Shown here one piece after another: positions 1 to 64,000 of a DNA stretch of 64,000 nt. A program made the translations under genes and the position numbers. The notes under the pieces were generated by a model. That model was not told where the DNA came from, ran no database searches, and saw nothing but the letters and a program-made list of their open reading frames with translations. The first letter of the stretch is position 1; each line of letters opens with the position of its first letter. Source of the stretch: Pleurocapsa sp. PCC 7319 (GTDB lineage: Bacteria; Cyanobacteriota; Cyanobacteriia; Cyanobacteriales; Xenococcaceae). Location: assembly GCF_000332195.1 (NCBI RefSeq), contig NZ_KB235922.1:2132211-2196210 (forward strand). The letters are read 5' to 3'.

Positions 1-1011
1 AAAAAACTGCAGAGATTTTTAGATTTACCAAGTTTAACGATTGAAACAATTTGGTTACCGCTCTTCAAAGATTGGTTAAACCAGCGTTTTACTAGGGATG
101 AAGTGCTATATATTGCCATAGACAGAACGAGATGGGGATTGATTAATTTACTGATGGTGAGTCTGATTATTAATCATAGAGCAATTCCCATTTACTTTGA
201 GCTATTAGACCATGTGGGGAATAGTGATTTAGAGACTCAAACCACAATTCTGAGTCGAGTTATACCAGTATTAAAAGGGTATAAAAAAGTCATCTTGGGA
301 GACCGAGAATTTTGTTCAGTTGATTTAGCCAAATGGTTGCAGCAACAGCAGCAAACCTATTTCTGCTTACGGCTCAAACGCAACGCTTATTTGGAGATAG
401 AACCAGAAATTTGGGTGCAGTTACAAGCGGTGGGATTAAGACCAGGAGTATCCCTCTATTTTCAAGGAGTTAAAGTGACGAAAACTAAGGGTTTTGCCGG
501 AGCTAATATCGTTTGTAAGTGGAAAAGAAAATATAGAGGTTGGACAGCTGATGAAGCCTGGTTTATTTTGAGCAACCTAAATAGTTTGGATGAAGCTCTT
601 AACGCTTATCAAAAACGATTTGGCATTGAAGAGATGTTTAGAGACTTTAAAAGTGGTGGCTATAATCTCGAAGGAACCAAGGTATCAGATAAAAGATTAA
701 TGACTTTAATTCTGTTAATTACTCTGGCTTATTCTCAAGCTACTTTCTGTGGAGAAATCATCAAGAATAAAGGAATAGCTAAATATGTAGGTCGAGTCAA
801 AGAAAAAGGCAGAAATTATCCCAGACACAGCAATTTTTATCTGGGTTTACACGCGATTGCGCTCCGCGCACTGGCTTTGCCAATCGCTTGGTTAGAGTCG
901 ATTCAATTCTTTGCTGTTGAAATTCGGGAATTAATGAAGTTAAGTCCCCAGAAATGCGCTAATTATCAGCGAGGTCTTAGGGCTGCAAGCTTGATTGCAT
1001 CTAGTCTTTAG
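1..1011 (+). CDS. IS4-family transposase, 5' end cut by window edge
   Basis: The reading frame is open from base 1, so this is the C-terminal part (337 codons visible) of a DDE transposase that begins outside the window; the GTG at 103 is only an internal candidate start. The IS4-type D motif AIDRTRW lies just after it, and the Y-x2-R-x3-E-x6-K signature is seen as YQKRFGIEEMFRDFK near 610-655. It would catalyse cut-and-paste movement of its element. No right terminal repeat could be defined, though a short CACCC/GGGTG inverted pair follows the stop. The frame is intact in what is visible, so the protein may be active. Confidence 0.85.
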   Translation, partial: KKLQRFLDLPSLTIETIWLPLFKDWLNQRFTRDEVLYIAIDRTRWGLINLLMVSLIINHRAIPIYFELLDHVGNSDLETQTTILSRVIPVLKGYKKVILGDREFCSVDLAKWLQQQQQTYFCLRLKRNAYLEIEPEIWVQLQAVGLRPGVSLYFQGVKVTKTKGFAGANIVCKWKRKYRGWTADEAWFILSNLNSLDEALNAYQKRFGIEEMFRDFKSGGYNLEGTKVSDKRLMTLILLITLAYSQATFCGEIIKNKGIAKYVGRVKEKGRNYPRHSNFYLGLHAIALRALALPIAWLESIQFFAVEIRELMKLSPQKCANYQRGLRAASLIASSL

Positions 1012-1142
1012 CATTTTCTGTCACCCCGACAGGGTGGATTGTTAGGAGAAAACTCGATTACCGTGACTATAGAAGCCCAACCAAGTTAGTGCGATCGCGC
1101 TAACCTTTTTCCTTTCGCCTGATCAACCTCTAGTTTATGATT

Positions 1143-1371
1143 AACGTGAGTTCGACAGATTTTACTGAGGATCTAATTCTACTAGGACTTACGCAGTGAA
1201 ACGAAAAATCAAGGTTTTTGGTTATCGGTAACAGGGAACAGAAGGTTACTAGTACTTAGTGCGTAAGTCCTGTCTTCATTAATAGAAACTAAAGAATAAG
1301 CTGTTCCCGATTCCCGATTGCCTCTTCCCTCTTCCAAAACTAGTCAATTTTGGACTCATCGAACTCACGTT
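1143..1371. mobile_element. MITE-like element with inverted ends AACGTGAGTTCGA
   Basis: Thirteen bases, AACGTGAGTTCGA at 1143-1155, recur as an exact reverse complement at 1359-1371, with partial matching just outside. The 229-bp interval has no coding potential and holds a second, nested inverted-repeat element. This is the structure of a non-autonomous transposable element; the family is not recognised. Confidence 0.5.
1184..1271. mobile_element. MITE-like element with inverted ends AGGACTTACGCA
   Basis: AGGACTTACGCA at 1184 and its exact reverse complement ending at 1271 bound an 88-bp non-coding segment. Similar AGGACTTACGCA-ended small repeats are, to my knowledge, common in cyanobacterial genomes. 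It sits inside the larger inverted-repeat element at 1143-1371, so it probably inserted second. Confidence 0.6.
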
Positions 1372-1423
1372 GATTAGTTACAAAGAGCGATCGCATTTTT
1401 GACAAAATTATTCTGAGTGCCGG

Positions 1424-2620
1424 TTAAACTTTCACAGTATCAGGAATCTGAGAGACGATTTGTTTGCCAATTTCAATGGAAGAGGTAGCAGCAGGAGACG
1501 GAGCATTACAGACGTGCATGACTCGATCTCGATTGAGGATTAAAAAGTCTTCAACCATTGAGCCATCAATTTTTAAAGCTTGCGCTCTCACCCCTGCTGG
1601 AGTTGGTACGATATCTTCCCCTTGCACTTCCGGAATTAATCTTTGCAAACTACGAACAAAGATGAACTTACTATAGGAACGAATCATCTCCTGTAAACCT
1701 TCTTTGGGATACTTAGTGGCTAATTTCCAAAAGCCAGGATAAGTCATGGTATCCATAAAGTCTTGGAGATTGAAGTCAAATTTATTATAAGCTTCTCGCT
1801 TGAATCCTAACACTGCATTAGGTCCTGCCTGGACACTACCATTGATCAGAGGGTGGAAATGCACTCCTAAAAAGGGAAAATTAGGATTGGGAACAGGGTA
1901 AATTGCTCCATTCACTAAATAGCGTTTTTCAGGGGTTAATTCGTAATATTCGCCTCTGAAAGGAATTATCTTAGCTGGAGGTTTGTCTTTAGCTAATTCC
2001 GTGATGCGATCGCTGTAGAGTCCGGCACAGTTAATGAGAAATTTGGTTTGATATTCGCCGTTATTGGTTTCTAAAATATGACCTTCTGAGGTAGTCTTAA
2101 TGCCCTGAACACAGGTATTAGTGAACAATTCTACACCTTGTTCTTTAGCGATCGCGGCATACTTTTGACAAACTTGCTTATAATCGACAATTCCCGTAGC
2201 TTTAACCCGAATGCCTGCCAAACAATTAACATGAGGTTCAATTTCCTGAACCTGCTCTTTAGTTAGTTTACTAATGTCAATTTCATTAGCGAGACCTCTT
2301 TGGTAGAGATTTTCTAATAAGGGCAATTCATGAGGCTCAGTCGCTATGATTACTTTGCCGCAGATATCATAGTTAATATTGTGTTGTTCACAAAAAGCTA
2401 CCATGGAACGATTACCCTCACGACAAAGCTTGGCTTTGAAGCTGCCTGGTTTGTAATAAATACCAGAATGGATTATGCCGCTATTATGTCCTGTTTGATG
2501 TGCTGCCCAAGATGCTTCTTTTTCCAATATGGCAATTTTGGCTGAGGGAAACTTTTGGCTCAAAGCCATTGCTGTAGATAAGCCAACAATACCACCACCA
2601 ATAATTGTAAAGTTGTACAT
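1424..2620 (-). CDS. lhgO: L-2-hydroxyglutarate oxidase (LhgO family)
   Basis: FAD-dependent oxidase of 398 residues that converts L-2-hydroxyglutarate to 2-oxoglutarate, a metabolite-repair reaction. The N-terminus carries the dinucleotide-binding motif IIGGGIVGLSTA, followed by the family-typical HQTGHNSGIIHSGIYY stretch, and the C-terminal part has the conserved APSPAATSSIEIG segment. Length matches the family. The ATG at 2620 places the GxGxxG motif close to the N-terminus, as expected. It stands alone between a MITE cluster and an IS200/IS605 remnant, so no operon context is visible. DAO-superfamily relatives such as glycerol-3-phosphate dehydrogenase are less likely given the HSGIYY motif. 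Confidence 0.9.
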   Translation of the reverse strand: MYNFTIIGGGIVGLSTAMALSQKFPSAKIAILEKEASWAAHQTGHNSGIIHSGIYYKPGSFKAKLCREGNRSMVAFCEQHNINYDICGKVIIATEPHELPLLENLYQRGLANEIDISKLTKEQVQEIEPHVNCLAGIRVKATGIVDYKQVCQKYAAIAKEQGVELFTNTCVQGIKTTSEGHILETNNGEYQTKFLINCAGLYSDRITELAKDKPPAKIIPFRGEYYELTPEKRYLVNGAIYPVPNPNFPFLGVHFHPLINGSVQAGPNAVLGFKREAYNKFDFNLQDFMDTMTYPGFWKLATKYPKEGLQEMIRSYSKFIFVRSLQRLIPEVQGEDIVPTPAGVRAQALKIDGSMVEDFLILNRDRVMHVCNAPSPAATSSIEIGKQIVSQIPDTVKV

Positions 2621-2734
2621 AATAAGCCTGATGTGAATTAGCTTTAACTATATTAATCTTTTGCTCTAAATATTGTGGGTGAAGGGAAAATTTACTCGGT
2701 GCAACCTTCATCCTTCACCAATTTTGTTTTTTTA

Positions 2735-3150
2735 TCCTTTTGTGAGCGAGAAGACCCCTGTCTTATAGACATGGGGATGAAAGCGAACTTGGCAACAAAG
2801 GGTTGAGAGTTGACATTTTCGACACAAAATCTTTATATACCAAGATTTTGAACTGATGTACTATAGTTTTGTAGATGAAAACCAAGTCTATAATCAGTAC
2901 TTTGAAAAGAGAATATATAGGGTTCCACTCACAAGAGCTTGAGTGGGTAAAATATTCTAGCCACGAAGTTAAGAAGATTTGCTTCACTGTACTGGAGGAC
3001 AACCAGGAACAGACTGCCTGTAATGGTAGTGAAAGCTTGTGGATCGACCTCTTTCGGGGATGTGTCTTCACCATTGGTGTTCTCATCTAGATACGTCGGG
3101 ATGAATCAAGAATCCCCCGCATTCTATGCGTGGGGAGTGTCAATTTGATT
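2735..3150 (+). mobile_element. Internally deleted IS200/IS605-type element with tnpB C-terminal remnant
   Basis: A hairpin at 2755-2776 (CCCCTGTC / GACATGGGG arms) and another at 3115-3135 (CCCCGCAT / ATGCGTGGGG arms) resemble the subterminal hairpins of IS200/IS605 elements, which lack terminal inverted repeats. Between them only about 340 bp remain. One plus-strand frame near 3020-3149 reads VVKACGSTS...GMNQES and then stops, which resembles the tail of cyanobacterial TnpB proteins (T-x-ACG ... KQE). tnpA and the TnpB catalytic core are missing. A 71-codon ORF at 2875-3090 in another frame has no recognisable domain. Outer boundaries are approximate. Confidence 0.6.
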
Positions 3151-3171
3151 ACTGACTAATATAAATTAGCC

Positions 3172-4365
3172 TTAAACTTTAGTTGTTTGCTTTTGTTTGT
3201 TTTTTTGAATCCACCAAGAAGTACAAGGAATTTTACTCTTGTCACAACGATGGGCAAATTTTTCAGCTACTTCAGTTACTTCCTTGAGTAGACCTTGACT
3301 GAGGGTAGTAGGTTGCAATCCTAAATCGAGAAATCGCTGGTTTTTGACAAACAGCTCGTTTTCGGATGCTTCATTCCGGGGGTTTTCCAAATAAGCAATT
3401 TCTACTCCAGTCATTTCCGAAACCATTTTGGCGAGATCTTTAACGCAATGGGTTTCAGTCATTTGGTTAAGAATTCTGACTCGCTCCCCTTTAGAGGGAG
3501 GATTGGCGATCGCCAGTTCCACACAGCGTACCGTATCTTTGATGTGAATAAAGGCTCTAGTCTGTCCTCCAGTACCATGTACCGTTAAAGGATAGCCGAT
3601 CGCAGCTTGCATTAAAAAACGATTAAGGACAGTGCCATAGTCTCCATCATAGTCAAAACGGTTGACTAGTTTTTCGTGCATGAGAGTTTCGGGAGTATTA
3701 GTTCCCCAAACAATGCCCTGGTGTAAGTCGGTGACGCGAATACCGTCGTTTTTATTGTAGTAATAGAAAAATAACTGATCCTGGGTTTTAGTCATGTGGT
3801 AAACGCTACCAGGATTTGCTGGATAGAGAATTTCCTGTTGAATGCGATCGCCACTATCGGTAACGACTTCTACGTCCAAGTAGCCTTCAGGAATTTTCAT
3901 CCCTGCGGTACCGTAACCATAAACACCCATTGTGCCTAAGTGTACCAGGTGAATGTCTAAACCCGACTCCACAATGGCACAGAGTAAATTGTTGGTAGCA
4001 TTGAGGTTATTATTAACCGTGTATCGCTTATGTTTAGAAGACTTCATCGAATAGGGTGCAGCCCGTTGTTCGGCAAAATGCACAATAGCATCGGGTTTTT
4101 CTGCCAAAATCAAGTTCAATAGGCGATCATACTCTTCTGCAATATCAATATTGTAAAATTTAATTTCTTTACCGGTTAAATCTTTCCAAGTGCTTAGCCT
4201 TTGTCCAATAGGTGCGATCGGAGTCAGAGAACTAACTTCTAATTCATTATCAATATTGCGTCTAGATAAATTATCGACAATCACTACTTCATAGTCGAGA
4301 TTCGATAAGTGTAGTGAGGTCGGCCAGCCACAAAAACCGTCTCCACCCAAAATGATAACTTTCAT
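3172..4365 (-). CDS. sqdB: UDP-sulfoquinovose synthase SqdB
   Basis: Converts UDP-glucose and sulfite to UDP-sulfoquinovose, the head-group donor for the thylakoid sulfolipid SQDG. It is an extended short-chain dehydrogenase: the NAD-binding motif is GGDGFCGWPTSLHLS at the N-terminus, and the active-site region has TMGVYGYG and the Y-x3-K motif as YHMTK. The length of 397 residues is typical. The ATG at 4365 is followed at once by the nucleotide-binding strand. It is the last gene of a same-strand run of glycosyltransferases. The partner sqdX, often adjacent in cyanobacteria, is not next to it here. Confidence 0.95.
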   Translation of the reverse strand: MKVIILGGDGFCGWPTSLHLSNLDYEVVIVDNLSRRNIDNELEVSSLTPIAPIGQRLSTWKDLTGKEIKFYNIDIAEEYDRLLNLILAEKPDAIVHFAEQRAAPYSMKSSKHKRYTVNNNLNATNNLLCAIVESGLDIHLVHLGTMGVYGYGTAGMKIPEGYLDVEVVTDSGDRIQQEILYPANPGSVYHMTKTQDQLFFYYYNKNDGIRVTDLHQGIVWGTNTPETLMHEKLVNRFDYDGDYGTVLNRFLMQAAIGYPLTVHGTGGQTRAFIHIKDTVRCVELAIANPPSKGERVRILNQMTETHCVKDLAKMVSEMTGVEIAYLENPRNEASENELFVKNQRFLDLGLQPTTLSQGLLKEVTEVAEKFAHRCDKSKIPCTSWWIQKNKQKQTTKV

Positions 4366-4453
4366 ATTGTACTCCCAACAATAAAATTCATAATTAAATG
4401 ATTCTGATCTAGGTTGAATCGTTAATATGTAACCTAGAATATTTAACCAAACT

Positions 4454-5578
4454 TTATGCCTCCATTTTCGCTTTTACACGAGAATTGTGCTTTGGAATAC
4501 TAGATCGCGATTCAAAAAAGCAATTATCTTTGTTCCCGACAATCTCTCTGAGATAAAGTTGATAGCCAAAACCAGTAAAGTGAGCAATCGGCATGGTGGC
4601 GATCGCGATCGTGCAACATAACCAGCGACTAACTAAGCTGGGAACAGGCTTTTGCCGATGATACCAAAACTCATCACGGAATACGCTCTTATATTTTAAA
4701 GTTATCCGACCAGCTTCTAAAGCGATTATACATAAACCCAAGATGATTATCGGTATTGTATGTAGTGAGCCATTCAACAGGGTAAAATCAGTGATTAAGG
4801 CTATAATTACTAAAAGCAACCCAAAAAAAGGAATTTTATTCCGTAGAGGCAGTTTGTCCGCATATCTAGCAGATATAATACAGCTGCCCCGACCATACTT
4901 GACATACTGTCGCCATAAACTGAGCCAATTACGACGAGGGAAATACCAGACTTTAATTTTAGAACTAATATAAATAGCGCGATCGCCTTTAATTTTTTGA
5001 AGACGGAAGTTTAGCTCAGAGTCTTCTTTACGAGTAACTTCATATCCACCAATAGATTCTAAAGCAGAACGCCAAAAACAGCCTAAAAATACGGTTTCAG
5101 CATAACCATTATAGTGAGGATCGCGATATTTGGCGCCCCCGCTACCCAAAAGACTCCTCGATGCCAGAGCCACTCCTGCCTGAAATGTATTAGCTGCTAT
5201 AAATCGTTGAGCCCCGCCAACATTGATAGCCTGAGATCCTTGTAAAGCTGCTACGCACTGTTCTACATAGTCAGGAGCATAATTACAGTGAGCATCAGCT
5301 CTTAAAAAGATATCTCCTTGGCAAGCTTCTAGACCAATATTGAGAGCGGCTGACTGAATACGTCGTGGATTTTCTAATAACCTAACTTTAGAATAATTGT
5401 GGGATAAACCTATGACCTTATCTTGGGTACCATCTGTGCTGTGTCCATCTATGATTAATATCTCTAATAGATTAGAATATTCGGATGCCAGAAACTTCTC
5501 GACTACTGCTTCAATATTGTCAACTTCGTTATACGTAGGGATAATAATCGAAACAGAAGGATTTTTACTCACACTCAT
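4454..5578 (-). CDS. Family 2 glycosyltransferase (ExoA-like), membrane-associated
   Basis: A 374-residue GT-A fold glycosyltransferase. The N-terminal nucleotide-sugar domain shows VSIIIPTYNE and IIDGHSTDGT, with an acidic metal-binding segment RADAHCNY near residue 115 and a later RKEDSELNFR motif. The C-terminal third has hydrophobic segments (about residues 250-290 and 325-345) suggesting membrane anchoring. The arrangement resembles ExoA-type succinoglycan transferases. It probably adds a sugar to a lipid-linked glycan in the cytoplasmic membrane. It lies 88 bp upstream of sqdB on the same strand. Donor and acceptor cannot be deduced. Confidence 0.85.
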   Translation of the reverse strand: MSVSKNPSVSIIIPTYNEVDNIEAVVEKFLASEYSNLLEILIIDGHSTDGTQDKVIGLSHNYSKVRLLENPRRIQSAALNIGLEACQGDIFLRADAHCNYAPDYVEQCVAALQGSQAINVGGAQRFIAANTFQAGVALASRSLLGSGGAKYRDPHYNGYAETVFLGCFWRSALESIGGYEVTRKEDSELNFRLQKIKGDRAIYISSKIKVWYFPRRNWLSLWRQYVKYGRGSCIISARYADKLPLRNKIPFFGLLLVIIALITDFTLLNGSLHTIPIIILGLCIIALEAGRITLKYKSVFRDEFWYHRQKPVPSLVSRWLCCTIAIATMPIAHFTGFGYQLYLREIVGNKDNCFFESRSSIPKHNSRVKAKMEA

Positions 5579-5670
5579 GTTGATATTTGTCTAAGGTAGT
5601 TATAGGTGTATCACTAGTTAGTGAAATTATCGTCAAATACGGCAAAAACATTTCAAATTGAGGGTGAATT

Positions 5671-6435
5671 TCACTTAATTGGTTGTTCCAGCTCAATTAA
5701 AACTAACCATGCTTGTTGTCTGATTCCTGGTATTCTCAATAAAATTGAATCAATCAACTCACAACAACGAAGAAGAATTTTAAATCCTGGTTTATCTGCA
5801 ATGAAGCTAGCTACTAATGAGGTTAGATAAAAGTAGTGAATCTTGCTCTGTTTGAATTTAGATTTAATTGCCTTTAAATCTCTTTCTAACAGGGGATGTT
5901 CGTCTTCAGTACGAATAGTCGGTGTCAGACGGCGATAGAGGTTAATCAAAAGATTGTGTCCCAATGGCTCCAGAAATACCGCTTTCCCTTGCGGCTTGAG
6001 AGTTTTGACAATAGATTTAGTTGCTAAAGCCAAATCCAAGTGATGTAGTATTCCTGAACCACAAATTAAGTCATGAGAGCTTTCGCCAAACTCTAGGTTT
6101 TCCGCGTTCATGACCTTAAATTCTAGATTGTCGCCAAGATTTTCTCTAACTGCTTGCTGATGGGCAATGTCAATGGCAACTGGCGAAATATCAATTCCCG
6201 TTACCAACTTTGCCTGATTTTTGGCAATTTTGAAAGCACAACTCCCTTTTCCACAGCCATATTCAATTACCTGAGAATTTTGACTGCTGTCTAGCAAGCT
6301 TTTTTGATATGCTTTGGTAATCGAATCTGTAATGCTGTAGAATTTACCTACTTTTTGCCGCCGTTTATAATCTTCAGTATAACGGAGGTCATGAAATTGC
6401 TGTTCCCGTTCAATTCTCTCACTACTTTTGGTCAT
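5671..6435 (-). CDS. Class I SAM-dependent methyltransferase
   Basis: A 254-residue Rossmann-fold methyltransferase. SAM-binding motif I is VIEYGCGKGSCAFKIAK near residue 57, motif II is the acidic VTGIDIS strand end, and the post-motif region reads LICGSGILHHLDL, typical of UbiE/Methyltransf_11-type enzymes. The C-terminal part is hydrophobic and basic and may sit on a membrane. Because it lies between two GT2 genes on the same strand, it likely methylates a sugar or lipid-linked glycan, but this rests on context only. Confidence 0.8.
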   Translation of the reverse strand: MTKSSERIEREQQFHDLRYTEDYKRRQKVGKFYSITDSITKAYQKSLLDSSQNSQVIEYGCGKGSCAFKIAKNQAKLVTGIDISPVAIDIAHQQAVRENLGDNLEFKVMNAENLEFGESSHDLICGSGILHHLDLALATKSIVKTLKPQGKAVFLEPLGHNLLINLYRRLTPTIRTEDEHPLLERDLKAIKSKFKQSKIHYFYLTSLVASFIADKPGFKILLRCCELIDSILLRIPGIRQQAWLVLIELEQPIK

Positions 6436-6517
6436 TTACACTGTTACCTCAATATTTATTTTGCCAATCTTAATTTTTGTCCCTGAATTGATAAAAAATT
6501 CCATCGCCAAAAAAAAA

Positions 6518-7432
6518 TTAATAAGACAAGTTTTTGCCCTCGTCGATTAAATTACTCAGGTTAGAAGTTTTTTGTTTGATTTTATGTTTAATTGAAACTG
6601 CTTTTTGTCCCATAATTGCTACTAATAAATGCTTAGTATAGCCGATAAAAATTAACCGTAAAGCTAGCAAAACATTGTGGACAGTGCTCAGTTTGGCTTT
6701 ACGAATTTTCATAGCTTCTCTGGCTCTAATCCACAAATTAGTTAATTTTTCTGATACTCCTCCCATACTCATTAAAGCTAAAACATCATCAGCAAAAATA
6801 AACTGAACTATTTTACTGTGATAGGCTCTGAAAATAAAATCATAATCTCCACCAATTTTAAACTCGGGGTCAAAGTAACCAATTGTTTCATAAATGTTTT
6901 TAGTTACAAATGTTGCAGGATGGTTAATTGGCATTCCTAAATTAATCCGCCGTCTTAAATCCGTTGGACTTCGTTTTTGGATAAATTCAATCTTGGTATT
7001 ATTATCAAAACGAGTCATAGCTCCGGTAATAATTAAATATTCATTTTGCTGATTATTTTTATATAATTTGGCAACTTTTTTTAGAGCATCTTGATTATAT
7101 AAATCACCACAATTTAAAATACCGATGATTTTGCCTTTTGCTACTCTAATTCCTTTATTCATGGCATCATAAATACCACGATCGCTTTCGCTAATCCAAT
7201 ATGCCAGGTTTTTTTCGTACTGTTTGATAATCTCTAGGGTTCCATCTGTAGACCCACCATCAATAATAATATATTCCACATTTTCGTAGGATTGATTAAT
7301 TACTGATTTAATAGTTGACTCTAAAAAATTTTTGCCATTAAAAATCACCGTGATTATGGAAATCAAAGGGTAATATTCTGAATTTTGAGAGCTTATTTTA
7401 GGCTGGTAATTGTTACTTACATTTGTTTTCAT
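6518..7432 (-). CDS. Family 2 glycosyltransferase (WcaA-like)
   Basis: A 304-residue GT2 enzyme. PLISIITVIFNG and IIDGGSTDGT form the nucleotide-binding start, followed by WISESDRGIYDAMNKGI, a hallmark of the subfamily near WcaE/PGL transferases, and GGDYDFIFRAY as the likely acceptor-side acidic motif. There are no clear membrane helices apart from a moderately hydrophobic tail. It starts 1 bp after the stop of the upstream GT4 gene, so the two are probably co-translated. Role: transfer of one sugar during assembly of a surface polysaccharide or glycolipid; specificity unknown. Confidence 0.85.
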   Translation of the reverse strand: MKTNVSNNYQPKISSQNSEYYPLISIITVIFNGKNFLESTIKSVINQSYENVEYIIIDGGSTDGTLEIIKQYEKNLAYWISESDRGIYDAMNKGIRVAKGKIIGILNCGDLYNQDALKKVAKLYKNNQQNEYLIITGAMTRFDNNTKIEFIQKRSPTDLRRRINLGMPINHPATFVTKNIYETIGYFDPEFKIGGDYDFIFRAYHSKIVQFIFADDVLALMSMGGVSEKLTNLWIRAREAMKIRKAKLSTVHNVLLALRLIFIGYTKHLLVAIMGQKAVSIKHKIKQKTSNLSNLIDEGKNLSY

Positions 7433-7433
7433 T

Positions 7434-8789
7434 TTAATTAGCTAAAATTTCTTGATAAAGTTTAATATATTCCTGTGTTTGTTGCTCAATAGTAAATTTT
7501 TGTTTTGTTTTTTCCGTAGCTGAATTTGAGAGGCTTTGCCAACGCTCTGACTTTTCTATGATCCAAGTAATGCCCTGAGCAAGATCTTGGGAATCATATG
7601 GTGTTGCCAGGTAGCCATTTTGTTGGTGTTCAATGAGATCGGACATTCCTCCAATATCAAAGGCAACGCTAGGAGTGCCACAAGCCAATGCTTCCATTAC
7701 TGTATTGGATAGATTTTCTTGGACAGAAGGAGCAATAAAAACATCTACTGCTGAATAAAGTAAAGAAATAGATATATCATCATTTAATTTTCCTAGATAA
7801 TGAGCTTTAAAGCTAAAATTTGGTAAATAGTTAGGTTGAGAAGCCCCAAAAATAACTAATTCAACCTCCTCTGGTGTGTAATATTGTTCCAGATATTGTA
7901 ATGCTGGCATCAGCAAGTGAAAACCTTTGCGATAATCTTTCGTGGCACTAACGGCACCAAATAAGATAATCTTCTTATCTGCTGGTAATTTAAACATCCT
8001 TCTTGCGAGGTGCTTTGGATGAGGTTGATAAATTTGTGGATCGATTCCATTGCCAATTACCTTAACAACAAGATTTTGAAATAATGAGCTTGCTTGGGCA
8101 CATTCTGCTAGCCATTTGCTAGGAGTAACGATAGTTAGGTTTAGATCCTTCCAAGCATTAGCTTTGCGTTGCCAGATCCAACGAGATAAATCCCAATCAC
8201 GATCGCTGTCTAGTTGAGGACAAGAGCCACAGGATTGTTGATAGCGATCGCATTTGCCACTATAGTGACACCCTCCCGTAAATGCCCACATATCATGAAA
8301 AGTCCAGACCAAAGGCTGCTTTAGTTTTGCGAAAGCCTCGATGGGCATAAAACCCCCACAGATCCAGTGAATGTTAATAATATCGGGATTAATTTGCTCT
8401 ATTTTATTGACAGTTTTATTAGGGAGCCATTGAGAAGAATAAATATTAATTCCAGGGTCGCGGTTACGGTGCAGAGTGAAGGGTAACTGATCCAAAGTGG
8501 GTTTAATCGCCGCGATTCCTCTTTGAATTTTACTTGTGGGTGCAATGACCGTATGATCATCACCTAGTTTATTCTGTACTAACATCTGGGAGTCAATTCC
8601 AGCTGTTAATAAGCCTTGATGCAGTCGGTAGGCAGCCCGCGCGGCACCACCACTTATATCTGTTGTACTTAAAATCAGAACCTTCAAAATACTATGATGA
8701 ATAAAATAGTCACAGGTTACTCTCCGCAAACGTCCAATATAGTTGCCTCTGGTCTCCCTAAAGGATAAGGACCTAGGAATGTTCGTCAA
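7434..8789 (-). CDS. Family 4 glycosyltransferase (GT-B fold)
   Basis: A GT-B glycosyltransferase. The N-terminal domain starts with KVLILSTTDISGGAARAAYR; the C-terminal donor domain has SATKDYRKGFHLL and the family signature E-x7-E in QENLSNTVMEAL, followed by CGTPSVAFDIGG. A Cys cluster (GCHYSGKCDRYQQSCGSCP, near residue 170) occurs in WcaC-like relatives. The start is uncertain: both candidates, at 8789 and at 8687, are TTG, and the 34 residues before the conserved core look unlike the family, so 8687 may be the true start. Head of the glycan gene run that continues to sqdB. Confidence 0.85.
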   Translation of the reverse strand: MTNIPRSLSFRETRGNYIGRLRRVTCDYFIHHSILKVLILSTTDISGGAARAAYRLHQGLLTAGIDSQMLVQNKLGDDHTVIAPTSKIQRGIAAIKPTLDQLPFTLHRNRDPGINIYSSQWLPNKTVNKIEQINPDIINIHWICGGFMPIEAFAKLKQPLVWTFHDMWAFTGGCHYSGKCDRYQQSCGSCPQLDSDRDWDLSRWIWQRKANAWKDLNLTIVTPSKWLAECAQASSLFQNLVVKVIGNGIDPQIYQPHPKHLARRMFKLPADKKIILFGAVSATKDYRKGFHLLMPALQYLEQYYTPEEVELVIFGASQPNYLPNFSFKAHYLGKLNDDISISLLYSAVDVFIAPSVQENLSNTVMEALACGTPSVAFDIGGMSDLIEHQQNGYLATPYDSQDLAQGITWIIEKSERWQSLSNSATEKTKQKFTIEQQTQEYIKLYQEILAN

Positions 8790-8914
8790 GATACTACGGG
8801 GTCAGCCGTAATCTTTGACCAATGAAATTGTACTGTTAAATAGCAAAAATCAAAGATATTTTGCATGAATTTGCCACCAAATCAGCTCACAATTACTTCG
8901 TATTGAGCGAAAAC

Positions 8915-9853
8915 TTAAAAAACTGATTGCCATTGTTGCGGTAATGAACATTTAAAGTTCATGTTCTGCATTGTTTGTGGATGAAGAAAAGATAAACGAT
9001 AGGCATGAAGATAATAACCACAGTCTCCAGGAACAGTTATTTGGTCTTGATTTTGAATCAGGTTAGCAAAAGTACCTCCTGCCACATATAAAGGATCTCC
9101 CAACAAAGGATATCCGACAGCTGCTAAATGAATTCTAATCTGATGGGGGCGACCTGTAAAAATTCTTACTTCCAGTAGGGTACAGTTTCGATATCGCTCA
9201 ATGACATTACATTCACTACGAGCATATTTACCTTGGGGAGTTGCTCCATAGAGATAACCTAAAACAGGATGGAAAATCTTACCGATTGGCTGCTCAATAA
9301 CTAGGCGATCGCGGATAGAGTTGCCTGTGACCAAAACACGATAAACTTTTTTAAGCGGTCGGTCTTCTTGTTGATGGATAGTACTATCCCGCATTTGTTG
9401 GGCAAGACTAGATTTAGCTAATGGCGATCGCGCCAATAACATTAATCCCGAAGTTCCTCTGCCTAGACGATGGATTGGCACAGGAGTATTTTGAGGATAG
9501 TTGGCTTTTAGTTGCCAGAGCAATGTATGCTCTAAAAAACCACCCCCTGGCATTACAGGTAGTCCAGAAGGTTTATTAATTAGCAATAAATCTCGATCTT
9601 CATACAAAACATCAAATTCCAGTGGTACCTCAGGCTCAATCCAAGGTGGACGATGATATGCTAACTGGTCTCCAGTTTGAAGAATAATTGTGTCGGTAAC
9701 AGTTTGATTATTTAGTAATATTTGACCAGATTTAATTCTAGCTTGCCATTCATCCTGACTAGAATGGTTATATTTCTTAGTATAGTATTCTAGTACTGTC
9801 TGTCCTGCGTCAGAAATTTTAACTTGTTCTTGATAGATCCAGCCTCGATTCAT
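8915..9853 (-). CDS. RluA-family pseudouridine synthase-like protein with altered catalytic motif
   Basis: Expected to isomerise uridine to pseudouridine in structured RNA. A short S4-like RNA-binding domain (residues about 15-75, KSGQILLNNQ) is followed by the RluA core: INKPSGLPVMPG, the motif-II position, and GRPHQIRIHLAAVGYPLLGDPLY. At motif II the protein reads HRLGRGTSG where the family has HRLDxxTSG; the catalytic Asp position is Gly, and the codon (GGC) is clear. Either this branch uses another residue or the protein binds RNA without classical catalysis. The ATG at 9853 was chosen; a TTG nine codons upstream (9880) is possible. Confidence 0.8.
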   Translation of the reverse strand: MNRGWIYQEQVKISDAGQTVLEYYTKKYNHSSQDEWQARIKSGQILLNNQTVTDTIILQTGDQLAYHRPPWIEPEVPLEFDVLYEDRDLLLINKPSGLPVMPGGGFLEHTLLWQLKANYPQNTPVPIHRLGRGTSGLMLLARSPLAKSSLAQQMRDSTIHQQEDRPLKKVYRVLVTGNSIRDRLVIEQPIGKIFHPVLGYLYGATPQGKYARSECNVIERYRNCTLLEVRIFTGRPHQIRIHLAAVGYPLLGDPLYVAGGTFANLIQNQDQITVPGDCGYYLHAYRLSFLHPQTMQNMNFKCSLPQQWQSVF

Positions 9854-9931
9854 ATTTTGAGGTACTAAATTTACAGGCAATATGCGATGATGTTTCTCTT
9901 GGCAGCTATTGAATTATTTTTCGAGTCTACA

Positions 9932-10171
9932 ATGGAATGCTCAATTATTAGCCGTGCTGGACAAGTATTAGCTAGAGGAAAATTAGTCCTTAAATATGAA
10001 GATGATGGCGAGATACGACTAAACCTAGAAACTAGAGGCGGAAAGCTGATTGAAGGAGGGGTTGTTGACCAAGACGGAAATTTAGAAAGTGCTAGTAATG
10101 TATTATTTGAAAATTGCTTTGCTACCTGGCGCATGACTGGGTTAACCTTGAGAGTTAATATCAGCTCTTAG
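9932..10171 (+). CDS. Small hypothetical protein (79 aa)
   Basis: A short frame between the divergent RluA-like gene and aroC. From the ATG at 9932 it encodes 79 residues (MECSIISRAGQVLARG...), with alternating hydrophobic and charged residues that suggest a small beta-rich domain and no membrane segment. A longer version starting at 9887 would add a hydrophobic N-terminus overlapping the RluA promoter region and is less likely. A competing minus-strand frame across the same bases has a less protein-like composition. It ends 72 bp before aroC on the same strand and could be co-transcribed. No function recognised. Confidence 0.4.
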   Translation: MECSIISRAGQVLARGKLVLKYEDDGEIRLNLETRGGKLIEGGVVDQDGNLESASNVLFENCFATWRMTGLTLRVNISS

Positions 10172-10243
10172 AAAGAGATTTATAATTTAGCCACATAAGT
10201 TGCGATACAATACAAGTCGCTTTACTAGGACAGCAAAGGCATT

Positions 10244-11338
10244 ATGGGGAACACATTCGGACATTTATTTCGTATTACTACTTTCGGAGAATCTCATGGT
10301 GGAGGTGTTGGCGTTGTTATTGACGGCTGTCCACCCCAACTAGAAATTAGCGAAGCGGAAATTCAGGTGGATTTAGATCGCAGAAGACCAGGGCAAAGCA
10401 AGATTACTACCCCCAGAAAAGAAAGCGATACTTGCGAAATAATTTCGGGAGTTTTTGAAGGTAAAACCTTGGGAACTCCGATCGCCATTTTAGTGCGGAA
10501 TAAAGATGCCCGTTCTCAGGACTATAATGAGATGGCTGTCAAATACCGTCCTTCCCATGCTGATGCTACCTATGATGCTAAGTATGGAATCCGTAACTGG
10601 AAGGGAGGTGGACGTTCTTCAGCCAGAGAAACTATTGGTCGAGTTGCTGCCGGTGCGATCGCCAAAAAGATTCTCCAGCAAGTCACTGGAGTGGAAATTG
10701 TGGGCTATGTGAAACGGATTAAAGATATTGAAGCCGAAGTAGACCCCAACACTGTAACCTTGGAACAGGTAGAAAGTAATATTGTCCGTTGCCCCAATGC
10801 TAAATGTGCTGAAACTATGATTGAGCGCATCGATTTAGCCAGAAGAGATAAGGATTCTTTAGGTGGCGTAGTAGAATGTGTAGCCCGTAATGTGCCTAAA
10901 GGTTTAGGAGATCCAGTATTTGATAAATTAGAGGCCGATTTAGCCAAAGGCGTAATGTCTCTTCCTGCAACCAAAGGCTTTGAAATTGGTTCTGGTTTTG
11001 CTGGTACGACTATGACTGGTAGCGAACACAACGACGAATTTTATATCGATGAAAACGGCGAGACTCGCACGGTTTCTAATCGTTCGGGAGGAGTCCAGGG
11101 AGGGATTTCTAATGGAGAAAATATTGTGATTCGGGTGGCATTCAAACCCACTGCAACTATTGGTAAAGAACAGAAAACAGTAACCAAAGGTGGGGAAGAA
11201 ACTGTTCTAGCTGCTAAAGGTAGACACGACCCCTGTGTCTTACCTAGAGCTGTGCCTATGGTCGAGGCAATGGTAGCTTTGGTATTATGTGATCGCCTTT
11301 TATATAATCAAGCTCAGTGTAAGACTTTATCTGTTTAA
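10244..11338 (+). CDS. aroC: Chorismate synthase
   Basis: Seventh step of the shikimate pathway: removal of phosphate from EPSP to give chorismate, using reduced FMN. The three family signatures are present: [17 protein letters not shown] at the N-terminus, [18 protein letters not shown] near residue 125, and [17 protein letters not shown] near the C-terminus. The length of 364 is normal. Its last 44 bp recur at 16179-16222. It converges with lptF, leaving only 8 bp between the stops. Chorismate is also the substrate for trpE (19288) and menF (49340) in this window. Confidence 0.97.
11286..11329 (+). repeat. aroC 3' end, copy 1 of a 44-bp direct repeat
   Basis: These bases inside the end of aroC are repeated without mismatch at 16179-16222. 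Similarity continues past them with small changes through the stop codon (TCTGTTTAAATTAGA here, TCTGATTAAATTAGA there). The two copies flank 4.85 kb carrying lptF, the PPC-domain gene, a lipoprotein gene and an IS66-type element. Confidence 0.9.
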
Positions 11339-11346
11339 ATTAGAGA

Positions 11347-12513
11347 TTATAATATTCTGTGAGCACTACGATATGCTAAAAAATAGAATCCAAAGAGTAA
11401 TCCTAGAAAATTTGGCAACCATACACCACAGAATATTGATATTACGCCAACTACAGCTAATGCTGTAAAAAATATCTGTGCAAAAAAGTAACTAAAAATA
11501 GCGATCGCGGCAATTCCCAAACTATTGGACTTGCTTGTTGTTCCTGCACTTATACCCAAAGACGAACCCAACAAAGTAAATACAAAACAGGAGAAGGGGT
11601 GAGCGTATCTTTCTTGGATGCTAATTTTAAGCTGGCGAATTTTTTTGACGTTATTGGTATTTGTAATTAATTTCAATCGTCGGTAAAGCTCCATGATATT
11701 CATCTCACGACGATCGCGATGATGATTGGCAAAATCTAAAATGTTTTTGGTTAACTTAAGAGATAGCTTTTCAAAGTTTCTAGTTTGAGCATAAGTACCA
11801 TCTGGATTAAGAATATCTTGACGACCCCATAATAGCTGCCATAGTTGTTGTTTTTCGTTCCATTGTGCTGCTTGAGCAATAATTATTTCTTGCAACTTTT
11901 TATTTTGGTACTTGAATAAAGTAACACCTTGCATCTGTTTTCCATCAAAGCGATTAGCAATAAAAAGTAATTTCAAATGAGGTTTAAGTTTATTAGTCTC
12001 AAATTGTTGATAAATAATTTCTCTTTTGTTATATTTCGCTAATTTAGTTCGATCTACTCCCCATTCTTTTTCTAATATCATTGCTGCTCGATAATTGGCA
12101 GGAGGTACAATGAATTCATGAAAAACAAACATAAATCCTGTTACTATTAAGCTTACAAATAAAACAGGAATAATTATTCGATATAAGCTAACGCCAAAAC
12201 TTTGCAAAGCAATGATTTCACTTCTCGCTGATAGTTGACTGAAAGTAATAATGGTTGCTATTAAAAATGCCATTGGTAAAGCCAAAGTTATAAAAGCGGG
12301 TAGTTTTAACAAGTGAATATAAGCAGCAATATTAATAGGTAATCCATCTCTACTTATAAATCTAATCTGTTCAAAAGTAATACCAACTAGTTCGCCAAGA
12401 ATAGTACAAATGGCAACAGCAAAAATTAAAGGAGGAATGAACTGGCTGATAATGTAGCGATCTGCAAGAGAAATCTTTAGGTGTAGTTTTTTCAATAATT
12501 TACCCATCACCAT
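11347..12513 (-). CDS. LptF/LptG-family permease
   Basis: Inner-membrane permease subunit of the lipopolysaccharide transport system (YjgP/YjgQ family), which with an LptB ATPase extracts LPS toward the periplasmic bridge. The sequence has the family layout: N-terminal membrane helices (about residues 20-115, beginning LADRYIISQFIPPLIFAVAI), a periplasmic beta-jellyroll region (about 130-265), and C-terminal helices. The length of 388 is typical of cyanobacterial single LptF/G proteins. ATGs at 12513 and 12507 are both possible. A terminator-like hairpin abuts the start. No other lpt gene is nearby. Confidence 0.85.
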   Translation of the reverse strand: MVMGKLLKKLHLKISLADRYIISQFIPPLIFAVAICTILGELVGITFEQIRFISRDGLPINIAAYIHLLKLPAFITLALPMAFLIATIITFSQLSARSEIIALQSFGVSLYRIIIPVLFVSLIVTGFMFVFHEFIVPPANYRAAMILEKEWGVDRTKLAKYNKREIIYQQFETNKLKPHLKLLFIANRFDGKQMQGVTLFKYQNKKLQEIIIAQAAQWNEKQQLWQLLWGRQDILNPDGTYAQTRNFEKLSLKLTKNILDFANHHRDRREMNIMELYRRLKLITNTNNVKKIRQLKISIQERYAHPFSCFVFTLLGSSLGISAGTTSKSNSLGIAAIAIFSYFFAQIFFTALAVVGVISIFCGVWLPNFLGLLFGFYFLAYRSAHRIL

Positions 12514-12558
12514 AAAAAAGCTTTGAAAAAGTCAAGTAGATTTATGCTTTTTCAAAGC
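12514..12558 (-). terminator. Perfect 12-bp stem hairpin followed by T-run, between PPC gene and lptF
   Basis: On the minus strand GCTTTGAAAAAG (12558-12547) pairs perfectly with CTTTTTCAAAGC (12531-12520) across a 15-base loop, followed by six T's (12519-12514) that touch the lptF ATG. This fits a Rho-independent terminator for the upstream PPC-domain gene, although the stem is AT-rich. Its position also makes it a leader element for lptF. Confidence 0.6.
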
Positions 12559-12590
12559 GGTAACTATAAACTTATTTTCAGTTTATTAAT

Positions 12591-14003
12591 CTAAATACTT
12601 GTAGTTAAAGTATAATCACCTGGTGTCATTGGATTAACACTATCAACAGAAATTACATATTCAAAACCTGCTTGAATAGTAAAATTAGTTCTTTCTACTT
12701 GACCAGCACCTACATTATCAATTACGGCACCTACTAAATTAACAACTCCTAAGTTATCAATTGAAGAGATCGAAAGCTCTGCATCAAAGACTGAGTCTAG
12801 GGTAACATTAACAACATCACCTACATTACCATCAACTAAAAAATTATCTAGATAGAAGATGTCACCAGTTGCTGGATCTGTAAACCGATTATCGTCCTCG
12901 CTCAAACTACCCGTTAAACTATCTCTAGTTTGAATTCGATCAATGTCATAAATAGCATCCGTAGATGCATTAGTATCATCTAGACCTGCACTTATAGGAT
13001 CAACATCTACTGTTTCAATAGCAAGACTATAGTTGCCTGTTTCATTCGGATTACGACTTTCTACGGATACAAAGAAAGGCTCTCCAGAACCAACTCCAAA
13101 AGTAAGTTCGTCATCTCCATCAGCATCAAATTCTAGTACGTTTCCCTTAGAATCTAAAATCATTAACAATGGATCAAATTCACTAGAAGAGATGTTAATC
13201 GTAACTATATCTCCTGGTTCTATCACAGTTTCTACTGGAAATGAATAGAAGTCATAATAATAGGTTTCATTATCAGAGATATAGGAATTATCTGTATCAC
13301 TCAAACTACCAGTGACAGTTTGATTAGGTAGAGTAAAACTGGTAATAGTATTTTCAAAGTTGTTCGCTGTTGCAACAACTTCATCAATTGCTGAATTGAT
13401 TGTCTCAGTAGATAGATCTAAAGCACCTAGGTCAATCTCTGCACCTAAACTTTGTAATTGAGAATCTGTTTGCACATTCTCCCAGGTGAAATCTCCTAAG
13501 AAATTAGAAGTAGGGTCGTTACGAATATTATTGAGTTCAACTACAAATTGATCAAAATTAAGAATTTGACCCCCAGCTACTTCAATAGTCTCTAATCTAT
13601 TTTCAGGTGCTTGCCAATCAATTAAAAGAACATATTGATTAGATGTTGTATCAAAAGCATATAAATGACGATTATCGATGGTAAGAGCATAACTATCTGG
13701 ACGATTAAAACCAATCCCACTGGTGATTAAACTATCTCCATTGGAATTACCATTATCCAAAATTACAACAGAATTATTATTGCCAATTAGATACTGGTCT
13801 TCCCCAGAACCACCTACTAAAACTGCATTTTGTTCTGAAGTTAAACTAGGATCTGTGCTTAGATTATCATTACCTTGTAAACCATAAATAATGTCGAGAT
13901 TTGAGGCAAGTAAATTATTAGAATTATCATTTGCAAAAAAGCTGTTAAAAAGCGGGTCGTTGCCCAATGACCCTACCATTGGGTTCAAATTTCCAACTGT
14001 CAT
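12591..14003 (-). CDS. Secreted PPC-domain protein with RTX-like N-terminus
   Basis: A 470-residue acidic protein with no Sec signal peptide. The N-terminus has hemolysin-type calcium-binding-like repeats (GLQGNDNL, LVGGSGEDQYLIGN, residues about 40-90) and a DFTWENVQTD stretch. Two bacterial pre-peptidase C-terminal (PPC) beta-sandwich domains follow at about 225-330 (TGSLSDTDN...YYYDFYSF) and 365-470 (TGSLSEDDNRF...DYTLTTSI). No peptidase domain is present. Leaderless RTX/PPC proteins are usually exported by type I secretion; that is inference. A lipoprotein gene lies 57 bp upstream on the same strand. Probable extracellular or surface protein; function unknown. Confidence 0.75.
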   Translation of the reverse strand: MTVGNLNPMVGSLGNDPLFNSFFANDNSNNLLASNLDIIYGLQGNDNLSTDPSLTSEQNAVLVGGSGEDQYLIGNNNSVVILDNGNSNGDSLITSGIGFNRPDSYALTIDNRHLYAFDTTSNQYVLLIDWQAPENRLETIEVAGGQILNFDQFVVELNNIRNDPTSNFLGDFTWENVQTDSQLQSLGAEIDLGALDLSTETINSAIDEVVATANNFENTITSFTLPNQTVTGSLSDTDNSYISDNETYYYDFYSFPVETVIEPGDIVTINISSSEFDPLLMILDSKGNVLEFDADGDDELTFGVGSGEPFFVSVESRNPNETGNYSLAIETVDVDPISAGLDDTNASTDAIYDIDRIQTRDSLTGSLSEDDNRFTDPATGDIFYLDNFLVDGNVGDVVNVTLDSVFDAELSISSIDNLGVVNLVGAVIDNVGAGQVERTNFTIQAGFEYVISVDSVNPMTPGDYTLTTSI

Positions 14004-14060
14004 AGTATTACTCCTTAATTATTAATCTGTATACTTGAAATGTAAGTTTTGGAAAAATAT

Positions 14061-14249
14061 TTACAATAAATCTCTAGTATCGCAGCGACTTGCATCACCA
14101 AAGCCATCAGAACATTCTACATTTGGAGGAGGAGTAGAACCACCTCCATTACTAGAACCACCTCCACTGCAAGAAGTAGTAAATAGAACAAATATAACTA
14201 ACAATAGCAATGAGATTTTATTTGAGCCGAAACTTAAAAATTTGGTCAT
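14061..14249 (-). CDS. Small lipoprotein (62 aa)
   Basis: A 62-residue protein with a basic start (MTKFLSFGSNK), a hydrophobic core (ISLLLLVIFVLF) and the lipobox FTTSC, giving a predicted lipidated Cys at residue 27. The mature part is Gly/Ser-rich, then PPP and a short Cys-containing tail (CSDGFGDASRC). The two later cysteines could form a disulfide. It lies directly upstream of the PPC-domain gene, same strand, so a two-gene unit is likely. The family is not recognised. Confidence 0.65.
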   Translation of the reverse strand: MTKFLSFGSNKISLLLLVIFVLFTTSCSGGGSSNGGGSTPPPNVECSDGFGDASRCDTRDLL

Positions 14250-14537
14250 TTTTAAGATTATCCAATTAATTGTACTTTACTAACTTAAATGACAATTAAA
14301 TTAAGTGTCTATAAGTGAATTTACTATGTTTTTTCTAGTGTTTATACTCAAATTTTTAAAAAAGGAATTAAGAAACTCCTAATTAGGTCTAATTTGATAG
14401 ATAATAATTTTAAATAAGTGTTTTTCTTTGATAAAAGGAGAAAATAAGATCTTTCTTGATACAACTTTAATCCTTAGTGTTTTCAAGAGATATATTTGTC
14501 AATCAAGTAATTAGATTAAAAAAAAATACTTTGATAT
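14250..14537. other. AT-rich intergenic stretch upstream of the lipoprotein gene
   Basis: No frame of coding quality on either strand. It should contain the minus-strand promoter of the lipoprotein-PPC unit, now followed immediately by the IS66-type insertion. No distinct -35/-10 pair was assigned. Confidence 0.5.
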
Positions 14538-14545
14538 CAATAAAG

Positions 14546-16067
14546 GTAAGGATTCAGGTATTAAAAAGAGAGATAAGGTTGCACTCGTTAAGAAAACTGG
14601 GTAATGTAACGGTAAGATGAACCAGGAACCTGAGTTAAACGAACTAGAAAAACTCAACCAGTTGTCAAAAAAGGAACTGGTGAAGCTCATACTGAGTCAA
14701 CAAGAAATCATCGAGCAGCTAAAAATAGAAATAGAGAAGCTAAAAATAAGCAGAAGCCTAGACAGTAAAATATCGTCAAAGCCTCCATCATCAGATTTAC
14801 TCAAAAAACCAGAAAGAAAAGAAAAGTCATCGTCTCAAAAACCGAAAAAAAGTCCCGGGGGGCAATTAGGACATCAAGGGAAAACAAGAAAAGGATTTGG
14901 GCGAGTAGATCGCTGCGAAGTACTCAAAGCAGAAAAGTGCTTGAGTTGTGGAGAACTGTTAGCCTCAGCAGAATCAATCAAGATTGAAACCAACTCAGCA
15001 GCAGTATTAGTAGAAAGACCAATAGAAATAGTTGAGTATCAACGTCATCACTCTCTATGTCAGTGTTGTGGAGAAATAACATCGCCACAATGGTCTCATC
15101 AGATTGTACCAGGACAAGACTTGGGAATTAAGTTACAGGGATTACTAGGATGGCTAGGAAACTATGGGCATCTACCCTATCAAAAGCAGCAGGAACTATT
15201 GCGGGAGTTAGGTCAAATTGAAGTTGGATTAGGAACTTTAGTTGCCAGTAACCAAAGAATTTCAGCAGCTATTAAGCCCAGCATTAGTGAACTAGAAGAA
15301 TGGATTAATCAGAATCATCCAACCTTAAATATTGATGAAACACCTTGGTCAGTAAGAGGATTAAAAGAATGGTTGTGGGTGTTTGCTAATCCGAATTTTT
15401 GCTTATTTCGAGCGGGGGATACTCGTTCGAGAAAAGAAATAGAAGACCAACTAGGCGCGCAGTATTCGGGAATCATTATCTCCGATGATTTCAGCGTGTA
15501 CAATGGCTATCCGGTCGCAGCACAACAAAAATGTCAGGCTCACTTACGTCGTCACTGTCAAAGACTCATGAAAACACCAGGAATTGACAATGGATCAATG
15601 GGACTAGCTTTGACCGAAATTGTGGATTCTGCTTTTCGACAACATCGATTATGGCGTGAAAATAATCATCGGCAGCAATATCTCGATTCTACTACGCAAT
15701 TAAAAACTCAAATCAATTTAGCTTTGAGTAAGTGGAGTGAGAAGGCAGGTTATGAAGCTGGTAAATTATTACGGAATTTGAAATTAAAAGCAGACCAATG
15801 GTGGTATTTCTTAGACCATCCAGAAATTTCGCCTGATAACAATCTCGCCGAACGTGCTTTAAGATTGGCAGTCACTAAACGAAAAATAAGTGGTGGTTCT
15901 CGCAGCATGACACGATTTCAAGATACAGCTAATTTATTGAGTGTGATTCAAACCTGCCGTTTTCAGGGTCGCTCTGTGATGGATTTTTTCACTCAAGCTT
16001 TATTGGCAACTATCGGTGTTATCGATCGCCCTTCTTTAATCCCTCAATTTAGTACCTGAATTCTTAC
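14546..16067 (+). mobile_element. Single-ORF IS66-family insertion sequence with exact 8-bp target duplication
   Basis: The element is 1522 bp. Its ends begin GTAAGGATTCAGGTA (left) and GTAAGAATTCAGGTA (right, read inward), an imperfect terminal inverted repeat that extends to about 25 bp. The octamer CAATAAAG occurs immediately outside both ends, at 14538-14545 and 16068-16075; IS66 elements characteristically duplicate 8 bp. Only the large transposase is present, without the tnpA and tnpB accessory genes, as in the ISBst12-type subgroup. Confidence 0.9.
14617..16059 (+). CDS. IS66-family transposase (TnpC type)
   Basis: An intact 480-residue DDE transposase. An N-terminal leucine-zipper-like coiled coil (residues about 1-45) is followed by the basic IS66 motif SSKPPSSDLLKKP and GGQLGHQGKTRK, then a zinc-finger-like CLSCGELL ... 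CQCCGEI segment (about 105-155), then the catalytic core with IDETPWSVRG, SDDFSVYNGY and, near the C-terminus, DNLAERALRLAVTKRK. It mobilises the element at 14546-16067 and fills nearly all of it, ending 8 bp from the right end. The uninterrupted frame and exact target duplication suggest a recent insertion. Confidence 0.95.
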   Translation: MNQEPELNELEKLNQLSKKELVKLILSQQEIIEQLKIEIEKLKISRSLDSKISSKPPSSDLLKKPERKEKSSSQKPKKSPGGQLGHQGKTRKGFGRVDRCEVLKAEKCLSCGELLASAESIKIETNSAAVLVERPIEIVEYQRHHSLCQCCGEITSPQWSHQIVPGQDLGIKLQGLLGWLGNYGHLPYQKQQELLRELGQIEVGLGTLVASNQRISAAIKPSISELEEWINQNHPTLNIDETPWSVRGLKEWLWVFANPNFCLFRAGDTRSRKEIEDQLGAQYSGIIISDDFSVYNGYPVAAQQKCQAHLRRHCQRLMKTPGIDNGSMGLALTEIVDSAFRQHRLWRENNHRQQYLDSTTQLKTQINLALSKWSEKAGYEAGKLLRNLKLKADQWWYFLDHPEISPDNNLAERALRLAVTKRKISGGSRSMTRFQDTANLLSVIQTCRFQGRSVMDFFTQALLATIGVIDRPSLIPQFST

Positions 16068-16178
16068 CAATAAAGTCTTTTTTGAACAGCAAAAATACGT
16101 AAATAAAAGTACAGTTATAAATTCCAATTCTAATAATTCAAGTCAACTAGGTGTGCTTAATAACTCTGAACACCGCTG

Positions 16179-16222
16179 TATGTGATCGCCTTTTATATAA
16201 TCAAGCTCAGTGTAAGACTTTA
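16179..16222 (+). repeat. aroC: aroC 3' end, copy 2 (orphan aroC tail)
   Basis: Forty-four bases identical to the end of aroC (11286-11329), here without the rest of the gene. In the aroC frame it reads [14 protein letters not shown] and then ASD and a stop, against SV and a stop in the intact gene, so it is the tail of a slightly different aroC allele. It marks the far edge of the lptF / PPC / IS66 block. Confidence 0.85.
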
Positions 16223-16262
16223 GCATCTGATTAAATTAGACAAATATTAAATCAAATGTCTC

Positions 16263-16712
16263 TTATTCCCCAGATTCAGCTTGCACCTTGACAGCATAAT
16301 CTTTGAATCGTTCTAAATCTGCTTGGACAGTAGATTCCACAATGTCTCCAATTAAACTATCCATAATTCTGCCGATAATACCTGGTACGGCATAGGCGAA
16401 AGTCATTTTGACAATACTACTGCCTCGGCGATCGTAAAAGCGGATTGCTCCCTTATTAGGTAGTCCATCTACTGAACGCCATTCAATGATTTGTTGTGGG
16501 ACAACCTGGACAATACGAGATAGCCAAGTAAAGTTAAAGCCCCCACTAGCTAATTTCCAACGGGATAATTCAGGATCTTCTTCCAAGATTTTGACTGACT
16601 CAATCCATTTCATCCAAATAGTCATCTGTTCGAGATCTGACCAGAGACTCCAAGCTAATTCAATGGGTACAGGTACTTCTATTTGTACAGTATGTTCTAG
16701 CCAATCTGTCAT
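16263..16712 (-). CDS. SRPBCC (START-like) family protein
   Basis: A 149-residue protein of the polyketide cyclase/dehydrase type: HTVQIEVPVPIELAWSLWSDLEQMTIWMKWI is the usual first strand and helices, and the C-terminal helix (GDIVESTVQADLERFKDYA) closes the lipid-binding cavity. It lies 46 bp downstream of zds on the same strand, a neighbourhood I recall as common in cyanobacteria. The family binds hydrophobic ligands, so a helper role in carotenoid handling is plausible but unproven. Confidence 0.8.
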   Translation of the reverse strand: MTDWLEHTVQIEVPVPIELAWSLWSDLEQMTIWMKWIESVKILEEDPELSRWKLASGGFNFTWLSRIVQVVPQQIIEWRSVDGLPNKGAIRFYDRRGSSIVKMTFAYAVPGIIGRIMDSLIGDIVESTVQADLERFKDYAVKVQAESGE

Positions 16713-16758
16713 CTTTTTTGAAGTTCTATATTACTAAATTACCTAACAAAAATTATCT

Positions 16759-18216
16759 CTACACCATGACAGATTTTAGCTGTTCAGCATTAGCTAAGAT
16801 TACTTTAGCTGCCTGCTTACCAGATATAGTTGCGCCTTCCATACTATCAATATAATCCTGTTGGGTATAACTACCCGCCAAGAAAAAGTTGAGTATAGGT
16901 GTTTGTTGGGGTGGACGATAAGGATCCATCCCTGGAGCTTCACGGTAAAGAGATTCGGCAAGTTTGACTACGCTATACCAAGTCATGTTTAGTTCTCTAG
17001 AAGAAGGAAATAACTGACGTACTTGTTCTAAGACGTGGTTGGCAATATCTTCATTCTTTTCTTTGATAAAAGGATCGCCGGGAGTTAAAACCAACTGAAG
17101 CAGTGAGCCTTCTCCTGATTTATAGTAGTCTCCAGGGCTGGCTAAGGCTAAATCAGCAAAGCAAGAAAAATCAGCATCGGGTGTATAAAGAAGATTATCA
17201 ATTCCCATCGCCTGTTTTAACTGCTGGCGTTGCTGGGCATCATTTAATTCTGTTACCCAACCATCGAAACGTAACTGGACTGTGGCTACGGGGACAGCAT
17301 CTAATTTATAAATATTGTCGAATTCTGACCATTTACGCCACTCTGAAGGAATAACTTTTTTAATTCCTGGAACATCGCAAGCACAGACATAGGCATCGGC
17401 AGTAATGGTTTCTTCAGTTTCTCCGTTAGCGACAACTATTCCTGTTACTTTGGTACTATCTGCAGTCTCATCAAATAAAATTTTTCTAACTCGCCGACGA
17501 GTATGTATTTTAGTTCCTCTCGCCTCTAAGTATTCCACAATAGGTTTATGTAAATATTCACTGGGAGAACCTTCTAACATCCGCAAGACAGAAGCCTCAG
17601 TTTTAGTAGCAAAAAACTGAAAGATAGTCAGCATACAGCGAGCAGAGATGTTTTCTGTATCGATGAAACCTAAGGCATAAGCGATCGGGTCCCACATCTT
17701 GCGTAGGCTACCATTATTTCCACCATGACTGCGAAACCAATCAGCAAAGCTAACAGAATCTAAGTTGCGAATGGTTTTCATGGCACCCTCAGAATCAACC
17801 AAAGCCCTGACAATCGGACTTGTACCCAGTGCTAAAGAGTTTGCCAGCTTATCTACAGTTGAAAGTTGTGAAGTAGCAAAAAAAGCTTTTAAGCCATTAA
17901 ACGGCGCACCTGTGAGGAAGCGAAAATCTAGTTCACCTATCCTACCACCTTCATTGATAAAGGTATGGGTATGTTCTTTAAGGCGCAAATTTTCAATCGC
18001 CCCCACCTTTTTCATTAATCCAAACAAATTGTAGTAACAGCCAAAGAAGACGTGCAAACCCATTTCGATATGATTTCCTTCTTTGTCTACCCAACTACCT
18101 ACTTTCCCTCCTACAAAAGGACGAGATTCAAATATTTCTACCTCAGCACCTGCATCAACTAAATCAATAGCTGTTGCCATGCCTGCCAATCCTGCACCAA
18201 CAATTGCTACGCGCAT
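16759..18216 (-). CDS. zds: 9,9'-di-cis-zeta-carotene desaturase
   Basis: Plant-type zeta-carotene desaturase (CrtQ/ZDS), which introduces two double bases' worth of desaturation on the way to prolycopene, on the membrane, with FAD and quinone acceptors. The N-terminal FAD motif is [17 protein letters not shown], followed by [15 protein letters not shown], typical of ZDS. The C-terminal FAD-contact segment is [18 protein letters not shown]. The length of 485 fits. The start at 18216 places the FAD motif at residue 3. The next gene upstream, 55 bp away on the same strand, is a hypothetical. Confidence 0.95.
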
Positions 18217-18271
18217 TAAATCTAAAATTCCCGAAAAGCAGCTTTACCTTTACATATTTTAATATAAATTA

Positions 18272-18940
18272 CTACCCTTCTAACTTTTCTTCACCAAATG
18301 CCTTCAACTTATTAAAGAAAGAAGAGACATCAGGTAGAGGTATAAACTGATGAATCGTCTTCTGCTCCTCAGACAATTCTGACCAATTAGCTTGATAGCG
18401 AAGTCCTAATGCTGAAACCAAAGAAACTTTCGGTTGTTCTAAATAATCTGGCTTAGGAGGAATTATGGCTGGATTTGATATTTCTGATTTTAAAACCTTA
18501 TTATTTTGCCTTACTATGACAGCCTGTCGATTTTCCTTCCGTTCTCTGCTTGATTTTACTGGAATATTTGATTGATTTTTGGGAAAATCTTGCTGAGAAA
18601 GACTAATTTCTGATACTTTAGTTGGGCTTGAGTTGAAATTGGATATACTATTCAAATGCTTAGGTAGTCTTTGGCAGATTACCCGTTCAAATTCATAGGT
18701 AAAATGAGTATTTGGACTACCCAAGCGCAACCAAACGCTGAGGATATGTTCAATGGAGATTGCTTTATAACGTCCTAAATAAAGAGCTTCTATCGTTGCC
18801 AACCTAATCCAACTAGCATGATATAAATCTAACCAATATTTTAATAATTTTTCAGCATCATCTCCTCCCAAGTCGAAGCCATAACTATCTATTAAAGACA
18901 AAGCTTGATCCAATGATAAATCTGGAGTTATTTCTGTCAT
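18272..18940 (-). CDS. Hypothetical protein, probably cyanobacteria-specific (222 aa)
   Basis: A soluble protein of 222 residues. The N-terminal half (about 1-110) is helical and ordered (LDQALSLIDSYGFDLGG...LATIEALYLGRYKAISIEHIL), the middle (about 115-180) is Ser/Asn/Lys-rich and probably disordered, and a short C-terminal motif (IHQFIPLPDVSSFFNKL) may be a docking peptide. No signal peptide, membrane helix or catalytic motif. It lies just upstream of zds. I do not recognise a named family. Confidence 0.6.
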   Translation of the reverse strand: MTEITPDLSLDQALSLIDSYGFDLGGDDAEKLLKYWLDLYHASWIRLATIEALYLGRYKAISIEHILSVWLRLGSPNTHFTYEFERVICQRLPKHLNSISNFNSSPTKVSEISLSQQDFPKNQSNIPVKSSRERKENRQAVIVRQNNKVLKSEISNPAIIPPKPDYLEQPKVSLVSALGLRYQANWSELSEEQKTIHQFIPLPDVSSFFNKLKAFGEEKLEG

Positions 18941-19287
18941 CGACCTTAATTTTGTTATTTTAAACTCAAATATATATACTGATTTATTTTGTGTGTATAG
19001 TAATTGACTTATTCTAACGATTAATCTTAGATAAATCTAATTTTTTTCAATAGTTTTAACATCAGTTTAGAATCATGACTCACTCACTAAACTACATTTT
19101 TGATTGTATTTTTAGAGAAGTAAGAAACAATTCATTTAACTTTAACCAGGTCAAGATTAAGGGGAAAATAACTCACATTTAATTTAAGCGATAGATTTCA
19201 CACTTAGTATTCCCAAATTTATCGATTAAATTCAATTTAGTTCAGATTAGTGTGTTAGTTAATTATTTGATAATTACTTTTGACTAG
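18941..19287. other. AT-rich intergenic region between trpE 3' end and the 222-aa gene
   Basis: About 350 bp with no supported gene. Both neighbours are on the minus strand, so it holds the end of the trpE transcript and the promoter of the downstream gene. No clear hairpin terminator or repeat was found. Confidence 0.5.
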
Positions 19288-20823
19288 TTAATTTATGCTT
19301 CTGATTGCTTCTAATAATCCTCGTGCTTTATTGAGAGTTTCTTGATATTCAGTCTCAGGAACTGAGTCGGCTACCACCCCTGCCCCGGCTTGTACCGAAA
19401 CCATACATTGATTTTCCTTGTAAGATCTGACAATCATCGTACGAATGGTAATAGCACTATTAAGTTGTCCTTCAAAGTCATAGTAACCATAGACTCCTGA
19501 ATAAGGGCCGCGTCTTTCTGATTCGAGTTCGTTAATAATTTCCATGGCTCGAATTTTGGGAGCCCCACTCACAGTTCCCGCAGGAAAGCAAGCTTTTAAC
19601 AAATCCCAGGCAGTTTTATCGGGTTCTAATTCACCGACAATATTACTCACAATGTGCATTACATGAGAATAGCGTTCGATCATCATTAATTCATCTACCT
19701 TAACGCTACCCTTAACACATACACGACCCAGATCGTTGCGTCCTAAGTCCACTAGCATAATGTGTTCAGCGATTTCTTTGGGATCTGCCAGTAAATCTTG
19801 GGCATAAGCTTCATCTTCGACGCTAGTCTTTCCTCGGGGACGAGTACCGGCAATGGGTCTGAGATTAGCTTCAATTTTGCCATCACTTCTGACATCAGCT
19901 TTTACCATCACTTCTGGAGATGAACCAATCAGTTGCCAATCACCGAATTGATAATAACCCATGTAAGGGGAAGGATTAATGAGACGAAGAGAACGATAGA
20001 GGTTGAATGGATGACCTTGGTAAATGGTTGAAAGTTTCTGAGATATTACTACCTGAAAGATATCGCCTGCTCGAATATGGTCTTTTGCTTTAGTAACGTT
20101 ATGGCAAAAAAGCTCCTTGTCAGTGTTGCTACAGTAAACTAACCCAGAACTATCTTCGGCACTATGGTACTTTGGTGCTTTCCATTCTAATGATTTTGCT
20201 TCTATCGGTAAAGGTAACTGTAGTTTAAGCATCAACTTGGTAACGCGATCGCTGGCATCTTGATAGGCTTGTTCTAAGCTGATCAGAGGATTGCGTAGGT
20301 CGGCATAAGAAATTGCCCAAATTTTTCGTTTTACCTGATCGAAGATAATCAAATTATCTACCTGCATCCAAACTCCGTCAGGCAAGTCTCCTGATTGAGG
20401 GGAATTTACAGGAACTCGTGGTTCAATCCAACGAATTAGTTCGTAACCCCAAACCCCGAATAAACCCCCTATACCAGGGGGAAGTTGAGGCAGCTTTACT
20501 GGTTTGATCGAAGCTAAACACTGACTACAAATTTCAAAAGGGTTACCAGTATATTCTGTAACTACTCCATTACGGTGAGTTTGGGTGGTTTTTTCTCCTC
20601 TAGCTTCTAGCACCCACATAGGATCGCATCCCAGAAAACTATAGCGACCCAGTTTTTCTTCCCCTTCTACAGACTCTAAAAGAAAATTATAGGGTTGACC
20701 AGCGCAAACTTTATACCAGGCAGATACAGGGGTTTCTAAGTCGGCAACTAATTCTTGGTAGAGGGGAACAAAATTACCCTGTTGTGCCAGCTCAATGAAT
20801 TGGGAAAAATTGGGAAAAATCAT
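19288..20823 (-). CDS. trpE: Anthranilate synthase component I
   Basis: Converts chorismate and glutamine-derived ammonia to anthranilate, the committed step to tryptophan, with a TrpG partner not seen here. The N-terminal domain contains LLESVEGEEKLGRYSFLG, the LLES element linked to tryptophan feedback binding. The chorismate-binding domain has RPIAGTRPRG, MLVDLGRNDLGRVC and PAGTVSGAPKIRAMEII. The length of 511 is typical. The ATG is at 20823. A MITE copy lies 52 bp upstream. Homologous PabB is less likely because of the LLES site and the full-length N-terminal domain. Confidence 0.93.
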   Translation of the reverse strand: MIFPNFSQFIELAQQGNFVPLYQELVADLETPVSAWYKVCAGQPYNFLLESVEGEEKLGRYSFLGCDPMWVLEARGEKTTQTHRNGVVTEYTGNPFEICSQCLASIKPVKLPQLPPGIGGLFGVWGYELIRWIEPRVPVNSPQSGDLPDGVWMQVDNLIIFDQVKRKIWAISYADLRNPLISLEQAYQDASDRVTKLMLKLQLPLPIEAKSLEWKAPKYHSAEDSSGLVYCSNTDKELFCHNVTKAKDHIRAGDIFQVVISQKLSTIYQGHPFNLYRSLRLINPSPYMGYYQFGDWQLIGSSPEVMVKADVRSDGKIEANLRPIAGTRPRGKTSVEDEAYAQDLLADPKEIAEHIMLVDLGRNDLGRVCVKGSVKVDELMMIERYSHVMHIVSNIVGELEPDKTAWDLLKACFPAGTVSGAPKIRAMEIINELESERRGPYSGVYGYYDFEGQLNSAITIRTMIVRSYKENQCMVSVQAGAGVVADSVPETEYQETLNKARGLLEAIRSIN

Positions 20824-20875
20824 GACAAAAGTAATGAGTAATTGCAGGTAAAAGATGAAACGAAACTACCCCATG

Positions 20876-21035
20876 TATAGCCGTATAAAGTTACGTTAGG
20901 ACAAATTTATTTGATTGCTCGTAAGTAAAGGTGCGACCCCGCGTCGACGTAAGGCGCAAGGGAATGCGCACCTCCCGAAGGGTGAGTAACGAGTAACGAG
21001 TAATGAGTGTCCTAATAAAAGTTCGTATTGCTATA
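20876..21035. mobile_element. MITE family 1, copy 1 (TATAGC...GCTATA ends)
   Basis: A 160-bp element bounded by imperfect 28-bp inverted repeats starting TATAGCCGTA on the left and, as reverse complement, TATAGCAATACG on the right, both closing on TTAGGACA. The interior has short tandem GAGTAACGAGTAAC units and a CG-rich segment. Further copies are at 32873-33022 and 52405-52641. This copy lies in the promoter side of trpE. The terminal TA suggests a TA target duplication as for IS630/Tc1-type transposases (inference). Confidence 0.85.
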
Positions 21036-21166
21036 AATGCCAATTATAAAGAAATTTAGCGATACTTATCTCTAAAATATGGTTTTTTGTCGCCAAAAAG
21101 AAGGAAGGACGAGTCTGAAATCTAATTCATTCTTCATCCCTCCTAATTTTATCTTCTGTATTGCCC

Positions 21167-21595
21167 TTAAACTTCGTAAGGAGCTTTCCCAGAGAATTTA
21201 ATCGTAGCTGGTTCAGGATTTTGACCAATACTGCGGTCTTTTTTACCGTTGAACTCACGACCTTCATTTACTTTTTCGGGGAATACACCATCTGCGGGAT
21301 GCAGATATTGAGTTTCGCCGCTAGGAAATACGCGATAAATTTTATAGTCTTGAATTCTGGGCTTGAATTTAGTCCGCAACTGTGCGCCCAATGCCAAGCA
21401 CTGTTCTTTGCGAGCTAAATAGAGTAGGTTTTCACCCTCATTCATAATTGCCGCGCCACCAGTGGGCATTTCAAATACTTGCTCTTTTTTACTAGTCCAA
21501 GTAATAGCGTATTTTTCTTCAACTTCCGCTTTGGTTAATAAGCCACCAGTGCTGCCACCAAATTGGGGCATTTTTCCAGAAAGTTCTTCTGCCAT
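21167..21595 (-). CDS. psaD: Photosystem I reaction centre subunit II (PsaD)
   Basis: Stromal-side extrinsic subunit of photosystem I that helps dock ferredoxin and stabilises PsaC. The sequence has the strongly conserved [24 protein letters not shown] start, the GEQ-type [28 protein letters not shown] core and the basic [21 protein letters not shown] segment. I chose the ATG at 21595 (142 residues); an in-frame TTG at 21613 would put the likely Shine-Dalgarno GAGG inside the coding region. It is a single-gene unit downstream of a histidine kinase gene on the same strand. Confidence 0.97.
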
Positions 21596-21669
21596 GTTTA
21601 TAAAAATCCTCAATTAAAGGTATTTACGGCATCCTATCATTCAGTTCAGGGCAATATTGTGAGTATGTC

Positions 21670-21688
21670 AAAAACTGTTACAGTTTTT
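21670..21688 (-). terminator. Hairpin at the 3' end of the DICT histidine kinase gene
   Basis: AAAAACTG and CAGTTTTT form a perfect 8-bp stem with a 3-base loop, overlapping the stop codon of the kinase gene on the minus strand and ending in T's. The stem is AT-rich, so termination may be weak. It separates the kinase from psaD, 74 bp further on. Confidence 0.45.
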
Positions 21689-23735
21689 AGTTCTTTTTCT
21701 TTTTGTTACTTTTTTTCTTGCTAGTTGTGGATTTGGTACTCGTTTGTGCTGATTGCTGAGACTTATTACTCTTGGCTTTGATGGGAATAGTAAAATGAAA
21801 TTTGCTGCCAAGATCTTTTCCTGGCGATTCTGCCCAGATTTTACCGCCCCAATTTTTGACTATTTGTCGACAAATAGCCAATCCCAAACCAGTCCCTCCT
21901 GCACTACGCCTTAAAGCTCCTTCTTCTTGATAAAAGCGATCAAAGACTGTTTCTAAACTATTAGTTTCAATACCCCTGCCAGTATCGGAAACCGTTACTT
22001 CAAGATTCTTGCCACCATTAGTCTTAACAGCGATCGCTATTTCGCCATCAGCCTGGGTAAACTTACAAGCATTGTCTAGTAGTTTGGCTAAAACTTCCAC
22101 CAGCCATTCGCCATCAATCTGCACTAAGGGTAAATCTTTGGGAGTAGTTAAATTGGTAATTTGAGGCATTCCTCCTTCTTGGTGACGAGCCTTAACGTTA
22201 CTGATGGCTAAATCTATACATTCACTAATAGATAAAGTTTCTAAGTTCCATTCCACACCGCCGCCTTCTAAACGAGAAAGGGTAAGAAAGTCCTGAACTA
22301 AATTACGCATTCTTTCAGCATCGCTGAGAGCAGTATCAAGCATCACCTGACTTAATTCGGGAGGCATATCAGGTTCACTTGCCAAACTTTCTAAACATAC
22401 TTGAATGGTTGACAAGGGAGTACGCAGCTCATGACCCACAATAGCCACTAAGTTAGAACGGGTGCGGTCTAGAGCCTCTAGTTGTTCATTAAGGTCTTCC
22501 AAATCCGCATAGGCTTCAGCTTGAATCAGAGCTACTCCCACCTGAGTGGCGATCGCATCTACCAAGGCAACATCATCAGGTTTCCAAGCAATGGGCTTAG
22601 TTTCACAGTGGTGTAACTCCATCACCCCTAAAAGTCGACCGTGATAAAAAATGGGTACCAATAGTAAAGAAAACAGAGAATAATTTTGAATTAGGTTTTG
22701 AAAGAATTCTCCTGTCCCTTTAGCTTTAATGATCTCATTTACACGCTCGTCCTCCAGAGTATTATCCACACTAATTGTTTCAGTAGATGCCACTGCTTCC
22801 TCAAATAGAGGGTTATTGGCTAATTGCCATTTCATTCCCCTGACGGATTTAATACCTGGACTGGTAAACTCATAATCGACAGTAGCCACAGAATCGTTTT
22901 CATAGCAGCGATAAATAATACAGCGACAAACTCCTAGTCCTTCTCCTAGTTTTTGCACTGCTACCTTTAAGATTTGTTTCGTATCTAGCGATCTTCTTAC
23001 CGCGTCGTTGACTGAATTGAGTAACTTTTCTTTTTGTTGTTTTGCTGCTAAAGATTTGTTGGCTTTTAATAACTTATATTGCCCTGCTTGAAGATAAGTA
23101 ACCAATCGCTGCACAAACGGATCGGGATTGGTGAGAGGAGAATCAAGCTGTAGCTTTTTAGATGTTTCTATAGGAGAAGAAAAATATAATTGACGAGCCT
23201 GATTGATTTTGGCGGTTAGTTCTGGGCGATAAACAGCAATACGGTTGAGTAAAATCTCCGCAGCTTTAAGAGTAACAGTACGGTCAAATGTCCAAACTCC
23301 CTCAAAGCGACGATTAGTATCCATGGTGGAAACATCTTTCTGCTCTGTGAGAGGAATAGTTTTTTCCCGACAGATCAGACAACTAGCATATTGTTGAGCA
23401 ATAATCACCAAGTGCCATTCTTGGGCCAGAGTATCAGTAGGTTCAAAAGCAATAGTTTCATAATTTTCAGAACTATTACTAAAGTCTGTTTCAGGAGCGG
23501 CTAAAACATATACGTGTTTAGATTTATGAGCAATTCGTCGATAACGATGAGCTTCCTGACGATAAAAACGCTCCCGTTGGAAACTAGCAATTACCAAAGG
23601 TGTATCCGAATCATTTAATACTAAATCTTCCATGGCGTGAGATAACGCTGTCAGAGAAGACTTAAAGTACATTTGCGGTCGCAAATTTGTGCAAGATTCT
23701 AGTAGTTGTTCCACCACAGAATTTAAATTGCTCAT
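21687..23735 (-). CDS. DICT-GAF sensor histidine kinase
   Basis: A 682-residue soluble two-component kinase. The N-terminal DICT domain (about 1-190; SLTALSHAMEDLVL, LVIASFQRERFYRQEAHRYRRIA) is a sensory module found in cyanobacterial signalling proteins. A GAF domain follows (about 235-405; VAVQKLGEGLGVCRCIIYR). The HisKA H-box is VGHELRTPLSTI near residue 436, and the HATPase has NACKFTQ, DTGRGI and GTGLGLAICRQI. The C-terminal 25 residues are a Ser/Thr/Lys-rich tail. GAF Cys residues (GVCRC) could in principle bind a tetrapyrrole, but this is not shown. No response regulator is adjacent. Upstream of psaD, same strand. Confidence 0.88.
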   Translation of the reverse strand: MSNLNSVVEQLLESCTNLRPQMYFKSSLTALSHAMEDLVLNDSDTPLVIASFQRERFYRQEAHRYRRIAHKSKHVYVLAAPETDFSNSSENYETIAFEPTDTLAQEWHLVIIAQQYASCLICREKTIPLTEQKDVSTMDTNRRFEGVWTFDRTVTLKAAEILLNRIAVYRPELTAKINQARQLYFSSPIETSKKLQLDSPLTNPDPFVQRLVTYLQAGQYKLLKANKSLAAKQQKEKLLNSVNDAVRRSLDTKQILKVAVQKLGEGLGVCRCIIYRCYENDSVATVDYEFTSPGIKSVRGMKWQLANNPLFEEAVASTETISVDNTLEDERVNEIIKAKGTGEFFQNLIQNYSLFSLLLVPIFYHGRLLGVMELHHCETKPIAWKPDDVALVDAIATQVGVALIQAEAYADLEDLNEQLEALDRTRSNLVAIVGHELRTPLSTIQVCLESLASEPDMPPELSQVMLDTALSDAERMRNLVQDFLTLSRLEGGGVEWNLETLSISECIDLAISNVKARHQEGGMPQITNLTTPKDLPLVQIDGEWLVEVLAKLLDNACKFTQADGEIAIAVKTNGGKNLEVTVSDTGRGIETNSLETVFDRFYQEEGALRRSAGGTGLGLAICRQIVKNWGGKIWAESPGKDLGSKFHFTIPIKAKSNKSQQSAQTSTKSTTSKKKSNKKKKN

Positions 23736-24041
23736 CTATAAATATTTTTTAGTAAGAACCTTCCCCGCTTGGGTTGGAGTACCCTTACTTGCCTTTTAAA
23801 GCAAGCTTGAAGATTAACCAACTGCTCTAGCCTGACACTATCATTGTGGTAGCATGCTGGCGTGCCTTGGCAAATCAATTTGACACAAAAGAATATTTCA
23901 CTTATTCCAATATCCTACAAAAAACTCGCTAACTAACTACAATCAATAATTATAATTCGCAACAATTACCGCAGTTTGCCATAAGTTGGAATACACTTTG
24001 AACTAGTTTTTAATCATCATTGTCATCATAATCAAGAAATT
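23736..24041. other. Divergent promoter region between histidine kinase and M23 peptidase genes
   Basis: No coding frame. It contains a short inverted pair CTTGC/GCAAG (near 23792-23810) within a vaguely tRNA-like context that does not fold into a full cloverleaf. It should hold promoters for the two outward-facing genes. Confidence 0.45.
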
Positions 24042-24923
24042 ATGTTTGAGGGCTGTCGAACAAATCTAACTGGAATTACCACCAAAATAATGTTAACCTT
24101 TGGCTGTGCTGGTTTGCATAGCTTAACCTCTCTTCCTGCTCAGGCTCTAGAAGTTCAAGTTTCACCCGAAACTCCCCAACAGGGTGACACTATTTCCGTC
24201 ATCGTTACCACTGATGATCCCAATATTCCCCCCAGTGTTACTTTAGACAGCAAAAACTATCCTCTTTTTGAGAATAATGGTATATATCGCGCTTTGATTC
24301 CTACTTCACCCTTAAATTCTGCTGGTAAAATGACTCTTCGTGTTCAAGGAGATAATCAGGTTAGTAATATTGGTGTCTGGTTAAAAAATCGCAATTTCCC
24401 AGTACAACGCATTTGGCTAAGTGGCAAAGCTTCTCGTCCAGCAACTCAGATAGAATTAGATCGAGTAGCTGCCTTTAAAAAATTAGTTACTCCTGAAAAA
24501 TTTTGGCAAGGTTCTTTTGTGAGACCGAATGCTTCTAGCATATCTACAGGATTTGGCGTGCGTCGTTACTACAACGGCGAATTTGCCTCGGACTACTATC
24601 ACAAAGGAGTTGATTATGCTGGTGGTTATGGCTCGCCCGTAATTGCTCCAGCAGCAGGCAAAGTTAGCTTAGTCGGTAAAGAAAGTGAAGGTTTTCATGT
24701 TCATGGCAATATTGTGGGCATCGATCATGGACAAGGGGTATTAAGCGTTTTTATGCATCTACAAGACATTAACGTCTCAGAGGGAGCAATGGTTAAGGCT
24801 GGTCAACAAATCGGCACCATTGGCTCCACTGGAGCTTCTACAGGACCTCATTTACATTGGGGCTTATATGTTAATGAGGTGGCGGTAGATCCAGTTCCTT
24901 GGAGGTTTAGCGTTATAGAATAA
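24042..24923 (+). CDS. Secreted M23-family peptidase (LytM/NlpD-like)
   Basis: A 293-residue periplasmic protein with an N-terminal signal sequence that likely ends at PAQA near residue 35. A beta-sandwich region (about 36-125; SPETPQQGDTISVIV) precedes the LytM domain (about 170-285). Zinc ligands are visible in HKGVDYAGG (H-x3-D) and GPHLHWGLY (H-x-H), so the catalytic set is complete, and it should cleave peptidoglycan cross-bridges. Alone as a transcription unit, with the ComFB-type gene downstream on the same strand after 126 bp. Confidence 0.9.
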   Translation: MFEGCRTNLTGITTKIMLTFGCAGLHSLTSLPAQALEVQVSPETPQQGDTISVIVTTDDPNIPPSVTLDSKNYPLFENNGIYRALIPTSPLNSAGKMTLRVQGDNQVSNIGVWLKNRNFPVQRIWLSGKASRPATQIELDRVAAFKKLVTPEKFWQGSFVRPNASSISTGFGVRRYYNGEFASDYYHKGVDYAGGYGSPVIAPAAGKVSLVGKESEGFHVHGNIVGIDHGQGVLSVFMHLQDINVSEGAMVKAGQQIGTIGSTGASTGPHLHWGLYVNEVAVDPVPWRFSVIE

Positions 24924-25049
24924 TTTAAAGTTAGAAAACATCAGATTTTTCGTCTTTTTTAGACTAATGTCTTTTCGATTCTCAATATTAGCGATTAAGA
25001 TAGGTCGGAAGGTTTACTTAATTCGAGTTGATTATTATCGGAAATTACT

Positions 25050-25595
25050 ATGGGAATCAAGTCTATTGTTGAACAAGCTTTACAAGATGGTTATCTAACT
25101 CCCAGCATGGAAGCGGAAGTAGGTCGAATTTGTGATACGGCCGCAGAACTATCCGTAGAAGAGTACATGGCTTTGGATAAGCTGATGGGCTCGCTGCTCA
25201 CTGGAGAAGTTGTTGCTGTTCCTCGTAAGCAGTTTATCAATGTCATGGAAGAATTAGTCTTAAGCGATGCTATTACTCGTGTTGCTGAGATTGAGCAAAC
25301 CAGCGACACTTCTCTTGATGTGGGAGATATTGCCGCTTACGCCCTTAATCGGTTGCCTCCACTGTATGCAACTACCGAAGAAGGAGCCAATTATCAGCGT
25401 CAACGAGCTCGGGAAGAACTACAGGATTTAATTCAAGAACAAGTAGCTGAGGCGATCGCTCGCTATCTCGATCGCCCAGAATTTTTCCCCGAAAGACAAG
25501 CTTTGGGTGGGAAAAATGATTCTGATGTGGCAAGTCAACTGAGTAGCTTGCTTAAAGATTATGCTCCCAATTACGAACAAAATCCCATTTCTTAG
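25050..25595 (+). CDS. ComFB-family protein (cyclic-dinucleotide receptor family)
   Basis: A 181-residue soluble protein. The ComFB domain is at about residues 55-150: FINVMEELVLSDAITRVAE, then DIAAYALNRLPPLYATTEEGANYQ, where the LNRLPP(L/R)Y motif is characteristic. Members of this family in cyanobacteria have been reported as receptors for c-di-GMP (CdgR, cell size control) and c-di-AMP (competence and pili). The N-terminal helix pair (SIVEQALQDGYLTPSMEAEV) is also typical of the cyanobacterial form. Ligand preference cannot be read from the sequence. It stands between the M23 peptidase and sigG, all on the plus strand but with over 100 bp gaps. Confidence 0.82.
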   Translation: MGIKSIVEQALQDGYLTPSMEAEVGRICDTAAELSVEEYMALDKLMGSLLTGEVVAVPRKQFINVMEELVLSDAITRVAEIEQTSDTSLDVGDIAAYALNRLPPLYATTEEGANYQRQRAREELQDLIQEQVAEAIARYLDRPEFFPERQALGGKNDSDVASQLSSLLKDYAPNYEQNPIS

Positions 25596-25706
25596 ATACA
25601 AATAGTCTTCTTGCAGAATAACGTCAGGAACTTTTGTAATTTATTGCGAGTCATGAAAACCATACAGAATTTCCTAGTACACTAATACCCAAGGTTAATT
25701 AAGTTT

Positions 25707-26366
25707 ATGAGTCTATCTCTTCCTGTATCATGGTCAAGAGCCGAGGTAAGCGAAACTAATAGCTTAGTGTCTCCTGAACAACTCTCCAACTACGATCTGA
25801 TCGTTCTTTGTCAAGCAGATTCTCAGCCCGATAGGTTGGCATTTGCCGAATTGTTGCGGAGATATCAGTCTCATTTAAATCGTCTTTTTTATCATCTAGC
25901 TCCAGATTGGCAGGAAAGAGCAGATTTGACTCAAGAAGTCTGGATTAGAGTGTATCGCAATATTAATCGTCTCCAAGATCCAGCTAAATTCCGAGGGTGG
26001 CTCAGTCGAATTGCTACCAATCTTTTTTACGACGAATTACGTAAACGTAAACGTGTTAGCCCGCCTTTATCTCTCGATGCACCTCGCTATTTAGAAGATG
26101 GCAATATGAGTTGGGAACTACCTGACAATGCTCCCAGCCCCAGTGATGATTTGGCTACCAGAGAATTTTATGAGCATCTCCAAAGCGCGATCGCTCAATT
26201 GCCAGAGACTTTTCGTACCACTATTGTACTGCGAGAAATTGAAGGATTAGCTTACGAAGAAATTGCCGATATTACAGGAGTATCTCTGGGAACAGTAAAG
26301 TCTAGAATTGCTCGAGCTAGACTTAAACTTCAATCAGTATTGCAAAAATATCTGGATGAAGAGTAG
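25707..26366 (+). CDS. sigG: ECF-type RNA polymerase sigma factor, SigG group
   Basis: A 219-residue group-3/4 sigma factor. Region 2 is at about 45-120 (LLRRYQSHLNRLFYHL, LTQEVWIRVYRNINRLQDPAKFRGWLSRIATNLFYDELRKRKR), region 4 at about 155-215 (LPETFRTTIVLREIEGLAYEEIADITGVSLGTVKSRIARARLKL read across two helices). Regions 1.2 and 3 are absent. It is followed 122 bp later by a probable anti-sigma gene, the same order as sigG-sapG in Synechocystis, so an envelope or oxidative-stress regulon is the likely role. The N-terminal 30 residues are non-conserved. Confidence 0.9.
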   Translation: MSLSLPVSWSRAEVSETNSLVSPEQLSNYDLIVLCQADSQPDRLAFAELLRRYQSHLNRLFYHLAPDWQERADLTQEVWIRVYRNINRLQDPAKFRGWLSRIATNLFYDELRKRKRVSPPLSLDAPRYLEDGNMSWELPDNAPSPSDDLATREFYEHLQSAIAQLPETFRTTIVLREIEGLAYEEIADITGVSLGTVKSRIARARLKLQSVLQKYLDEE

Positions 26367-26488
26367 ATTAGTAATAAGGTGTTAAATAGTATTTACTCTA
26401 GTAGACATCTAAAGTTGGATTTATTTCTGTTGATCTCTATCTTCGCAATTATTGTTAATTTATTATTAAGAGCAGTGGTGATGCCCGA

Positions 26489-27031
26489 ATGACATCTAAA
26501 TTTGAAGATTTACAACATAACCAATCAACTGAAGTGCCAGATTTAGAGACCGACAATTTAGGGGCAGCTCCTGATTATTTTGAGTTGGTGAGTGCCTATA
26601 TTGATGGAGAATTGAGCGCCTCAGATCGGAATCAGGTGCAAGTTTTGCTCGACCAAGATTCAGAAGTTAAACATCTCTATACTCAACTCTTGGCCTTGCA
26701 AAGTCAGATGCAAAATTCTTGGGCCCCGCCTAGCAACAAATCTGCGTCAGAAGTTTCTCTACAAGTATTTCGTGAAATAGATCGCACCCACAACCGGCAA
26801 CGTGGGCTAGTCTTGGGAGGCGGAGTGCTGGTTGCTTCTCTTTTAGCTGCTATGTCGGGAATTATTCCAGGTATTACTCCTTTGTCTTTTAGAATGGCAA
26901 ATATCGAGTCACCTACTACCGTTAACTCTGATTCGGTTATGTTAGCCGTAGCAGTTAACAAACCTGCTGTTAATATTCCTAAAGCTGCTACTGGCTATCT
27001 GATTGAAACTCCCAATACGGTTAAAAACTAA
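26489..27031 (+). CDS. Probable membrane anti-sigma factor (SapG-like)
   Basis: A 180-residue protein with an N-terminal helical domain containing FELVSAYIDGELSASDRNQV, typical of anti-sigma domains that clamp ECF sigma factors, one membrane helix at about residues 108-130 (RGLVLGGGVLVASLLAAMSG), and a short extracytoplasmic tail. No H-x3-C-x2-C zinc motif is present, so it belongs to the zinc-free type. The position right after sigG supports it as the cognate regulator, released by proteolysis under stress (family-based inference). Confidence 0.78.
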   Translation: MTSKFEDLQHNQSTEVPDLETDNLGAAPDYFELVSAYIDGELSASDRNQVQVLLDQDSEVKHLYTQLLALQSQMQNSWAPPSNKSASEVSLQVFREIDRTHNRQRGLVLGGGVLVASLLAAMSGIIPGITPLSFRMANIESPTTVNSDSVMLAVAVNKPAVNIPKAATGYLIETPNTVKN

Positions 27032-27060
27032 ACTAGTATCTTTTCGTCTGAGCGGTTTTT

Positions 27061-27900
27061 TTAGACTCCAGGTTGAACACAAACTTGTTCAATTACGTTG
27101 CTAACAGTGGCTACATCGAGATTGATGATTGCTCCTGTTTCAGTTTTGATTAAAGCTTTGTCTGGAGTATGTTCATGGGAAATAAAGCTGTGACCATTAT
27201 TTAGTGCATATTCATTAGCTGTATCAGTTGATTTACCAATCAATTTTTGCCAGCCGTCAAGGTGAGGATGCAGAGCCGATTTATTCTTAGTACATACTGA
27301 TGACTGCTTGACATTGTTTTCAGAACCGCCTAACTCAACTTGACCACGATTTGCATCGTGGCTAGAACTAGTAGAGCTGATATTACTGACTTCATAGCCT
27401 GATGTTGCTACCTTTGGTGGTGGTGATTGTAGCTCTGGCTCAAAGACAATTTCACTATTATTTTGCATTACTGATGAGTAGTAGCGATCGCCGTCCCTGC
27501 CAACAAAATAGATTGTTTTTCCACTTGTGGCTTGAAAAACATCTCCGCTAAACATAGCTTGGGCAGGAATTAGCAAGGTGTCTTCTTGATTAGACTTAGG
27601 TTCTCGATAATAAAAAAAACTGTTTTCTAGCTGACAAATACTAATATAAAAATCCTCAGTTTCAAAGCTATACACTTCTTGATAGGTCAAGTTAATTTGA
27701 TGGCAACTAGAAGTATTTTGAGCTAAAAACTTAGACTCATTTTGATTAACTTCTGCTCTTTGATTAGCTTTAGTTTCATAATTATTATTTAAAGCAATTT
27801 GAATTTCGTGGGCATTAATACCAGAAAGTTTTGTCCCAACGATTCCGCCAATAACAATTACCAATAAAGCTGTTCGTTTGCACCAATTATTCATGACCAA
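27061..27900 (-). CDS. Secreted hypothetical protein (279 aa)
   Basis: An N-terminal signal sequence (NNWCKRTALLVIVIGGIVG, likely cleaved near GINAHE) is followed by a region with CHQINLTYQEVYSFETEDFYISICQ-type strands (about 65-130), resembling small extracellular beta-domains in cyanobacteria, and a Ser/Asn-rich linker. The C-terminal domain (about 200-279) has three cysteines over its length and many polar residues. The first ATG (27900) and one two codons later are equivalent. It converges with the sapG-like gene, 29 bp apart. Not assigned to a family. Confidence 0.6.
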   Translation of the reverse strand: MVMNNWCKRTALLVIVIGGIVGTKLSGINAHEIQIALNNNYETKANQRAEVNQNESKFLAQNTSSCHQINLTYQEVYSFETEDFYISICQLENSFFYYREPKSNQEDTLLIPAQAMFSGDVFQATSGKTIYFVGRDGDRYYSSVMQNNSEIVFEPELQSPPPKVATSGYEVSNISSTSSSHDANRGQVELGGSENNVKQSSVCTKNKSALHPHLDGWQKLIGKSTDTANEYALNNGHSFISHEHTPDKALIKTETGAIINLDVATVSNVIEQVCVQPGV

Positions 27901-28163
27901 GCATTTCTTAAATTTTTATAAAGATATAGTTAATATTAAATTTAAGTAGAAATTCTCAGTGTACTTAGCGGCTACAAGAAGCACCCATAAAGCTCTCTTT
28001 AAATTCACTTATTAGATAGTTTAATCTCAAAGAGTAAAGAGTTAGACAACGTTAGTAATTTAATTCAGGTTCTAAAATATGATTTTTTAATTTTAACTAT
28101 CAAGCAGAATTGTGTTGGTATCAAAGCGGTAAAATGTATTAGTGCCCTTCTCCATCCTAATCA

Positions 28164-28586
28164 ATGGCTTTTTTACCTCAACATAAACCTAAAAAATTGT
28201 CTCTAGGACCACTAGAAACAGAAATACTAGAAATAGTTTGGAAATTAGAAACTGTGACGGTTAAGAATGTTCACGAATATATTCTCAAAGATCCTAATCG
28301 AGAACTAGCTTATACCTCAGTTACCACAGTGCTACGACGCTTAACTCAAAAAGGTTGGCTCAAATGTAGTAAAAAAGGACGGGCTTTTTCTTGGCAAGCT
28401 CTAGTTTCTCGGGAACAGGCTCAGGCTATTCAATCCTATGAAAGATTAAATGGATTTCTCGCTGTTAGTAACCCAGATGTGGTTGCTTCTTTCGCTGATA
28501 GTCTAGATGCTGCTAGTTTAGAGCAAATTGAAGAAATTGCCGCTCGTCTAAACTCTATTCGCCGACAAAGAGAGGAGCAGAAATAA
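28164..28586 (+). CDS. petR: BlaI/MecI-type repressor, PetR-like
   Basis: A 140-residue winged-helix repressor: LGPLETEILEIVWKLETVTVKNVHEYI gives the first helices and LAYTSVTTVLRRLTQKGWLK the recognition helix and wing, with a C-terminal dimerisation helix bundle. It overlaps the next gene, an M56 protease, by one base (TAATG), the classic BlaI-BlaR style pairing. In Synechocystis the equivalent pair PetR-PetP controls the plastocyanin/cytochrome c6 switch by copper. Orthology is inferred from architecture and order, not tested. No operator was assigned. Confidence 0.8.
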   Translation: MAFLPQHKPKKLSLGPLETEILEIVWKLETVTVKNVHEYILKDPNRELAYTSVTTVLRRLTQKGWLKCSKKGRAFSWQALVSREQAQAIQSYERLNGFLAVSNPDVVASFADSLDAASLEQIEEIAARLNSIRRQREEQK

Positions 28587-29437
28587 TGCACTTATTAGTC
28601 ATTTTAACTGTTATCACTGCAGCTTATATCATCCGTAATAGCTCTCTATTATTGGCGGGAACATGGTCTGATCGTTGGCATCAGGCATTATTTGTACTAA
28701 TATTTCCCGCTTTATTGTTATTAACTACAGCGATCGCCATACTTTGGATGGGTTGTCATGGAGCAATGTTAGGATTAGCAGCGGGGTCTTTGGGCTGCAT
28801 TGTGTCTGCTAGCTTAATGTTGTTTGCCCTTTGGTGTTTGATTAAACTAGCTTATCAAGGTAATCGCTCGCTCAAGCAGCTAAATACCTATAAACAAGAA
28901 GTTATTGCTGGCAAGACAGCCAGAATTATTGAACAAGACTTTCTCTACAGCGCGCAAATCGGCTTTTGGAATTCTGAACTAGTTGTCAGTCGTGGTTTAT
29001 TAGCCACTTTAGATGAAGAACATTTAGCTGCGGTCTTAGCTCATGAACAAGCCCATCAATATTACCGTGATACGTTTTGGTTTTTCTGGTTGGGTTGGCT
29101 CCGCTCATTTACTATCTGGTTGCCCAATACAGAAGCACTATGGCAAGAATTATTGTTACTTAGAGAATTGAGAGCAGATCGGCAAGCTGCGCAAAAAGTT
29201 GATTATTTACTTCTAGCAGAATCTTTGTTAACTGTAGTCAAAACTCCCTTGGAGACAGCTTCTTTGTTATGTGCCAATTTCGGTGATTCCATATTTGCCA
29301 ATCGCCTTAATGAAAGAATCAATTTTTTGTTGGCACAACCTGAACCAATATCTCGCGTTCAGATCAATCACTGGCAAAACTGGGGTTGGGTATGTTGGTT
29401 ATTTTTGCCTTTAATGACTATTCCGCTTCATTATTAA
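28586..29437 (+). CDS. petP: M56-family membrane metallopeptidase, PetP-like
   Basis: A 283-residue membrane protease of the BlaR1/M56 family. Two or three N-terminal helices (about residues 1-25, 42-60, 63-95) precede the zinc-binding HExxH in LAHEQAHQYYRD near residue 152; a downstream LRELRADRQAA segment supplies the expected third ligand region. There is a C-terminal helix. The penicillin-sensor domain of BlaR1 is absent, as in PetP. It should cleave the co-encoded repressor in response to a signal, copper in the Synechocystis case. Start ATG at 28586 overlaps the petR stop. Confidence 0.82.
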   Translation: MHLLVILTVITAAYIIRNSSLLLAGTWSDRWHQALFVLIFPALLLLTTAIAILWMGCHGAMLGLAAGSLGCIVSASLMLFALWCLIKLAYQGNRSLKQLNTYKQEVIAGKTARIIEQDFLYSAQIGFWNSELVVSRGLLATLDEEHLAAVLAHEQAHQYYRDTFWFFWLGWLRSFTIWLPNTEALWQELLLLRELRADRQAAQKVDYLLLAESLLTVVKTPLETASLLCANFGDSIFANRLNERINFLLAQPEPISRVQINHWQNWGWVCWLFLPLMTIPLHY

Positions 29438-29478
29438 ACCTTGTCTAGTTCCGAAGTTAGCCAAAAAACAAGTCAGCG

Positions 29479-29901
29479 ATGGAAGAATTAATTACTTTAA
29501 GAAAATACATTGAAGAAAAAAACTACATCAAAGCTTTGGAACTTGTTGGTGAGTTGGAAGAGATGTCTAAGGAAGATAAACTTAACAAAATTTATAGTTA
29601 TGCGGTGATTCTCTTAGTACATTTGATCAAACAACAAGCTGAAAAACGGACAACTAGATCCTGGGGTGTTTCCATTAATAATTCTGTTAGAGAAATTAAG
29701 CGTACTAATAAGAGACGAAAATCTGGCGGTTACTATGCCAATGAAGATGAACTAATTGAAACTATTAATGAAGCTTTTGAAGCTGCAATTGAAAGAGCAG
29801 CTCTAGAAGCTTTTGAGGGTATATATGATGGAAATGAACTCAGGCAAATGATTGATGTGGAACAAGTGAAAAAAAGTGCTTTAACTTTGATCAATAACTA
29901 G
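29479..29901 (+). CDS. DUF29-like protein (140 aa)
   Basis: A short helical protein. The segment VILLVHLIKQQAEKRTTRSWGVSINNSVREI resembles the core LLxHLLKxxxQPExRxxSWxxTI pattern of DUF29 proteins, which are abundant in cyanobacteria; the rest (NEDELIETINEAFEAAIERAALEAF) matches the helical tail. Function is unknown for the family. It is slightly shorter than usual at the N-terminus. Its stop abuts the stop of the convergent futB copy A, marking the exact left edge of the duplicated futB-aroB unit. Confidence 0.6.
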   Translation: MEELITLRKYIEEKNYIKALELVGELEEMSKEDKLNKIYSYAVILLVHLIKQQAEKRTTRSWGVSINNSVREIKRTNKRRKSGGYYANEDELIETINEAFEAAIERAALEAFEGIYDGNELRQMIDVEQVKKSALTLINN

Positions 29902-31578
29902 TTAGCGAGAATGGGTGATACGCCAACTCAAGAAAATCACGGGAATGATCCCCACTAAGACGATTGCTAAAGCAGGTAATGCAGCCTCTGCTAGTCTTTC
30001 ATCAGAAGCATATTGATATACCCTAATTCCTAAAGTGTCAAAATTAAAGGGACGAATTACCAAAGTAGCAGGTAATTCTTTCATCACATCGACAAAGACT
30101 AACATCGCCGAAGTTAATAATCCCCCAGACAATAAAGGAGTATGAATTTTCCAGAGGGTACTAGTGGAACCATATCCTAAGCTGCGGGAAGCGTCGTCTA
30201 AACTCGGAGAAATTTTGTTTAAGCTTGATTCTACCGAGCCAAAAGCTACCGCGAGAAAACGTACCAAATAGGCAAAAATCAAGGAGGCTATCGTTCCTGA
30301 AAGTAATAAGCCAGTAGAAATATTGAAGGTAGAACGCATCCAACCGTCAATAATATTATCTAATCCTGCTACAGGAATTAGTACTCCTACAGCGATTACT
30401 GAACCAGGAATGGCATAACCCATCGCGGCAATCCTAACTGCTGTTTTCATAAACCAGTTTGGTTCCAGTCTCTGACCATAAGCCATCAATAAGGAAATGA
30501 GCATAGCGGCGATCGCTGTCACTATAGCCAGAGTAAAACTATGTTGGGCTAAACTCCAGAATTCGTCATTGAAAGCAGAATCAATATTTTTGAGAGTCAA
30601 ATGTAATAGGTAGATAGCAGGAATGATAAATCCGAAGATAACGGGCAATAAACAACAGAACCCTGCCAATGTACCACGCCAAAAGTTTAGTTGATAGGGA
30701 GTTAATCTTCTCAGAGAATTAGAGCTTTCATAATACTGGGCAGCACTACGCGATCGCCTTTCAAAGACAATTAACACCAGAATAAAAATCATCAGAAAAG
30801 CCGCTAATTGAGCTGCTGCTGCCCTTTCTCCCATCCCTAACCAAGTTCGATAAATTCCGGTGGTAAAGGTATTAACTCCAAAATACTCTACAGTACCCAA
30901 ATCATTCAGGGTTTCCATTAATGCGAGAGCTAAGCCTGCCATAATCGATGGTCTAGCCAAAGGAATAGCAATCGTCAAAAAACTACGCCAGGGATTACAT
31001 CCCAAAGAGCGGCTAGCTTCTAAAGTACATACTGACTGTTCGAGAAATGCTACCCGTGCTAATAAATAAACATAGGGATATAAAACCAATAGCAGCATCA
31101 CCGCTGCCCCCCATACTGAGCGAATGTTAGGAAACCAATAATCATTGAAACTAGTCCAGCCAAACAGACCACGTAACCAGGTTTGCACTGGTCCAAAGTA
31201 ATCTAGCATTTTGGTATAGTCATAAGCCAAGAGATATGCAGGAGCAGCTAAAGGTAGCAAGAGCAGCCACTCCAGCCATCTGCTACCCCAAAAACGACAC
31301 ATCGTTACCAACCAGGCTGTTCCTACTCCAATGAGACATACTCCTATACCTACCAAGAGCATCAACATTAGGGAGTTAAGGATGTAATCTTGTAAAACTG
31401 TTGCCGCTAAATGTTTCCAGATAGCAGTAGATTTAGTAAAAATACTACTAAAAACAAAAAATATAGGCATGGCAATCACTAAGGCGATCGCCATAACTAG
31501 AATAGTCCAACCATTAAAAGCCAAGCGTTTGAACATTCGGCTTGCAGGGGACGAAATCAAATTAGAGTTACCGTTCAC
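29902..31578 (-). CDS. futB: Iron(III) ABC transporter permease, copy A
   Basis: A 558-residue inner-membrane permease of the FbpB/FutB type: two fused MetI-like halves with about 12 helices. Each half carries an EAA-type ATPase-contact loop, EASRSLGCNPWRSFLTIAIP (about residue 188) and DDASRSLGYGSTSTLWKI (about 457). It would translocate ferric iron delivered by a FutA-type binding protein, energised by FutC; neither is encoded nearby. The start at 31578 gives a normal length. It is divergent from aroB (194 bp). About 14 residue differences from copy B by my count. Confidence 0.9.
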   Translation of the reverse strand: MNGNSNLISSPASRMFKRLAFNGWTILVMAIALVIAMPIFFVFSSIFTKSTAIWKHLAATVLQDYILNSLMLMLLVGIGVCLIGVGTAWLVTMCRFWGSRWLEWLLLLPLAAPAYLLAYDYTKMLDYFGPVQTWLRGLFGWTSFNDYWFPNIRSVWGAAVMLLLVLYPYVYLLARVAFLEQSVCTLEASRSLGCNPWRSFLTIAIPLARPSIMAGLALALMETLNDLGTVEYFGVNTFTTGIYRTWLGMGERAAAAQLAAFLMIFILVLIVFERRSRSAAQYYESSNSLRRLTPYQLNFWRGTLAGFCCLLPVIFGFIIPAIYLLHLTLKNIDSAFNDEFWSLAQHSFTLAIVTAIAAMLISLLMAYGQRLEPNWFMKTAVRIAAMGYAIPGSVIAVGVLIPVAGLDNIIDGWMRSTFNISTGLLLSGTIASLIFAYLVRFLAVAFGSVESSLNKISPSLDDASRSLGYGSTSTLWKIHTPLLSGGLLTSAMLVFVDVMKELPATLVIRPFNFDTLGIRVYQYASDERLAEAALPALAIVLVGIIPVIFLSWRITHSR

Positions 31579-31772
31579 AGATAAATAATAAATTTTGCCA
31601 AGTTTACTATGTAATTAAGCTTAAGCTAATTTAGTTCCTAGTTCTTAGTTTTTAGTTCTTAGTTTTTAACTTTGGGTTGTGATAGTAAATAGTAGCCAAA
31701 CAGTTAAATCTTTAAGTAACTTAAGCCGAAAAAAATTTACAATAAAATCTCTAAAAAATAGCTTTAGCCGAT
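31579..31772. promoter_or_regulatory. Shared divergent promoter region of futB and aroB (copy A)
   Basis: 194 bp between the two start codons, identical to the region at 40782-40975. It contains a short tandem repeat (CTTAGTTTTTAGTT-type, 31635-31668) and AT-rich tracts (e.g. TTACAATAAAATC before aroB, a plausible -10 region). Identity in non-coding DNA is what makes recent conversion between the copies likely. Confidence 0.5.
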
Positions 31773-32861
31773 ATGCCTAAGATCACTGTAAATCTTCCTC
31801 AAGACTCTTACGAAATTGCGATCGCTCCTAGCAGCCTAGCTCAGTTAGGCAACAAAATGCAAAAGTTAGCTATCGGTAACAAAGTATTAGTTATTTCTAA
31901 CCCTGAGATATTTAAGCACTATGGCGAAATTTGCGTAAAATCTCTAGAAGCATCTGGCTTTGAAACCTGTACTCACTTAATTTCCGCAGGAGAATCATTC
32001 AAACATCTTCAGTCTATCCAGCAAGTCTACGATACAGCTTTAGCTAACCATATTGAGCGTTCTTCTACCTTAGTAGCCTTAGGTGGTGGGGTAATCGGTG
32101 ATATGACAGGATTTGCTGCTGCTACTTGGTTACGGGGAGTGAATTTTGTGCAAGTGCCTACTTCTCTACTCGCCATCGTCGATGCTTCGGTAGGCGGCAA
32201 AACCGGAGTTAACCATCCCCAAGGTAAAAACTTGATTGGAGCATTTTATCAGCCTAAATTAGTGGCGATCGATCCGACCCTGTTAAAAACCTTGCCTTCC
32301 AGAGAATTTAGGGCAGGTATGGCAGAAGTGATTAAGTATGGTGTTATTTGGGATCAAGATTTATTTACTAAATTAGAAGCTAGCGATCGCCTGGATAGTT
32401 TAGATTATGTCAGCGAGGAGTTACTAGAAACTATTATTACTCGTTCCTGTCAGGCAAAAGCTGATGTCGTTAGCCAAGATGAAAAAGAAGCAGGATTACG
32501 AGCAATTCTTAATTACGGACATACTATCGGTCATGCCGTTGAGAGTTTAACTCACTATAAACAGTTTGTTCACGGTGAGGCTGTGGCGATCGGTATGGTG
32601 GCAGCAGGAAAAATTGCGGTAGAAATGGGTCTATGGACAAAAGAACAGGCTCAAAGGCAAGATGCTTTGATTGTTAAAACTGGTTTACCAACCGAAATTC
32701 CCTCTGAGTTAACAATAGAAGATATTTTAGAAACAATTAAAAGTGATAAAAAGGTTAAAGCGGGAAAAGTGCGATTTATTCTTCCTAATAGCATTGGCGA
32801 AGTCATGATCACCGATCAGGTTACGCCAGAAATTATCACCGCAGCTTTGAAAATAAATTAG
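31773..32861 (+). CDS. aroB: 3-dehydroquinate synthase, copy A
   Basis: Second step of the shikimate pathway: DAHP to 3-dehydroquinate, NAD and zinc dependent. The motifs are [20 protein letters not shown] (NAD), [19 protein letters not shown] (substrate phosphate), and the metal ligands in [19 protein letters not shown] and [11 protein letters not shown]. The length of 362 is typical. It faces away from futB. The 3' end is followed after 11 bp by a MITE copy. About 15 residue differences from copy B, clustered near residues 46-92 and in the last 65 residues. Confidence 0.95.
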
Positions 32862-32872
32862 GTTACTAGGAG

Positions 32873-33022
32873 TATAGCCGTACAAAGTTACGTTAGGACA
32901 AGTTTATTTGATTGCTCGTAAGTAATGAGTCCCGTCGAGCGGGATAAGCCTTCGGCATGGCTTCGCTACGAGATAATGAGTAACGAGTAATGAGTGTCCT
33001 AATAAAAGTTCGTATTGCTATA
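32873..33022. mobile_element. MITE family 1, copy 2
   Basis: A 150-bp element with the same TATAGCCGTAC...GTTCGTATTGCTATA ends as the copies at 20876 and 52405. The interior differs: it carries CCCGTCGAGCGGG and a GCTTCGGC-type palindromic insert. It sits between the stop of aroB copy A and the stop of the sulfotransferase gene, 2 bp from the latter. Absent after aroB copy B. Confidence 0.85.
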
Positions 33023-33024
33023 CC

Positions 33025-33924
33025 TCAAGCAATTCGAGAAATCTTCGTTTCTGCCTCAGGGGGAATATCCCGCTTGACCATCCCTGGATAAAAAGTCTGG
33101 TAGAACCAAGCAAATTGTTGCTGAATTTGCTGCTGAATCCTTGTTGGTATCCCATGAATCGATGGTGGCTCGATTTGCGATCGCGTTTGGTGGCGATACT
33201 TGAAGCGATAATAACTATCACTTTCGTGGGGCTTAACTGTCAAATTTTGTGGATCGAACTCCGCTGAGGGCAAACCCAACCAGTCATAAATGCCCTGCAT
33301 CACCTTGGTAGGTTCTTGCATGAGGTGTTCAAATACAACGTAGTAAAGCCGCTGCTGTAACTGAACATCTAGGTCTTGCACTGCTTCGATAGAATGCAAA
33401 GGTGCGCCAATTACTCCCTGGCTACCAAAGAGTTTATCTGCGCGATCATAACGGGATAGATTGGCTAGATGGTCGGGAAAATCCAGCAATAAGGTTTTCT
33501 GGTGTTGGGCTTCTACCGAACCATAAATCTGACCCAATTCCCTCACACAAACCAACATACGAAAGTTGGGGTCTAGCAGGTTGACAGTTTCAATGTGGTG
33601 AACCCAACCTCGGTTTTTGTTGACCACCCAAGCTTTTTCTGTTTCGGCAAACCAGCCATTAATAAAACCCCGAAAGGCGTTCATTAGTCGCTGATAGGTA
33701 AGGTCGAAGTCTACATCTAATTGGGCGCGGAGAAAGTCAGCATCGCTGAGATTGTAACGTAGACTCATCAATGTGGGACAGAGAGGCGAACTATGACCGT
33801 TACTGTATACCTCTTCATGATGATCTAATAGTTGGCAGAGAAGAGTCGATCCAGAACGGGGTAAGCCGGTAACGTAGATAATTTTTTTGTTGAGTTGAGA
33901 TACTGGATGGTTGGGTTGGGGCAT
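33025..33924 (-). CDS. Sulfotransferase family protein
   Basis: A 299-residue PAPS-dependent sulfotransferase-like protein. The N-terminal P-loop-like 5'-phosphosulfate motif is VTGLPRSGSTLLCQLLDHH, the 3'-phosphate region falls around FRMLVCVRELGQIYGS (about residue 128), and the C-terminal part resembles the bacterial tyrosylprotein/lipid sulfotransferase type (PTKVMQGIYDWLGLP). It would transfer sulfate to a hydroxyl group; acceptor unknown. No signal peptide. It lies between a MITE and the Gly-rich surface-protein locus. Confidence 0.82.
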   Translation of the reverse strand: MPQPNHPVSQLNKKIIYVTGLPRSGSTLLCQLLDHHEEVYSNGHSSPLCPTLMSLRYNLSDADFLRAQLDVDFDLTYQRLMNAFRGFINGWFAETEKAWVVNKNRGWVHHIETVNLLDPNFRMLVCVRELGQIYGSVEAQHQKTLLLDFPDHLANLSRYDRADKLFGSQGVIGAPLHSIEAVQDLDVQLQQRLYYVVFEHLMQEPTKVMQGIYDWLGLPSAEFDPQNLTVKPHESDSYYRFKYRHQTRSQIEPPSIHGIPTRIQQQIQQQFAWFYQTFYPGMVKRDIPPEAETKISRIA

Positions 33925-34320
33925 TTTTTTCTTTTAGCTATCAGCTATCAGCTATCAGCTATCAGCTTTTTTTGTTGGGTTGGTGGTTGAGATTTAAGGG
34001 AAATTGTCAATATTAACTGATTACTGTTATTTATTAGCACGATAATAAGGGGAAATATAACCGTGGTTTTACTGGATTTTTAGCTCTAAGCTCTAAGCTC
34101 TAAGCTCTAAGCTTCAATCAAATGGAGTTTTAGACCCCAACTGATTGTAGACAACGTATTGCGATGCAGCGCGTTCTTGTTGGTTCCCGTACCGCGAGCG
34201 ACTGCATCAAGAAGACGATGGGATATTAAACCCAATAGCTACAAGCTCTAAGCTATCAACGTAAGTGAACTTTAGAGCTTAAAGCTTAAGGCTTAAAGCT
34301 TACAGCTTTCTTGATAACTA
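33925..34320. repeat. Intergenic region with short tandem heptamer repeats
   Basis: Contains about four to five copies of AGCTATC at 33935-33967, four of AGCTCTA at 34082-34112, and imperfect AAGCTT/AAAGCTTA-rich inverted sequence at 34240-34305. No coding frame. These resemble the short tandemly repeated repetitive sequences known from cyanobacteria. Related heptamers recur on the other side of the Gly-rich gene (37240-37275, 37940-37965). Confidence 0.7.
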
Positions 34321-34326
34321 ATAACT

Positions 34327-34360
34327 AAAAAAAAATCCCCGCCCAAGAGGACGAGGAAAA
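34327..34360 (-). terminator. Rho-independent terminator of the Gly-rich surface-protein gene
   Basis: On the minus strand CCTCGTCC and GGGCGGGG form an 8-bp stem (two G-T pairs) around a 4-base loop, 34356-34337, followed by a run of T's (34335-34327). It lies 19 bp past the stop codon of the 899-residue gene. Confidence 0.8.
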
Positions 34361-34378
34361 AAATATAGCTAAAATTAT

Positions 34379-37078
34379 TTACACAAAGTCAAACGAAACA
34401 ATTACATCATCGAAATCGGCATCGCCAAGACCAACCTGGTCTTCAAAGCCGAAGGTGTTGTCACCCAAAAGCTTGGTATGGTCTAAACCATCGCTGTTGG
34501 CTCCAGCATTGGAGAAGAATACTTCGTTGGTATCGGGGTTAGTTCCATCTACGACTAAAAAGATACCAAGGTATTCACCACCTTCAATGGTGCCAGTGAA
34601 GTTTCTCTCTTGACCATTTTCACCCGATAAAGTGAGATCTAATTGTCTGGCTAGTGCTGCTTCTTTATATCCTGCATCTCCAGGGTTTAGAGTAGTACCA
34701 GAAATATCTGTAATGGCACCAGTAGCATCGTCAGTAGTATAAAAGCCCACTATATTGTTAAAATCTGCCTCACGGAACACGCTAAAAGTCATATCCCGTG
34801 GACCAAATTCCCCAGTCAGATCAATTGCTGCCGCATCATCTGCACCATCGGCTCTCATCACGTTAGTAGTTGGGGTAATATCAACCACTGAAGCTAATAA
34901 ATCGGTATCACCATCAAAATCGAACTCAATTTCTCCATTAGGACCACTGGAAATAGTGGCTACTCTAGTAACGCCGTTTTCTACGAGTTCGAGTTCGAGA
35001 GTAGAGTTGTCCGATAGTAAAGAATGATCAACAGTAAAAGATGGATTATAAGAAGAAGGCAAGTCTTCCCCTTGTAGCAGTGAGAAGCTACCAACTTGAG
35101 TACGGTTGCCGCTAGAGTCGATGCTAAAAATGTCAATTTCACCGAGGCTAGTCTCACTGTCTTGAGTGATTGAGAACCTGATAGAACTATCGGTACCCAG
35201 GTTGTTAACTTCAAATCTATTCGGATTGCTAGTAGAACCGCCACTAGAACCGCCACTAGAACCGCCACTAGAACCGCCACTAGAAACTGGCGCAAGACTG
35301 CCACCAGTAGTGGGAGTACCGCCAGAGCCACCGTCAGTAGTAGGAGTAGGAGTACCACCGCCAGAGCCACTGCCAGAGCCACCGCCAGAGCCACCGTCAG
35401 TAGTAGGAGTAGGAGTACCACCGCCAGAGCCACTGCCAGAGCCACCGTCAGTAGTAGGAGTAGGAGTACCACCGCCAGAGCCACTGCCAGAGCCACCGCC
35501 AGAGCCACCGTCAGTAGTAGGAGTAGGAGTACCACCGCCAGAGCCACTGCCAGAGCCACCGCCAGAGCCACTGCCAGAGCCACCGCCAGTGCCGCCACCA
35601 GTAGTAGGAGCAGTATCGTTGTCGGTGATAGTCAGGATTGTGGTGGCATTTATACCGATGATGTTCCCATTTACGTCTACGTCGGACACATCAAAAATAA
35701 TGGTTTCGTCACCCTCAACTTCTGTGTCATCGATAATGGGAATTTCAACTATTTTAGAGGTTTCATTGGCAGCAAAGGTTATAACAGAGGGAAAATTAAC
35801 ACCATCAAAATCAACGATGTCAGTAGCTGTGGTATTAGGATTAATCTCGACACGCACATCTGTGGCAACGGTACTTGCTGCACGGGTTAGGGTCACAACT
35901 TGGCTGATACCAACCCCTTCATCTACTGTATATGTAGGAGCAGAGAATTCAACGGTTGGGTTTGGAGTCGTGGTGCGGGTGATAGTATTCCCGAAGAGAT
36001 CTTCGGTGTCGAGATCTTCTCCAGAACTAATGTCGTCGGGTGATGGGTTAGTATCTGCATTATCTTCGGCAGAATTACTTGTAAATGTGACCGTATCAAG
36101 AGTTACCTCAGGAAGAGCAAAGCTTTGTCCATCAATATCATTAGCAGCATCATCCTTGAGTGAGAAAATCGCACCACCAAGACCATTAGATGTATCATCA
36201 TTCGTGGCATCATCTGCCACATTACTACTAAATGTACTATTTTGAACTGTTAACTTACCACTAAAAGCAAAGATAGCCCCCCCCATACCAGCGCCGCCGT
36301 TGCCGAAGCCGTCGGCGGTGCCGCCGCCGTAGCCGCTGTCGCCGTCGCCGCCGCCGCCGCCGTTGCCGCCGCCGCCGCCGAAGCCGCCGTCGCCGCCGTC
36401 GCCGCCGTTGCCGTAGCCGCCGCCGCCGCCGCCGCCGCCGCCGAAGCCGCCGTTGCCGCCGTTGCCGCCGTTGCCGTAGTTGCCGTTGTTGTAGCCGGCG
36501 TTGCCGCCGTTGCCGCCGTTGCCGCCGAAGCCGCCGTTGCCGCCGTTGCCGCCGTTGCCGCCGTTGCCGCCGCCGCCGCCGTTGCCGCCGTTGCCGCCGT
36601 AGCCGCCGTCGCCGCCGTCGACGCCGTCGCCGCCGTCGACGCCGTTATTACTTGGATCGGGAGTAACAAAGCCAGCATTCCCACCGACAGAGCCATTCGT
36701 GGGATTGCCACCTTGTGCAGTATTGCCTGAAAAAGTACTGTCGCTAACAGTTACATCCCCTCCATAAATAAATAGCGAGCCGCCCATACCCGCACCACCA
36801 CCTGCTCCATCTCCCCCTTTAGCTAAACCATTAGCAAAAGTTAGGTTGTCGAAGACTACAGTACCGCTTTTAACAAAGAAGTGCCGAAAATTCCCTCCAC
36901 CATCGATGGTATTATCGTTACCATTGATGGTTAGACCTGTATCTTCCTCAATTAAGGGCAATAGCTCAGTGATAGTAATATCACTGTTTATATTAATGGT
37001 ATCGGCTGCATTATTACCTTTAGAATCGGTAATCGCCTGCTTTAATTCGTCAAAACTATTTACATTAAAATCAGCCAT
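34379..37078 (-). CDS. Large Gly-rich surface protein with Calx-beta and DUF4114 domains
   Basis: 899 residues, no Sec signal. The N-terminus (about 1-140) resembles a parallel beta-helix adhesin start (INGNDNTIDGGG, GGSLFIYGGDVTVSDSTFSGN). Residues about 143-262 are almost pure Gly/Asn/Asp repeats (GGNGGNGG) encoded by near-uniform GGC codons. More beta-helix follows (GGAIFAFSGKLTVQNSTFSSN), then a Calx-beta domain (about 375-485; VEFSAPTYTVDEG...EGDETIIFDVSD), a GSGSGGGTPTPTTDGG repeat tract (about 490-620), and a C-terminal DUF4114 domain (about 755-899, ending DADFDDVIVSFDF). Likely exported by type I secretion, calcium-binding, adhesive. Repeat length is probably variable between strains. 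Confidence 0.85.
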   Translation of the reverse strand: MADFNVNSFDELKQAITDSKGNNAADTININSDITITELLPLIEEDTGLTINGNDNTIDGGGNFRHFFVKSGTVVFDNLTFANGLAKGGDGAGGGAGMGGSLFIYGGDVTVSDSTFSGNTAQGGNPTNGSVGGNAGFVTPDPSNNGVDGGDGVDGGDGGYGGNGGNGGGGGNGGNGGNGGNGGFGGNGGNGGNAGYNNGNYGNGGNGGNGGFGGGGGGGGGYGNGGDGGDGGFGGGGGNGGGGGDGDSGYGGGTADGFGNGGAGMGGAIFAFSGKLTVQNSTFSSNVADDATNDDTSNGLGGAIFSLKDDAANDIDGQSFALPEVTLDTVTFTSNSAEDNADTNPSPDDISSGEDLDTEDLFGNTITRTTTPNPTVEFSAPTYTVDEGVGISQVVTLTRAASTVATDVRVEINPNTTATDIVDFDGVNFPSVITFAANETSKIVEIPIIDDTEVEGDETIIFDVSDVDVNGNIIGINATTILTITDNDTAPTTGGGTGGGSGSGSGGGSGSGSGGGTPTPTTDGGSGGGSGSGSGGGTPTPTTDGGSGSGSGGGTPTPTTDGGSGGGSGSGSGGGTPTPTTDGGSGGTPTTGGSLAPVSSGGSSGGSSGGSSGGSTSNPNRFEVNNLGTDSSIRFSITQDSETSLGEIDIFSIDSSGNRTQVGSFSLLQGEDLPSSYNPSFTVDHSLLSDNSTLELELVENGVTRVATISSGPNGEIEFDFDGDTDLLASVVDITPTTNVMRADGADDAAAIDLTGEFGPRDMTFSVFREADFNNIVGFYTTDDATGAITDISGTTLNPGDAGYKEAALARQLDLTLSGENGQERNFTGTIEGGEYLGIFLVVDGTNPDTNEVFFSNAGANSDGLDHTKLLGDNTFGFEDQVGLGDADFDDVIVSFDFV
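35220..35600. repeat. Minisatellite encoding Gly-Ser/Thr-Pro linker
   Basis: Tandem units of about 60-75 bp, each containing GTAGTAGGAGTAGGAGTACC followed by CCAGAGCCACTG/CCACCG motifs, encode repeated GGGTPTPTTDGGSG linkers. At 35235-35285 a shorter 12-bp unit (GAACCGCCACTA) repeats about four times. Near-identity of units indicates recent expansion by slippage or unequal exchange. Confidence 0.9.
36290..36650. repeat. GCC-rich trinucleotide/12-mer microsatellite encoding Gly-Asn tract
   Basis: About 360 bp dominated by GCC and GCCGTT units (minus strand GGC and AACGGC), encoding (GGNGG)n. GC content is far above the AT-rich surroundings. All glycines use GGC, unlike the mixed glycine codons elsewhere in the same gene. 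Confidence 0.9.
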
Positions 37079-37780
37079 ATTCTTTTCACTCCTAAGTACT
37101 TTAAAATTAAATGTTTGGGAATTTTTAGTTATTAGTTACGTATCTCAAAGACTTATGCCAGAGAGGACGTAAAAACATAACATTTCAAATAAGATAAAAT
37201 CTGCTTTTGCATATTTGTTACATCTCATGGTTTTACCTTGAAAAGCTCTCAGCTTTCAGCTATTAGCTCTCAGCTCTAAAGTTTACTTAAGTAATTATTA
37301 ATAATTAGCCATAGCAAAAAACCCTAGGAATAAACTTTTCTGTAGAGTAATAAGCGAAAACAAATAGTTTAGTTGTCGATCTGATTGATCTTAGAGATTT
37401 TTTGCAGTTGAGCAAACTCATATAAGTTTTGATTTTCCGAGCAAAGATAGATGATTTTTCTCTTCGAGATAAACCAGAAACAAAGATTAGGTTTGCATGA
37501 TAGCCGTCAAAAAAATCTATGCTTTGTTTAAAAATAAAGCCTATAAAATAGAGACAAGTATTAACTTCAAACAAAGATATAACAAGAAAATTCAAGTCAG
37601 AAATAATCTGATTAGAAGCAACCATAAATATACTAACTGGGAGATAAACATGACATAATCTGTTACATTTATCTGATGAATTAAGAAAAATACTTAAGTT
37701 AACAGAATAATCATATTTTTCTTACAAAATACCCAATTATAATCACAACTTTATTAGTAAATCCAACCGTATATATAACT
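37079..37780. other. Intergenic region without supported gene
   Basis: Upstream region of the Gly-rich gene. It contains AGCTNTC-type short repeats at 37240-37275. A 106-codon minus-strand frame at 37305-37625 has no recognisable domain and irregular composition and is not called. The promoter of the surface-protein gene should lie in the first 200 bp. Confidence 0.45.
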
Positions 37781-37897
37781 ATCTTTTATCTTGAAGGTGG
37801 CAAAATTATAGAACGAGGCACTCATCAGCAATTAATAAGCCGAGGTAAAAATTACGCTACTCTCTACCGATTACAACAAACCGTTCAATATCGTTAG
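37781..37897 (+). pseudogene. C-terminal remnant of an ABC exporter ATPase
   Basis: The frame reads YLEGGKIIERGTHQQLISRG then KNYATLYRLQQ and a stop: the D-loop-distal end of ABC exporter nucleotide-binding domains (usually V-LEGGKIIExGTHxeLL). Nothing of the preceding Walker or signature motifs is present upstream in any frame, so this is the last 38 codons of a deleted gene. It indicates that an exporter gene once stood next to the surface-protein locus. Confidence 0.75.
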
Positions 37898-38002
37898 TAC
37901 GCTTTATGCTAATTAGCTTTGTTCACATGTTTTTGTTTTAAGCTCTAAGCTTATAGCTTAGAGCTAACCTCGCTCCTAAATTGCCTTGATCCAAACTGAG
38001 GT

Positions 38003-38118
38003 TAATTACCGTGAGTGGGTACATCGCAGCAATTCTAACAGCCGTTCTCATGAACCAGTTAGGTTCTAATCTCTGCCCATAAGCCATCAATAAAGAAATT
38101 ATCATGGCAGCGATCGCC
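38003..38118 (-). pseudogene. futB: Third, deleted copy of futB
   Basis: 38003-38020 matches the 3' end of futB (as at 39105 onward, AATTACCGTGAGTGGGTA), then jumps directly to a segment equivalent to futB positions near 30421-30516, running to the HIP1 octamer at 38109-38118. The internal segment is more diverged from copies A and B than they are from each other. This is a decayed remnant of a third futB. Confidence 0.8.
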
Positions 38119-38147
38119 TAAATGAAAGAATTAACTCTATTGTCAAG

Positions 38148-38443
38148 TTAGATTTTTTTTGTTTCACCATCCTCAAACCTTTCCCTCACTTTCTTCACAG
38201 TTGTACCCAAAATAAATGCTACTTCTGTCAAAATACTCTCATCTTGGCTAGCTTTATAGATGCGAGCAAGATTGCCCAAGATAACACCTAAATAATGCTG
38301 ATCATTAAACTTTAAAAAAATCCCTAAAGCTTGCATCAACTGAGTTTTTGCTTTTGCTAATTCTCCTGATTTTTCGGCAACTATTCCCAAATTGTGATAA
38401 GTTTTAGCTTGATTGTAGCGATCGCCGAATTCGATACAGTTAA
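38148..38443 (-). pseudogene. C-terminal fragment of a TPR-repeat protein
   Basis: An open frame on the minus strand encodes FGDRYNQAKTYHNLGIVAE then SGELAKAKTQLMQALGIF and LGVILGNLARIYKAS, i.e. one to two tetratricopeptide repeats plus the tail found in cyanobacterial NB-ARC/TPR-type proteins. The upstream part of the parent gene is missing: the frame continues into non-homologous sequence overlapping the start of the MNT gene on the other strand. Probably a remnant, possibly still translated. Confidence 0.6.
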
Positions 38444-38454
38444 CAAAGAATACG

Positions 38455-38787
38455 ATGAAAGTTAAAAATATAGAAATTTCTATAGAGAAGATCAAAAAAT
38501 TTTGCAAAGATTGGCAAGTTACTGAATTTGCTTTGTTTGGCTCTGTGTTGCGAGATGATTTCCGTCCTGATAGCGACATTGATGTAATGGTTCAATTTGA
38601 TGCTAACGCTCATCCTACCTTCTGGAATCTAGAGCAAATGGAAGAAGAGTTAAAGACTATTTTTAAAAGAGAAGTCGATCTAATTACTCGCCAAGGCATC
38701 GAAACCAGTCGTAACTATTTGCGTCGTCAAGCAATCTTATCTTCTATTCAGGTAATTTATGCAACGGGATCTTCAATTTCTGCTTGA
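38455..38787 (+). CDS. MNT-type nucleotidyltransferase antitoxin (MntA-like)
   Basis: A 110-residue minimal nucleotidyltransferase. The catalytic motif is FALFGSVLRDDFRPDSDIDVMVQF (G-S ... D-x-D) and a third acid lies in REVDLIT. In characterised HepT/MntA modules this enzyme AMPylates the HEPN toxin and neutralises it. Its 3' end overlaps the HepT gene by 29 bp, so the two are translated together. The pair lies directly before the 3' edge of futB copy B. Confidence 0.9.
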   Translation: MKVKNIEISIEKIKKFCKDWQVTEFALFGSVLRDDFRPDSDIDVMVQFDANAHPTFWNLEQMEEELKTIFKREVDLITRQGIETSRNYLRRQAILSSIQVIYATGSSISA

Positions 38788-39097
38788 TATGTTGCAATCC
38801 GCAGAACTTGTAATACAGTACACTGCTCAATGCTCAAAAGAGGAGTTGATTGATAATATTCAACTTCAAGATTCAGTGATTAGACGATTATTAGTGATTG
38901 CTGAAGCAGCAAGAAGAGTTTCCGAAATGACTCAAAGATCTTTATCCTATATTTCATGGCAAGAGATTAACGGAATGAGAAATCGATTAGTTCATGAATA
39001 CGATGATATTAATCTCAATATTGTTTGGGATGTCATTCAAAATGATATACCGATTTTAATACAGCAGCTAAAATTGATAGTTCCTCCTGAAAAGTAA
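38759..39097 (+). CDS. HEPN-domain toxin (HepT-like RNase)
   Basis: A 112-residue all-helical HEPN protein. The catalytic R-x4-H-x-Y motif is RNRLVHEY near residue 78, matching HepT RNases; the tyrosine is the residue modified by MntA in characterised systems. IRRLLVIAEAARRVSE is the usual preceding helix. It is expected to cleave RNA when free of the antitoxin. The MNT/HepT order and overlap are canonical. It converges on futB copy B (7 bp gap). Confidence 0.9.
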   Translation: MQRDLQFLLDMLQSAELVIQYTAQCSKEELIDNIQLQDSVIRRLLVIAEAARRVSEMTQRSLSYISWQEINGMRNRLVHEYDDINLNIVWDVIQNDIPILIQQLKLIVPPEK

Positions 39098-39104
39098 AAA
39101 CTAA

Positions 39105-40781
39105 TTACCGTGAGTGGGTAATACGCCAACTCAAGAGAATTACGGGGATTATTCCCACTAAGACAATTGCTAAAGCAGGTAAAGCAGCCTCTGCCAGTCT
39201 TTCATCAGAAGCATATTGATAAACCCTAATTCCCAAGGTGTCAAAATTAAAGGGACGAATTACTAGAGTAGCAGGTAATTCTTTCATCACATCGACAAAA
39301 ACTAGCATTGCCGAGGTCAATAGTCCACCAGATAATAAAGGGGTATGGATTTTCCAGAGGGTACTAGTAGAACCGTATCCTAAACTGCGGGAAGCATCAT
39401 CTAAACTAGGAGAAATTTTGTTTAAGCTTGATTCTACCGAGCCAAAGGCAACCGCCAGAAAACGTACTAAATAGGCAAAAATTAATGAGGCGATTGTTCC
39501 TGACAGCAATAAACCAGTGGATATATTAAATGTAGAACGCATCCAACCGTCAATTATATTATCTAATCCGGCTACAGGAATTAGTACTCCTACAGCGATT
39601 ACTGAACCAGGAATGGCATAACCCATCGCGGCAATCCTAACTGCCGTTTTCATAAACCAGTTTGGTTCCAGTCTTTGACCATAAGCCATCAATAAAGAAA
39701 TGAGCATAGCGGCGATCGCTGTCATGATAGCGAGAATAAAACTATGTTGAGCTAAATCCCAGAATTTGTCATTGAAAGCCGAGTCGATATTTTTTAACGT
39801 TAAATGTACTAGATAAATAGCAGGAATGATAAATCCAAAGATGACAGGCAGTAAACAGCAAAACCCAGCTAATGCACCGCGCCAAAAGTTTAGTTGATAT
39901 GGGGTTAATCTTCTGAGGGAGTTAGAACTTTCATAGTACTGGGCGGCACTTCGAGATCGCCTTTCTAAGACAATTAACAGTAAAATAAAAATCATCAGAA
40001 AAGCGGCTAATTGAGCTGCGGCGGCTCTCTCTCCCATTCCCAACCAGGTACGATAGATTCCAGTGGTAAAGGTATTAACTCCAAAGTATTCTACAGTACC
40101 TAAGTCATTGAGAGTTTCCATTAATGCTAGAGCTAAGCCCGCTGCAATCGAAGGTCTAGCTAAGGGAATAGCAATCGTAAAAAAACTACGCCAAGGATTA
40201 CATCCTAAAGAGCGACTAGCTTCTAGGGTACATACTGACTGTTCTAGAAATGCTACCCGCGCTAATAAATATACATAGGGATATAAAACTAAGAGCAACA
40301 TGACCGCTGCTCCCCACAGTGAGCGAATTTCAGGAAACCAATAGTCATTAACACTAGTCCAGCCAAACAGACCACGTAACCAAGTCTGAACTGGTCCAAA
40401 GTAATCTAGCATTTTGGTATAGTCATAAGCTAATAGATATGCAGGAGCTGCTAATGGCAGTAATAGCAACCACTCCAGCCATCTGCTGCCCCAAAAACGA
40501 CACATCGTTACCAACCAGGCTGTTCCTACTCCAATGAGACATACTCCTATACCTACCAAGAGCATCAACATTAGGGAGTTAAGGATGTAATCTTGTAAAA
40601 CTGTTGCCGCTAAATGTTTCCAGATAGCAGTAGATTTAGTAAAAATACTACTAAAAACAAAAAATATAGGCATGGCAATCACTAAGGCGATCGCCATAAC
40701 TAGAATAGTCCAACCATTAAAAGCCAAGCGTTTGAACATTCGGCTTGCAGGGGACGAAATCAAATTAGAGTTACCGTTCAC
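39105..40781 (-). CDS. futB: Iron(III) ABC transporter permease, copy B
   Basis: 558 residues with the same start and length as copy A. Differences by my count are about 14, for instance VNDYWFPEIRSLW against FNDYWFPNIRSVW and NDKFWDLAQHSFILAIMTAI against NDEFWSLAQHSFTLAIVTAI; the N-terminal 105 residues or so (coded within the identical tract) are the same. Both EAA loops are intact. Both copies therefore look functional. As with copy A, no binding protein or ATPase gene is adjacent. Confidence 0.9.
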   Translation of the reverse strand: MNGNSNLISSPASRMFKRLAFNGWTILVMAIALVIAMPIFFVFSSIFTKSTAIWKHLAATVLQDYILNSLMLMLLVGIGVCLIGVGTAWLVTMCRFWGSRWLEWLLLLPLAAPAYLLAYDYTKMLDYFGPVQTWLRGLFGWTSVNDYWFPEIRSLWGAAVMLLLVLYPYVYLLARVAFLEQSVCTLEASRSLGCNPWRSFFTIAIPLARPSIAAGLALALMETLNDLGTVEYFGVNTFTTGIYRTWLGMGERAAAAQLAAFLMIFILLLIVLERRSRSAAQYYESSNSLRRLTPYQLNFWRGALAGFCCLLPVIFGFIIPAIYLVHLTLKNIDSAFNDKFWDLAQHSFILAIMTAIAAMLISLLMAYGQRLEPNWFMKTAVRIAAMGYAIPGSVIAVGVLIPVAGLDNIIDGWMRSTFNISTGLLLSGTIASLIFAYLVRFLAVAFGSVESSLNKISPSLDDASRSLGYGSTSTLWKIHTPLLSGGLLTSAMLVFVDVMKELPATLVIRPFNFDTLGIRVYQYASDERLAEAALPALAIVLVGIIPVILLSWRITHSR

Positions 40782-40975
40782 AGATAAATAATAAATTTTG
40801 CCAAGTTTACTATGTAATTAAGCTTAAGCTAATTTAGTTCCTAGTTCTTAGTTTTTAGTTCTTAGTTTTTAACTTTGGGTTGTGATAGTAAATAGTAGCC
40901 AAACAGTTAAATCTTTAAGTAACTTAAGCCGAAAAAAATTTACAATAAAATCTCTAAAAAATAGCTTTAGCCGAT
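40782..40975. promoter_or_regulatory. Shared divergent promoter region of futB and aroB (copy B)
   Basis: 194 bp, identical to 31579-31772. Both copies should therefore be expressed in the same way, unless the flanking sequence matters. Confidence 0.5.
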
Positions 40976-42064
40976 ATGCCTAAGATCACTGTAAATCTTC
41001 CTCAAGACTCTTACGAAATTGCGATCGCTCCTAGCAGCCTAGCTCAGTTAGGCAACAAAATGCAAAAGTTAGCTATCGGTAACAAAGTACTGGTCATTTC
41101 GAACCCAGAGATATTTGAACACTATGGCGAGACCTGCGTTAAATCATTAGAATCTTCGGGATTTGAAACATCTACTCATTTAATACCAGCAGGGGAAGAA
41201 TTCAAAAATCTCCAGTCTATTCAGCAAGTATACGATACAGCTTTAGCCAATCATTTAGAGCGTTCTTCCACCTTAGTCGCTTTAGGGGGTGGGGTAATCG
41301 GCGATATGACAGGATTTGCTGCTGCTACTTGGTTACGGGGAGTGAATTTTGTGCAGGTGCCCACTTCTCTACTCGCCATCGTCGATGCTTCGGTAGGCGG
41401 CAAAACCGGAGTTAACCATCCCCAAGGTAAAAACTTGATTGGAGCATTTTATCAGCCTAAATTAGTGGCGATCGATCCGACCCTGTTAAAAACCTTGCCT
41501 TCCAGAGAATTTAGGGCAGGTATGGCAGAAGTGATTAAGTATGGTGTTATTTGGGATCAAGATTTATTTACTAAATTAGAAGCTAGCGATCGCCTGGATA
41601 GTTTAGATTATGTCAGCGAGGAGTTGCTAGAAACTATTATTACTCGTTCCTGTCAGGCAAAAGCTGATGTCGTTAGCCAAGATGAAAAAGAAGCAGGATT
41701 ACGAGCAATTCTTAATTACGGACATACTATTGGTCATGCCGTTGAGAGTTTAACTCACTATAAACAGTTTGTTCACGGTGAGGCTGTGGCGATCGGTATG
41801 GTGGCAGCAGGAAAAATTGCGGTGGAGATGGGTTTATGGACCAAAGAACAGACTCAACGGCAAGATAACTTAATTGTTAAAACGGGTTTGCCAACCGAAA
41901 TTCCTTCTGAGTTGACAGTAGAGGATATTTTAGAAACTATTAAAAGTGATAAGAAGGTTAAAGCAGGGAAAGTACGTTTTATTCTTCCTACTAGTATTGG
42001 CGAAGTAATAATTACCGATCGGGTTACGCCGGAAATTATCACCTCGGCTTTGAAAATTAATTAG
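40976..42064 (+). CDS. aroB: 3-dehydroquinate synthase, copy B
   Basis: 362 residues with all catalytic motifs of copy [45 protein letters not shown]. It differs mainly between residues 46 and 92 ([20 protein letters not shown] against [20 protein letters not shown]) and after residue 295. No frameshift or lost ligand, so both aroB genes should encode active enzymes. Which copy is ancestral at its place cannot be told from this window. Confidence 0.95.
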
Positions 42065-42102
42065 TTTGCTGGAATTACCTCCCTTTTTGCTGAGTTCTTT
42101 TA

Positions 42103-42636
42103 TCATTTGGCAGTAAGAACTCTAGTATCATTCCATCCATATGCTACTTCTTCTAGCTCGATACCTTCAATTTTAATCAGCTTTTGATAAATTTTTTGGC
42201 CGCCAAGAGCTTGATAAAATTGGCTTGCAGGATTATCAGCTAAAACCCAGACCAACATTGAAGTTAAACCTAATTGAGATAATCTAGATGCAATTAGTTG
42301 AACAAGACTACGTCCGATACCTTTTCTTTGATAAGCTTCCAAAATATAGATGGCGTATATTTCGCATTTATATCTAGAGTCGCTGCTTCTCTCCAAACCC
42401 CCATCAACAAAACCAACAATCTCTCCAATAAAATTTTCAGCCACATAAATAAAATAGTCTGACTCGGCTTCAGTACCGATACTAAGTTGATTATCCCAGT
42501 TACTCTTTCGCCTTTTGTATGATAATTTCGCAATATAGTCTTCTGGTACTATGCCACGATATGTTGTTTTCCAAGTATCGACATGAACTTTAGCGATCGC
42601 GGCTGAATCATTTAATCTGGCTTCACGAATAATCAT
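42103..42636 (-). CDS. GNAT-family N-acetyltransferase
   Basis: A 177-residue acetyltransferase. IIREARLNDSAAIAKVHVDTWKTTYRGI is the usual start of the RimI/YjbC-like group, and motif A for acetyl-CoA is AYQRKGIGRSLVQLI (Q-x2-G-x-G/A), followed by MLVWVLADNPASQFYQALGG. Substrate unknown. The stop of the upstream methyltransferase abuts its ATG, so the two genes are probably one transcript. Confidence 0.9.
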   Translation of the reverse strand: MIIREARLNDSAAIAKVHVDTWKTTYRGIVPEDYIAKLSYKRRKSNWDNQLSIGTEAESDYFIYVAENFIGEIVGFVDGGLERSSDSRYKCEIYAIYILEAYQRKGIGRSLVQLIASRLSQLGLTSMLVWVLADNPASQFYQALGGQKIYQKLIKIEGIELEEVAYGWNDTRVLTAK

Positions 42637-43623
42637 CTATCTTAATTGGGCAACTTCGTCCTGAGTAACTTGGGACTCTGAAGCAACATCAGCCCGAATA
42701 GCTCGAAACATACCAAACCGACAAAGACCAGCTCCAAATGCAAGGCGCATCAAAAGTATGGTGGGTACTTCTCGTAAAGACTTGATAAAGCCAGAAAAAC
42801 CAAACATGACTAATCCTTTGGGTTTAACTATTCCCTGCCAAATAGAATCGAACCAAGAAGGAAGAGTTTCTTGAGTCCAGTCTGCGGTAATGACTTCTCC
42901 TGCTACTAAACCTGTTTCTACCAATCGTTCGGAAAATCCTTCGATACTAGAAAATTCAGGATGAGACCATTGATCTAATAGCTGTCTCATGACAGGTTTT
43001 TCCCAGAAATTTAAAGGTTTTTGGCGATCGTCTCGCTGGTTCCAATCAGCTACTACCAAAATTCCCCCAGGCTTAAGAACACGAAGTAATTCTCTGGCAA
43101 AAACTGCTTTGTCAGGCATATGAGGACCAGCCTCAACAGACCAAACCACATCAAAACTAGCATCAGGAAAAGAAAGTGCCATTGCATCATCTACTTGAAA
43201 CTTAGCATTAACATCTGGAGGGGTTAGTTCTTGAGCGCGGGCCACCTGTTGAGGACTAATAGTAACACCAGTAACATCAAAGCCATAATCCTTAGCTAAA
43301 ATACGACTGCTGCCGCCAATGCCACAGCCAACATCTAATAAAGTAGTTCCAGAGGGTAATTTATCTAAACCACCCCAACTCACCATTTCATCGACAAAGT
43401 CATACTTAGCAGCAATAAATTCTTTTGATTTTGATGGTGAGCCATAATGACCTAAATGAATATGTTCACCCCAGTAAAATTCTAAAATACCGTCTTCAGT
43501 CCACTGATCGTAGGAATTGGCTACAGAATCAGCAGATTGATAACTACGAGCAGTCAAAAGATAAACTGCAATACCTATTATTAGTAGGAACACCAAAATT
43601 CCTATGACGTAAGATAAACTCAT
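42637..43623 (-). CDS. 2-methyl-6-phytyl/solanesyl-benzoquinol methyltransferase (Sll0418-type)
   Basis: A 328-residue membrane-anchored SAM methyltransferase. One N-terminal helix (about 5-25, IGILVFLLIIGIAVYLLTA) precedes QSADSVANSYDQWTEDGILEFYWGEHIHLGHYG, motif I LLDVGCGIGGSSRILAKDYG and DVVWSVEAGPHMPDKAVF. This closely matches my recollection of Synechocystis Sll0418, the MPBQ/MSBQ methyltransferase for tocopherol and plastoquinone. The C-terminal VPTILLMRLAFGAGLCRFGMF helix is also shared. Gamma-tocopherol methyltransferase, a relative, lacks this N-terminal anchor pattern. Confidence 0.88.
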   Translation of the reverse strand: MSLSYVIGILVFLLIIGIAVYLLTARSYQSADSVANSYDQWTEDGILEFYWGEHIHLGHYGSPSKSKEFIAAKYDFVDEMVSWGGLDKLPSGTTLLDVGCGIGGSSRILAKDYGFDVTGVTISPQQVARAQELTPPDVNAKFQVDDAMALSFPDASFDVVWSVEAGPHMPDKAVFARELLRVLKPGGILVVADWNQRDDRQKPLNFWEKPVMRQLLDQWSHPEFSSIEGFSERLVETGLVAGEVITADWTQETLPSWFDSIWQGIVKPKGLVMFGFSGFIKSLREVPTILLMRLAFGAGLCRFGMFRAIRADVASESQVTQDEVAQLR

Positions 43624-43705
43624 TAAAATGGATGCTTAATATTTTTTTACAATCTGTTTAATATCTTAAGCTGTTCTGATTTCGTTTGAGCTGTAGATAT
43701 TTATA

Positions 43706-44539
43706 TTATTCTGTTCTTTCCAAACTATCTTTGGTATTACAACGTGTATAGGCATTCCAAGTCGTTAAATCTGGTGCCGGAAAACCCAGAATAGCCGAGC
43801 GCGCTTGCTCGCTTAAACCTCTAACCATGCTAAAGTCCGCCCCTGCAATATTTTGAATATTATCTAGATTTGCTCCTGTTAAATCTGCTGCCCTAAAATC
43901 AACTCCTTTCAATTCAGTATTACCCAAACGAGCATCACGTAAACTCGCCCCAGTCATAATCGCTTTCTGCAAGTTTGCACCACTGAAGGAAACATTATCT
44001 AAAATTGCACCTGTACAATCTGCTCCACTAAGATAAGCTCCCATCATTCTCGCTCCTGTCAGATTTACTCCCCGCAGGTTGGCAGTATTGAGAAAAGCTC
44101 CGTTAAGATTAGCACCAGGTCCTACTGCACCAGAGCTTTTATAGTTAAAATCTTCAGGAAAGATTGTATCGTTATCATATATAGTTACTTGAAACTGAGT
44201 ATCTTCCAAAATTGCGTCGCTTAAGTTTGCCTGACGTAGATCAGCACGACTGAGATAGGCTCCAGTTAAATCTGCTCCAGTTAAGTTTGCTCCAGTTAAA
44301 TTTGCCCCTCGTAAGTCAGCATTACGGAGATTGGCTCCCTTGAGATTTACTTCAATCAGATCCGCGTTGGTTAAAATGCTCTGGGAAAAGTTAATCTGCT
44401 CTAAGTTGGCTTGATTCAGTGCGATCGCATAAAGATCTTGATTACTAAAGTCAGCATTGACTAAGCTTTCTCCTGCCTTATGTTTGGCAATTATGGTAGC
44501 AGAGAGGGGAGATTTATTACTAGAAGCAGTTGTCGGCAT
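43706..44539 (-). CDS. Pentapeptide-repeat protein (277 aa)
   Basis: Tandem A(D/N)LxX repeats from about residue 25 to 125 and again 140-240 (LRNADLRGANLTGANLTGAD, LKGVDFRAADLTGANL), forming two right-handed quadrilateral beta-helix blocks separated by a non-repeat linker (VTIYDNDTIFPEDFNYK). No signal peptide or membrane helix, so cytoplasmic. The tail (FPAPDLTTWNAYTRCNTKD) is non-repetitive. Function is not predictable for this fold. The 44824-44979 remnant nearby is on the opposite strand. Confidence 0.85.
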   Translation of the reverse strand: MPTTASSNKSPLSATIIAKHKAGESLVNADFSNQDLYAIALNQANLEQINFSQSILTNADLIEVNLKGANLRNADLRGANLTGANLTGADLTGAYLSRADLRQANLSDAILEDTQFQVTIYDNDTIFPEDFNYKSSGAVGPGANLNGAFLNTANLRGVNLTGARMMGAYLSGADCTGAILDNVSFSGANLQKAIMTGASLRDARLGNTELKGVDFRAADLTGANLDNIQNIAGADFSMVRGLSEQARSAILGFPAPDLTTWNAYTRCNTKDSLERTE

Positions 44540-44823
44540 AGCGTAATTGAACTATTCGGATTGATCTCAAAATTTATTGACTTTCAAAAAAGTATAAATT
44601 ATCGAGTGTCTACTACAAGGTTGAGAATTGTTGATCAAAAAATAAACTGATTGACAACCTAACTTTAGTTAAGATCGATACATTAATAAGAGTTGTATCT
44701 CGATCGTATTTGTATAGAGTTCCGAGTTAGAATAGAACTGTTAAGAAATATTTTCGGAACCTTGACTAAATTTGTAAACTTCTCTCCGAATATAAATCTC
44801 TACACCCTTTAATCAAGGAGAAG

Positions 44824-44979
44824 TTTGATGTCAATTTATCTGGAGCGCACCTGATTGGAGCAAACTTACGAGGTACAAACCTAACCAAATCTCATCTGGG
44901 TCAAGCTAAATTGAACGAATCAAGTCTGGCTGATGCGGGAATGCTTCAAGCGTACCTAAATAAATGTAGAAATGAGTAA
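44824..44979 (+). pseudogene. Pentapeptide-repeat gene fragment
   Basis: A plus-strand frame reads DVNLSGAHLIGANLRGTNL and continues with SHLGQAKLNESSLADAGMLQ to a TAA. It is 51 codons long, with no start codon in frame; the ATG at 44828 belongs to another frame. This is the end of a truncated pentapeptide-repeat gene. Confidence 0.7.
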
Positions 44980-45128
44980 TTCAGACTTAAGCGTTACAGA
45001 GACTAATCTAGAGAGAAATAACTTGAGAAGAGTTTATCTATGGAAATCATGATTTGAAGCTCCATAAAAGTCAATATTGCTGATTGATCCCAAGTTTTCA
45101 ATTAATTTCATCAAGGAAAATAATCTTA

Positions 45129-46247
45129 ATGCCGATCGCAAAAAAAACAGCTTTAGTTTACTGTGAAAATCAATTTGGCTTAATGGACGGTAAAACCGCA
45201 GCAGGTTTAGTTCGACACTCGGAAACTTATAATATTTTGGGCGTTATTGATAGTTCCTTAGCAGGCAAAGATGCAGGAGAAGAATTAGATAATCAGAAAA
45301 ACTATATTCCCATCTTTGCTAACTTACAGTCAGCTTTAGATCAGTTACCAGACATTCCCGATTGCTATATTTATGGCAAAGCTCCTTTAGACGCTTCCAT
45401 ATCTATTGCCGAAAGATCCTTAATCTTGGAAGCAATGACTAATGGAATGGATATCATTAATGGTCTTCATGAGTTCTTTTCTGAAGATCCTGAATTCATC
45501 GAAATGGCTGCTAGGTGGGGGATTGAAATTAAAGACATCAGAAAACCGCCAAAATTAAAAGACCTCCATGTCTTCACGGGAGAAATTGCTAAAGTTAATA
45601 TTCCTGTAGTTGCCATTTTAGGCACAGATTGCGCCTGTGGCAAAATGACTACCGCAGTGGAATTAAATAAAGCTTTAAACAATTCGGGTATTAAATCAGT
45701 GTTGGTGGCAACAGGACAAACAGGCTTAATGCAAGGGGCAACCTATGGTGTATCCATCGATGCCCTGGTCTCTCAATTTGTGATTGGAGAAATAGAAAAT
45801 GCCGTTGTTCAAGCCTTTCAACAAGAAAGTCCCGACATTATTTTGGTAGAGGGGCAAAGTTCCGTCTCTCATCCCGCTTTTATGAGTTCTGTAGGCATTT
45901 TAAAAGGATGTATGCCTGATGGAATTATTCTACAACATCCTCCTAGCAGGAAATTTCGCTGCGATTTTCCTCTCTTACCAATGCCCAGTATTGTCAGTGA
46001 AATTCTTCTAATTAAAGCAATTGCCCAAACTCAGGTAATTGCGATCGCTTTAAGCCATGAAAATTTAACCGAGACAGAAGTTCAGAGAACGATTAAAAGC
46101 TATGAAGACCGTCTTTTGTTACCAACTACAGATGTTTTGACTTATGGTTGTACAAAACTGATACGTGCTTTATATAGTCTTTTCCCTTCTCTCGTTCAGC
46201 AAAACCAACGAAATTCTCAGATACCTCCTTTATTAAGGACAGGGTAG
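45129..46247 (+). CDS. DUF1611 (DgcN-like) P-loop protein
   Basis: About 372 residues from the ATG at 45129, which has AAGGA upstream; an in-frame TTG at 45084 would add 15 residues. DUF1611 has an N-terminal Rossmann-like domain (KTALVYCENQFGLMDGKTAAG, VIDSSLAGKDAG) and a P-loop domain with AILGTDCACGKMTTAVEL (about residue 160), ATGQTGLMQG and VEGQSSVSHPA. A characterised member, DgcN, acts with DgcA in D-glutamate catabolism in marine bacteria. Here the partner is a racemase of another fold. It starts an operon with the next two genes. Confidence 0.85.
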   Translation: MPIAKKTALVYCENQFGLMDGKTAAGLVRHSETYNILGVIDSSLAGKDAGEELDNQKNYIPIFANLQSALDQLPDIPDCYIYGKAPLDASISIAERSLILEAMTNGMDIINGLHEFFSEDPEFIEMAARWGIEIKDIRKPPKLKDLHVFTGEIAKVNIPVVAILGTDCACGKMTTAVELNKALNNSGIKSVLVATGQTGLMQGATYGVSIDALVSQFVIGEIENAVVQAFQQESPDIILVEGQSSVSHPAFMSSVGILKGCMPDGIILQHPPSRKFRCDFPLLPMPSIVSEILLIKAIAQTQVIAIALSHENLTETEVQRTIKSYEDRLLLPTTDVLTYGCTKLIRALYSLFPSLVQQNQRNSQIPPLLRTG

Positions 46248-46270
46248 ATGCTAAACATTGCCATAAACCT

Positions 46271-47335
46271 ATGAAAGCGTTTATGCCTAGAATAGAAATT
46301 ATCCTATCTCAAATACAGCATAATACTCGGATGTTGTGCGAACTTTACGGAGAACAGGGTATTTCCATAATGGGAGTCTCTAAAGCAGTCTTGGGAGAAC
46401 CTTTAATTGCCGAAGCAATGATTCGAGGAGGAGTCAAGTTTATTGCCGACTCTCGTTTGGAAAATATTCAAAGGATGATCAATGCGAGAGTATCAACTCA
46501 GTTTGTATTACTCCGCACTGCCCCAAGTCAAGCAGAATCGATTGTTGAAAATGTAGATATTAGCCTCAATACAGAAATTGATACCCTTGAAAAGCTTAAC
46601 TATTATGCATCTTCGCAAAATAAAATTCATCAGATAATTTTAATGGTGGAAATGGGTGACTTGCGAGAGGGGATACTGCCCCATGATATTTTCCTCTTCA
46701 TTAAAAAAGTTCTTAACTTACCTCATCTCAAAATTATCGGACTCGGTTGTAATTTGGCTTGTTATGGGGGTATTAAGCCTGACAATCAAAAAATGCTGCA
46801 ATTGTCGGAATTAACCGACGCGATCGAAAAGAAATTTCAAATTAACTTGTCCCTAATTTCTGGGGGGAACTCGGCTAACTATAAATGGTACCAATCTACA
46901 AAGGAAGTTGGACGAATTAATAATCTGCGTTTGGGAGAATCAATTCTTTTAGGCTGTGAAACTGTCAACGGTCAAACTATTCCAGAATTACATACCAATG
47001 CTTTTAAATTGATTGCCGAAGTTATCGAATCAAAAGTAAAGCCTTCTCTGCCCTTTGGAGAAATTTGTCAGGATGCTTTCGGTAATATTCCCATTTTCCG
47101 CGATCGCGGTAGGCACAGAAGAGCAATTATTGCTTTAGGAAAGCAGGATACTCTGATATCTGGTTTAAGTCCGAATCAAGATCTGGAAATATTAGGAGCT
47201 AGTAGCGATCATGTGGTTCTCGACTGCAAAAATTCTGATTTAAAAGTCGGAGTAGGAGTAAATTTCAACCTAGATTATGGCGGTCTTTTAACGGCAATGA
47301 CTTCACCTTTTATTAAAAAGCAATTTATTACATGA
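46271..47335 (+). CDS. PLP-dependent amino acid racemase, ornithine-racemase-like
   Basis: A 354-residue fold-type III enzyme with an alanine-racemase-like N-terminal barrel. RIEIILSQIQHNTRML leads into IMGVSKAVLGEP, where the Lys is the PLP anchor; MVEMGDLREGI, GLGCNLACYGG, SGGNSANYKW and LRLGESILLGCET follow the pattern of clostridial ornithine racemase (Orr) and YhfX-like proteins. The C-terminal beta domain has DTLISGL and LEILGASSDHVVLD. Substrate could be ornithine, lysine or another basic amino acid. It lies 23 bp after the DUF1611 gene and overlaps the next gene by 4 bp (ATGA). Confidence 0.85.
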   Translation: MKAFMPRIEIILSQIQHNTRMLCELYGEQGISIMGVSKAVLGEPLIAEAMIRGGVKFIADSRLENIQRMINARVSTQFVLLRTAPSQAESIVENVDISLNTEIDTLEKLNYYASSQNKIHQIILMVEMGDLREGILPHDIFLFIKKVLNLPHLKIIGLGCNLACYGGIKPDNQKMLQLSELTDAIEKKFQINLSLISGGNSANYKWYQSTKEVGRINNLRLGESILLGCETVNGQTIPELHTNAFKLIAEVIESKVKPSLPFGEICQDAFGNIPIFRDRGRHRRAIIALGKQDTLISGLSPNQDLEILGASSDHVVLDCKNSDLKVGVGVNFNLDYGGLLTAMTSPFIKKQFIT

Positions 47336-47571
47336 GACTTGAAGTAACTACAAACATGAATAAAAAATACAAAAATCCTGCACTTCAACAAGAACCGATA
47401 GGCGAACCTGCATCGATTATTTCCCCCAGAGAAAATGAATCTCTTTTTAGATGGATTAAAAGTACTGGTCGATTTATGCCTCATCAACCAGATCGGTTTC
47501 ATGATGATAAGGGGACAGATGAACTAGAAGATATTCTAGACGAAGATGAAGAAACAAATGCAGAAGAATAA
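47332..47571 (+). CDS. DUF3134-like small protein
   Basis: A 79-residue acidic protein; the alternative ATG at 47356 gives 71 residues. NPALQQEPIGEPASIISP and NESLFRWIKSTGRFMPH resemble the conserved core of the small cyanobacterial DUF3134 family (xPLRxEPxxxxAxVIPxxxExSLLxWLxxTGRL). The C-terminal 20 residues are nearly all acidic. No function is known. The 4-bp overlap with the racemase implies coupled translation, unusual if the two were unrelated. Confidence 0.65.
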   Translation: MRLEVTTNMNKKYKNPALQQEPIGEPASIISPRENESLFRWIKSTGRFMPHQPDRFHDDKGTDELEDILDEDEETNAEE

Positions 47572-47592
47572 TTTCTGTTTCAATCTATTTGG

Positions 47593-49332
47593 TTAACTAA
47601 ATTGAGCTAAGTTGCTTTTTAACCAAGCTGCATCTTTCTGGCGATCGCAAATCAACTCTAATACTCTGATTCCTGTTGTTGGTAGATTATTAAGTAGCTG
47701 TTCAAACTCTTGCCAGTTTTGAATCAGTCGATGTTCAACATTATAGGTAGCACAAAGTTGGGCAAAGTTAACGGACTGAGGAGTAGCAAAATATTCTTCA
47801 AATTCTGAAGCAAAATTAGCAATGGGCAACATTTCAAAAATACCGCCACCGTTGTTATTTATGAGGATAATAGTTAAGTGACCCTGAAACTTTTGGTGAA
47901 TTAGAAAGCCATTGGTATCGTGTAGTAGTGCCAAATCTCCTGTTAGCAAAACTCCAGCATCACCGTAAGCTATGCCTAAAGCAGTTGAAAGTGTGCCGTC
48001 AATACCATTTGCCCCACGACTAAAGTAAGGAGTAACTTTGCTGTTACTCGGTTGCCAAAAATATTCGGCATTGCGAACGGACATACTATTGGCAATATAA
48101 ATTGGCGTAGCAGTGGGTAAGCTTCGAGATAATAACCAAGATGCTTTGCCCTCATATATTTCTGCGATTGATTCTAAAGTACTATCTAATTTTTTTCTGG
48201 TTTCGGCTTCTAGTTGACACCATTGTTGACAATAACTCGATGGTTGAATTTTTTCTTGATTAAATTTTTCTTGATTAGAATCTATGTTTTGGGCAAGCTG
48301 TTCAACTGAGCTATTAATATGAATTGTTTTTCCGTGGAGCGGATCGAAGTTTTCTACTCTGGAATCAATAATCCAACGCTGAACATTAATATTGTGGAGC
48401 CAGTTTCTTAGCTGTTTGCTAGTAGGAAGTTCTCCGATTTGAATCACTATTTCGGGAAGCAACTGTTTGGCTAGATTATCTTGGCGCAGAATTGCATCAT
48501 AGGTAGAAATTAAATAGGGGTTCAACGGAGCATAGTTTCTGACCGGGGATAATGCTTCGGCTAATACAGGAAATGATAGTAATTTGGCTAAACTGGCGAT
48601 CGCCTGACAATAGTTCTGGGGATTTTGGGGTTGGGCTAAGCCTGCAATAATAATACCTCGCTGATTCTGCCAAGTAGCAAGGGGCAAAGAAAAGTAAGGG
48701 GGTTTAATAGGTGGCGAGGAAGCAACAGCGTTAAAAAAATCTTGAACATCAAACTTAGTTGCTAACTCTGCTAGTTCGGGTTGTAAAGTAGGTGCTAAAG
48801 GCTCCCGAAATGGCACATTGATATGGACAATGCCTGGAACAGGAAACAGCGACTGTGTCCAAGCTTGAACCATATTTTGACGTAGATAGCGTAGCATTTC
48901 CAGCCCGGCTTCTGGAAGAGCCAGTTCACATTGCCAGTTAGGTAAATTACCATAGAGCTTTACTTGGTCAATAGTCTGTCCTGCATGGCAGTTTCGTAAT
49001 TCTGGAGGGCGATCGGCAGTGAAAATGATTAGGGGGATACAGCTTTCTTTGGCTTCAATTACTGCGGGATAAAAATTTGCGCCAGCAGTACCGGAAGTAC
49101 AAACTAAGGTTGTCGGTAATCCCGTTTTTTTAGCTCTGCCCAAAGCGAAAAAGGCGGCTGAACGTTCATCTAAAATAGGAATCGTTTCAATGTGAGGATG
49201 ATTGGCAAAGGTAACTGTTAAAGGGCTAGAACGGGAACCAGGGCAAATTACTGCCATAGTCAAACCACAACGGTATAGTGTCTCGACTAAAATCGATGCC
49301 CACAGTGTATTGACATTACGAAAATCGATCAT
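47593..49332 (-). CDS. menD: SEPHCHC synthase MenD
   Basis: ThDP-dependent enzyme that condenses 2-oxoglutarate and isochorismate (2-succinyl-5-enolpyruvyl-6-hydroxy-3-cyclohexene-1-carboxylate synthase) in phylloquinone synthesis. The N-terminal domain has CPGSRSSPLTV and the ThDP-activating glutamate region DERSAAFFALG, then CTSGTAGANFYPAV; the C-terminal domain has the ThDP-binding LTGDLALLHDTNG ... NNNGGGIFEMLP. The length of 579 is normal. It starts 7 bp after the menF stop, so menF-menD form one unit. Product leads to the PSI cofactor phylloquinone. Confidence 0.95.
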   Translation of the reverse strand: MIDFRNVNTLWASILVETLYRCGLTMAVICPGSRSSPLTVTFANHPHIETIPILDERSAAFFALGRAKKTGLPTTLVCTSGTAGANFYPAVIEAKESCIPLIIFTADRPPELRNCHAGQTIDQVKLYGNLPNWQCELALPEAGLEMLRYLRQNMVQAWTQSLFPVPGIVHINVPFREPLAPTLQPELAELATKFDVQDFFNAVASSPPIKPPYFSLPLATWQNQRGIIIAGLAQPQNPQNYCQAIASLAKLLSFPVLAEALSPVRNYAPLNPYLISTYDAILRQDNLAKQLLPEIVIQIGELPTSKQLRNWLHNINVQRWIIDSRVENFDPLHGKTIHINSSVEQLAQNIDSNQEKFNQEKIQPSSYCQQWCQLEAETRKKLDSTLESIAEIYEGKASWLLSRSLPTATPIYIANSMSVRNAEYFWQPSNSKVTPYFSRGANGIDGTLSTALGIAYGDAGVLLTGDLALLHDTNGFLIHQKFQGHLTIILINNNGGGIFEMLPIANFASEFEEYFATPQSVNFAQLCATYNVEHRLIQNWQEFEQLLNNLPTTGIRVLELICDRQKDAAWLKSNLAQFS

Positions 49333-49339
49333 CTAGCAG

Positions 49340-50788
49340 TTAAACCAGAGCCTTCAAGAGAGACTGTAATTTTAATTGCACCTCAGCAAATTCCTTAGTG
49401 GGGTTAGAACCAGAAACTATTCCTGCTCCAGCATATAGCCTAGCGTGATCGCCATCAATCAATGCGGATCGAATGCCAACGATAAATTCACAATTCCCTT
49501 CATAATCTACCCAACCTAAGGGCGCAGCATATAAAGAGCGATCAAATTTTTCATAATGACGAATTTTTTCACAAGCAATTTCGGTGGACACACCAGCTAC
49601 CGCAGGAGTTGGATGTAATAGAGCGACAATTTCTAATGGTTCTATGTCTGCTGGTAAATGTGCATAAATCGGTGTCCATAAATGTTGAATATTAGACAGC
49701 TTTAGTAGTTGCAGGGGAAGCTGATGAGGTTTTAAACCAACACTCCGCAGACGCTGCATGATAAAATCGCTAACAGCTTTATGTTCTCGCTTCTCTTTTC
49801 TATTCTTGAGCAGCATATTAGCTAGGTGCAAATCTTCATTATTATTTGTCCCTCGGGGTGCCGAGCCAGCTAAAGCATCGGTCACTAGCTGCTGATTTTG
49901 TACACTGATTAAACGTTCAGGACTTGCCCCAATGAAGTGTTGTCCCTCACCATTACTAGTAGCAAAAATATAACAGTCTGGATGAAGCTCACGCAAATTG
50001 TTGAGGGATTTGATAACTTTAAATGAAGCAGCAGACTGAATGTCGGTAGTGTGGGCAATGACAATTTTGCTCATCTCGTCAATGGCAATAGCATCAAGAG
50101 CAGATGTGACAACGGATCTAAAATACTTTGTGTCTTGGGATTGAGCCCTATCTATAGGTAATAAGCTATCTTCTTCATTAGTATTTAGACTTCCTAAAGC
50201 TGACCAGTTAATGTTATTTACTTTTTGTTTAATTTGCTTGACAATTACTTCCTTTTCTTGTTCTTTTTTCAAGGGAAAGTTGACAATTAAACAGCAGTTT
50301 TTATTCTTTTTTACTATTTGAAAACGTGGTAAAAATAAAGTTCCCGACTTAAAGGGTTCAGTTTTTTGAGGATCAGCAAAAAAAGTAAAGCTACAAAATA
50401 CCCCTGGTTTACCAATTGCTAGAGTATCATCTCCTTCTCTAATAGTTTGTTGAAAACAATTTTTTACAAAATCTTGAGCCAGACTAAACCTGGAGTTAGA
50501 TTTAGTATAATTACTTCTAGTAACTCCCCAAGCCGTAACAGATTCTTGCTTACTACGATTTTCCCAATAAAAATAAAGTGTATTAGTATGGCCGAATTGT
50601 TGTAAACAAGCCAGGGGATCTACAGTCGGAATTTGACAAGCAAAACTAATAATTTTTGTATCTTTTGTTACGGTAAAATCAAACTGATTATTGTGCCAAA
50701 AACTATCTAATTCTGTATTATTATCTAAAACTAAATTACTAGATTGAGTTGCAAAGGACATAGAGCTTTTAGATTGTGTCATTCCCAA
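49340..50788 (-). CDS. menF: Isochorismate synthase
   Basis: Converts chorismate to isochorismate, the entry to phylloquinone. A 482-residue member of the chorismate-binding family with IGASPERLISV, DALAGSAPRG (catalytic-site Gly-Ser-Ala pattern of isochorismate synthases), LHPTPAVAGVS and the C-terminal IRSALIDGDHARLYAGAGIV. The N-terminal half is variable as in other MenF proteins. Same-strand pair with menD, divergent from menA across about 300 bp. Salicylate synthase or EntC alternatives are unlikely next to menD. Confidence 0.92.
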   Translation of the reverse strand: MGMTQSKSSMSFATQSSNLVLDNNTELDSFWHNNQFDFTVTKDTKIISFACQIPTVDPLACLQQFGHTNTLYFYWENRSKQESVTAWGVTRSNYTKSNSRFSLAQDFVKNCFQQTIREGDDTLAIGKPGVFCSFTFFADPQKTEPFKSGTLFLPRFQIVKKNKNCCLIVNFPLKKEQEKEVIVKQIKQKVNNINWSALGSLNTNEEDSLLPIDRAQSQDTKYFRSVVTSALDAIAIDEMSKIVIAHTTDIQSAASFKVIKSLNNLRELHPDCYIFATSNGEGQHFIGASPERLISVQNQQLVTDALAGSAPRGTNNNEDLHLANMLLKNRKEKREHKAVSDFIMQRLRSVGLKPHQLPLQLLKLSNIQHLWTPIYAHLPADIEPLEIVALLHPTPAVAGVSTEIACEKIRHYEKFDRSLYAAPLGWVDYEGNCEFIVGIRSALIDGDHARLYAGAGIVSGSNPTKEFAEVQLKLQSLLKALV

Positions 50789-51091
50789 TAAAGTTTCGGC
50801 ACGAAGATTATAAAAAAAATCTAAATCAGATGTTTATTAGCGAATAACTAATAAAAAAAAGTAAATTTATGATATACATTATAGGCTACCTACTGCAATA
50901 GTCCTAACACTAACTTAACTGAGAATTAACTGAGATTAAGAATTTTTATCATCTTGTGTCTCCAGAAAATTACTGTCTAAAGTGAATTTTCGTGAAACAT
51001 CATCAACACTTGAGGGTCATACCTGATAGGGTACTAAAGGTCGTATCAATTGGTGAAACGACCGTTGTTACCTCCCGCTTGTACAATCTCA
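50789..51091. promoter_or_regulatory. Divergent menF / menA promoter region
   Basis: About 300 bp with no convincing gene. A plus-strand frame from 50992 to 51225 runs into menA out of phase and is not supported. AT-rich blocks near 50850-50890 are candidate promoter elements for menF. No hairpin or repeat found. Confidence 0.4.
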
Positions 51092-52000
51092 ATGACAACC
51101 AAGCAAATCAGCAGAATAAATCCTCAACTGTGGCTAGCAGCTATCAAACCACCAATTTACAGTGTGGCGGTCATACCAATTGCAGTGGGTACAGCAATTG
51201 CTTTTGCTCAAACTGGTCTTTTTGATTCCCAGATATTTTTTACTTTCTTAGGGTCGGCAATTTTGATTATTGCCTGGTTAAATCTAAGCAACGATGTCTT
51301 CGACTCCGAGACCGGTATTGATATTCACAAAGATCATTCAGTCGTTAATTTGACAGGTAACAAATTTTTAGTTTTCTGGATTGCTAATTGCTGTCTTGGT
51401 CTTGGTCTGGCAGGAATTTTTGCTTTGTGTTGGTGGCAAAAAGATTGGACTGTGTTAGGGCTTGTATTGCTCTGCTGTCTACTGGGATATACTTACCAAG
51501 GTCCCCCTTTTCGTTTGGGCTACTTGGGTTTAGGAGAGATAATTTGTTTTGTTACTTTTGGTCCTGGTGCAGTTTCAGCTGCTTACTATTCTCAAACTCA
51601 GTCATTTTCAGGTGCTAGTTTAGCTATCTCCAGCATCATTGGGATCAGCACCTCAATTATTCTGTTTTGTTCCCATTTTCATCAGGTAGAAGATGATTTG
51701 GCTGCTGGTAAGCGATCGCCAATCGTGCGCTTGGGAACAAGTAAGGGTGCCCAGATATTGACCTGGTTAACCGCTAGTATTTATTTCTTGGCGGTAATTT
51801 TGGTTGTTTTAAGTGTTTTGCCTTCTTTGAGCTTAATTATTTTTGGCAGCTTACCTTTTGCCTATCAGCTCGTTAGTCATGTTTTGCGAAATCATGACTC
51901 CCCCCAAAAAGTAAGCAACAGCAAGTTTATTGCCGTTAATTTATATCTTTCTAGTTCACTGTTACTGATTTTAGGATTGATTATTAGTCCCTATGTCTAA
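51092..52000 (+). CDS. menA: 1,4-dihydroxy-2-naphthoate phytyltransferase
   Basis: Membrane prenyltransferase that attaches the phytyl chain to DHNA for phylloquinone. UbiA superfamily: the first Asp-rich motif is [14 protein letters not shown] (N-x3-D-x3-D), the second lies at [13 protein letters not shown], and there are eight to nine helices. I chose the ATG at 51092 (302 residues, [14 protein letters not shown]); an in-frame GTG at 51050 is possible. It overlaps the next gene by 8 bp. With menF-menD on the other strand, it forms a local phylloquinone cluster. Confidence 0.92.
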
Positions 52001-52385
52001 AAAAGTTATTCGTACGAAGCTGGCTCCTGCTCCCGTCGGTCCTTATAATCAAGCGATCGCTACTAGTGGTGAGATGCTTTTTATTGCCGGACAAATTCCC
52101 CTCGATCCCCAGTCGGGTAATATTGTCGGTGAGAGCGATATCACTGCTCAAACTAAGCAGGTAATGACTAACATTGAAGCAATACTGACAGAGGCAGGAA
52201 CTAATTGGGATAATGTCGTCAAAACTAGTGTTTTTCTCTCTGATTTAGCCAATTTTGCCTCTATGAATCAGGTTTATGCTCAATATTTTGCTGAAGATAC
52301 AGCTCCCGCTCGTGCTTGCGTAGAGGTTTCTCGCTTACCCAAAGACGTTTTGGTAGAAATCGAATGTATTGCTGTAATTTCGTGA
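51993..52385 (+). CDS. ridA: RidA-family enamine/imine deaminase
   Basis: A 130-residue Rid/YjgF/YER057c protein that hydrolyses reactive 2-aminoacrylate-type enamines released by PLP enzymes. The signature region is [27 protein letters not shown], with the active-site arginine in [24 protein letters not shown]. Trimeric in the family. The ATG at 51993 lies inside the last codons of menA, so the two are co-translated. A MITE follows 20 bp after the stop. Confidence 0.95.
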
Positions 52386-52404
52386 TTACAGTTTTCTGAG
52401 TAGA

Positions 52405-52641
52405 TATAGCCGTACAAAGTTACGTTAGGACAAGTTTATTTGATTGCTCGTAAGTAAAGGTGCGACCCCGCGTTATGCGGAGCGGTATCCTTTAGGGCGA
52501 CGTAAGGCGTTTACCCAGGAGCGTTATCTGGGCAAGGGAATGCGCGACCGAAGGAAGTCCTTTAGGGCACCTCCCGAAGGGTGAGTAACGAGTAACGAGT
52601 AACGAGTAATGAGTGTCCTAATAAAAGTTCGTATTGCTATA
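52405..52641. mobile_element. MITE family 1, copy 3 (expanded interior)
   Basis: A 237-bp element with the TATAGCCGTAC / GTATTGCTATA ends of the copies at 20876 and 32873. The interior is like copy 1 but contains at least three extra blocks: GCGGAGCGGTATCCTTTAGGG-type, ACCCAGGAGCG...CTGGGC, and GACCGAAGGAAGTCCTTTAGGG-type, which look like smaller palindromic repeats inserted into the MITE. Confidence 0.85.
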
Positions 52642-52769
52642 TTTAGAAATCAATAGTTTTATTGGTAGAAAATTTTTCACCAGAATATTCCGCAGACGCA
52701 AGAATCTAGTCCATAAAACAGGAGTATGTACGCCAGCGGATAGCCTAGTACAACAGCTTTTATTGATAT

Positions 52770-53156
52770 TTATTCTGATTGAGATTTCGCTTCATTACCG
52801 CTCTGCTCAACTTCCAGTACCTCTAGATCTTGTATATCTTGTATATCGATCGAAGTATTTTCTGGTAATCTTTCTTGAAGTTCAACACCTAATCTTTTGA
52901 TTTGGCGAATTGGTAAATTAGCGGTTAGAGCTGTCATACGATGATCGTTAGAAAGAGAAAATTCCATTTCGTCTCGATCCACTTCAACATAGCGAGCAAC
53001 CACATCCAAAATCTCTTCGCGCATTGCTGTCAACATATCTGGGTTGATCATAGCTCGATCATGAGCAATAATCAGTTTTAGACGACTTTTAGCGCGATCT
53101 CGGCTATTAGCATTTTTATTCCAGGGAAAAAGCATTTCCAGAAACCTTTTAATCAT
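52770..53156 (-). CDS. minE: Cell division topological specificity factor MinE
   Basis: Stimulates MinD ATPase and drives Min oscillation. The N-terminal membrane-targeting helix is MIKRFLEMLFPWN; DRAKSRLKLIIAHDRAMINPDMLTAMREEI contains the MinD-contact strand, and the C-terminal topological domain includes MEFSLSNDHRMTALTANLPI. The ATG at 53156 gives 128 residues and the usual family start; an ATG at 53174 would add six. The acidic tail after residue 100 is longer than in E. coli MinE. Last gene of minC-minD-minE. Confidence 0.93.
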   Translation of the reverse strand: MIKRFLEMLFPWNKNANSRDRAKSRLKLIIAHDRAMINPDMLTAMREEILDVVARYVEVDRDEMEFSLSNDHRMTALTANLPIRQIKRLGVELQERLPENTSIDIQDIQDLEVLEVEQSGNEAKSQSE

Positions 53157-53259
53157 GTTTAAGATTGTCTGCATTGGATAACACGAACATAATCTATAAG
53201 TGTTGTTTACAAAGAGGATTTAAGATTAGTGTTGTCTCAACCAAAATTAATTGTGCCAA

Positions 53260-54057
53260 TTAGCCACCAAACATCCGACGCAGACGAAACAAAAAATTAC
53301 CTTGATTTGCCATTAAATCGAGGTATGGCACTTTTTCTCCTTCTAAACGCCGAGCTATATTAACATATGCCATAGCCGGAACAGAATTATATTCTGCCAA
53401 CACTAGAGGTTCGCCTCGGTTGGTAGCCTCAATTACTTTTTCATCATCAGGAATAACGCCAATCAAAGGCACGCCCAATAATTCTAAAACATCCTCGACC
53501 CCCATCATCTTATTTTCTTCAACCATCAAGGGCTTAACCCGATTGATAATTAGACCAATTTTGTTAACTCCTTCTGCTTCCAAAAGTCCGATCACGCGAT
53601 CTGCATCTCGTACCGCAGCAACTTCAGGAGTAGTCACAATCAAGGCTTCTTGAGCGGCGGCAATGGCATTACGAAAACCTAATTCTATACCTGCGGGGCA
53701 ATCAATGAGAATATAGTCATAGCCTTTAGCTAAGGCAGTAGCTATTTTCTTCATTTGTTCTGGCTGAACTGATTCTTTATTTCGGTTTTGTGCCGCAGGT
53801 AGTAAAACTAAACCTTTAAGACGTTTATCTTTTACCAAGGCTTGAGCTAGCCGACATTCTCCAGCAAGTACGTCTATAGCAGTATAGACTACTCGCTCTT
53901 CTAGTCCTAGCAACAAATCCAAGTTTCTTAGTCCAAAGTCAGCATCAATGAGGGCTACAGAGCGATTTTGCTGGGCTAATGCCGCTCCTAAGTTTGATGT
54001 GGTGGTGGTTTTACCCACTCCTCCTTTGCCAGAAGTAACAACAATTATACGACTCAT
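53260..54057 (-). CDS. minD: Septum site-determining ATPase MinD
   Basis: A 265-residue membrane-associated ATPase of the ParA/MinD type. The deviant Walker A is SGKGGVGKTTTTSNLG (signature lysine present); switch motifs are ALIDADFGLRNLDLLLGL and YDYILIDCPAGIELG. The C-terminal amphipathic membrane helix is FLFRLRRMFGG. It recruits MinC to inhibit FtsZ rings away from midcell and is displaced by MinE. Lies 33 bp after minC and 103 bp before minE. Confidence 0.97.
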   Translation of the reverse strand: MSRIIVVTSGKGGVGKTTTTSNLGAALAQQNRSVALIDADFGLRNLDLLLGLEERVVYTAIDVLAGECRLAQALVKDKRLKGLVLLPAAQNRNKESVQPEQMKKIATALAKGYDYILIDCPAGIELGFRNAIAAAQEALIVTTPEVAAVRDADRVIGLLEAEGVNKIGLIINRVKPLMVEENKMMGVEDVLELLGVPLIGVIPDDEKVIEATNRGEPLVLAEYNSVPAMAYVNIARRLEGEKVPYLDLMANQGNFLFRLRRMFGG

Positions 54058-54090
54058 ACTGTTTGCTTACAATTTAGTTGGTTGCTGTAT

Positions 54091-54987
54091 CTATTTTGCT
54101 TGATTGTTATCGACCCATGCCTTCTTTGACGCCGAAAAAACATAAGTTTTAGCAAAATCCAGGGTATTTGCCAAACGAATTCCTTCGGTAGTCATGAAAG
54201 CTAACTCTGGTGAAAAACTACTTGGTCTCAATTTAGGTGGTCTCGCTACAACATCGGCAATACGCAGTTGAGTAAACTCCATTTGTAATGCTGCAATTCT
54301 AGATTGACGATTACCCTGGGCTCCTGCATGAGCAATACCTCTTAAACGTCCCCAGACTAAAATGTCCCCGGCGGCGATCGCTTTTCCTCCGGGATTTAAA
54401 TCGCCGCAAATGACAATTGTCCCTGGATGGCGTATTTCTATACCAGAGCGTACCGTACTTTGGATGTACAATGGCTCTGCTAAAATAGAAGGCTCAGTAG
54501 TAAGTTCTTCCAGGTCATCTCCTAAAGGTTGGCTAAGAGGAGTTTGCTGCACAGAATAGCCACTAGTAGCTGCGGCCACTGCTGTTTGTCGCCGATTAGT
54601 ATTAACTGTCTCGAGACAGAGTTTTACGTCATTGAGAGTTTCATCAATGGTTTGTAATTGTCTAGCGTCCAGCAGCCGATCCTTAGCAATCAAACACACT
54701 TTTGTTCCTACTTGCCAAGACTGCTCTTTGGTCTGTAAGAGATGTTTTAGTTCTTGCCACGTTTCTGACCACGGTAAATCAGAATTAATTTCCGCCTGAG
54801 TGGGCAGAACCAACAAAAGTCGATCGCCATCATTTTTGAGGCAGATTTGGGAATAACGATTTACTAAGGGAGACGGATCAATTAAATCGTCCATTTTATC
54901 TAGGGAGATAGTAGGCTCAAAAGTCATGCAACTATCCTGATCATCCTTAATACCCACTTTCTGGTTAGGTATGTTTTCTCGCTTCAC
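54091..54987 (-). CDS. minC: Septum site-determining protein MinC
   Basis: A 298-residue FtsZ antagonist. The C-terminal MinD-binding beta-helix is clear at about residues 185-290: IQSTVRSGIEIRHPGTIVI, GDLNPGGKAIAAGDILVWG, RLRGIAHAGAQGN. The N-terminal domain (about 40-140) is more diverged, with a cyanobacterial linker (NRRQTAVAAATSGYSVQQ) in between. The first 35 residues are acidic and poorly conserved; an internal start is possible. First gene of the minCDE run. Confidence 0.92.
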   Translation of the reverse strand: MKRENIPNQKVGIKDDQDSCMTFEPTISLDKMDDLIDPSPLVNRYSQICLKNDGDRLLLVLPTQAEINSDLPWSETWQELKHLLQTKEQSWQVGTKVCLIAKDRLLDARQLQTIDETLNDVKLCLETVNTNRRQTAVAAATSGYSVQQTPLSQPLGDDLEELTTEPSILAEPLYIQSTVRSGIEIRHPGTIVICGDLNPGGKAIAAGDILVWGRLRGIAHAGAQGNRQSRIAALQMEFTQLRIADVVARPPKLRPSSFSPELAFMTTEGIRLANTLDFAKTYVFSASKKAWVDNNQAK

Positions 54988-55017
54988 ATACTAGCGTAAA
55001 TTCCTATCGATCAAAGC

Positions 55018-56343
55018 TTAGGAGTTCCTTAAGCGATGCCAAGCAGCAACTAGACTATCTTGATTTCCCACGTTACCAGGAAACAAAACTACCGGTAAGT
55101 TAGGAAATTGAGGATGGGTTGGCTCTGTACGAATCACCGAACAGCCTGGTAAAATCTGTCCCACTAGTCTGGCTGCTCTTAAGTTTAGCCCGATACTGAG
55201 TACATCGTTAGAAGTAATACCTCCTTTACTAATTAAAAAACCAATTTCTGGTGGCAGACCTTTGACTACATCCATCAATAGAGCAGAGACTAATATACCA
55301 AACTGCAAGCGTTGTTGAATATCAGGGAAACTCAACTCCTCGCGACTGGTATAAACTACTGGAGTTTGCCCCTGGGTAAATACTCGCTTCACCGACTCGA
55401 GAGTTTCTCGTAAAATAGCAGTCCGCTCTTCGGGATCAGGGCGTAAACGCGCTACATCTACTTCAATACCCACAATTCCATCTTCTGTTAACAGTTGATT
55501 TAACTGTTGAGTAGTTTTTTGAACATGAGACCCCACCAAGATTACACCAGTTTTGTCAGTGGGTTTATAGTCTGCCATTTTTGTTGGTGGTACGGGCTGT
55601 TCTCCTAACTGCGCCAAAGAGGTTAATAAACTGGCAGCAGAACGAAATAAAAAGCGTTTACCCTCTGCTGATGTTTGTAAGATTGATTGAGCTAATAAAT
55701 CATAATCAGCTTGGGTTTCTCCATCGACAACAACACATTGATTACCTGTAAGTTGTAACAGGCGTTGACGAATTTGACCACTCCTGATATCTGCTAGAGA
55801 GAATTTAATTACTTCCTCAGCTGAAATTTTCCCTTGGGTTTTTTCCGCCACATAATTAGGTAGATAACTATAGCTATAGCCAAATACTGAATCCTGAGCA
55901 AATTCAGTTTCCGACACAGGAGTTTTAACTCCGTCGATTAATAGATAATGGGTACTGTCAACAGTAATTCTTCCCCCTTCAAAAAAAGCAGGGGTCAGAA
56001 AATGAGCATCAAAACCACCTAATTCATGAGCTATTACGTCCGTTTCAATAGGATAGTGTCCTCTTAACGTAGAGTCAGAACGACTTACTACCAAAAATTC
56101 TTCGATCTTCAATTCTGCGATCGCGATTTTCAGATTCTGACAAACTTCTTTGGTGCAGTCTGCTGCTTGCTCAGGACTCATCGCCCTAGTATTGCTTAAG
56201 ATAAACATAATAGGTACATCATCTTCTAAGCCTTGTTTGAGAGTCTCTACATCCCAATGCATCAGTAGTAAACAACTGTGTACCGTCTGTGAACCAGTAG
56301 GATCGTCATCGATAACTATAATTTTGGGCTGTGATAAATTCAT
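55018..56343 (-). CDS. Four-carbon acid sugar kinase family protein (DUF1537)
   Basis: A 441-residue two-domain kinase of the DtnK/OtnK/YgbK type, which phosphorylates four-carbon acid sugars or, in newer members, related hydroxy acids. The N-terminal domain has IVIDDDPTGSQTVHS and SRSDSTLRGHYP; the nucleotide-binding C-terminal domain has GFLISKGGITSNDVLSIGLN and VLFPGNVGNQDSL. The ATG at 56343 is preferred to a TTG at 56355. No epimerase, dehydrogenase or decarboxylase partner is adjacent. It lies upstream of minC on the same strand, 30 bp apart. Confidence 0.85.
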   Translation of the reverse strand: MNLSQPKIIVIDDDPTGSQTVHSCLLLMHWDVETLKQGLEDDVPIMFILSNTRAMSPEQAADCTKEVCQNLKIAIAELKIEEFLVVSRSDSTLRGHYPIETDVIAHELGGFDAHFLTPAFFEGGRITVDSTHYLLIDGVKTPVSETEFAQDSVFGYSYSYLPNYVAEKTQGKISAEEVIKFSLADIRSGQIRQRLLQLTGNQCVVVDGETQADYDLLAQSILQTSAEGKRFLFRSAASLLTSLAQLGEQPVPPTKMADYKPTDKTGVILVGSHVQKTTQQLNQLLTEDGIVGIEVDVARLRPDPEERTAILRETLESVKRVFTQGQTPVVYTSREELSFPDIQQRLQFGILVSALLMDVVKGLPPEIGFLISKGGITSNDVLSIGLNLRAARLVGQILPGCSVIRTEPTHPQFPNLPVVLFPGNVGNQDSLVAAWHRLRNS

Positions 56344-56605
56344 AATTTTTAACAAAATTTACATTTCTTTGTTTTTTTGCTCAATAATTCTAAATATTTT
56401 CTGTAGTTTGCTAAAACCACGTTAGAATGCTGGCAAAAATGTAATTTCAAGTCTTTGAAATCCGTTTAATTACTTAAGACGTATATCATTCAGGTGTCAT
56501 CAAAAAGTTTCCACATACAGAATTTAGATCCATAATTTAATTTCTCACTTATCACTTACTAGTCAATTACCAGGACGTTAAAGCCGTCCAGAGGAACTTA
56601 TTATC

Positions 56606-58939
56606 GTGCGTATACCCCTCGACTATTACCGAATTCTGAGTGTACCAATTCAAGCTAGTGCCGAACAATTAGAACAGGCTTATAGTGATCGCTTGCTACA
56701 AAAGCCTCGCCGTGAATATAATGAGCAAGCAATTTTGGCTCGCCAGGAGTTGATTCAACAGGCTTATCAAATTCTCACACATTCAGAACAGAGAGCAGCA
56801 TACGATGCGCAATTTCTGGTTAATTTGCAACCTTTAGAAACATTAGAGATAGCAGAGCAAGTAGAAACGGCAGATCCAGCAGTTGCCGACAATCCAAAAC
56901 CGAGCGAACCCTCGACAGTTAATCCCAGCATTGAAATTCCTGCATCACAGTTAGTGGGAGCATTATTGATTCTTCATGAATTAGGAGAATACGAATTGCT
57001 ACTTAAGCTAGGAATTGAGTCATTAAATAGCCGAGAGTTTAATGAACATCTTCGACGGCAGGAAAAAGCCATCAAGATTGCTACTAGAAAAAATATGATT
57101 CTTTCTATGGCATTAGCTTATCTGGAGTTAGGTCGGGAGCAGTGGCATCGACGAGAATATGAAAATGCAGCTTTAGCCGACCAAATGGGGTTAGATTTAT
57201 TAATTAAAGAAAATTTATTTTCTCAGGTACAAGAAGAATTAGAGCTAGATTTATATAAACTGAGACCATATCGAGTTTTAGAATTAATTTCCCAGAATCC
57301 AGCCGATTCTCCGGAAAGAGTACGAGCATTTAAGCTCCTCAGAGAGATGCTCCAACAACGCCAGGGAATAGAAGGGAAAGGAGAAGATCGCTCAGGTTTA
57401 AGTTTCGATCAGTTCTTATGTTTTATTCAGCAGCTTAGAACCTATTTGACTTCTGCAGAACAACAACAGTTATTTGAAGCCGAAGCTCAAAGTAATTCCG
57501 CGATCGCCAACTATCTAGCGGTCTACGCTCTCTTGGGACGAGGATTTAGCCTTAAACAACCAGAATTAATCCTGCGTGCTCAACGAATGCTAAATCTATT
57601 GAGTGAACGTCAAGATGTTGCCTGGGAACAATCTGTATGTGCTTTGCTTTTAGGTCATACAGACAAAGCCATCAGAAAATTACAAGATATTCAAGACCCA
57701 ACTAAGTTAGAGTTATTTAAGCAAAATTATTTAAACAATAACGATCTGTTACCCTCTCTTTGTTTTTACAGTGAACAATGGCTGCAAGAAGATGTTGTGG
57801 CTCAATTCCCTGATTTAAGTGCCTCTATAATTACTCTTAAAGAATATTTTGCGGATCGTGAAGTTCAAGCTTATTTAGAAGAATTAATTCCTGCAACTCC
57901 TGCTGTTGTCTCTGATAAGCGCCAAGCTCCCATTAGTAAAAGTAAGCAATCTGCAACTAATGCAACAGGAATTTTCTCCCGTTGGCGAAATCTATTTTCG
58001 ACCGAAAAAGTATTTTCAGCTAAAGCTAACACATCTGAGCACGCTGCCCAACCTGAAAGAGAGCTAGTTGGGGTAGGAGTAGGCGGAAACAGTCAAAAAA
58101 CTACCACCGCAAAGCGCAGTTATAACGACAATAATTTTTCTCGTCAGACTAAGCCCAAGTCTCGCCAAGCGTTGACCCAAAACCGTTCTACCCAGAAAAG
58201 GTCTTCTCCTAACCTGCCGCCTCAATCTCCTTCTTTGCCTTTGCAGCCACGAGCAACTAGGAGAGCTGTTCCCAGTTCGGTAATTCAGCAATATCAGAGT
58301 CAAAAAGTCAAGCAACGGCAAATTTCTCGTCGGCGTAAAAAACGGTCTAAAGCTACTCTAGTAAAAGGCTGGTTATTTATTATTGGCTTGGTTTTAGGTG
58401 TGGGCACAACTGGATTTATGGCGATGAGGCTATTTCTCAATCCTGAACCCAGAACCGCTAATAAAGCACAGTTAGCGATCGCGATTGGTCAACCGGCTGT
58501 AGAGTTATCTTCAGTTTCAGTAAAACCCGTTCCCACTAAACCGAAATTAACTTTTGACCAACAATCCCAACAGGTAATTCAACAATGGTTAACGAGTAAG
58601 TCTGCTGCCTTTGGTAAGGAATATCAGATTGAAAAGCTCAATAATATTCTGGCAGAACCACTATTAGGTACTTGGCGTAATCGTGCTGTAGCATATAAGC
58701 AGGGCGATTTTTATCGCGAATACGAACACAAGCTCAAGATGCGCTCAGCAACTATTAGTCAGAATGATCCTAATCAAGCAACTGTAGAAGCAGAAGTACA
58801 AGAGGTTGCTAAACATTATCAATCGGGACAATTGGATCAGACTCAATCCTATAACGATAACTTATTGGTACGTTATCAATTAGTACGTCAAGGGGAAAAA
58901 TGGTTAATCCAAGATTCTGAGGTATTAAAAACTTTATAG
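56606..58939 (+). CDS. ftn2: Cell division protein Ftn2/ZipN (ARC6 homologue)
   Basis: The cyanobacterial ancestor of plastid ARC6, which tethers the FtsZ ring to the membrane. 777 residues from a GTG start. A J-like domain covers about 1-70 (DYYRILSVPIQASAEQLEQAYSDRL, lacking the HPD motif), then a helical middle (about 110-430), a basic disordered linker (about 440-585), one membrane helix (about 590-610, GWLFIIGLVLGVGTTGFMAM) and a C-terminal IMS/DUF4101 domain (about 650-777). The minCDE operon lies 1.6 kb away, divergent, so septum-placement genes cluster here. Confidence 0.95.
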   Translation: MRIPLDYYRILSVPIQASAEQLEQAYSDRLLQKPRREYNEQAILARQELIQQAYQILTHSEQRAAYDAQFLVNLQPLETLEIAEQVETADPAVADNPKPSEPSTVNPSIEIPASQLVGALLILHELGEYELLLKLGIESLNSREFNEHLRRQEKAIKIATRKNMILSMALAYLELGREQWHRREYENAALADQMGLDLLIKENLFSQVQEELELDLYKLRPYRVLELISQNPADSPERVRAFKLLREMLQQRQGIEGKGEDRSGLSFDQFLCFIQQLRTYLTSAEQQQLFEAEAQSNSAIANYLAVYALLGRGFSLKQPELILRAQRMLNLLSERQDVAWEQSVCALLLGHTDKAIRKLQDIQDPTKLELFKQNYLNNNDLLPSLCFYSEQWLQEDVVAQFPDLSASIITLKEYFADREVQAYLEELIPATPAVVSDKRQAPISKSKQSATNATGIFSRWRNLFSTEKVFSAKANTSEHAAQPERELVGVGVGGNSQKTTTAKRSYNDNNFSRQTKPKSRQALTQNRSTQKRSSPNLPPQSPSLPLQPRATRRAVPSSVIQQYQSQKVKQRQISRRRKKRSKATLVKGWLFIIGLVLGVGTTGFMAMRLFLNPEPRTANKAQLAIAIGQPAVELSSVSVKPVPTKPKLTFDQQSQQVIQQWLTSKSAAFGKEYQIEKLNNILAEPLLGTWRNRAVAYKQGDFYREYEHKLKMRSATISQNDPNQATVEAEVQEVAKHYQSGQLDQTQSYNDNLLVRYQLVRQGEKWLIQDSEVLKTL

Positions 58940-59033
58940 AGTCACTTGAATTTTCTACCAACCTACTAACCTGAAGTTAAGAAAAGTATGTACGATCTTC
59001 AAGAATTTGAGGTGTTGCCAATTAAACTAAAAA

Positions 59034-59172
59034 TATAGCGTTTCTCAAATAAGTGAGGTACAAATATAAACTTAGTCAAAAACCTGAAAACCCCTATTCC
59101 CTATTCCCTATTCCCTATTTCCTATTCCCTGACTCCACCAAGGTGTATCTCATTAATACGAGAAACGCTATA
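59034..59172. mobile_element. MITE family 2 (TATAGCGTTTCTC ends)
   Basis: A 139-bp element: TATAGCGTTTCTC at 59034 and its exact reverse complement ending at 59172, with further inward similarity (AAGTGAGGTAC against AATGAGATACAC). The interior is a CCCTATT heptamer tandem repeat. It ends 38 bp before the Uma2 gene. As in family 1 the outermost bases are TATA. Confidence 0.85.
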
Positions 59173-59210
59173 GAAGTGCGATCGCTTCTTTGAAGAGCCG
59201 TAACATAGCC

Positions 59211-59819
59211 ATGCTGATTAACGAAAAATTACCATTAGATTTAGCCAAATTTGCTCAAGAAGACCAAGTGTTACATTTGTCTGGTGCGAGTTGGTCAGAC
59301 TATGAAAAACTAGAATCTCCTGAATATAGTCAATATTTAATTTCTTATTTTGACAATCAAATAACAATTATGTCGCCAGGGAGAAACCATGAGAGAATCG
59401 CTGAATTAATTGGTATTTTGATTGAGGCTTATTGTGAAAAAATAGATCTTCTCTATTTCCCTTTTGGGAGCACCAGGCTTAAAGAAGGAGAGCAAGTAGG
59501 AAAAGAACCAGATACAGGTTATGCGTTTGAAGTTGATAAAGAACATCCAGATTTAGCGGTAGAGGTAAATTTTACTAGCGGGAGTATTAACGATCTAACT
59601 AAATACAGGTATCTAAAAATTAAAGAAGTTTGGCTGTGGCAAGATCTAGAGATTAAATTTTATTATTTAGACGATGGTAGCTATCGACAAATAACCGCAA
59701 GTTTTGTCCTGCCAGGTATTGAAGCAGAAATACTAACTAAATACCTCCATAGAGGATTTAAAGAAAGTCCTCTAAATATAAAAAAAGATTGGCTAATAGC
59801 TAACCCTGAGGATAATTAA
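59211..59819 (+). CDS. Uma2-family (DUF820) putative endonuclease
   Basis: A 202-residue PD-(D/E)xK-fold protein of the Uma2 family, hugely expanded in cyanobacteria. ISYFDNQITIMSPGRNHERIAELIGILI contains the family P-x3-H-E segment; the catalytic site is GKEPDTGYAF ... HPDLAVEVNFTSG, where the usual second motif is PDLAVEV(L/I). The ATG at 59211 was chosen over a TTG at 59190. The biological role of the family is unsettled; nuclease activity is inferred from fold. Confidence 0.85.
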   Translation: MLINEKLPLDLAKFAQEDQVLHLSGASWSDYEKLESPEYSQYLISYFDNQITIMSPGRNHERIAELIGILIEAYCEKIDLLYFPFGSTRLKEGEQVGKEPDTGYAFEVDKEHPDLAVEVNFTSGSINDLTKYRYLKIKEVWLWQDLEIKFYYLDDGSYRQITASFVLPGIEAEILTKYLHRGFKESPLNIKKDWLIANPEDN

Positions 59820-60015
59820 GTTATGGTCTTTTGTTTAATTTTTCTTAGATCAGCCTTAGTCTCTTTTACGTCATTTTTAATTAAGGCAATCCTTTTCCCA
59901 TTAAAAAAGTAGTAAGTTAGGTTTTTACGCCAAATTATAGAGTATAGAAATGACTCGAAGACGATAAAATAGTTTTGTCACTGTCAAAAAATTAATTAAC
60001 AAAGGATAATACCTA

Positions 60016-60789
60016 ATGCTTTCCTCTCTAATTGCTGACTTTCGCATCATCTTTGAACGCGACCCAGCCGCCCGCAATTGGCTAGAGGTTTTAGTCTGTT
60101 ATCCTGGCTTACAGGCTCTTTTTTGTCATCGCTTCGCTCATTGGCTGTATAAAGTTGGGATTCCATTCTTTCCGCGATTGATTTCTCATCTTGCTCGCTT
60201 CTTTACAGGTATTGAGATTCATCCAGGGGCACAGATTGGACAAGGAGTATTTATCGATCATGGTATGGGAGTTGTCATCGGAGAGACAGCAATCATTGGC
60301 GATTATTCTTTGATTTATCAAGGAGTTACTTTAGGAGGTACAGGCAAAGAAACAGGTAAACGCCACCCTACTTTAGGAGAAAATGTGGTTATTGGTGGTG
60401 GTGCCAAGGTTTTAGGTAATATTCAAATTGGTAATAATGTTCGCATTGGTGCTGGCTCAGTAGTCTTAAGAGATGTACCTTCCAATTGCACTGTAGTAGG
60501 TATTCCTGGGAGAGTGGTTTACCGCTCAGGAGTTAAGGTAGAACCTTTAGAACATGGTAATTTACCTGACTCTGAAGCAGCAGTTATCCGTACTTTAGTT
60601 GATCGTATTGAATCTTTGGAGCAAGAGGTCAAGCAACTTAGACACTCTGAATCTCAAAGTAAGTCCTTGATGGCAGCGGTATTATCAGAGTCTAATGAAT
60701 CCCAAAATTGCGAAGTAGTCAAAAATAGCTGCTTATTGCGAGATAAGGAAATTAGAGAGTTTTTAGGTGAAGAGTTGTTGAACGGTTAA
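60016..60789 (+). CDS. cysE: Serine O-acetyltransferase
   Basis: Makes O-acetylserine for cysteine synthesis. 257 residues: an N-terminal helical domain ([28 protein letters not shown]) and the left-handed beta-helix with hexapeptide repeats ([49 protein letters not shown]). His residues for catalysis are at HPGAQ/DHGMG. The C-terminal extension after residue 175 (coiled [18 protein letters not shown]) is longer than in short plant-type forms and is common in cyanobacteria. Single gene. Confidence 0.95.
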
Positions 60790-60900
60790 TTATTAACCAC
60801 TAACCGATACTTGAAAAGATATATTTACTTAACGACGATTCCATTTAGACCTAATTTTCCTCATAATATTGTTTTAACTAACAAAATTTAGCTAAGAAAA

Positions 60901-61413
60901 ATGAATTTCAAAACTATTTGGCAGTCACTATTGGCTATTGTGGCTTGCGGTGCAACTTTTACTGTTGCTCTGATTTTGGCAGTATCTCTGTATGTCTCAC
61001 CTGCTTGGAGTGCGGACTACAATAAACAGGTGTTAACCGATACAGATTTTTCCCATCAAGATTTAACTGATGCCAGCTTTGACCACACAAATTTGAGAGG
61101 CAGCGATTTTAGCTTTTCTAATTTATCGGGGGTCCGTCTTTTTGGGGCTAATTTATCCAGGGCTAATTTGGAGGGAGCGGATTTAAGCAACGCTAGTTTG
61201 GAATCTGCTCGTCTAACTCGATCTAATCTGACCAATGCAATTTTGTCAGGAGCATACTTGACTAATGCCATGTTACAGGAGGCGACTATTACCGGAGCTG
61301 ACTTTACTGGAGTTTTAATGAGTCCGATAACAGAAAAACAGCTATGTAAAGTTGCTAGTGGTACCAATCCCACCACAGGAAGAGATACTAGAGATACTCT
61401 GTTTTGTCCCTAA
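60901..61413 (+). CDS. Exported pentapeptide-repeat protein (lumenal or periplasmic)
   Basis: A 170-residue protein with an N-terminal signal sequence (LLAIVACGATFTVALILAVSL, likely cut at PAWSA near residue 38) and about 17 consecutive A(D/N)LxX pentapeptides (LRGSDFSFSNLSGVRLFGAN). The C-terminus EKQLCKVASGTNPTTGRDTRDTLFC carries two cysteines, typical of thylakoid-lumen pentapeptide proteins where they form a disulfide. No partner gene is evident. Confidence 0.85.
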   Translation: MNFKTIWQSLLAIVACGATFTVALILAVSLYVSPAWSADYNKQVLTDTDFSHQDLTDASFDHTNLRGSDFSFSNLSGVRLFGANLSRANLEGADLSNASLESARLTRSNLTNAILSGAYLTNAMLQEATITGADFTGVLMSPITEKQLCKVASGTNPTTGRDTRDTLFCP

Positions 61414-61550
61414 CCAATTAATAACTAGTCTCAGGTTACAGCTAATAGTCTCCGCAATTTCAACCCTTACCGCGAAAATTTATCTCAATGGTGCTTTAAA
61501 ATCAAATGGATGAATCGTTCTAATCTGCATTTAGTCAAAGATTATTAACT

Positions 61551-62954
61551 ATGCTGTGTGCCCAAGAACTTCTGTGCTTAGAATTGTTTCAACATTTAGA
61601 AAGCGATCGCCTAGAGTGGGTTTGCGATCGCGCTACAGAAACCAAATTGGTCAGAGGAGAAATTTTAGTTAGAGAGGGAGATCCTCATCGGGGTTTTTTT
61701 GTTTTAACTTCAGGTACTATTAGCATCAATCGTTTAAGTGAGGGGGTACAAATGTCAATTGGGCAACATCAAGCCCCTTCATTTTTTGGTGAAATCCAAA
61801 TTATGACAGATGATACAGTCCCAGTAACGCTAATAGCTTTAACAGACTGTCTCGCTTACGAAATTACTGCCGAGGACTTTCTACAACTGGTACATCAATG
61901 TCGTGACTTTGAAAGAACTGTCTTCAAAACTGTGCAGCGCCGAGTACAAGGATTGCAGTCATTTATTCAAAACCGCGAGAAGATGGCTGCATTAGGAACT
62001 CTAGCCGCAGGCTTGGCTCATGAACTTAATAATCCCTCCGCAGCGGTGGTTCGCGCCCTCAAAGACATTACCCCTGCCCTGTTGGAACTACAACGCATGA
62101 ATTTAGTTTATGGTCAGCGCAATGTAGAAGCAGAACACACAGCTAAATGGCTCAAAGCCAGGGATGATGGCTATGATTTTATTGTTAATAGTCCCTCTCA
62201 ACCTTTGCAGATGATGGATCTGGAAGACGAAATTTTAGATTGGCTAGAAGACTATGGAATTGAAGATGCTTGGAAGCTAGCTGAACCTTTAGCAGCAGGA
62301 AATATCCAAATACAAATATTGGAGGAGCTAACTGCACGCTGGCGCAACGAAACTACGGAATTTAAGGATATGGGATTACGTTGGCTGGCCTTGTCTTTTG
62401 AGGTCATGACGATGATTCAGTCTGGGTTGCGAGGTGCAGAAAGAGTTTCGGAATTGGTTCAGTCAATGCGCTCTTATTCTTACTTAGATCGAGGTGCTAA
62501 ACAGCTAATTGATGTTCATCAAGGTTTAGAAGATACCATTCAACTGTTATCCCACAAACTAAAGCAAGGAGTAGAAATAAAACGTATCTATGATCGCTCA
62601 CTGCCCAAAATACAAGCCTACGGTAGTGAGCTCAATCAAGTTTGGACCAATCTCATTGATAATGGAATTGATGCAATTGAGGGTAAAGGGATAATTGAGA
62701 TTATTACCACTGTTTTAGTTGACTTCATTGAAGTAAAAATTGTTGACTCTGGAATAGGTATTCCTCCAGAAATTCAATCCCGTATTTTTGAACCGTTTTT
62801 TACTACCAAATCAATAGGTAAAGGATCGGGCTTAGGCTTAGATAGCGTGAGACGCATTGTGGAAAATCGTCATCGTGGTTCAATTTCACTACTATCAGAA
62901 CCAGGCAGAACTTGTTTTACCATCCGTCTGCCTATAAATATTGGTAATTCTTGA
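61551..62954 (+). CDS. Cyclic-nucleotide-binding-domain histidine kinase
   Basis: A 467-residue soluble sensor kinase. The N-terminal cNMP-binding fold covers about 10-130 (LVREGDPHRGFFVLTSGTIS, FGEIQIMTDDTVPVTL); the exact cyclic nucleotide phosphate-binding Arg of CRP is not obvious, so ligand binding is uncertain. HisKA has GLAHELNNPSAAVVRAL near residue 155. A long helical insert follows, then HATPase motifs NLIDNGIDAI, DSGIGIPPE and GKGSGLGLDSVRRIV. The HELNNP form places it near NtrB-like kinases. No response regulator adjacent. Confidence 0.88.
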   Translation: MLCAQELLCLELFQHLESDRLEWVCDRATETKLVRGEILVREGDPHRGFFVLTSGTISINRLSEGVQMSIGQHQAPSFFGEIQIMTDDTVPVTLIALTDCLAYEITAEDFLQLVHQCRDFERTVFKTVQRRVQGLQSFIQNREKMAALGTLAAGLAHELNNPSAAVVRALKDITPALLELQRMNLVYGQRNVEAEHTAKWLKARDDGYDFIVNSPSQPLQMMDLEDEILDWLEDYGIEDAWKLAEPLAAGNIQIQILEELTARWRNETTEFKDMGLRWLALSFEVMTMIQSGLRGAERVSELVQSMRSYSYLDRGAKQLIDVHQGLEDTIQLLSHKLKQGVEIKRIYDRSLPKIQAYGSELNQVWTNLIDNGIDAIEGKGIIEIITTVLVDFIEVKIVDSGIGIPPEIQSRIFEPFFTTKSIGKGSGLGLDSVRRIVENRHRGSISLLSEPGRTCFTIRLPINIGNS

Positions 62955-62956
62955 AG

Positions 62957-63158
62957 TAAGTAGGTGGGTGTAATTAAATATAAAATGCCTACGGCAGGAG
63001 AATAGGGAACAGCGCGAAGTTGCGGTGGCGGGGGAACCCCGCTTGTCCCAAAGGGATACCGCAAGCATAAGCAAACTTCGTAAGAAGGGAACAGAGAACA
63101 GGGAATAGAGAAACAGCTTAATAGTACGGTTTTATAAATTATTCTGCCTACCTACTTA
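62957..63158. mobile_element. MITE family 3 (TAAGTAGGT ends)
   Basis: A 202-bp element with imperfect inverted ends of about 30 bp: TAAGTAGGTGGGTG at 62957 and, as reverse complement, TAAGTAGGTAGGCAG ending at 63158, both continuing into an AT-rich TATAAAA block. The interior contains a CG-rich palindromic block (near 63012-63082) flanked by GAAGTTGC/GCAAACTTC. It lies 2 bp after the kinase stop codon. Confidence 0.75.
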
Positions 63159-63303
63159 TCGTTGATAAGCTGATACTAGGAGAATAACTCTTGTAGAAGC
63201 CATAAAATTGGCAAAGATGTCACAATATAGAAATGTCACAATCTAGATATAAATCATCAAGGTTAAAAATTGTGATCTATAGTCCGATTCAATAGAACCG
63301 CCT

Positions 63304-64000
63304 GTGAATCTAATCGCTCCCACTTCTAAGTTAAATTTGCCAGAATTATTTCCCTTTGAACTCGATAAATTCCAAAAAGATGCGATCGCAGCTTTGGCAG
63401 CAGGAAAATCAGTAGTCATCTGCGCTCCTACGGGTTCGGGTAAGACATTAATTGGTGAGTATGCTATCCACAGAGCATTAGAACATGGTAAACGAGTTTT
63501 TTACACTACACCCCTCAAAGCTCTTTCCAATCAAAAATTTCGCGATTTTCAGGAGCAATTTGGTGCCGACGATCCCAAGAGAATTGGATTGTTGACTGGA
63601 GATATCATCATCAACCCCAACGCGGCGGTAGTAGTAATGACTACAGAAATTTTCCGCAATATGCTCTATGAAACACCTATTGGTCAGCTTGGTACTACTC
63701 TAGAAGACGTGGAAGCGGTTGTGTTGGATGAGTGCCATTACATCAGTGACCGTTTTCGGGGTACGGTGTGGGAAGAGTCGATTATTTATTGTCCCCCTCA
63801 GATTCAGCTAGTAGCTCTGTCTGCTACAATCGGTAATCCTCAAGAACTAACCGACTGGATTGTTAAAGTCCGAAATTCTCATTTAGACCATGAAGATACT
63901 TACGAATGTGAGCTGATTAATTCAGATTTTCGTCCTGTTCCCTTAAGATATTATTTTTGCGATCGCCGTGGTATTCATCGATTATTAAATCAAAATGGGA
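63304..64000 (+). CDS. Ski2-like DExH-box RNA helicase, cut by window edge
   Basis: Open from a GTG at 63304 to the end of the window (232 codons). Motifs: Q-like region FPFELDKFQKDAIAALAAG, Walker A ICAPTGSGKTLIGEYAIH, motif Ia YTTPLKALSNQKF, Ib LTGDIIINPNA, Walker B VVLDECHYISD (DECH), and motif III LVALSATIGNP. The DECHYISD and RGTVWEESII pattern matches the Ski2/Mtr4-like helicases of cyanobacteria (DSHCT type), which act in RNA turnover. The C-terminal RecA2 and DSHCT parts lie beyond the window. Confidence 0.9.
   Translation, partial: MNLIAPTSKLNLPELFPFELDKFQKDAIAALAAGKSVVICAPTGSGKTLIGEYAIHRALEHGKRVFYTTPLKALSNQKFRDFQEQFGADDPKRIGLLTGDIIINPNAAVVVMTTEIFRNMLYETPIGQLGTTLEDVEAVVLDECHYISDRFRGTVWEESIIYCPPQIQLVALSATIGNPQELTDWIVKVRNSHLDHEDTYECELINSDFRPVPLRYYFCDRRGIHRLLNQNG

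Follow-up and report, generated by a model that had tools for sequence, protein, structure and literature searches.

Gene conversion between duplicated genes is already well described, and the futB-aroB locus of Pleurocapsa sp. PCC 7319 adds what appears to be a well-resolved example in different genes. The cyanobacterial psbA and psbD duplicates are kept alike, silent sites included, which the authors credit to recurrent gene conversion (PMC6053082). As there, duplicated cyanobacterial protein genes appear to have been homogenised at the futB-aroB locus; in contrast to psbA and psbD, which recur in this state across many species, the futB-aroB copies are homogenised in parts only. A near-identical aroB pair was found in one of 13 genomes of the genus; several of the other 12 are fragmented drafts that might hide a second copy (two of them 81-82% complete). 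With the duplication in this one genome, the recurrence across species that would mark concerted evolution cannot be seen. The words aroB and futB are absent from the main text of PMC6053082. The rRNA operons of E. coli share intragenomic copying between duplicates with this locus, but their copies are identical or nearly so whereas those of futB-aroB are mostly still diverged (PMC8022953). No paper on a futB-aroB duplication was found in literature searches, as judged from titles and listings, and a search joining 3-dehydroquinate synthase, gene conversion and cyanobacteria gave nothing related, judged by title.

The window, a 64,000-nucleotide stretch of contig NZ_KB235922.1 without any N, belongs to a draft assembly of this marine cyanobacterium, of 7,386,997 bases in 10 contigs. 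The first-pass annotation had described two 2.96-kb copies lying 9203 bp apart in the same orientation, and the coordinates and alignment agree: two direct copies of 2,960 bp each (29902-32861 and 39105-42064) are spaced by 9,203 bp and align without gaps at 92.3% identity, with 228 mismatches. Each unit carries a futB-like gene (558 aa) and aroB (362 aa) in divergent order, both intact. In a self-comparison of the window the pair appeared as one long, gene-size direct repeat (29893-32871 versus 39096-42073, 92.2%), so that homology ends near the stop codons, continuing 9-10 bp past them, rather than exactly there as had been proposed. The features of the locus are listed below in window coordinates; G005 is the nearest relative found.

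29479-29901, plus strand: DUF29 gene (frame, family search) adjoining futB of copy 1, stop to stop
29902-31578, minus strand: futB-like two-domain ABC permease gene of copy 1; intact 558-aa frame, protein 97% identical to copy 2
31286-31886, no strand: candidate conversion tract 1 in copy 1; 601 bp identical, covering the futB 5' part, the whole 194-bp intergenic region and the aroB start
31631-31668, no strand: heptamer array TTAGTTC/TTAGTTT, 5.4 units, between futB and aroB within tract 1; twin at 40834-40871
31773-32861, plus strand: aroB (3-dehydroquinate synthase) of copy 1; intact 362-aa frame, protein 96% identical to copy 2
32160-32620, no strand: candidate conversion tract 2 in copy 1, inside aroB; 461 bp with 2 differences, permutation-significant over its first 263 bp
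32872-33022, no strand: dispersed repeat adjoining copy 1 on its right; further matches within the window at 20875-21035 and 52405-52641, ends roughly inverted (by eye)
33025-33924, minus strand: sulfotransferase-like gene between the copies (family search)
34379-37078, minus strand: large repeat-rich gene (Calx-beta, DUF4114) between the copies (frame, family search)
38003-38117, minus strand: decayed third futB fragment, made up of 19 bp from the 3' end (38003-38021) and, after it, a 96-bp internal piece (38022-38117)
38110-38143, plus strand: blaR piece joined to the futB relic through GCGATCGC (38110-38117), with a match to blaR of G005 (94%, E 5e-6)
38455-39097, plus strand: mnt-hepn gene pair, type VII toxin-antitoxin-like, adjoining copy 2; above Pfam cut-offs, below NCBIfam cut-offs
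39105-40781, minus strand: futB-like permease gene of copy 2; intact frame, family match; mnt-hepn on its left flank, a remnant of which occurs in G005
40489-41089, no strand: counterpart of tract 1 in copy 2
40976-42064, plus strand: aroB of copy 2; intact frame, TIGR01357 match
41363-41823, no strand: counterpart of tract 2 in copy 2

The predicted aroB product is firmly identified by family (TIGR01357; copy 2, 412 bits against a cut-off of 305). The futB-like protein of copy 2 has two stretches of Pfam BPD_transp_1 and a best NCBIfam match of 97 bits against a cut-off of 593; family matching supports the name futB at family level only (BPD_transp_1). Besides both copies and the relic, a search of this genome with the futB protein returned a single distant match (26%).

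The differences between the copies are unevenly spread. Two identical runs, of 601 bp (31286-31886/40489-41089) and of 263 bp inside aroB (32160-32422/41363-41625), were found as the first-pass annotation had given them, the latter forming part of the 461-bp tract 2, in which the copies differ singly at 32423 and 32528, both silently. Its statement that the differences are mostly silent likewise stood, with 130 silent and 14 replacement codon differences in futB and 50 and 15 in aroB. Divergence is not greatest toward the outer gene ends, as had been thought; its maximum, 17-20%, falls just inside aroB (31882-32081). To assess mosaicism, we aligned the two copies with the linked units from four relatives (G005, G007, G008 and G009). 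A comparison of the two copies with G005 gave 578 variable sites, on which the copies are concordant for runs of 108 sites (tract 1) and 34 sites (the first 263 bp of tract 2), compared with a maximum of 28 in 10,000 shuffles (P = 0/10,000 for each run), and the six-sequence version gave runs of 167 and 101 against a shuffled maximum of 58. The mosaic is not chance, and the non-uniform divergence that had been claimed is upheld, the 108-site run rejecting uniformity. Shorter concordant runs, including the rest of tract 2, were not significant alone in the shuffling test (P 0.06 or more). None of 116 fourfold sites in the tracts differs between the copies, against 92 of 258 outside them (66/196, 15/38 and 11/24). 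The locus thus shows two features expected of interlocus gene conversion: significant identity tracts on a diverged background, and identity at silent and non-coding sites for which constraint is not the cause, as set out below. The proposal of repeated conversion between old copies fits in so far as it joins old copies to later conversion; 'repeated' finds weak support in two significant runs, and both tracts might stem from one patchy event.

Outside the tracts, dS between the copies is 0.59 for futB and 0.78 and 0.66 for aroB, with dN/dS of 0.030, and 0.060 and 0.069, respectively, these low ratios indicating that the pair diverged under selection. Replacement changes polarised with G005 fall on both copies (6 and 5 in futB, 7 and 4 in aroB, with 3 and 4 unresolved). 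Outside the tracts the copies stand at a fourfold distance of 0.45-0.71 from each other and of 0.75-1.13 from G005; eight further genes in the window (six to the left of copy 1, two to the right of copy 2) gave 0.43-0.87 against G005. When sites outside the tracts were polarised by G007, G008 and G009, 70 derived sites were common to both copies and 21 and 23 united one copy with G005; the aroB parts taken by themselves give a weaker sister signal (17 versus 8 and 6). A tree of the diverged futB part, with 17 rows (both copies, G005 and 14 other relatives with a fetched futB, two rows being partial), joined the copies at 100/100 and placed G005 next, also at 100/100. By these sites and this tree, the copies are sisters that would have split after G005. 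The paralogues are nearer each other than to the orthologue of the relative, as in concerted evolution, and a split after G005 yields the same tree without conversion. We also considered a duplication before the G005 split; it finds no support in the present sequence (70 derived sites versus 21 and 23), though conversion could hide an older date.

The neighbourhood of the two copies was compared across the 12 other genomes of the genus. Neighbouring futB and aroB lie on one contig in five of them (G005, G007, G008, G009 and G010, the last cut by a contig end) and on different contigs in five (G002, G003, G004, G006 and G012), for some of which a broken assembly is possible; G011 has an aroB match alone, and G001, 81% complete, has neither. 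In G005 an mnt-hepn remnant lies about 50 bp past the futB stop (38667-38799, 95%), and since the whole pair adjoins copy 2 here, copy 2 occupies the shared place. The aroB side of G005 carries a chelatase-like gene (by eye) whose nearest match in this genome is about 0.26 Mb off, so the right flank of copy 2 is not common with G005. Two relatives of that chelatase-like gene occur in this genome (L141 and L142, 82% and 79%), both distant from the window. A different G005 contig carries blaR and, 84 bp beyond it, a TPR gene. The same interval in Pleurocapsa sp. PCC 7319 measures 8.7 kb and holds the DUF29 gene, copy 1, the dispersed repeat, the sulfotransferase and large repeat-rich genes, the end of an ABC-transporter gene, and the fused futB relic and blaR piece; the segment with copy 1 is missing in G005. 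Both G005 contigs, the one with futB and the one with blaR-TPR, end in TPR-like repeats, and they may therefore be neighbours.

Several elements between the copies can be described further. The dispersed repeat (32872-33022) is about 150 bp long, with roughly inverted ends and many matching places here and in relatives; it looks like what we take to be a small, putative non-autonomous mobile element. Fifty matches to 32862-34360 were counted in this genome, most of those listed being to this repeat, whose halves were often counted apart. For the sulfotransferase-like gene, no DNA match occurred among the matches listed in the 12 other genus genomes. Position 37781-37899 holds the 3' end of an apparent ABC-transporter ATPase gene (by eye), with 89% identity to a locus 25 kb beyond the left edge of the window. 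Arrays of 7-bp repeats lie at 31631-31668, 33936-33967, 34082-34113, 34272-34308 and 37244-37277, and the stretches flanking the large repeat-rich gene, 34262-34309 and 37242-37289, match in opposite orientation. A decayed aroB end with one TAG lies on G005 contig C140 (L170 8286-8477), near aroC and a shikimate-kinase-like gene, and suggests an older aroB site there; at 65-67% identity to aroB of both genomes it was judged too old to be informative for the duplication.

The third futB piece, which the first-pass annotation had not mentioned, appears to record an earlier state of the gene. Its first 19 bp (38003-38021) equal the 3' end of futB copy 2 (39102-39120), and its 96-bp piece (38022-38117) is 85% identical to copy 2, 84% to copy 1 and 90% to G005. 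At seven sites relic and G005 have a base in common, both copies sharing another, and for five of these sites the relic's base also occurs in two or more of the three outgroups; set against this, one site is common to the relic and copy 2 alone and five are peculiar to the relic. We infer a separation of the relic from the futB line that predates the changes both copies gained at the seven sites, with no conversion of it since. Relic and blaR piece share the octamer GCGATCGC, with the TPR gene after them, and their fusion (38022-38143) apparently marks the scar of an older rearrangement. The octamer is the HIP1 palindrome of cyanobacteria; relic and blaR piece meet in it, and its part in the fusion is suggested by this one junction. 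A futB piece fused to blaR just before TPR is what a tandem duplication running from blaR to futB would be expected to leave. Such a duplication at GCGATCGC accounts for the junction seen (futB piece, octamer, blaR piece, then TPR); by itself it gives no whole copy 1 and falls short of a full history of the rearrangement.

Selection on the promoter and on aroB, holding stretches of uniformly old copies identical, would suit the position of tract 1 across the shared promoter and both gene starts, but it is scarcely credible as the cause of the identity: against G005 the same tracts differ at 43 of 116 fourfold sites (15/39, 5/14 and 23/63), and in the promoter region 33 of 159 aligned sites differ, with a further 43 columns gapped, so that constraint does not explain identity between the copies. 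An assembly fault, in which the duplication is real and one sequence was used twice for gap closing, is given some room by the draft state of the genome (10 contigs) and by the length of the 601-bp tract, which would exceed that of common short reads. We regard this as unlikely, as the window has no N, the two single silent differences in tract 2 speak for the copies having been kept separate in assembly there, and divergence returns sharply to 17-20% at the aroB edge of tract 1. The tracts thus appear to come from conversion rather than from assembly error, and the conversion events appear to be recent.

Import of copy 1 from a sibling strain, at a distance similar to that between the copies, followed by partial homogenisation with the resident copy, is harder to set aside: copy 1 lies in the blaR-TPR segment that G005 lacks and beside a sulfotransferase gene for which no DNA match is among those listed from the genus, and the shared flank belongs to copy 2. 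Import and internal duplication predict the same mosaic. No nearer relative of either copy was found among 59 other genomes searched, and the futB relic, together with the blaR piece, suggests that duplication took place locally at the site. Import is accordingly a tentative option to us, and copy 1 seems to have arisen inside the Pleurocapsa sp. PCC 7319 lineage. A focus of conversion on the bidirectional promoter and gene starts, keeping one regulation while the protein ends drift and with GCGATCGC sites as exchange starts, we consider very doubtful; three of the four GCGATCGC sites common to both copies fall in the tracts, which make up about 36% of the unit, and this association is not significant (chance about 0.14, a hand estimate on four shared sites). 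What we think likely is an old duplication with both copies under selection, followed by recent gene conversion.

Under such a duplication with later conversion, an old second copy of the divergent futB-aroB pair would have been retained beside the original, with purifying selection acting on both. Cyanobacteria often hold several chromosome copies, and recent homologous recombination between the futB-aroB copies, on the same chromosome or on sister copies, would have overwritten two stretches of one copy by the other: the 601 bp with the promoter and 5' ends, and about 461 bp in aroB. In a cell that repairs its DNA by homologous recombination, nearby homologous copies in the same orientation would be expected to convert where identity is high, and stretches that have drifted far tend to escape, which would leave patches of identity amid diverged sequence. 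Recombination between the copies might plausibly also delete or amplify the 9.2-kb unit.

A figure of 1,640 genes (24.3%) is given for Pleurocapsa sp. PCC 7319 where one paper discusses duplicated genes (PMC7381351). We sampled 23 stretches of this genome, each 20 kb long (20 spread, 3 beside the window), and five of them (L154, L157, L162, L167 and L169) contained a direct repeat at least 500 bp in length. Five pairs, from L154, L157, L162 and L169, were profiled with 1,000 simple shuffles that do not allow for constraint. Identical runs exceeded the shuffles in two of them (the second L157 pair, 152 bp against a maximum of 122; L169, 78 and 77 bp against 52) and stayed within the shuffled range in three (the first L157 pair, 76 against 145; L162, 308 against 413; L154, 48 against 51). 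The run-bearing repeats lie at L169 12004-15117 and L157 2-7654, the latter being one long frame that we take to resemble a non-ribosomal peptide synthetase. With other local repeats showing patchy identity, the futB-aroB case is nothing singular in this genome.

The understanding of futB or aroB themselves is unchanged by the case. Its value is that of a clean natural record of apparent gene conversion between copies of housekeeping genes, with an apparently unconverted fossil beside them, and of a warning that divergence estimates for duplicates, and trees built from parts of them, depend on the stretch chosen.
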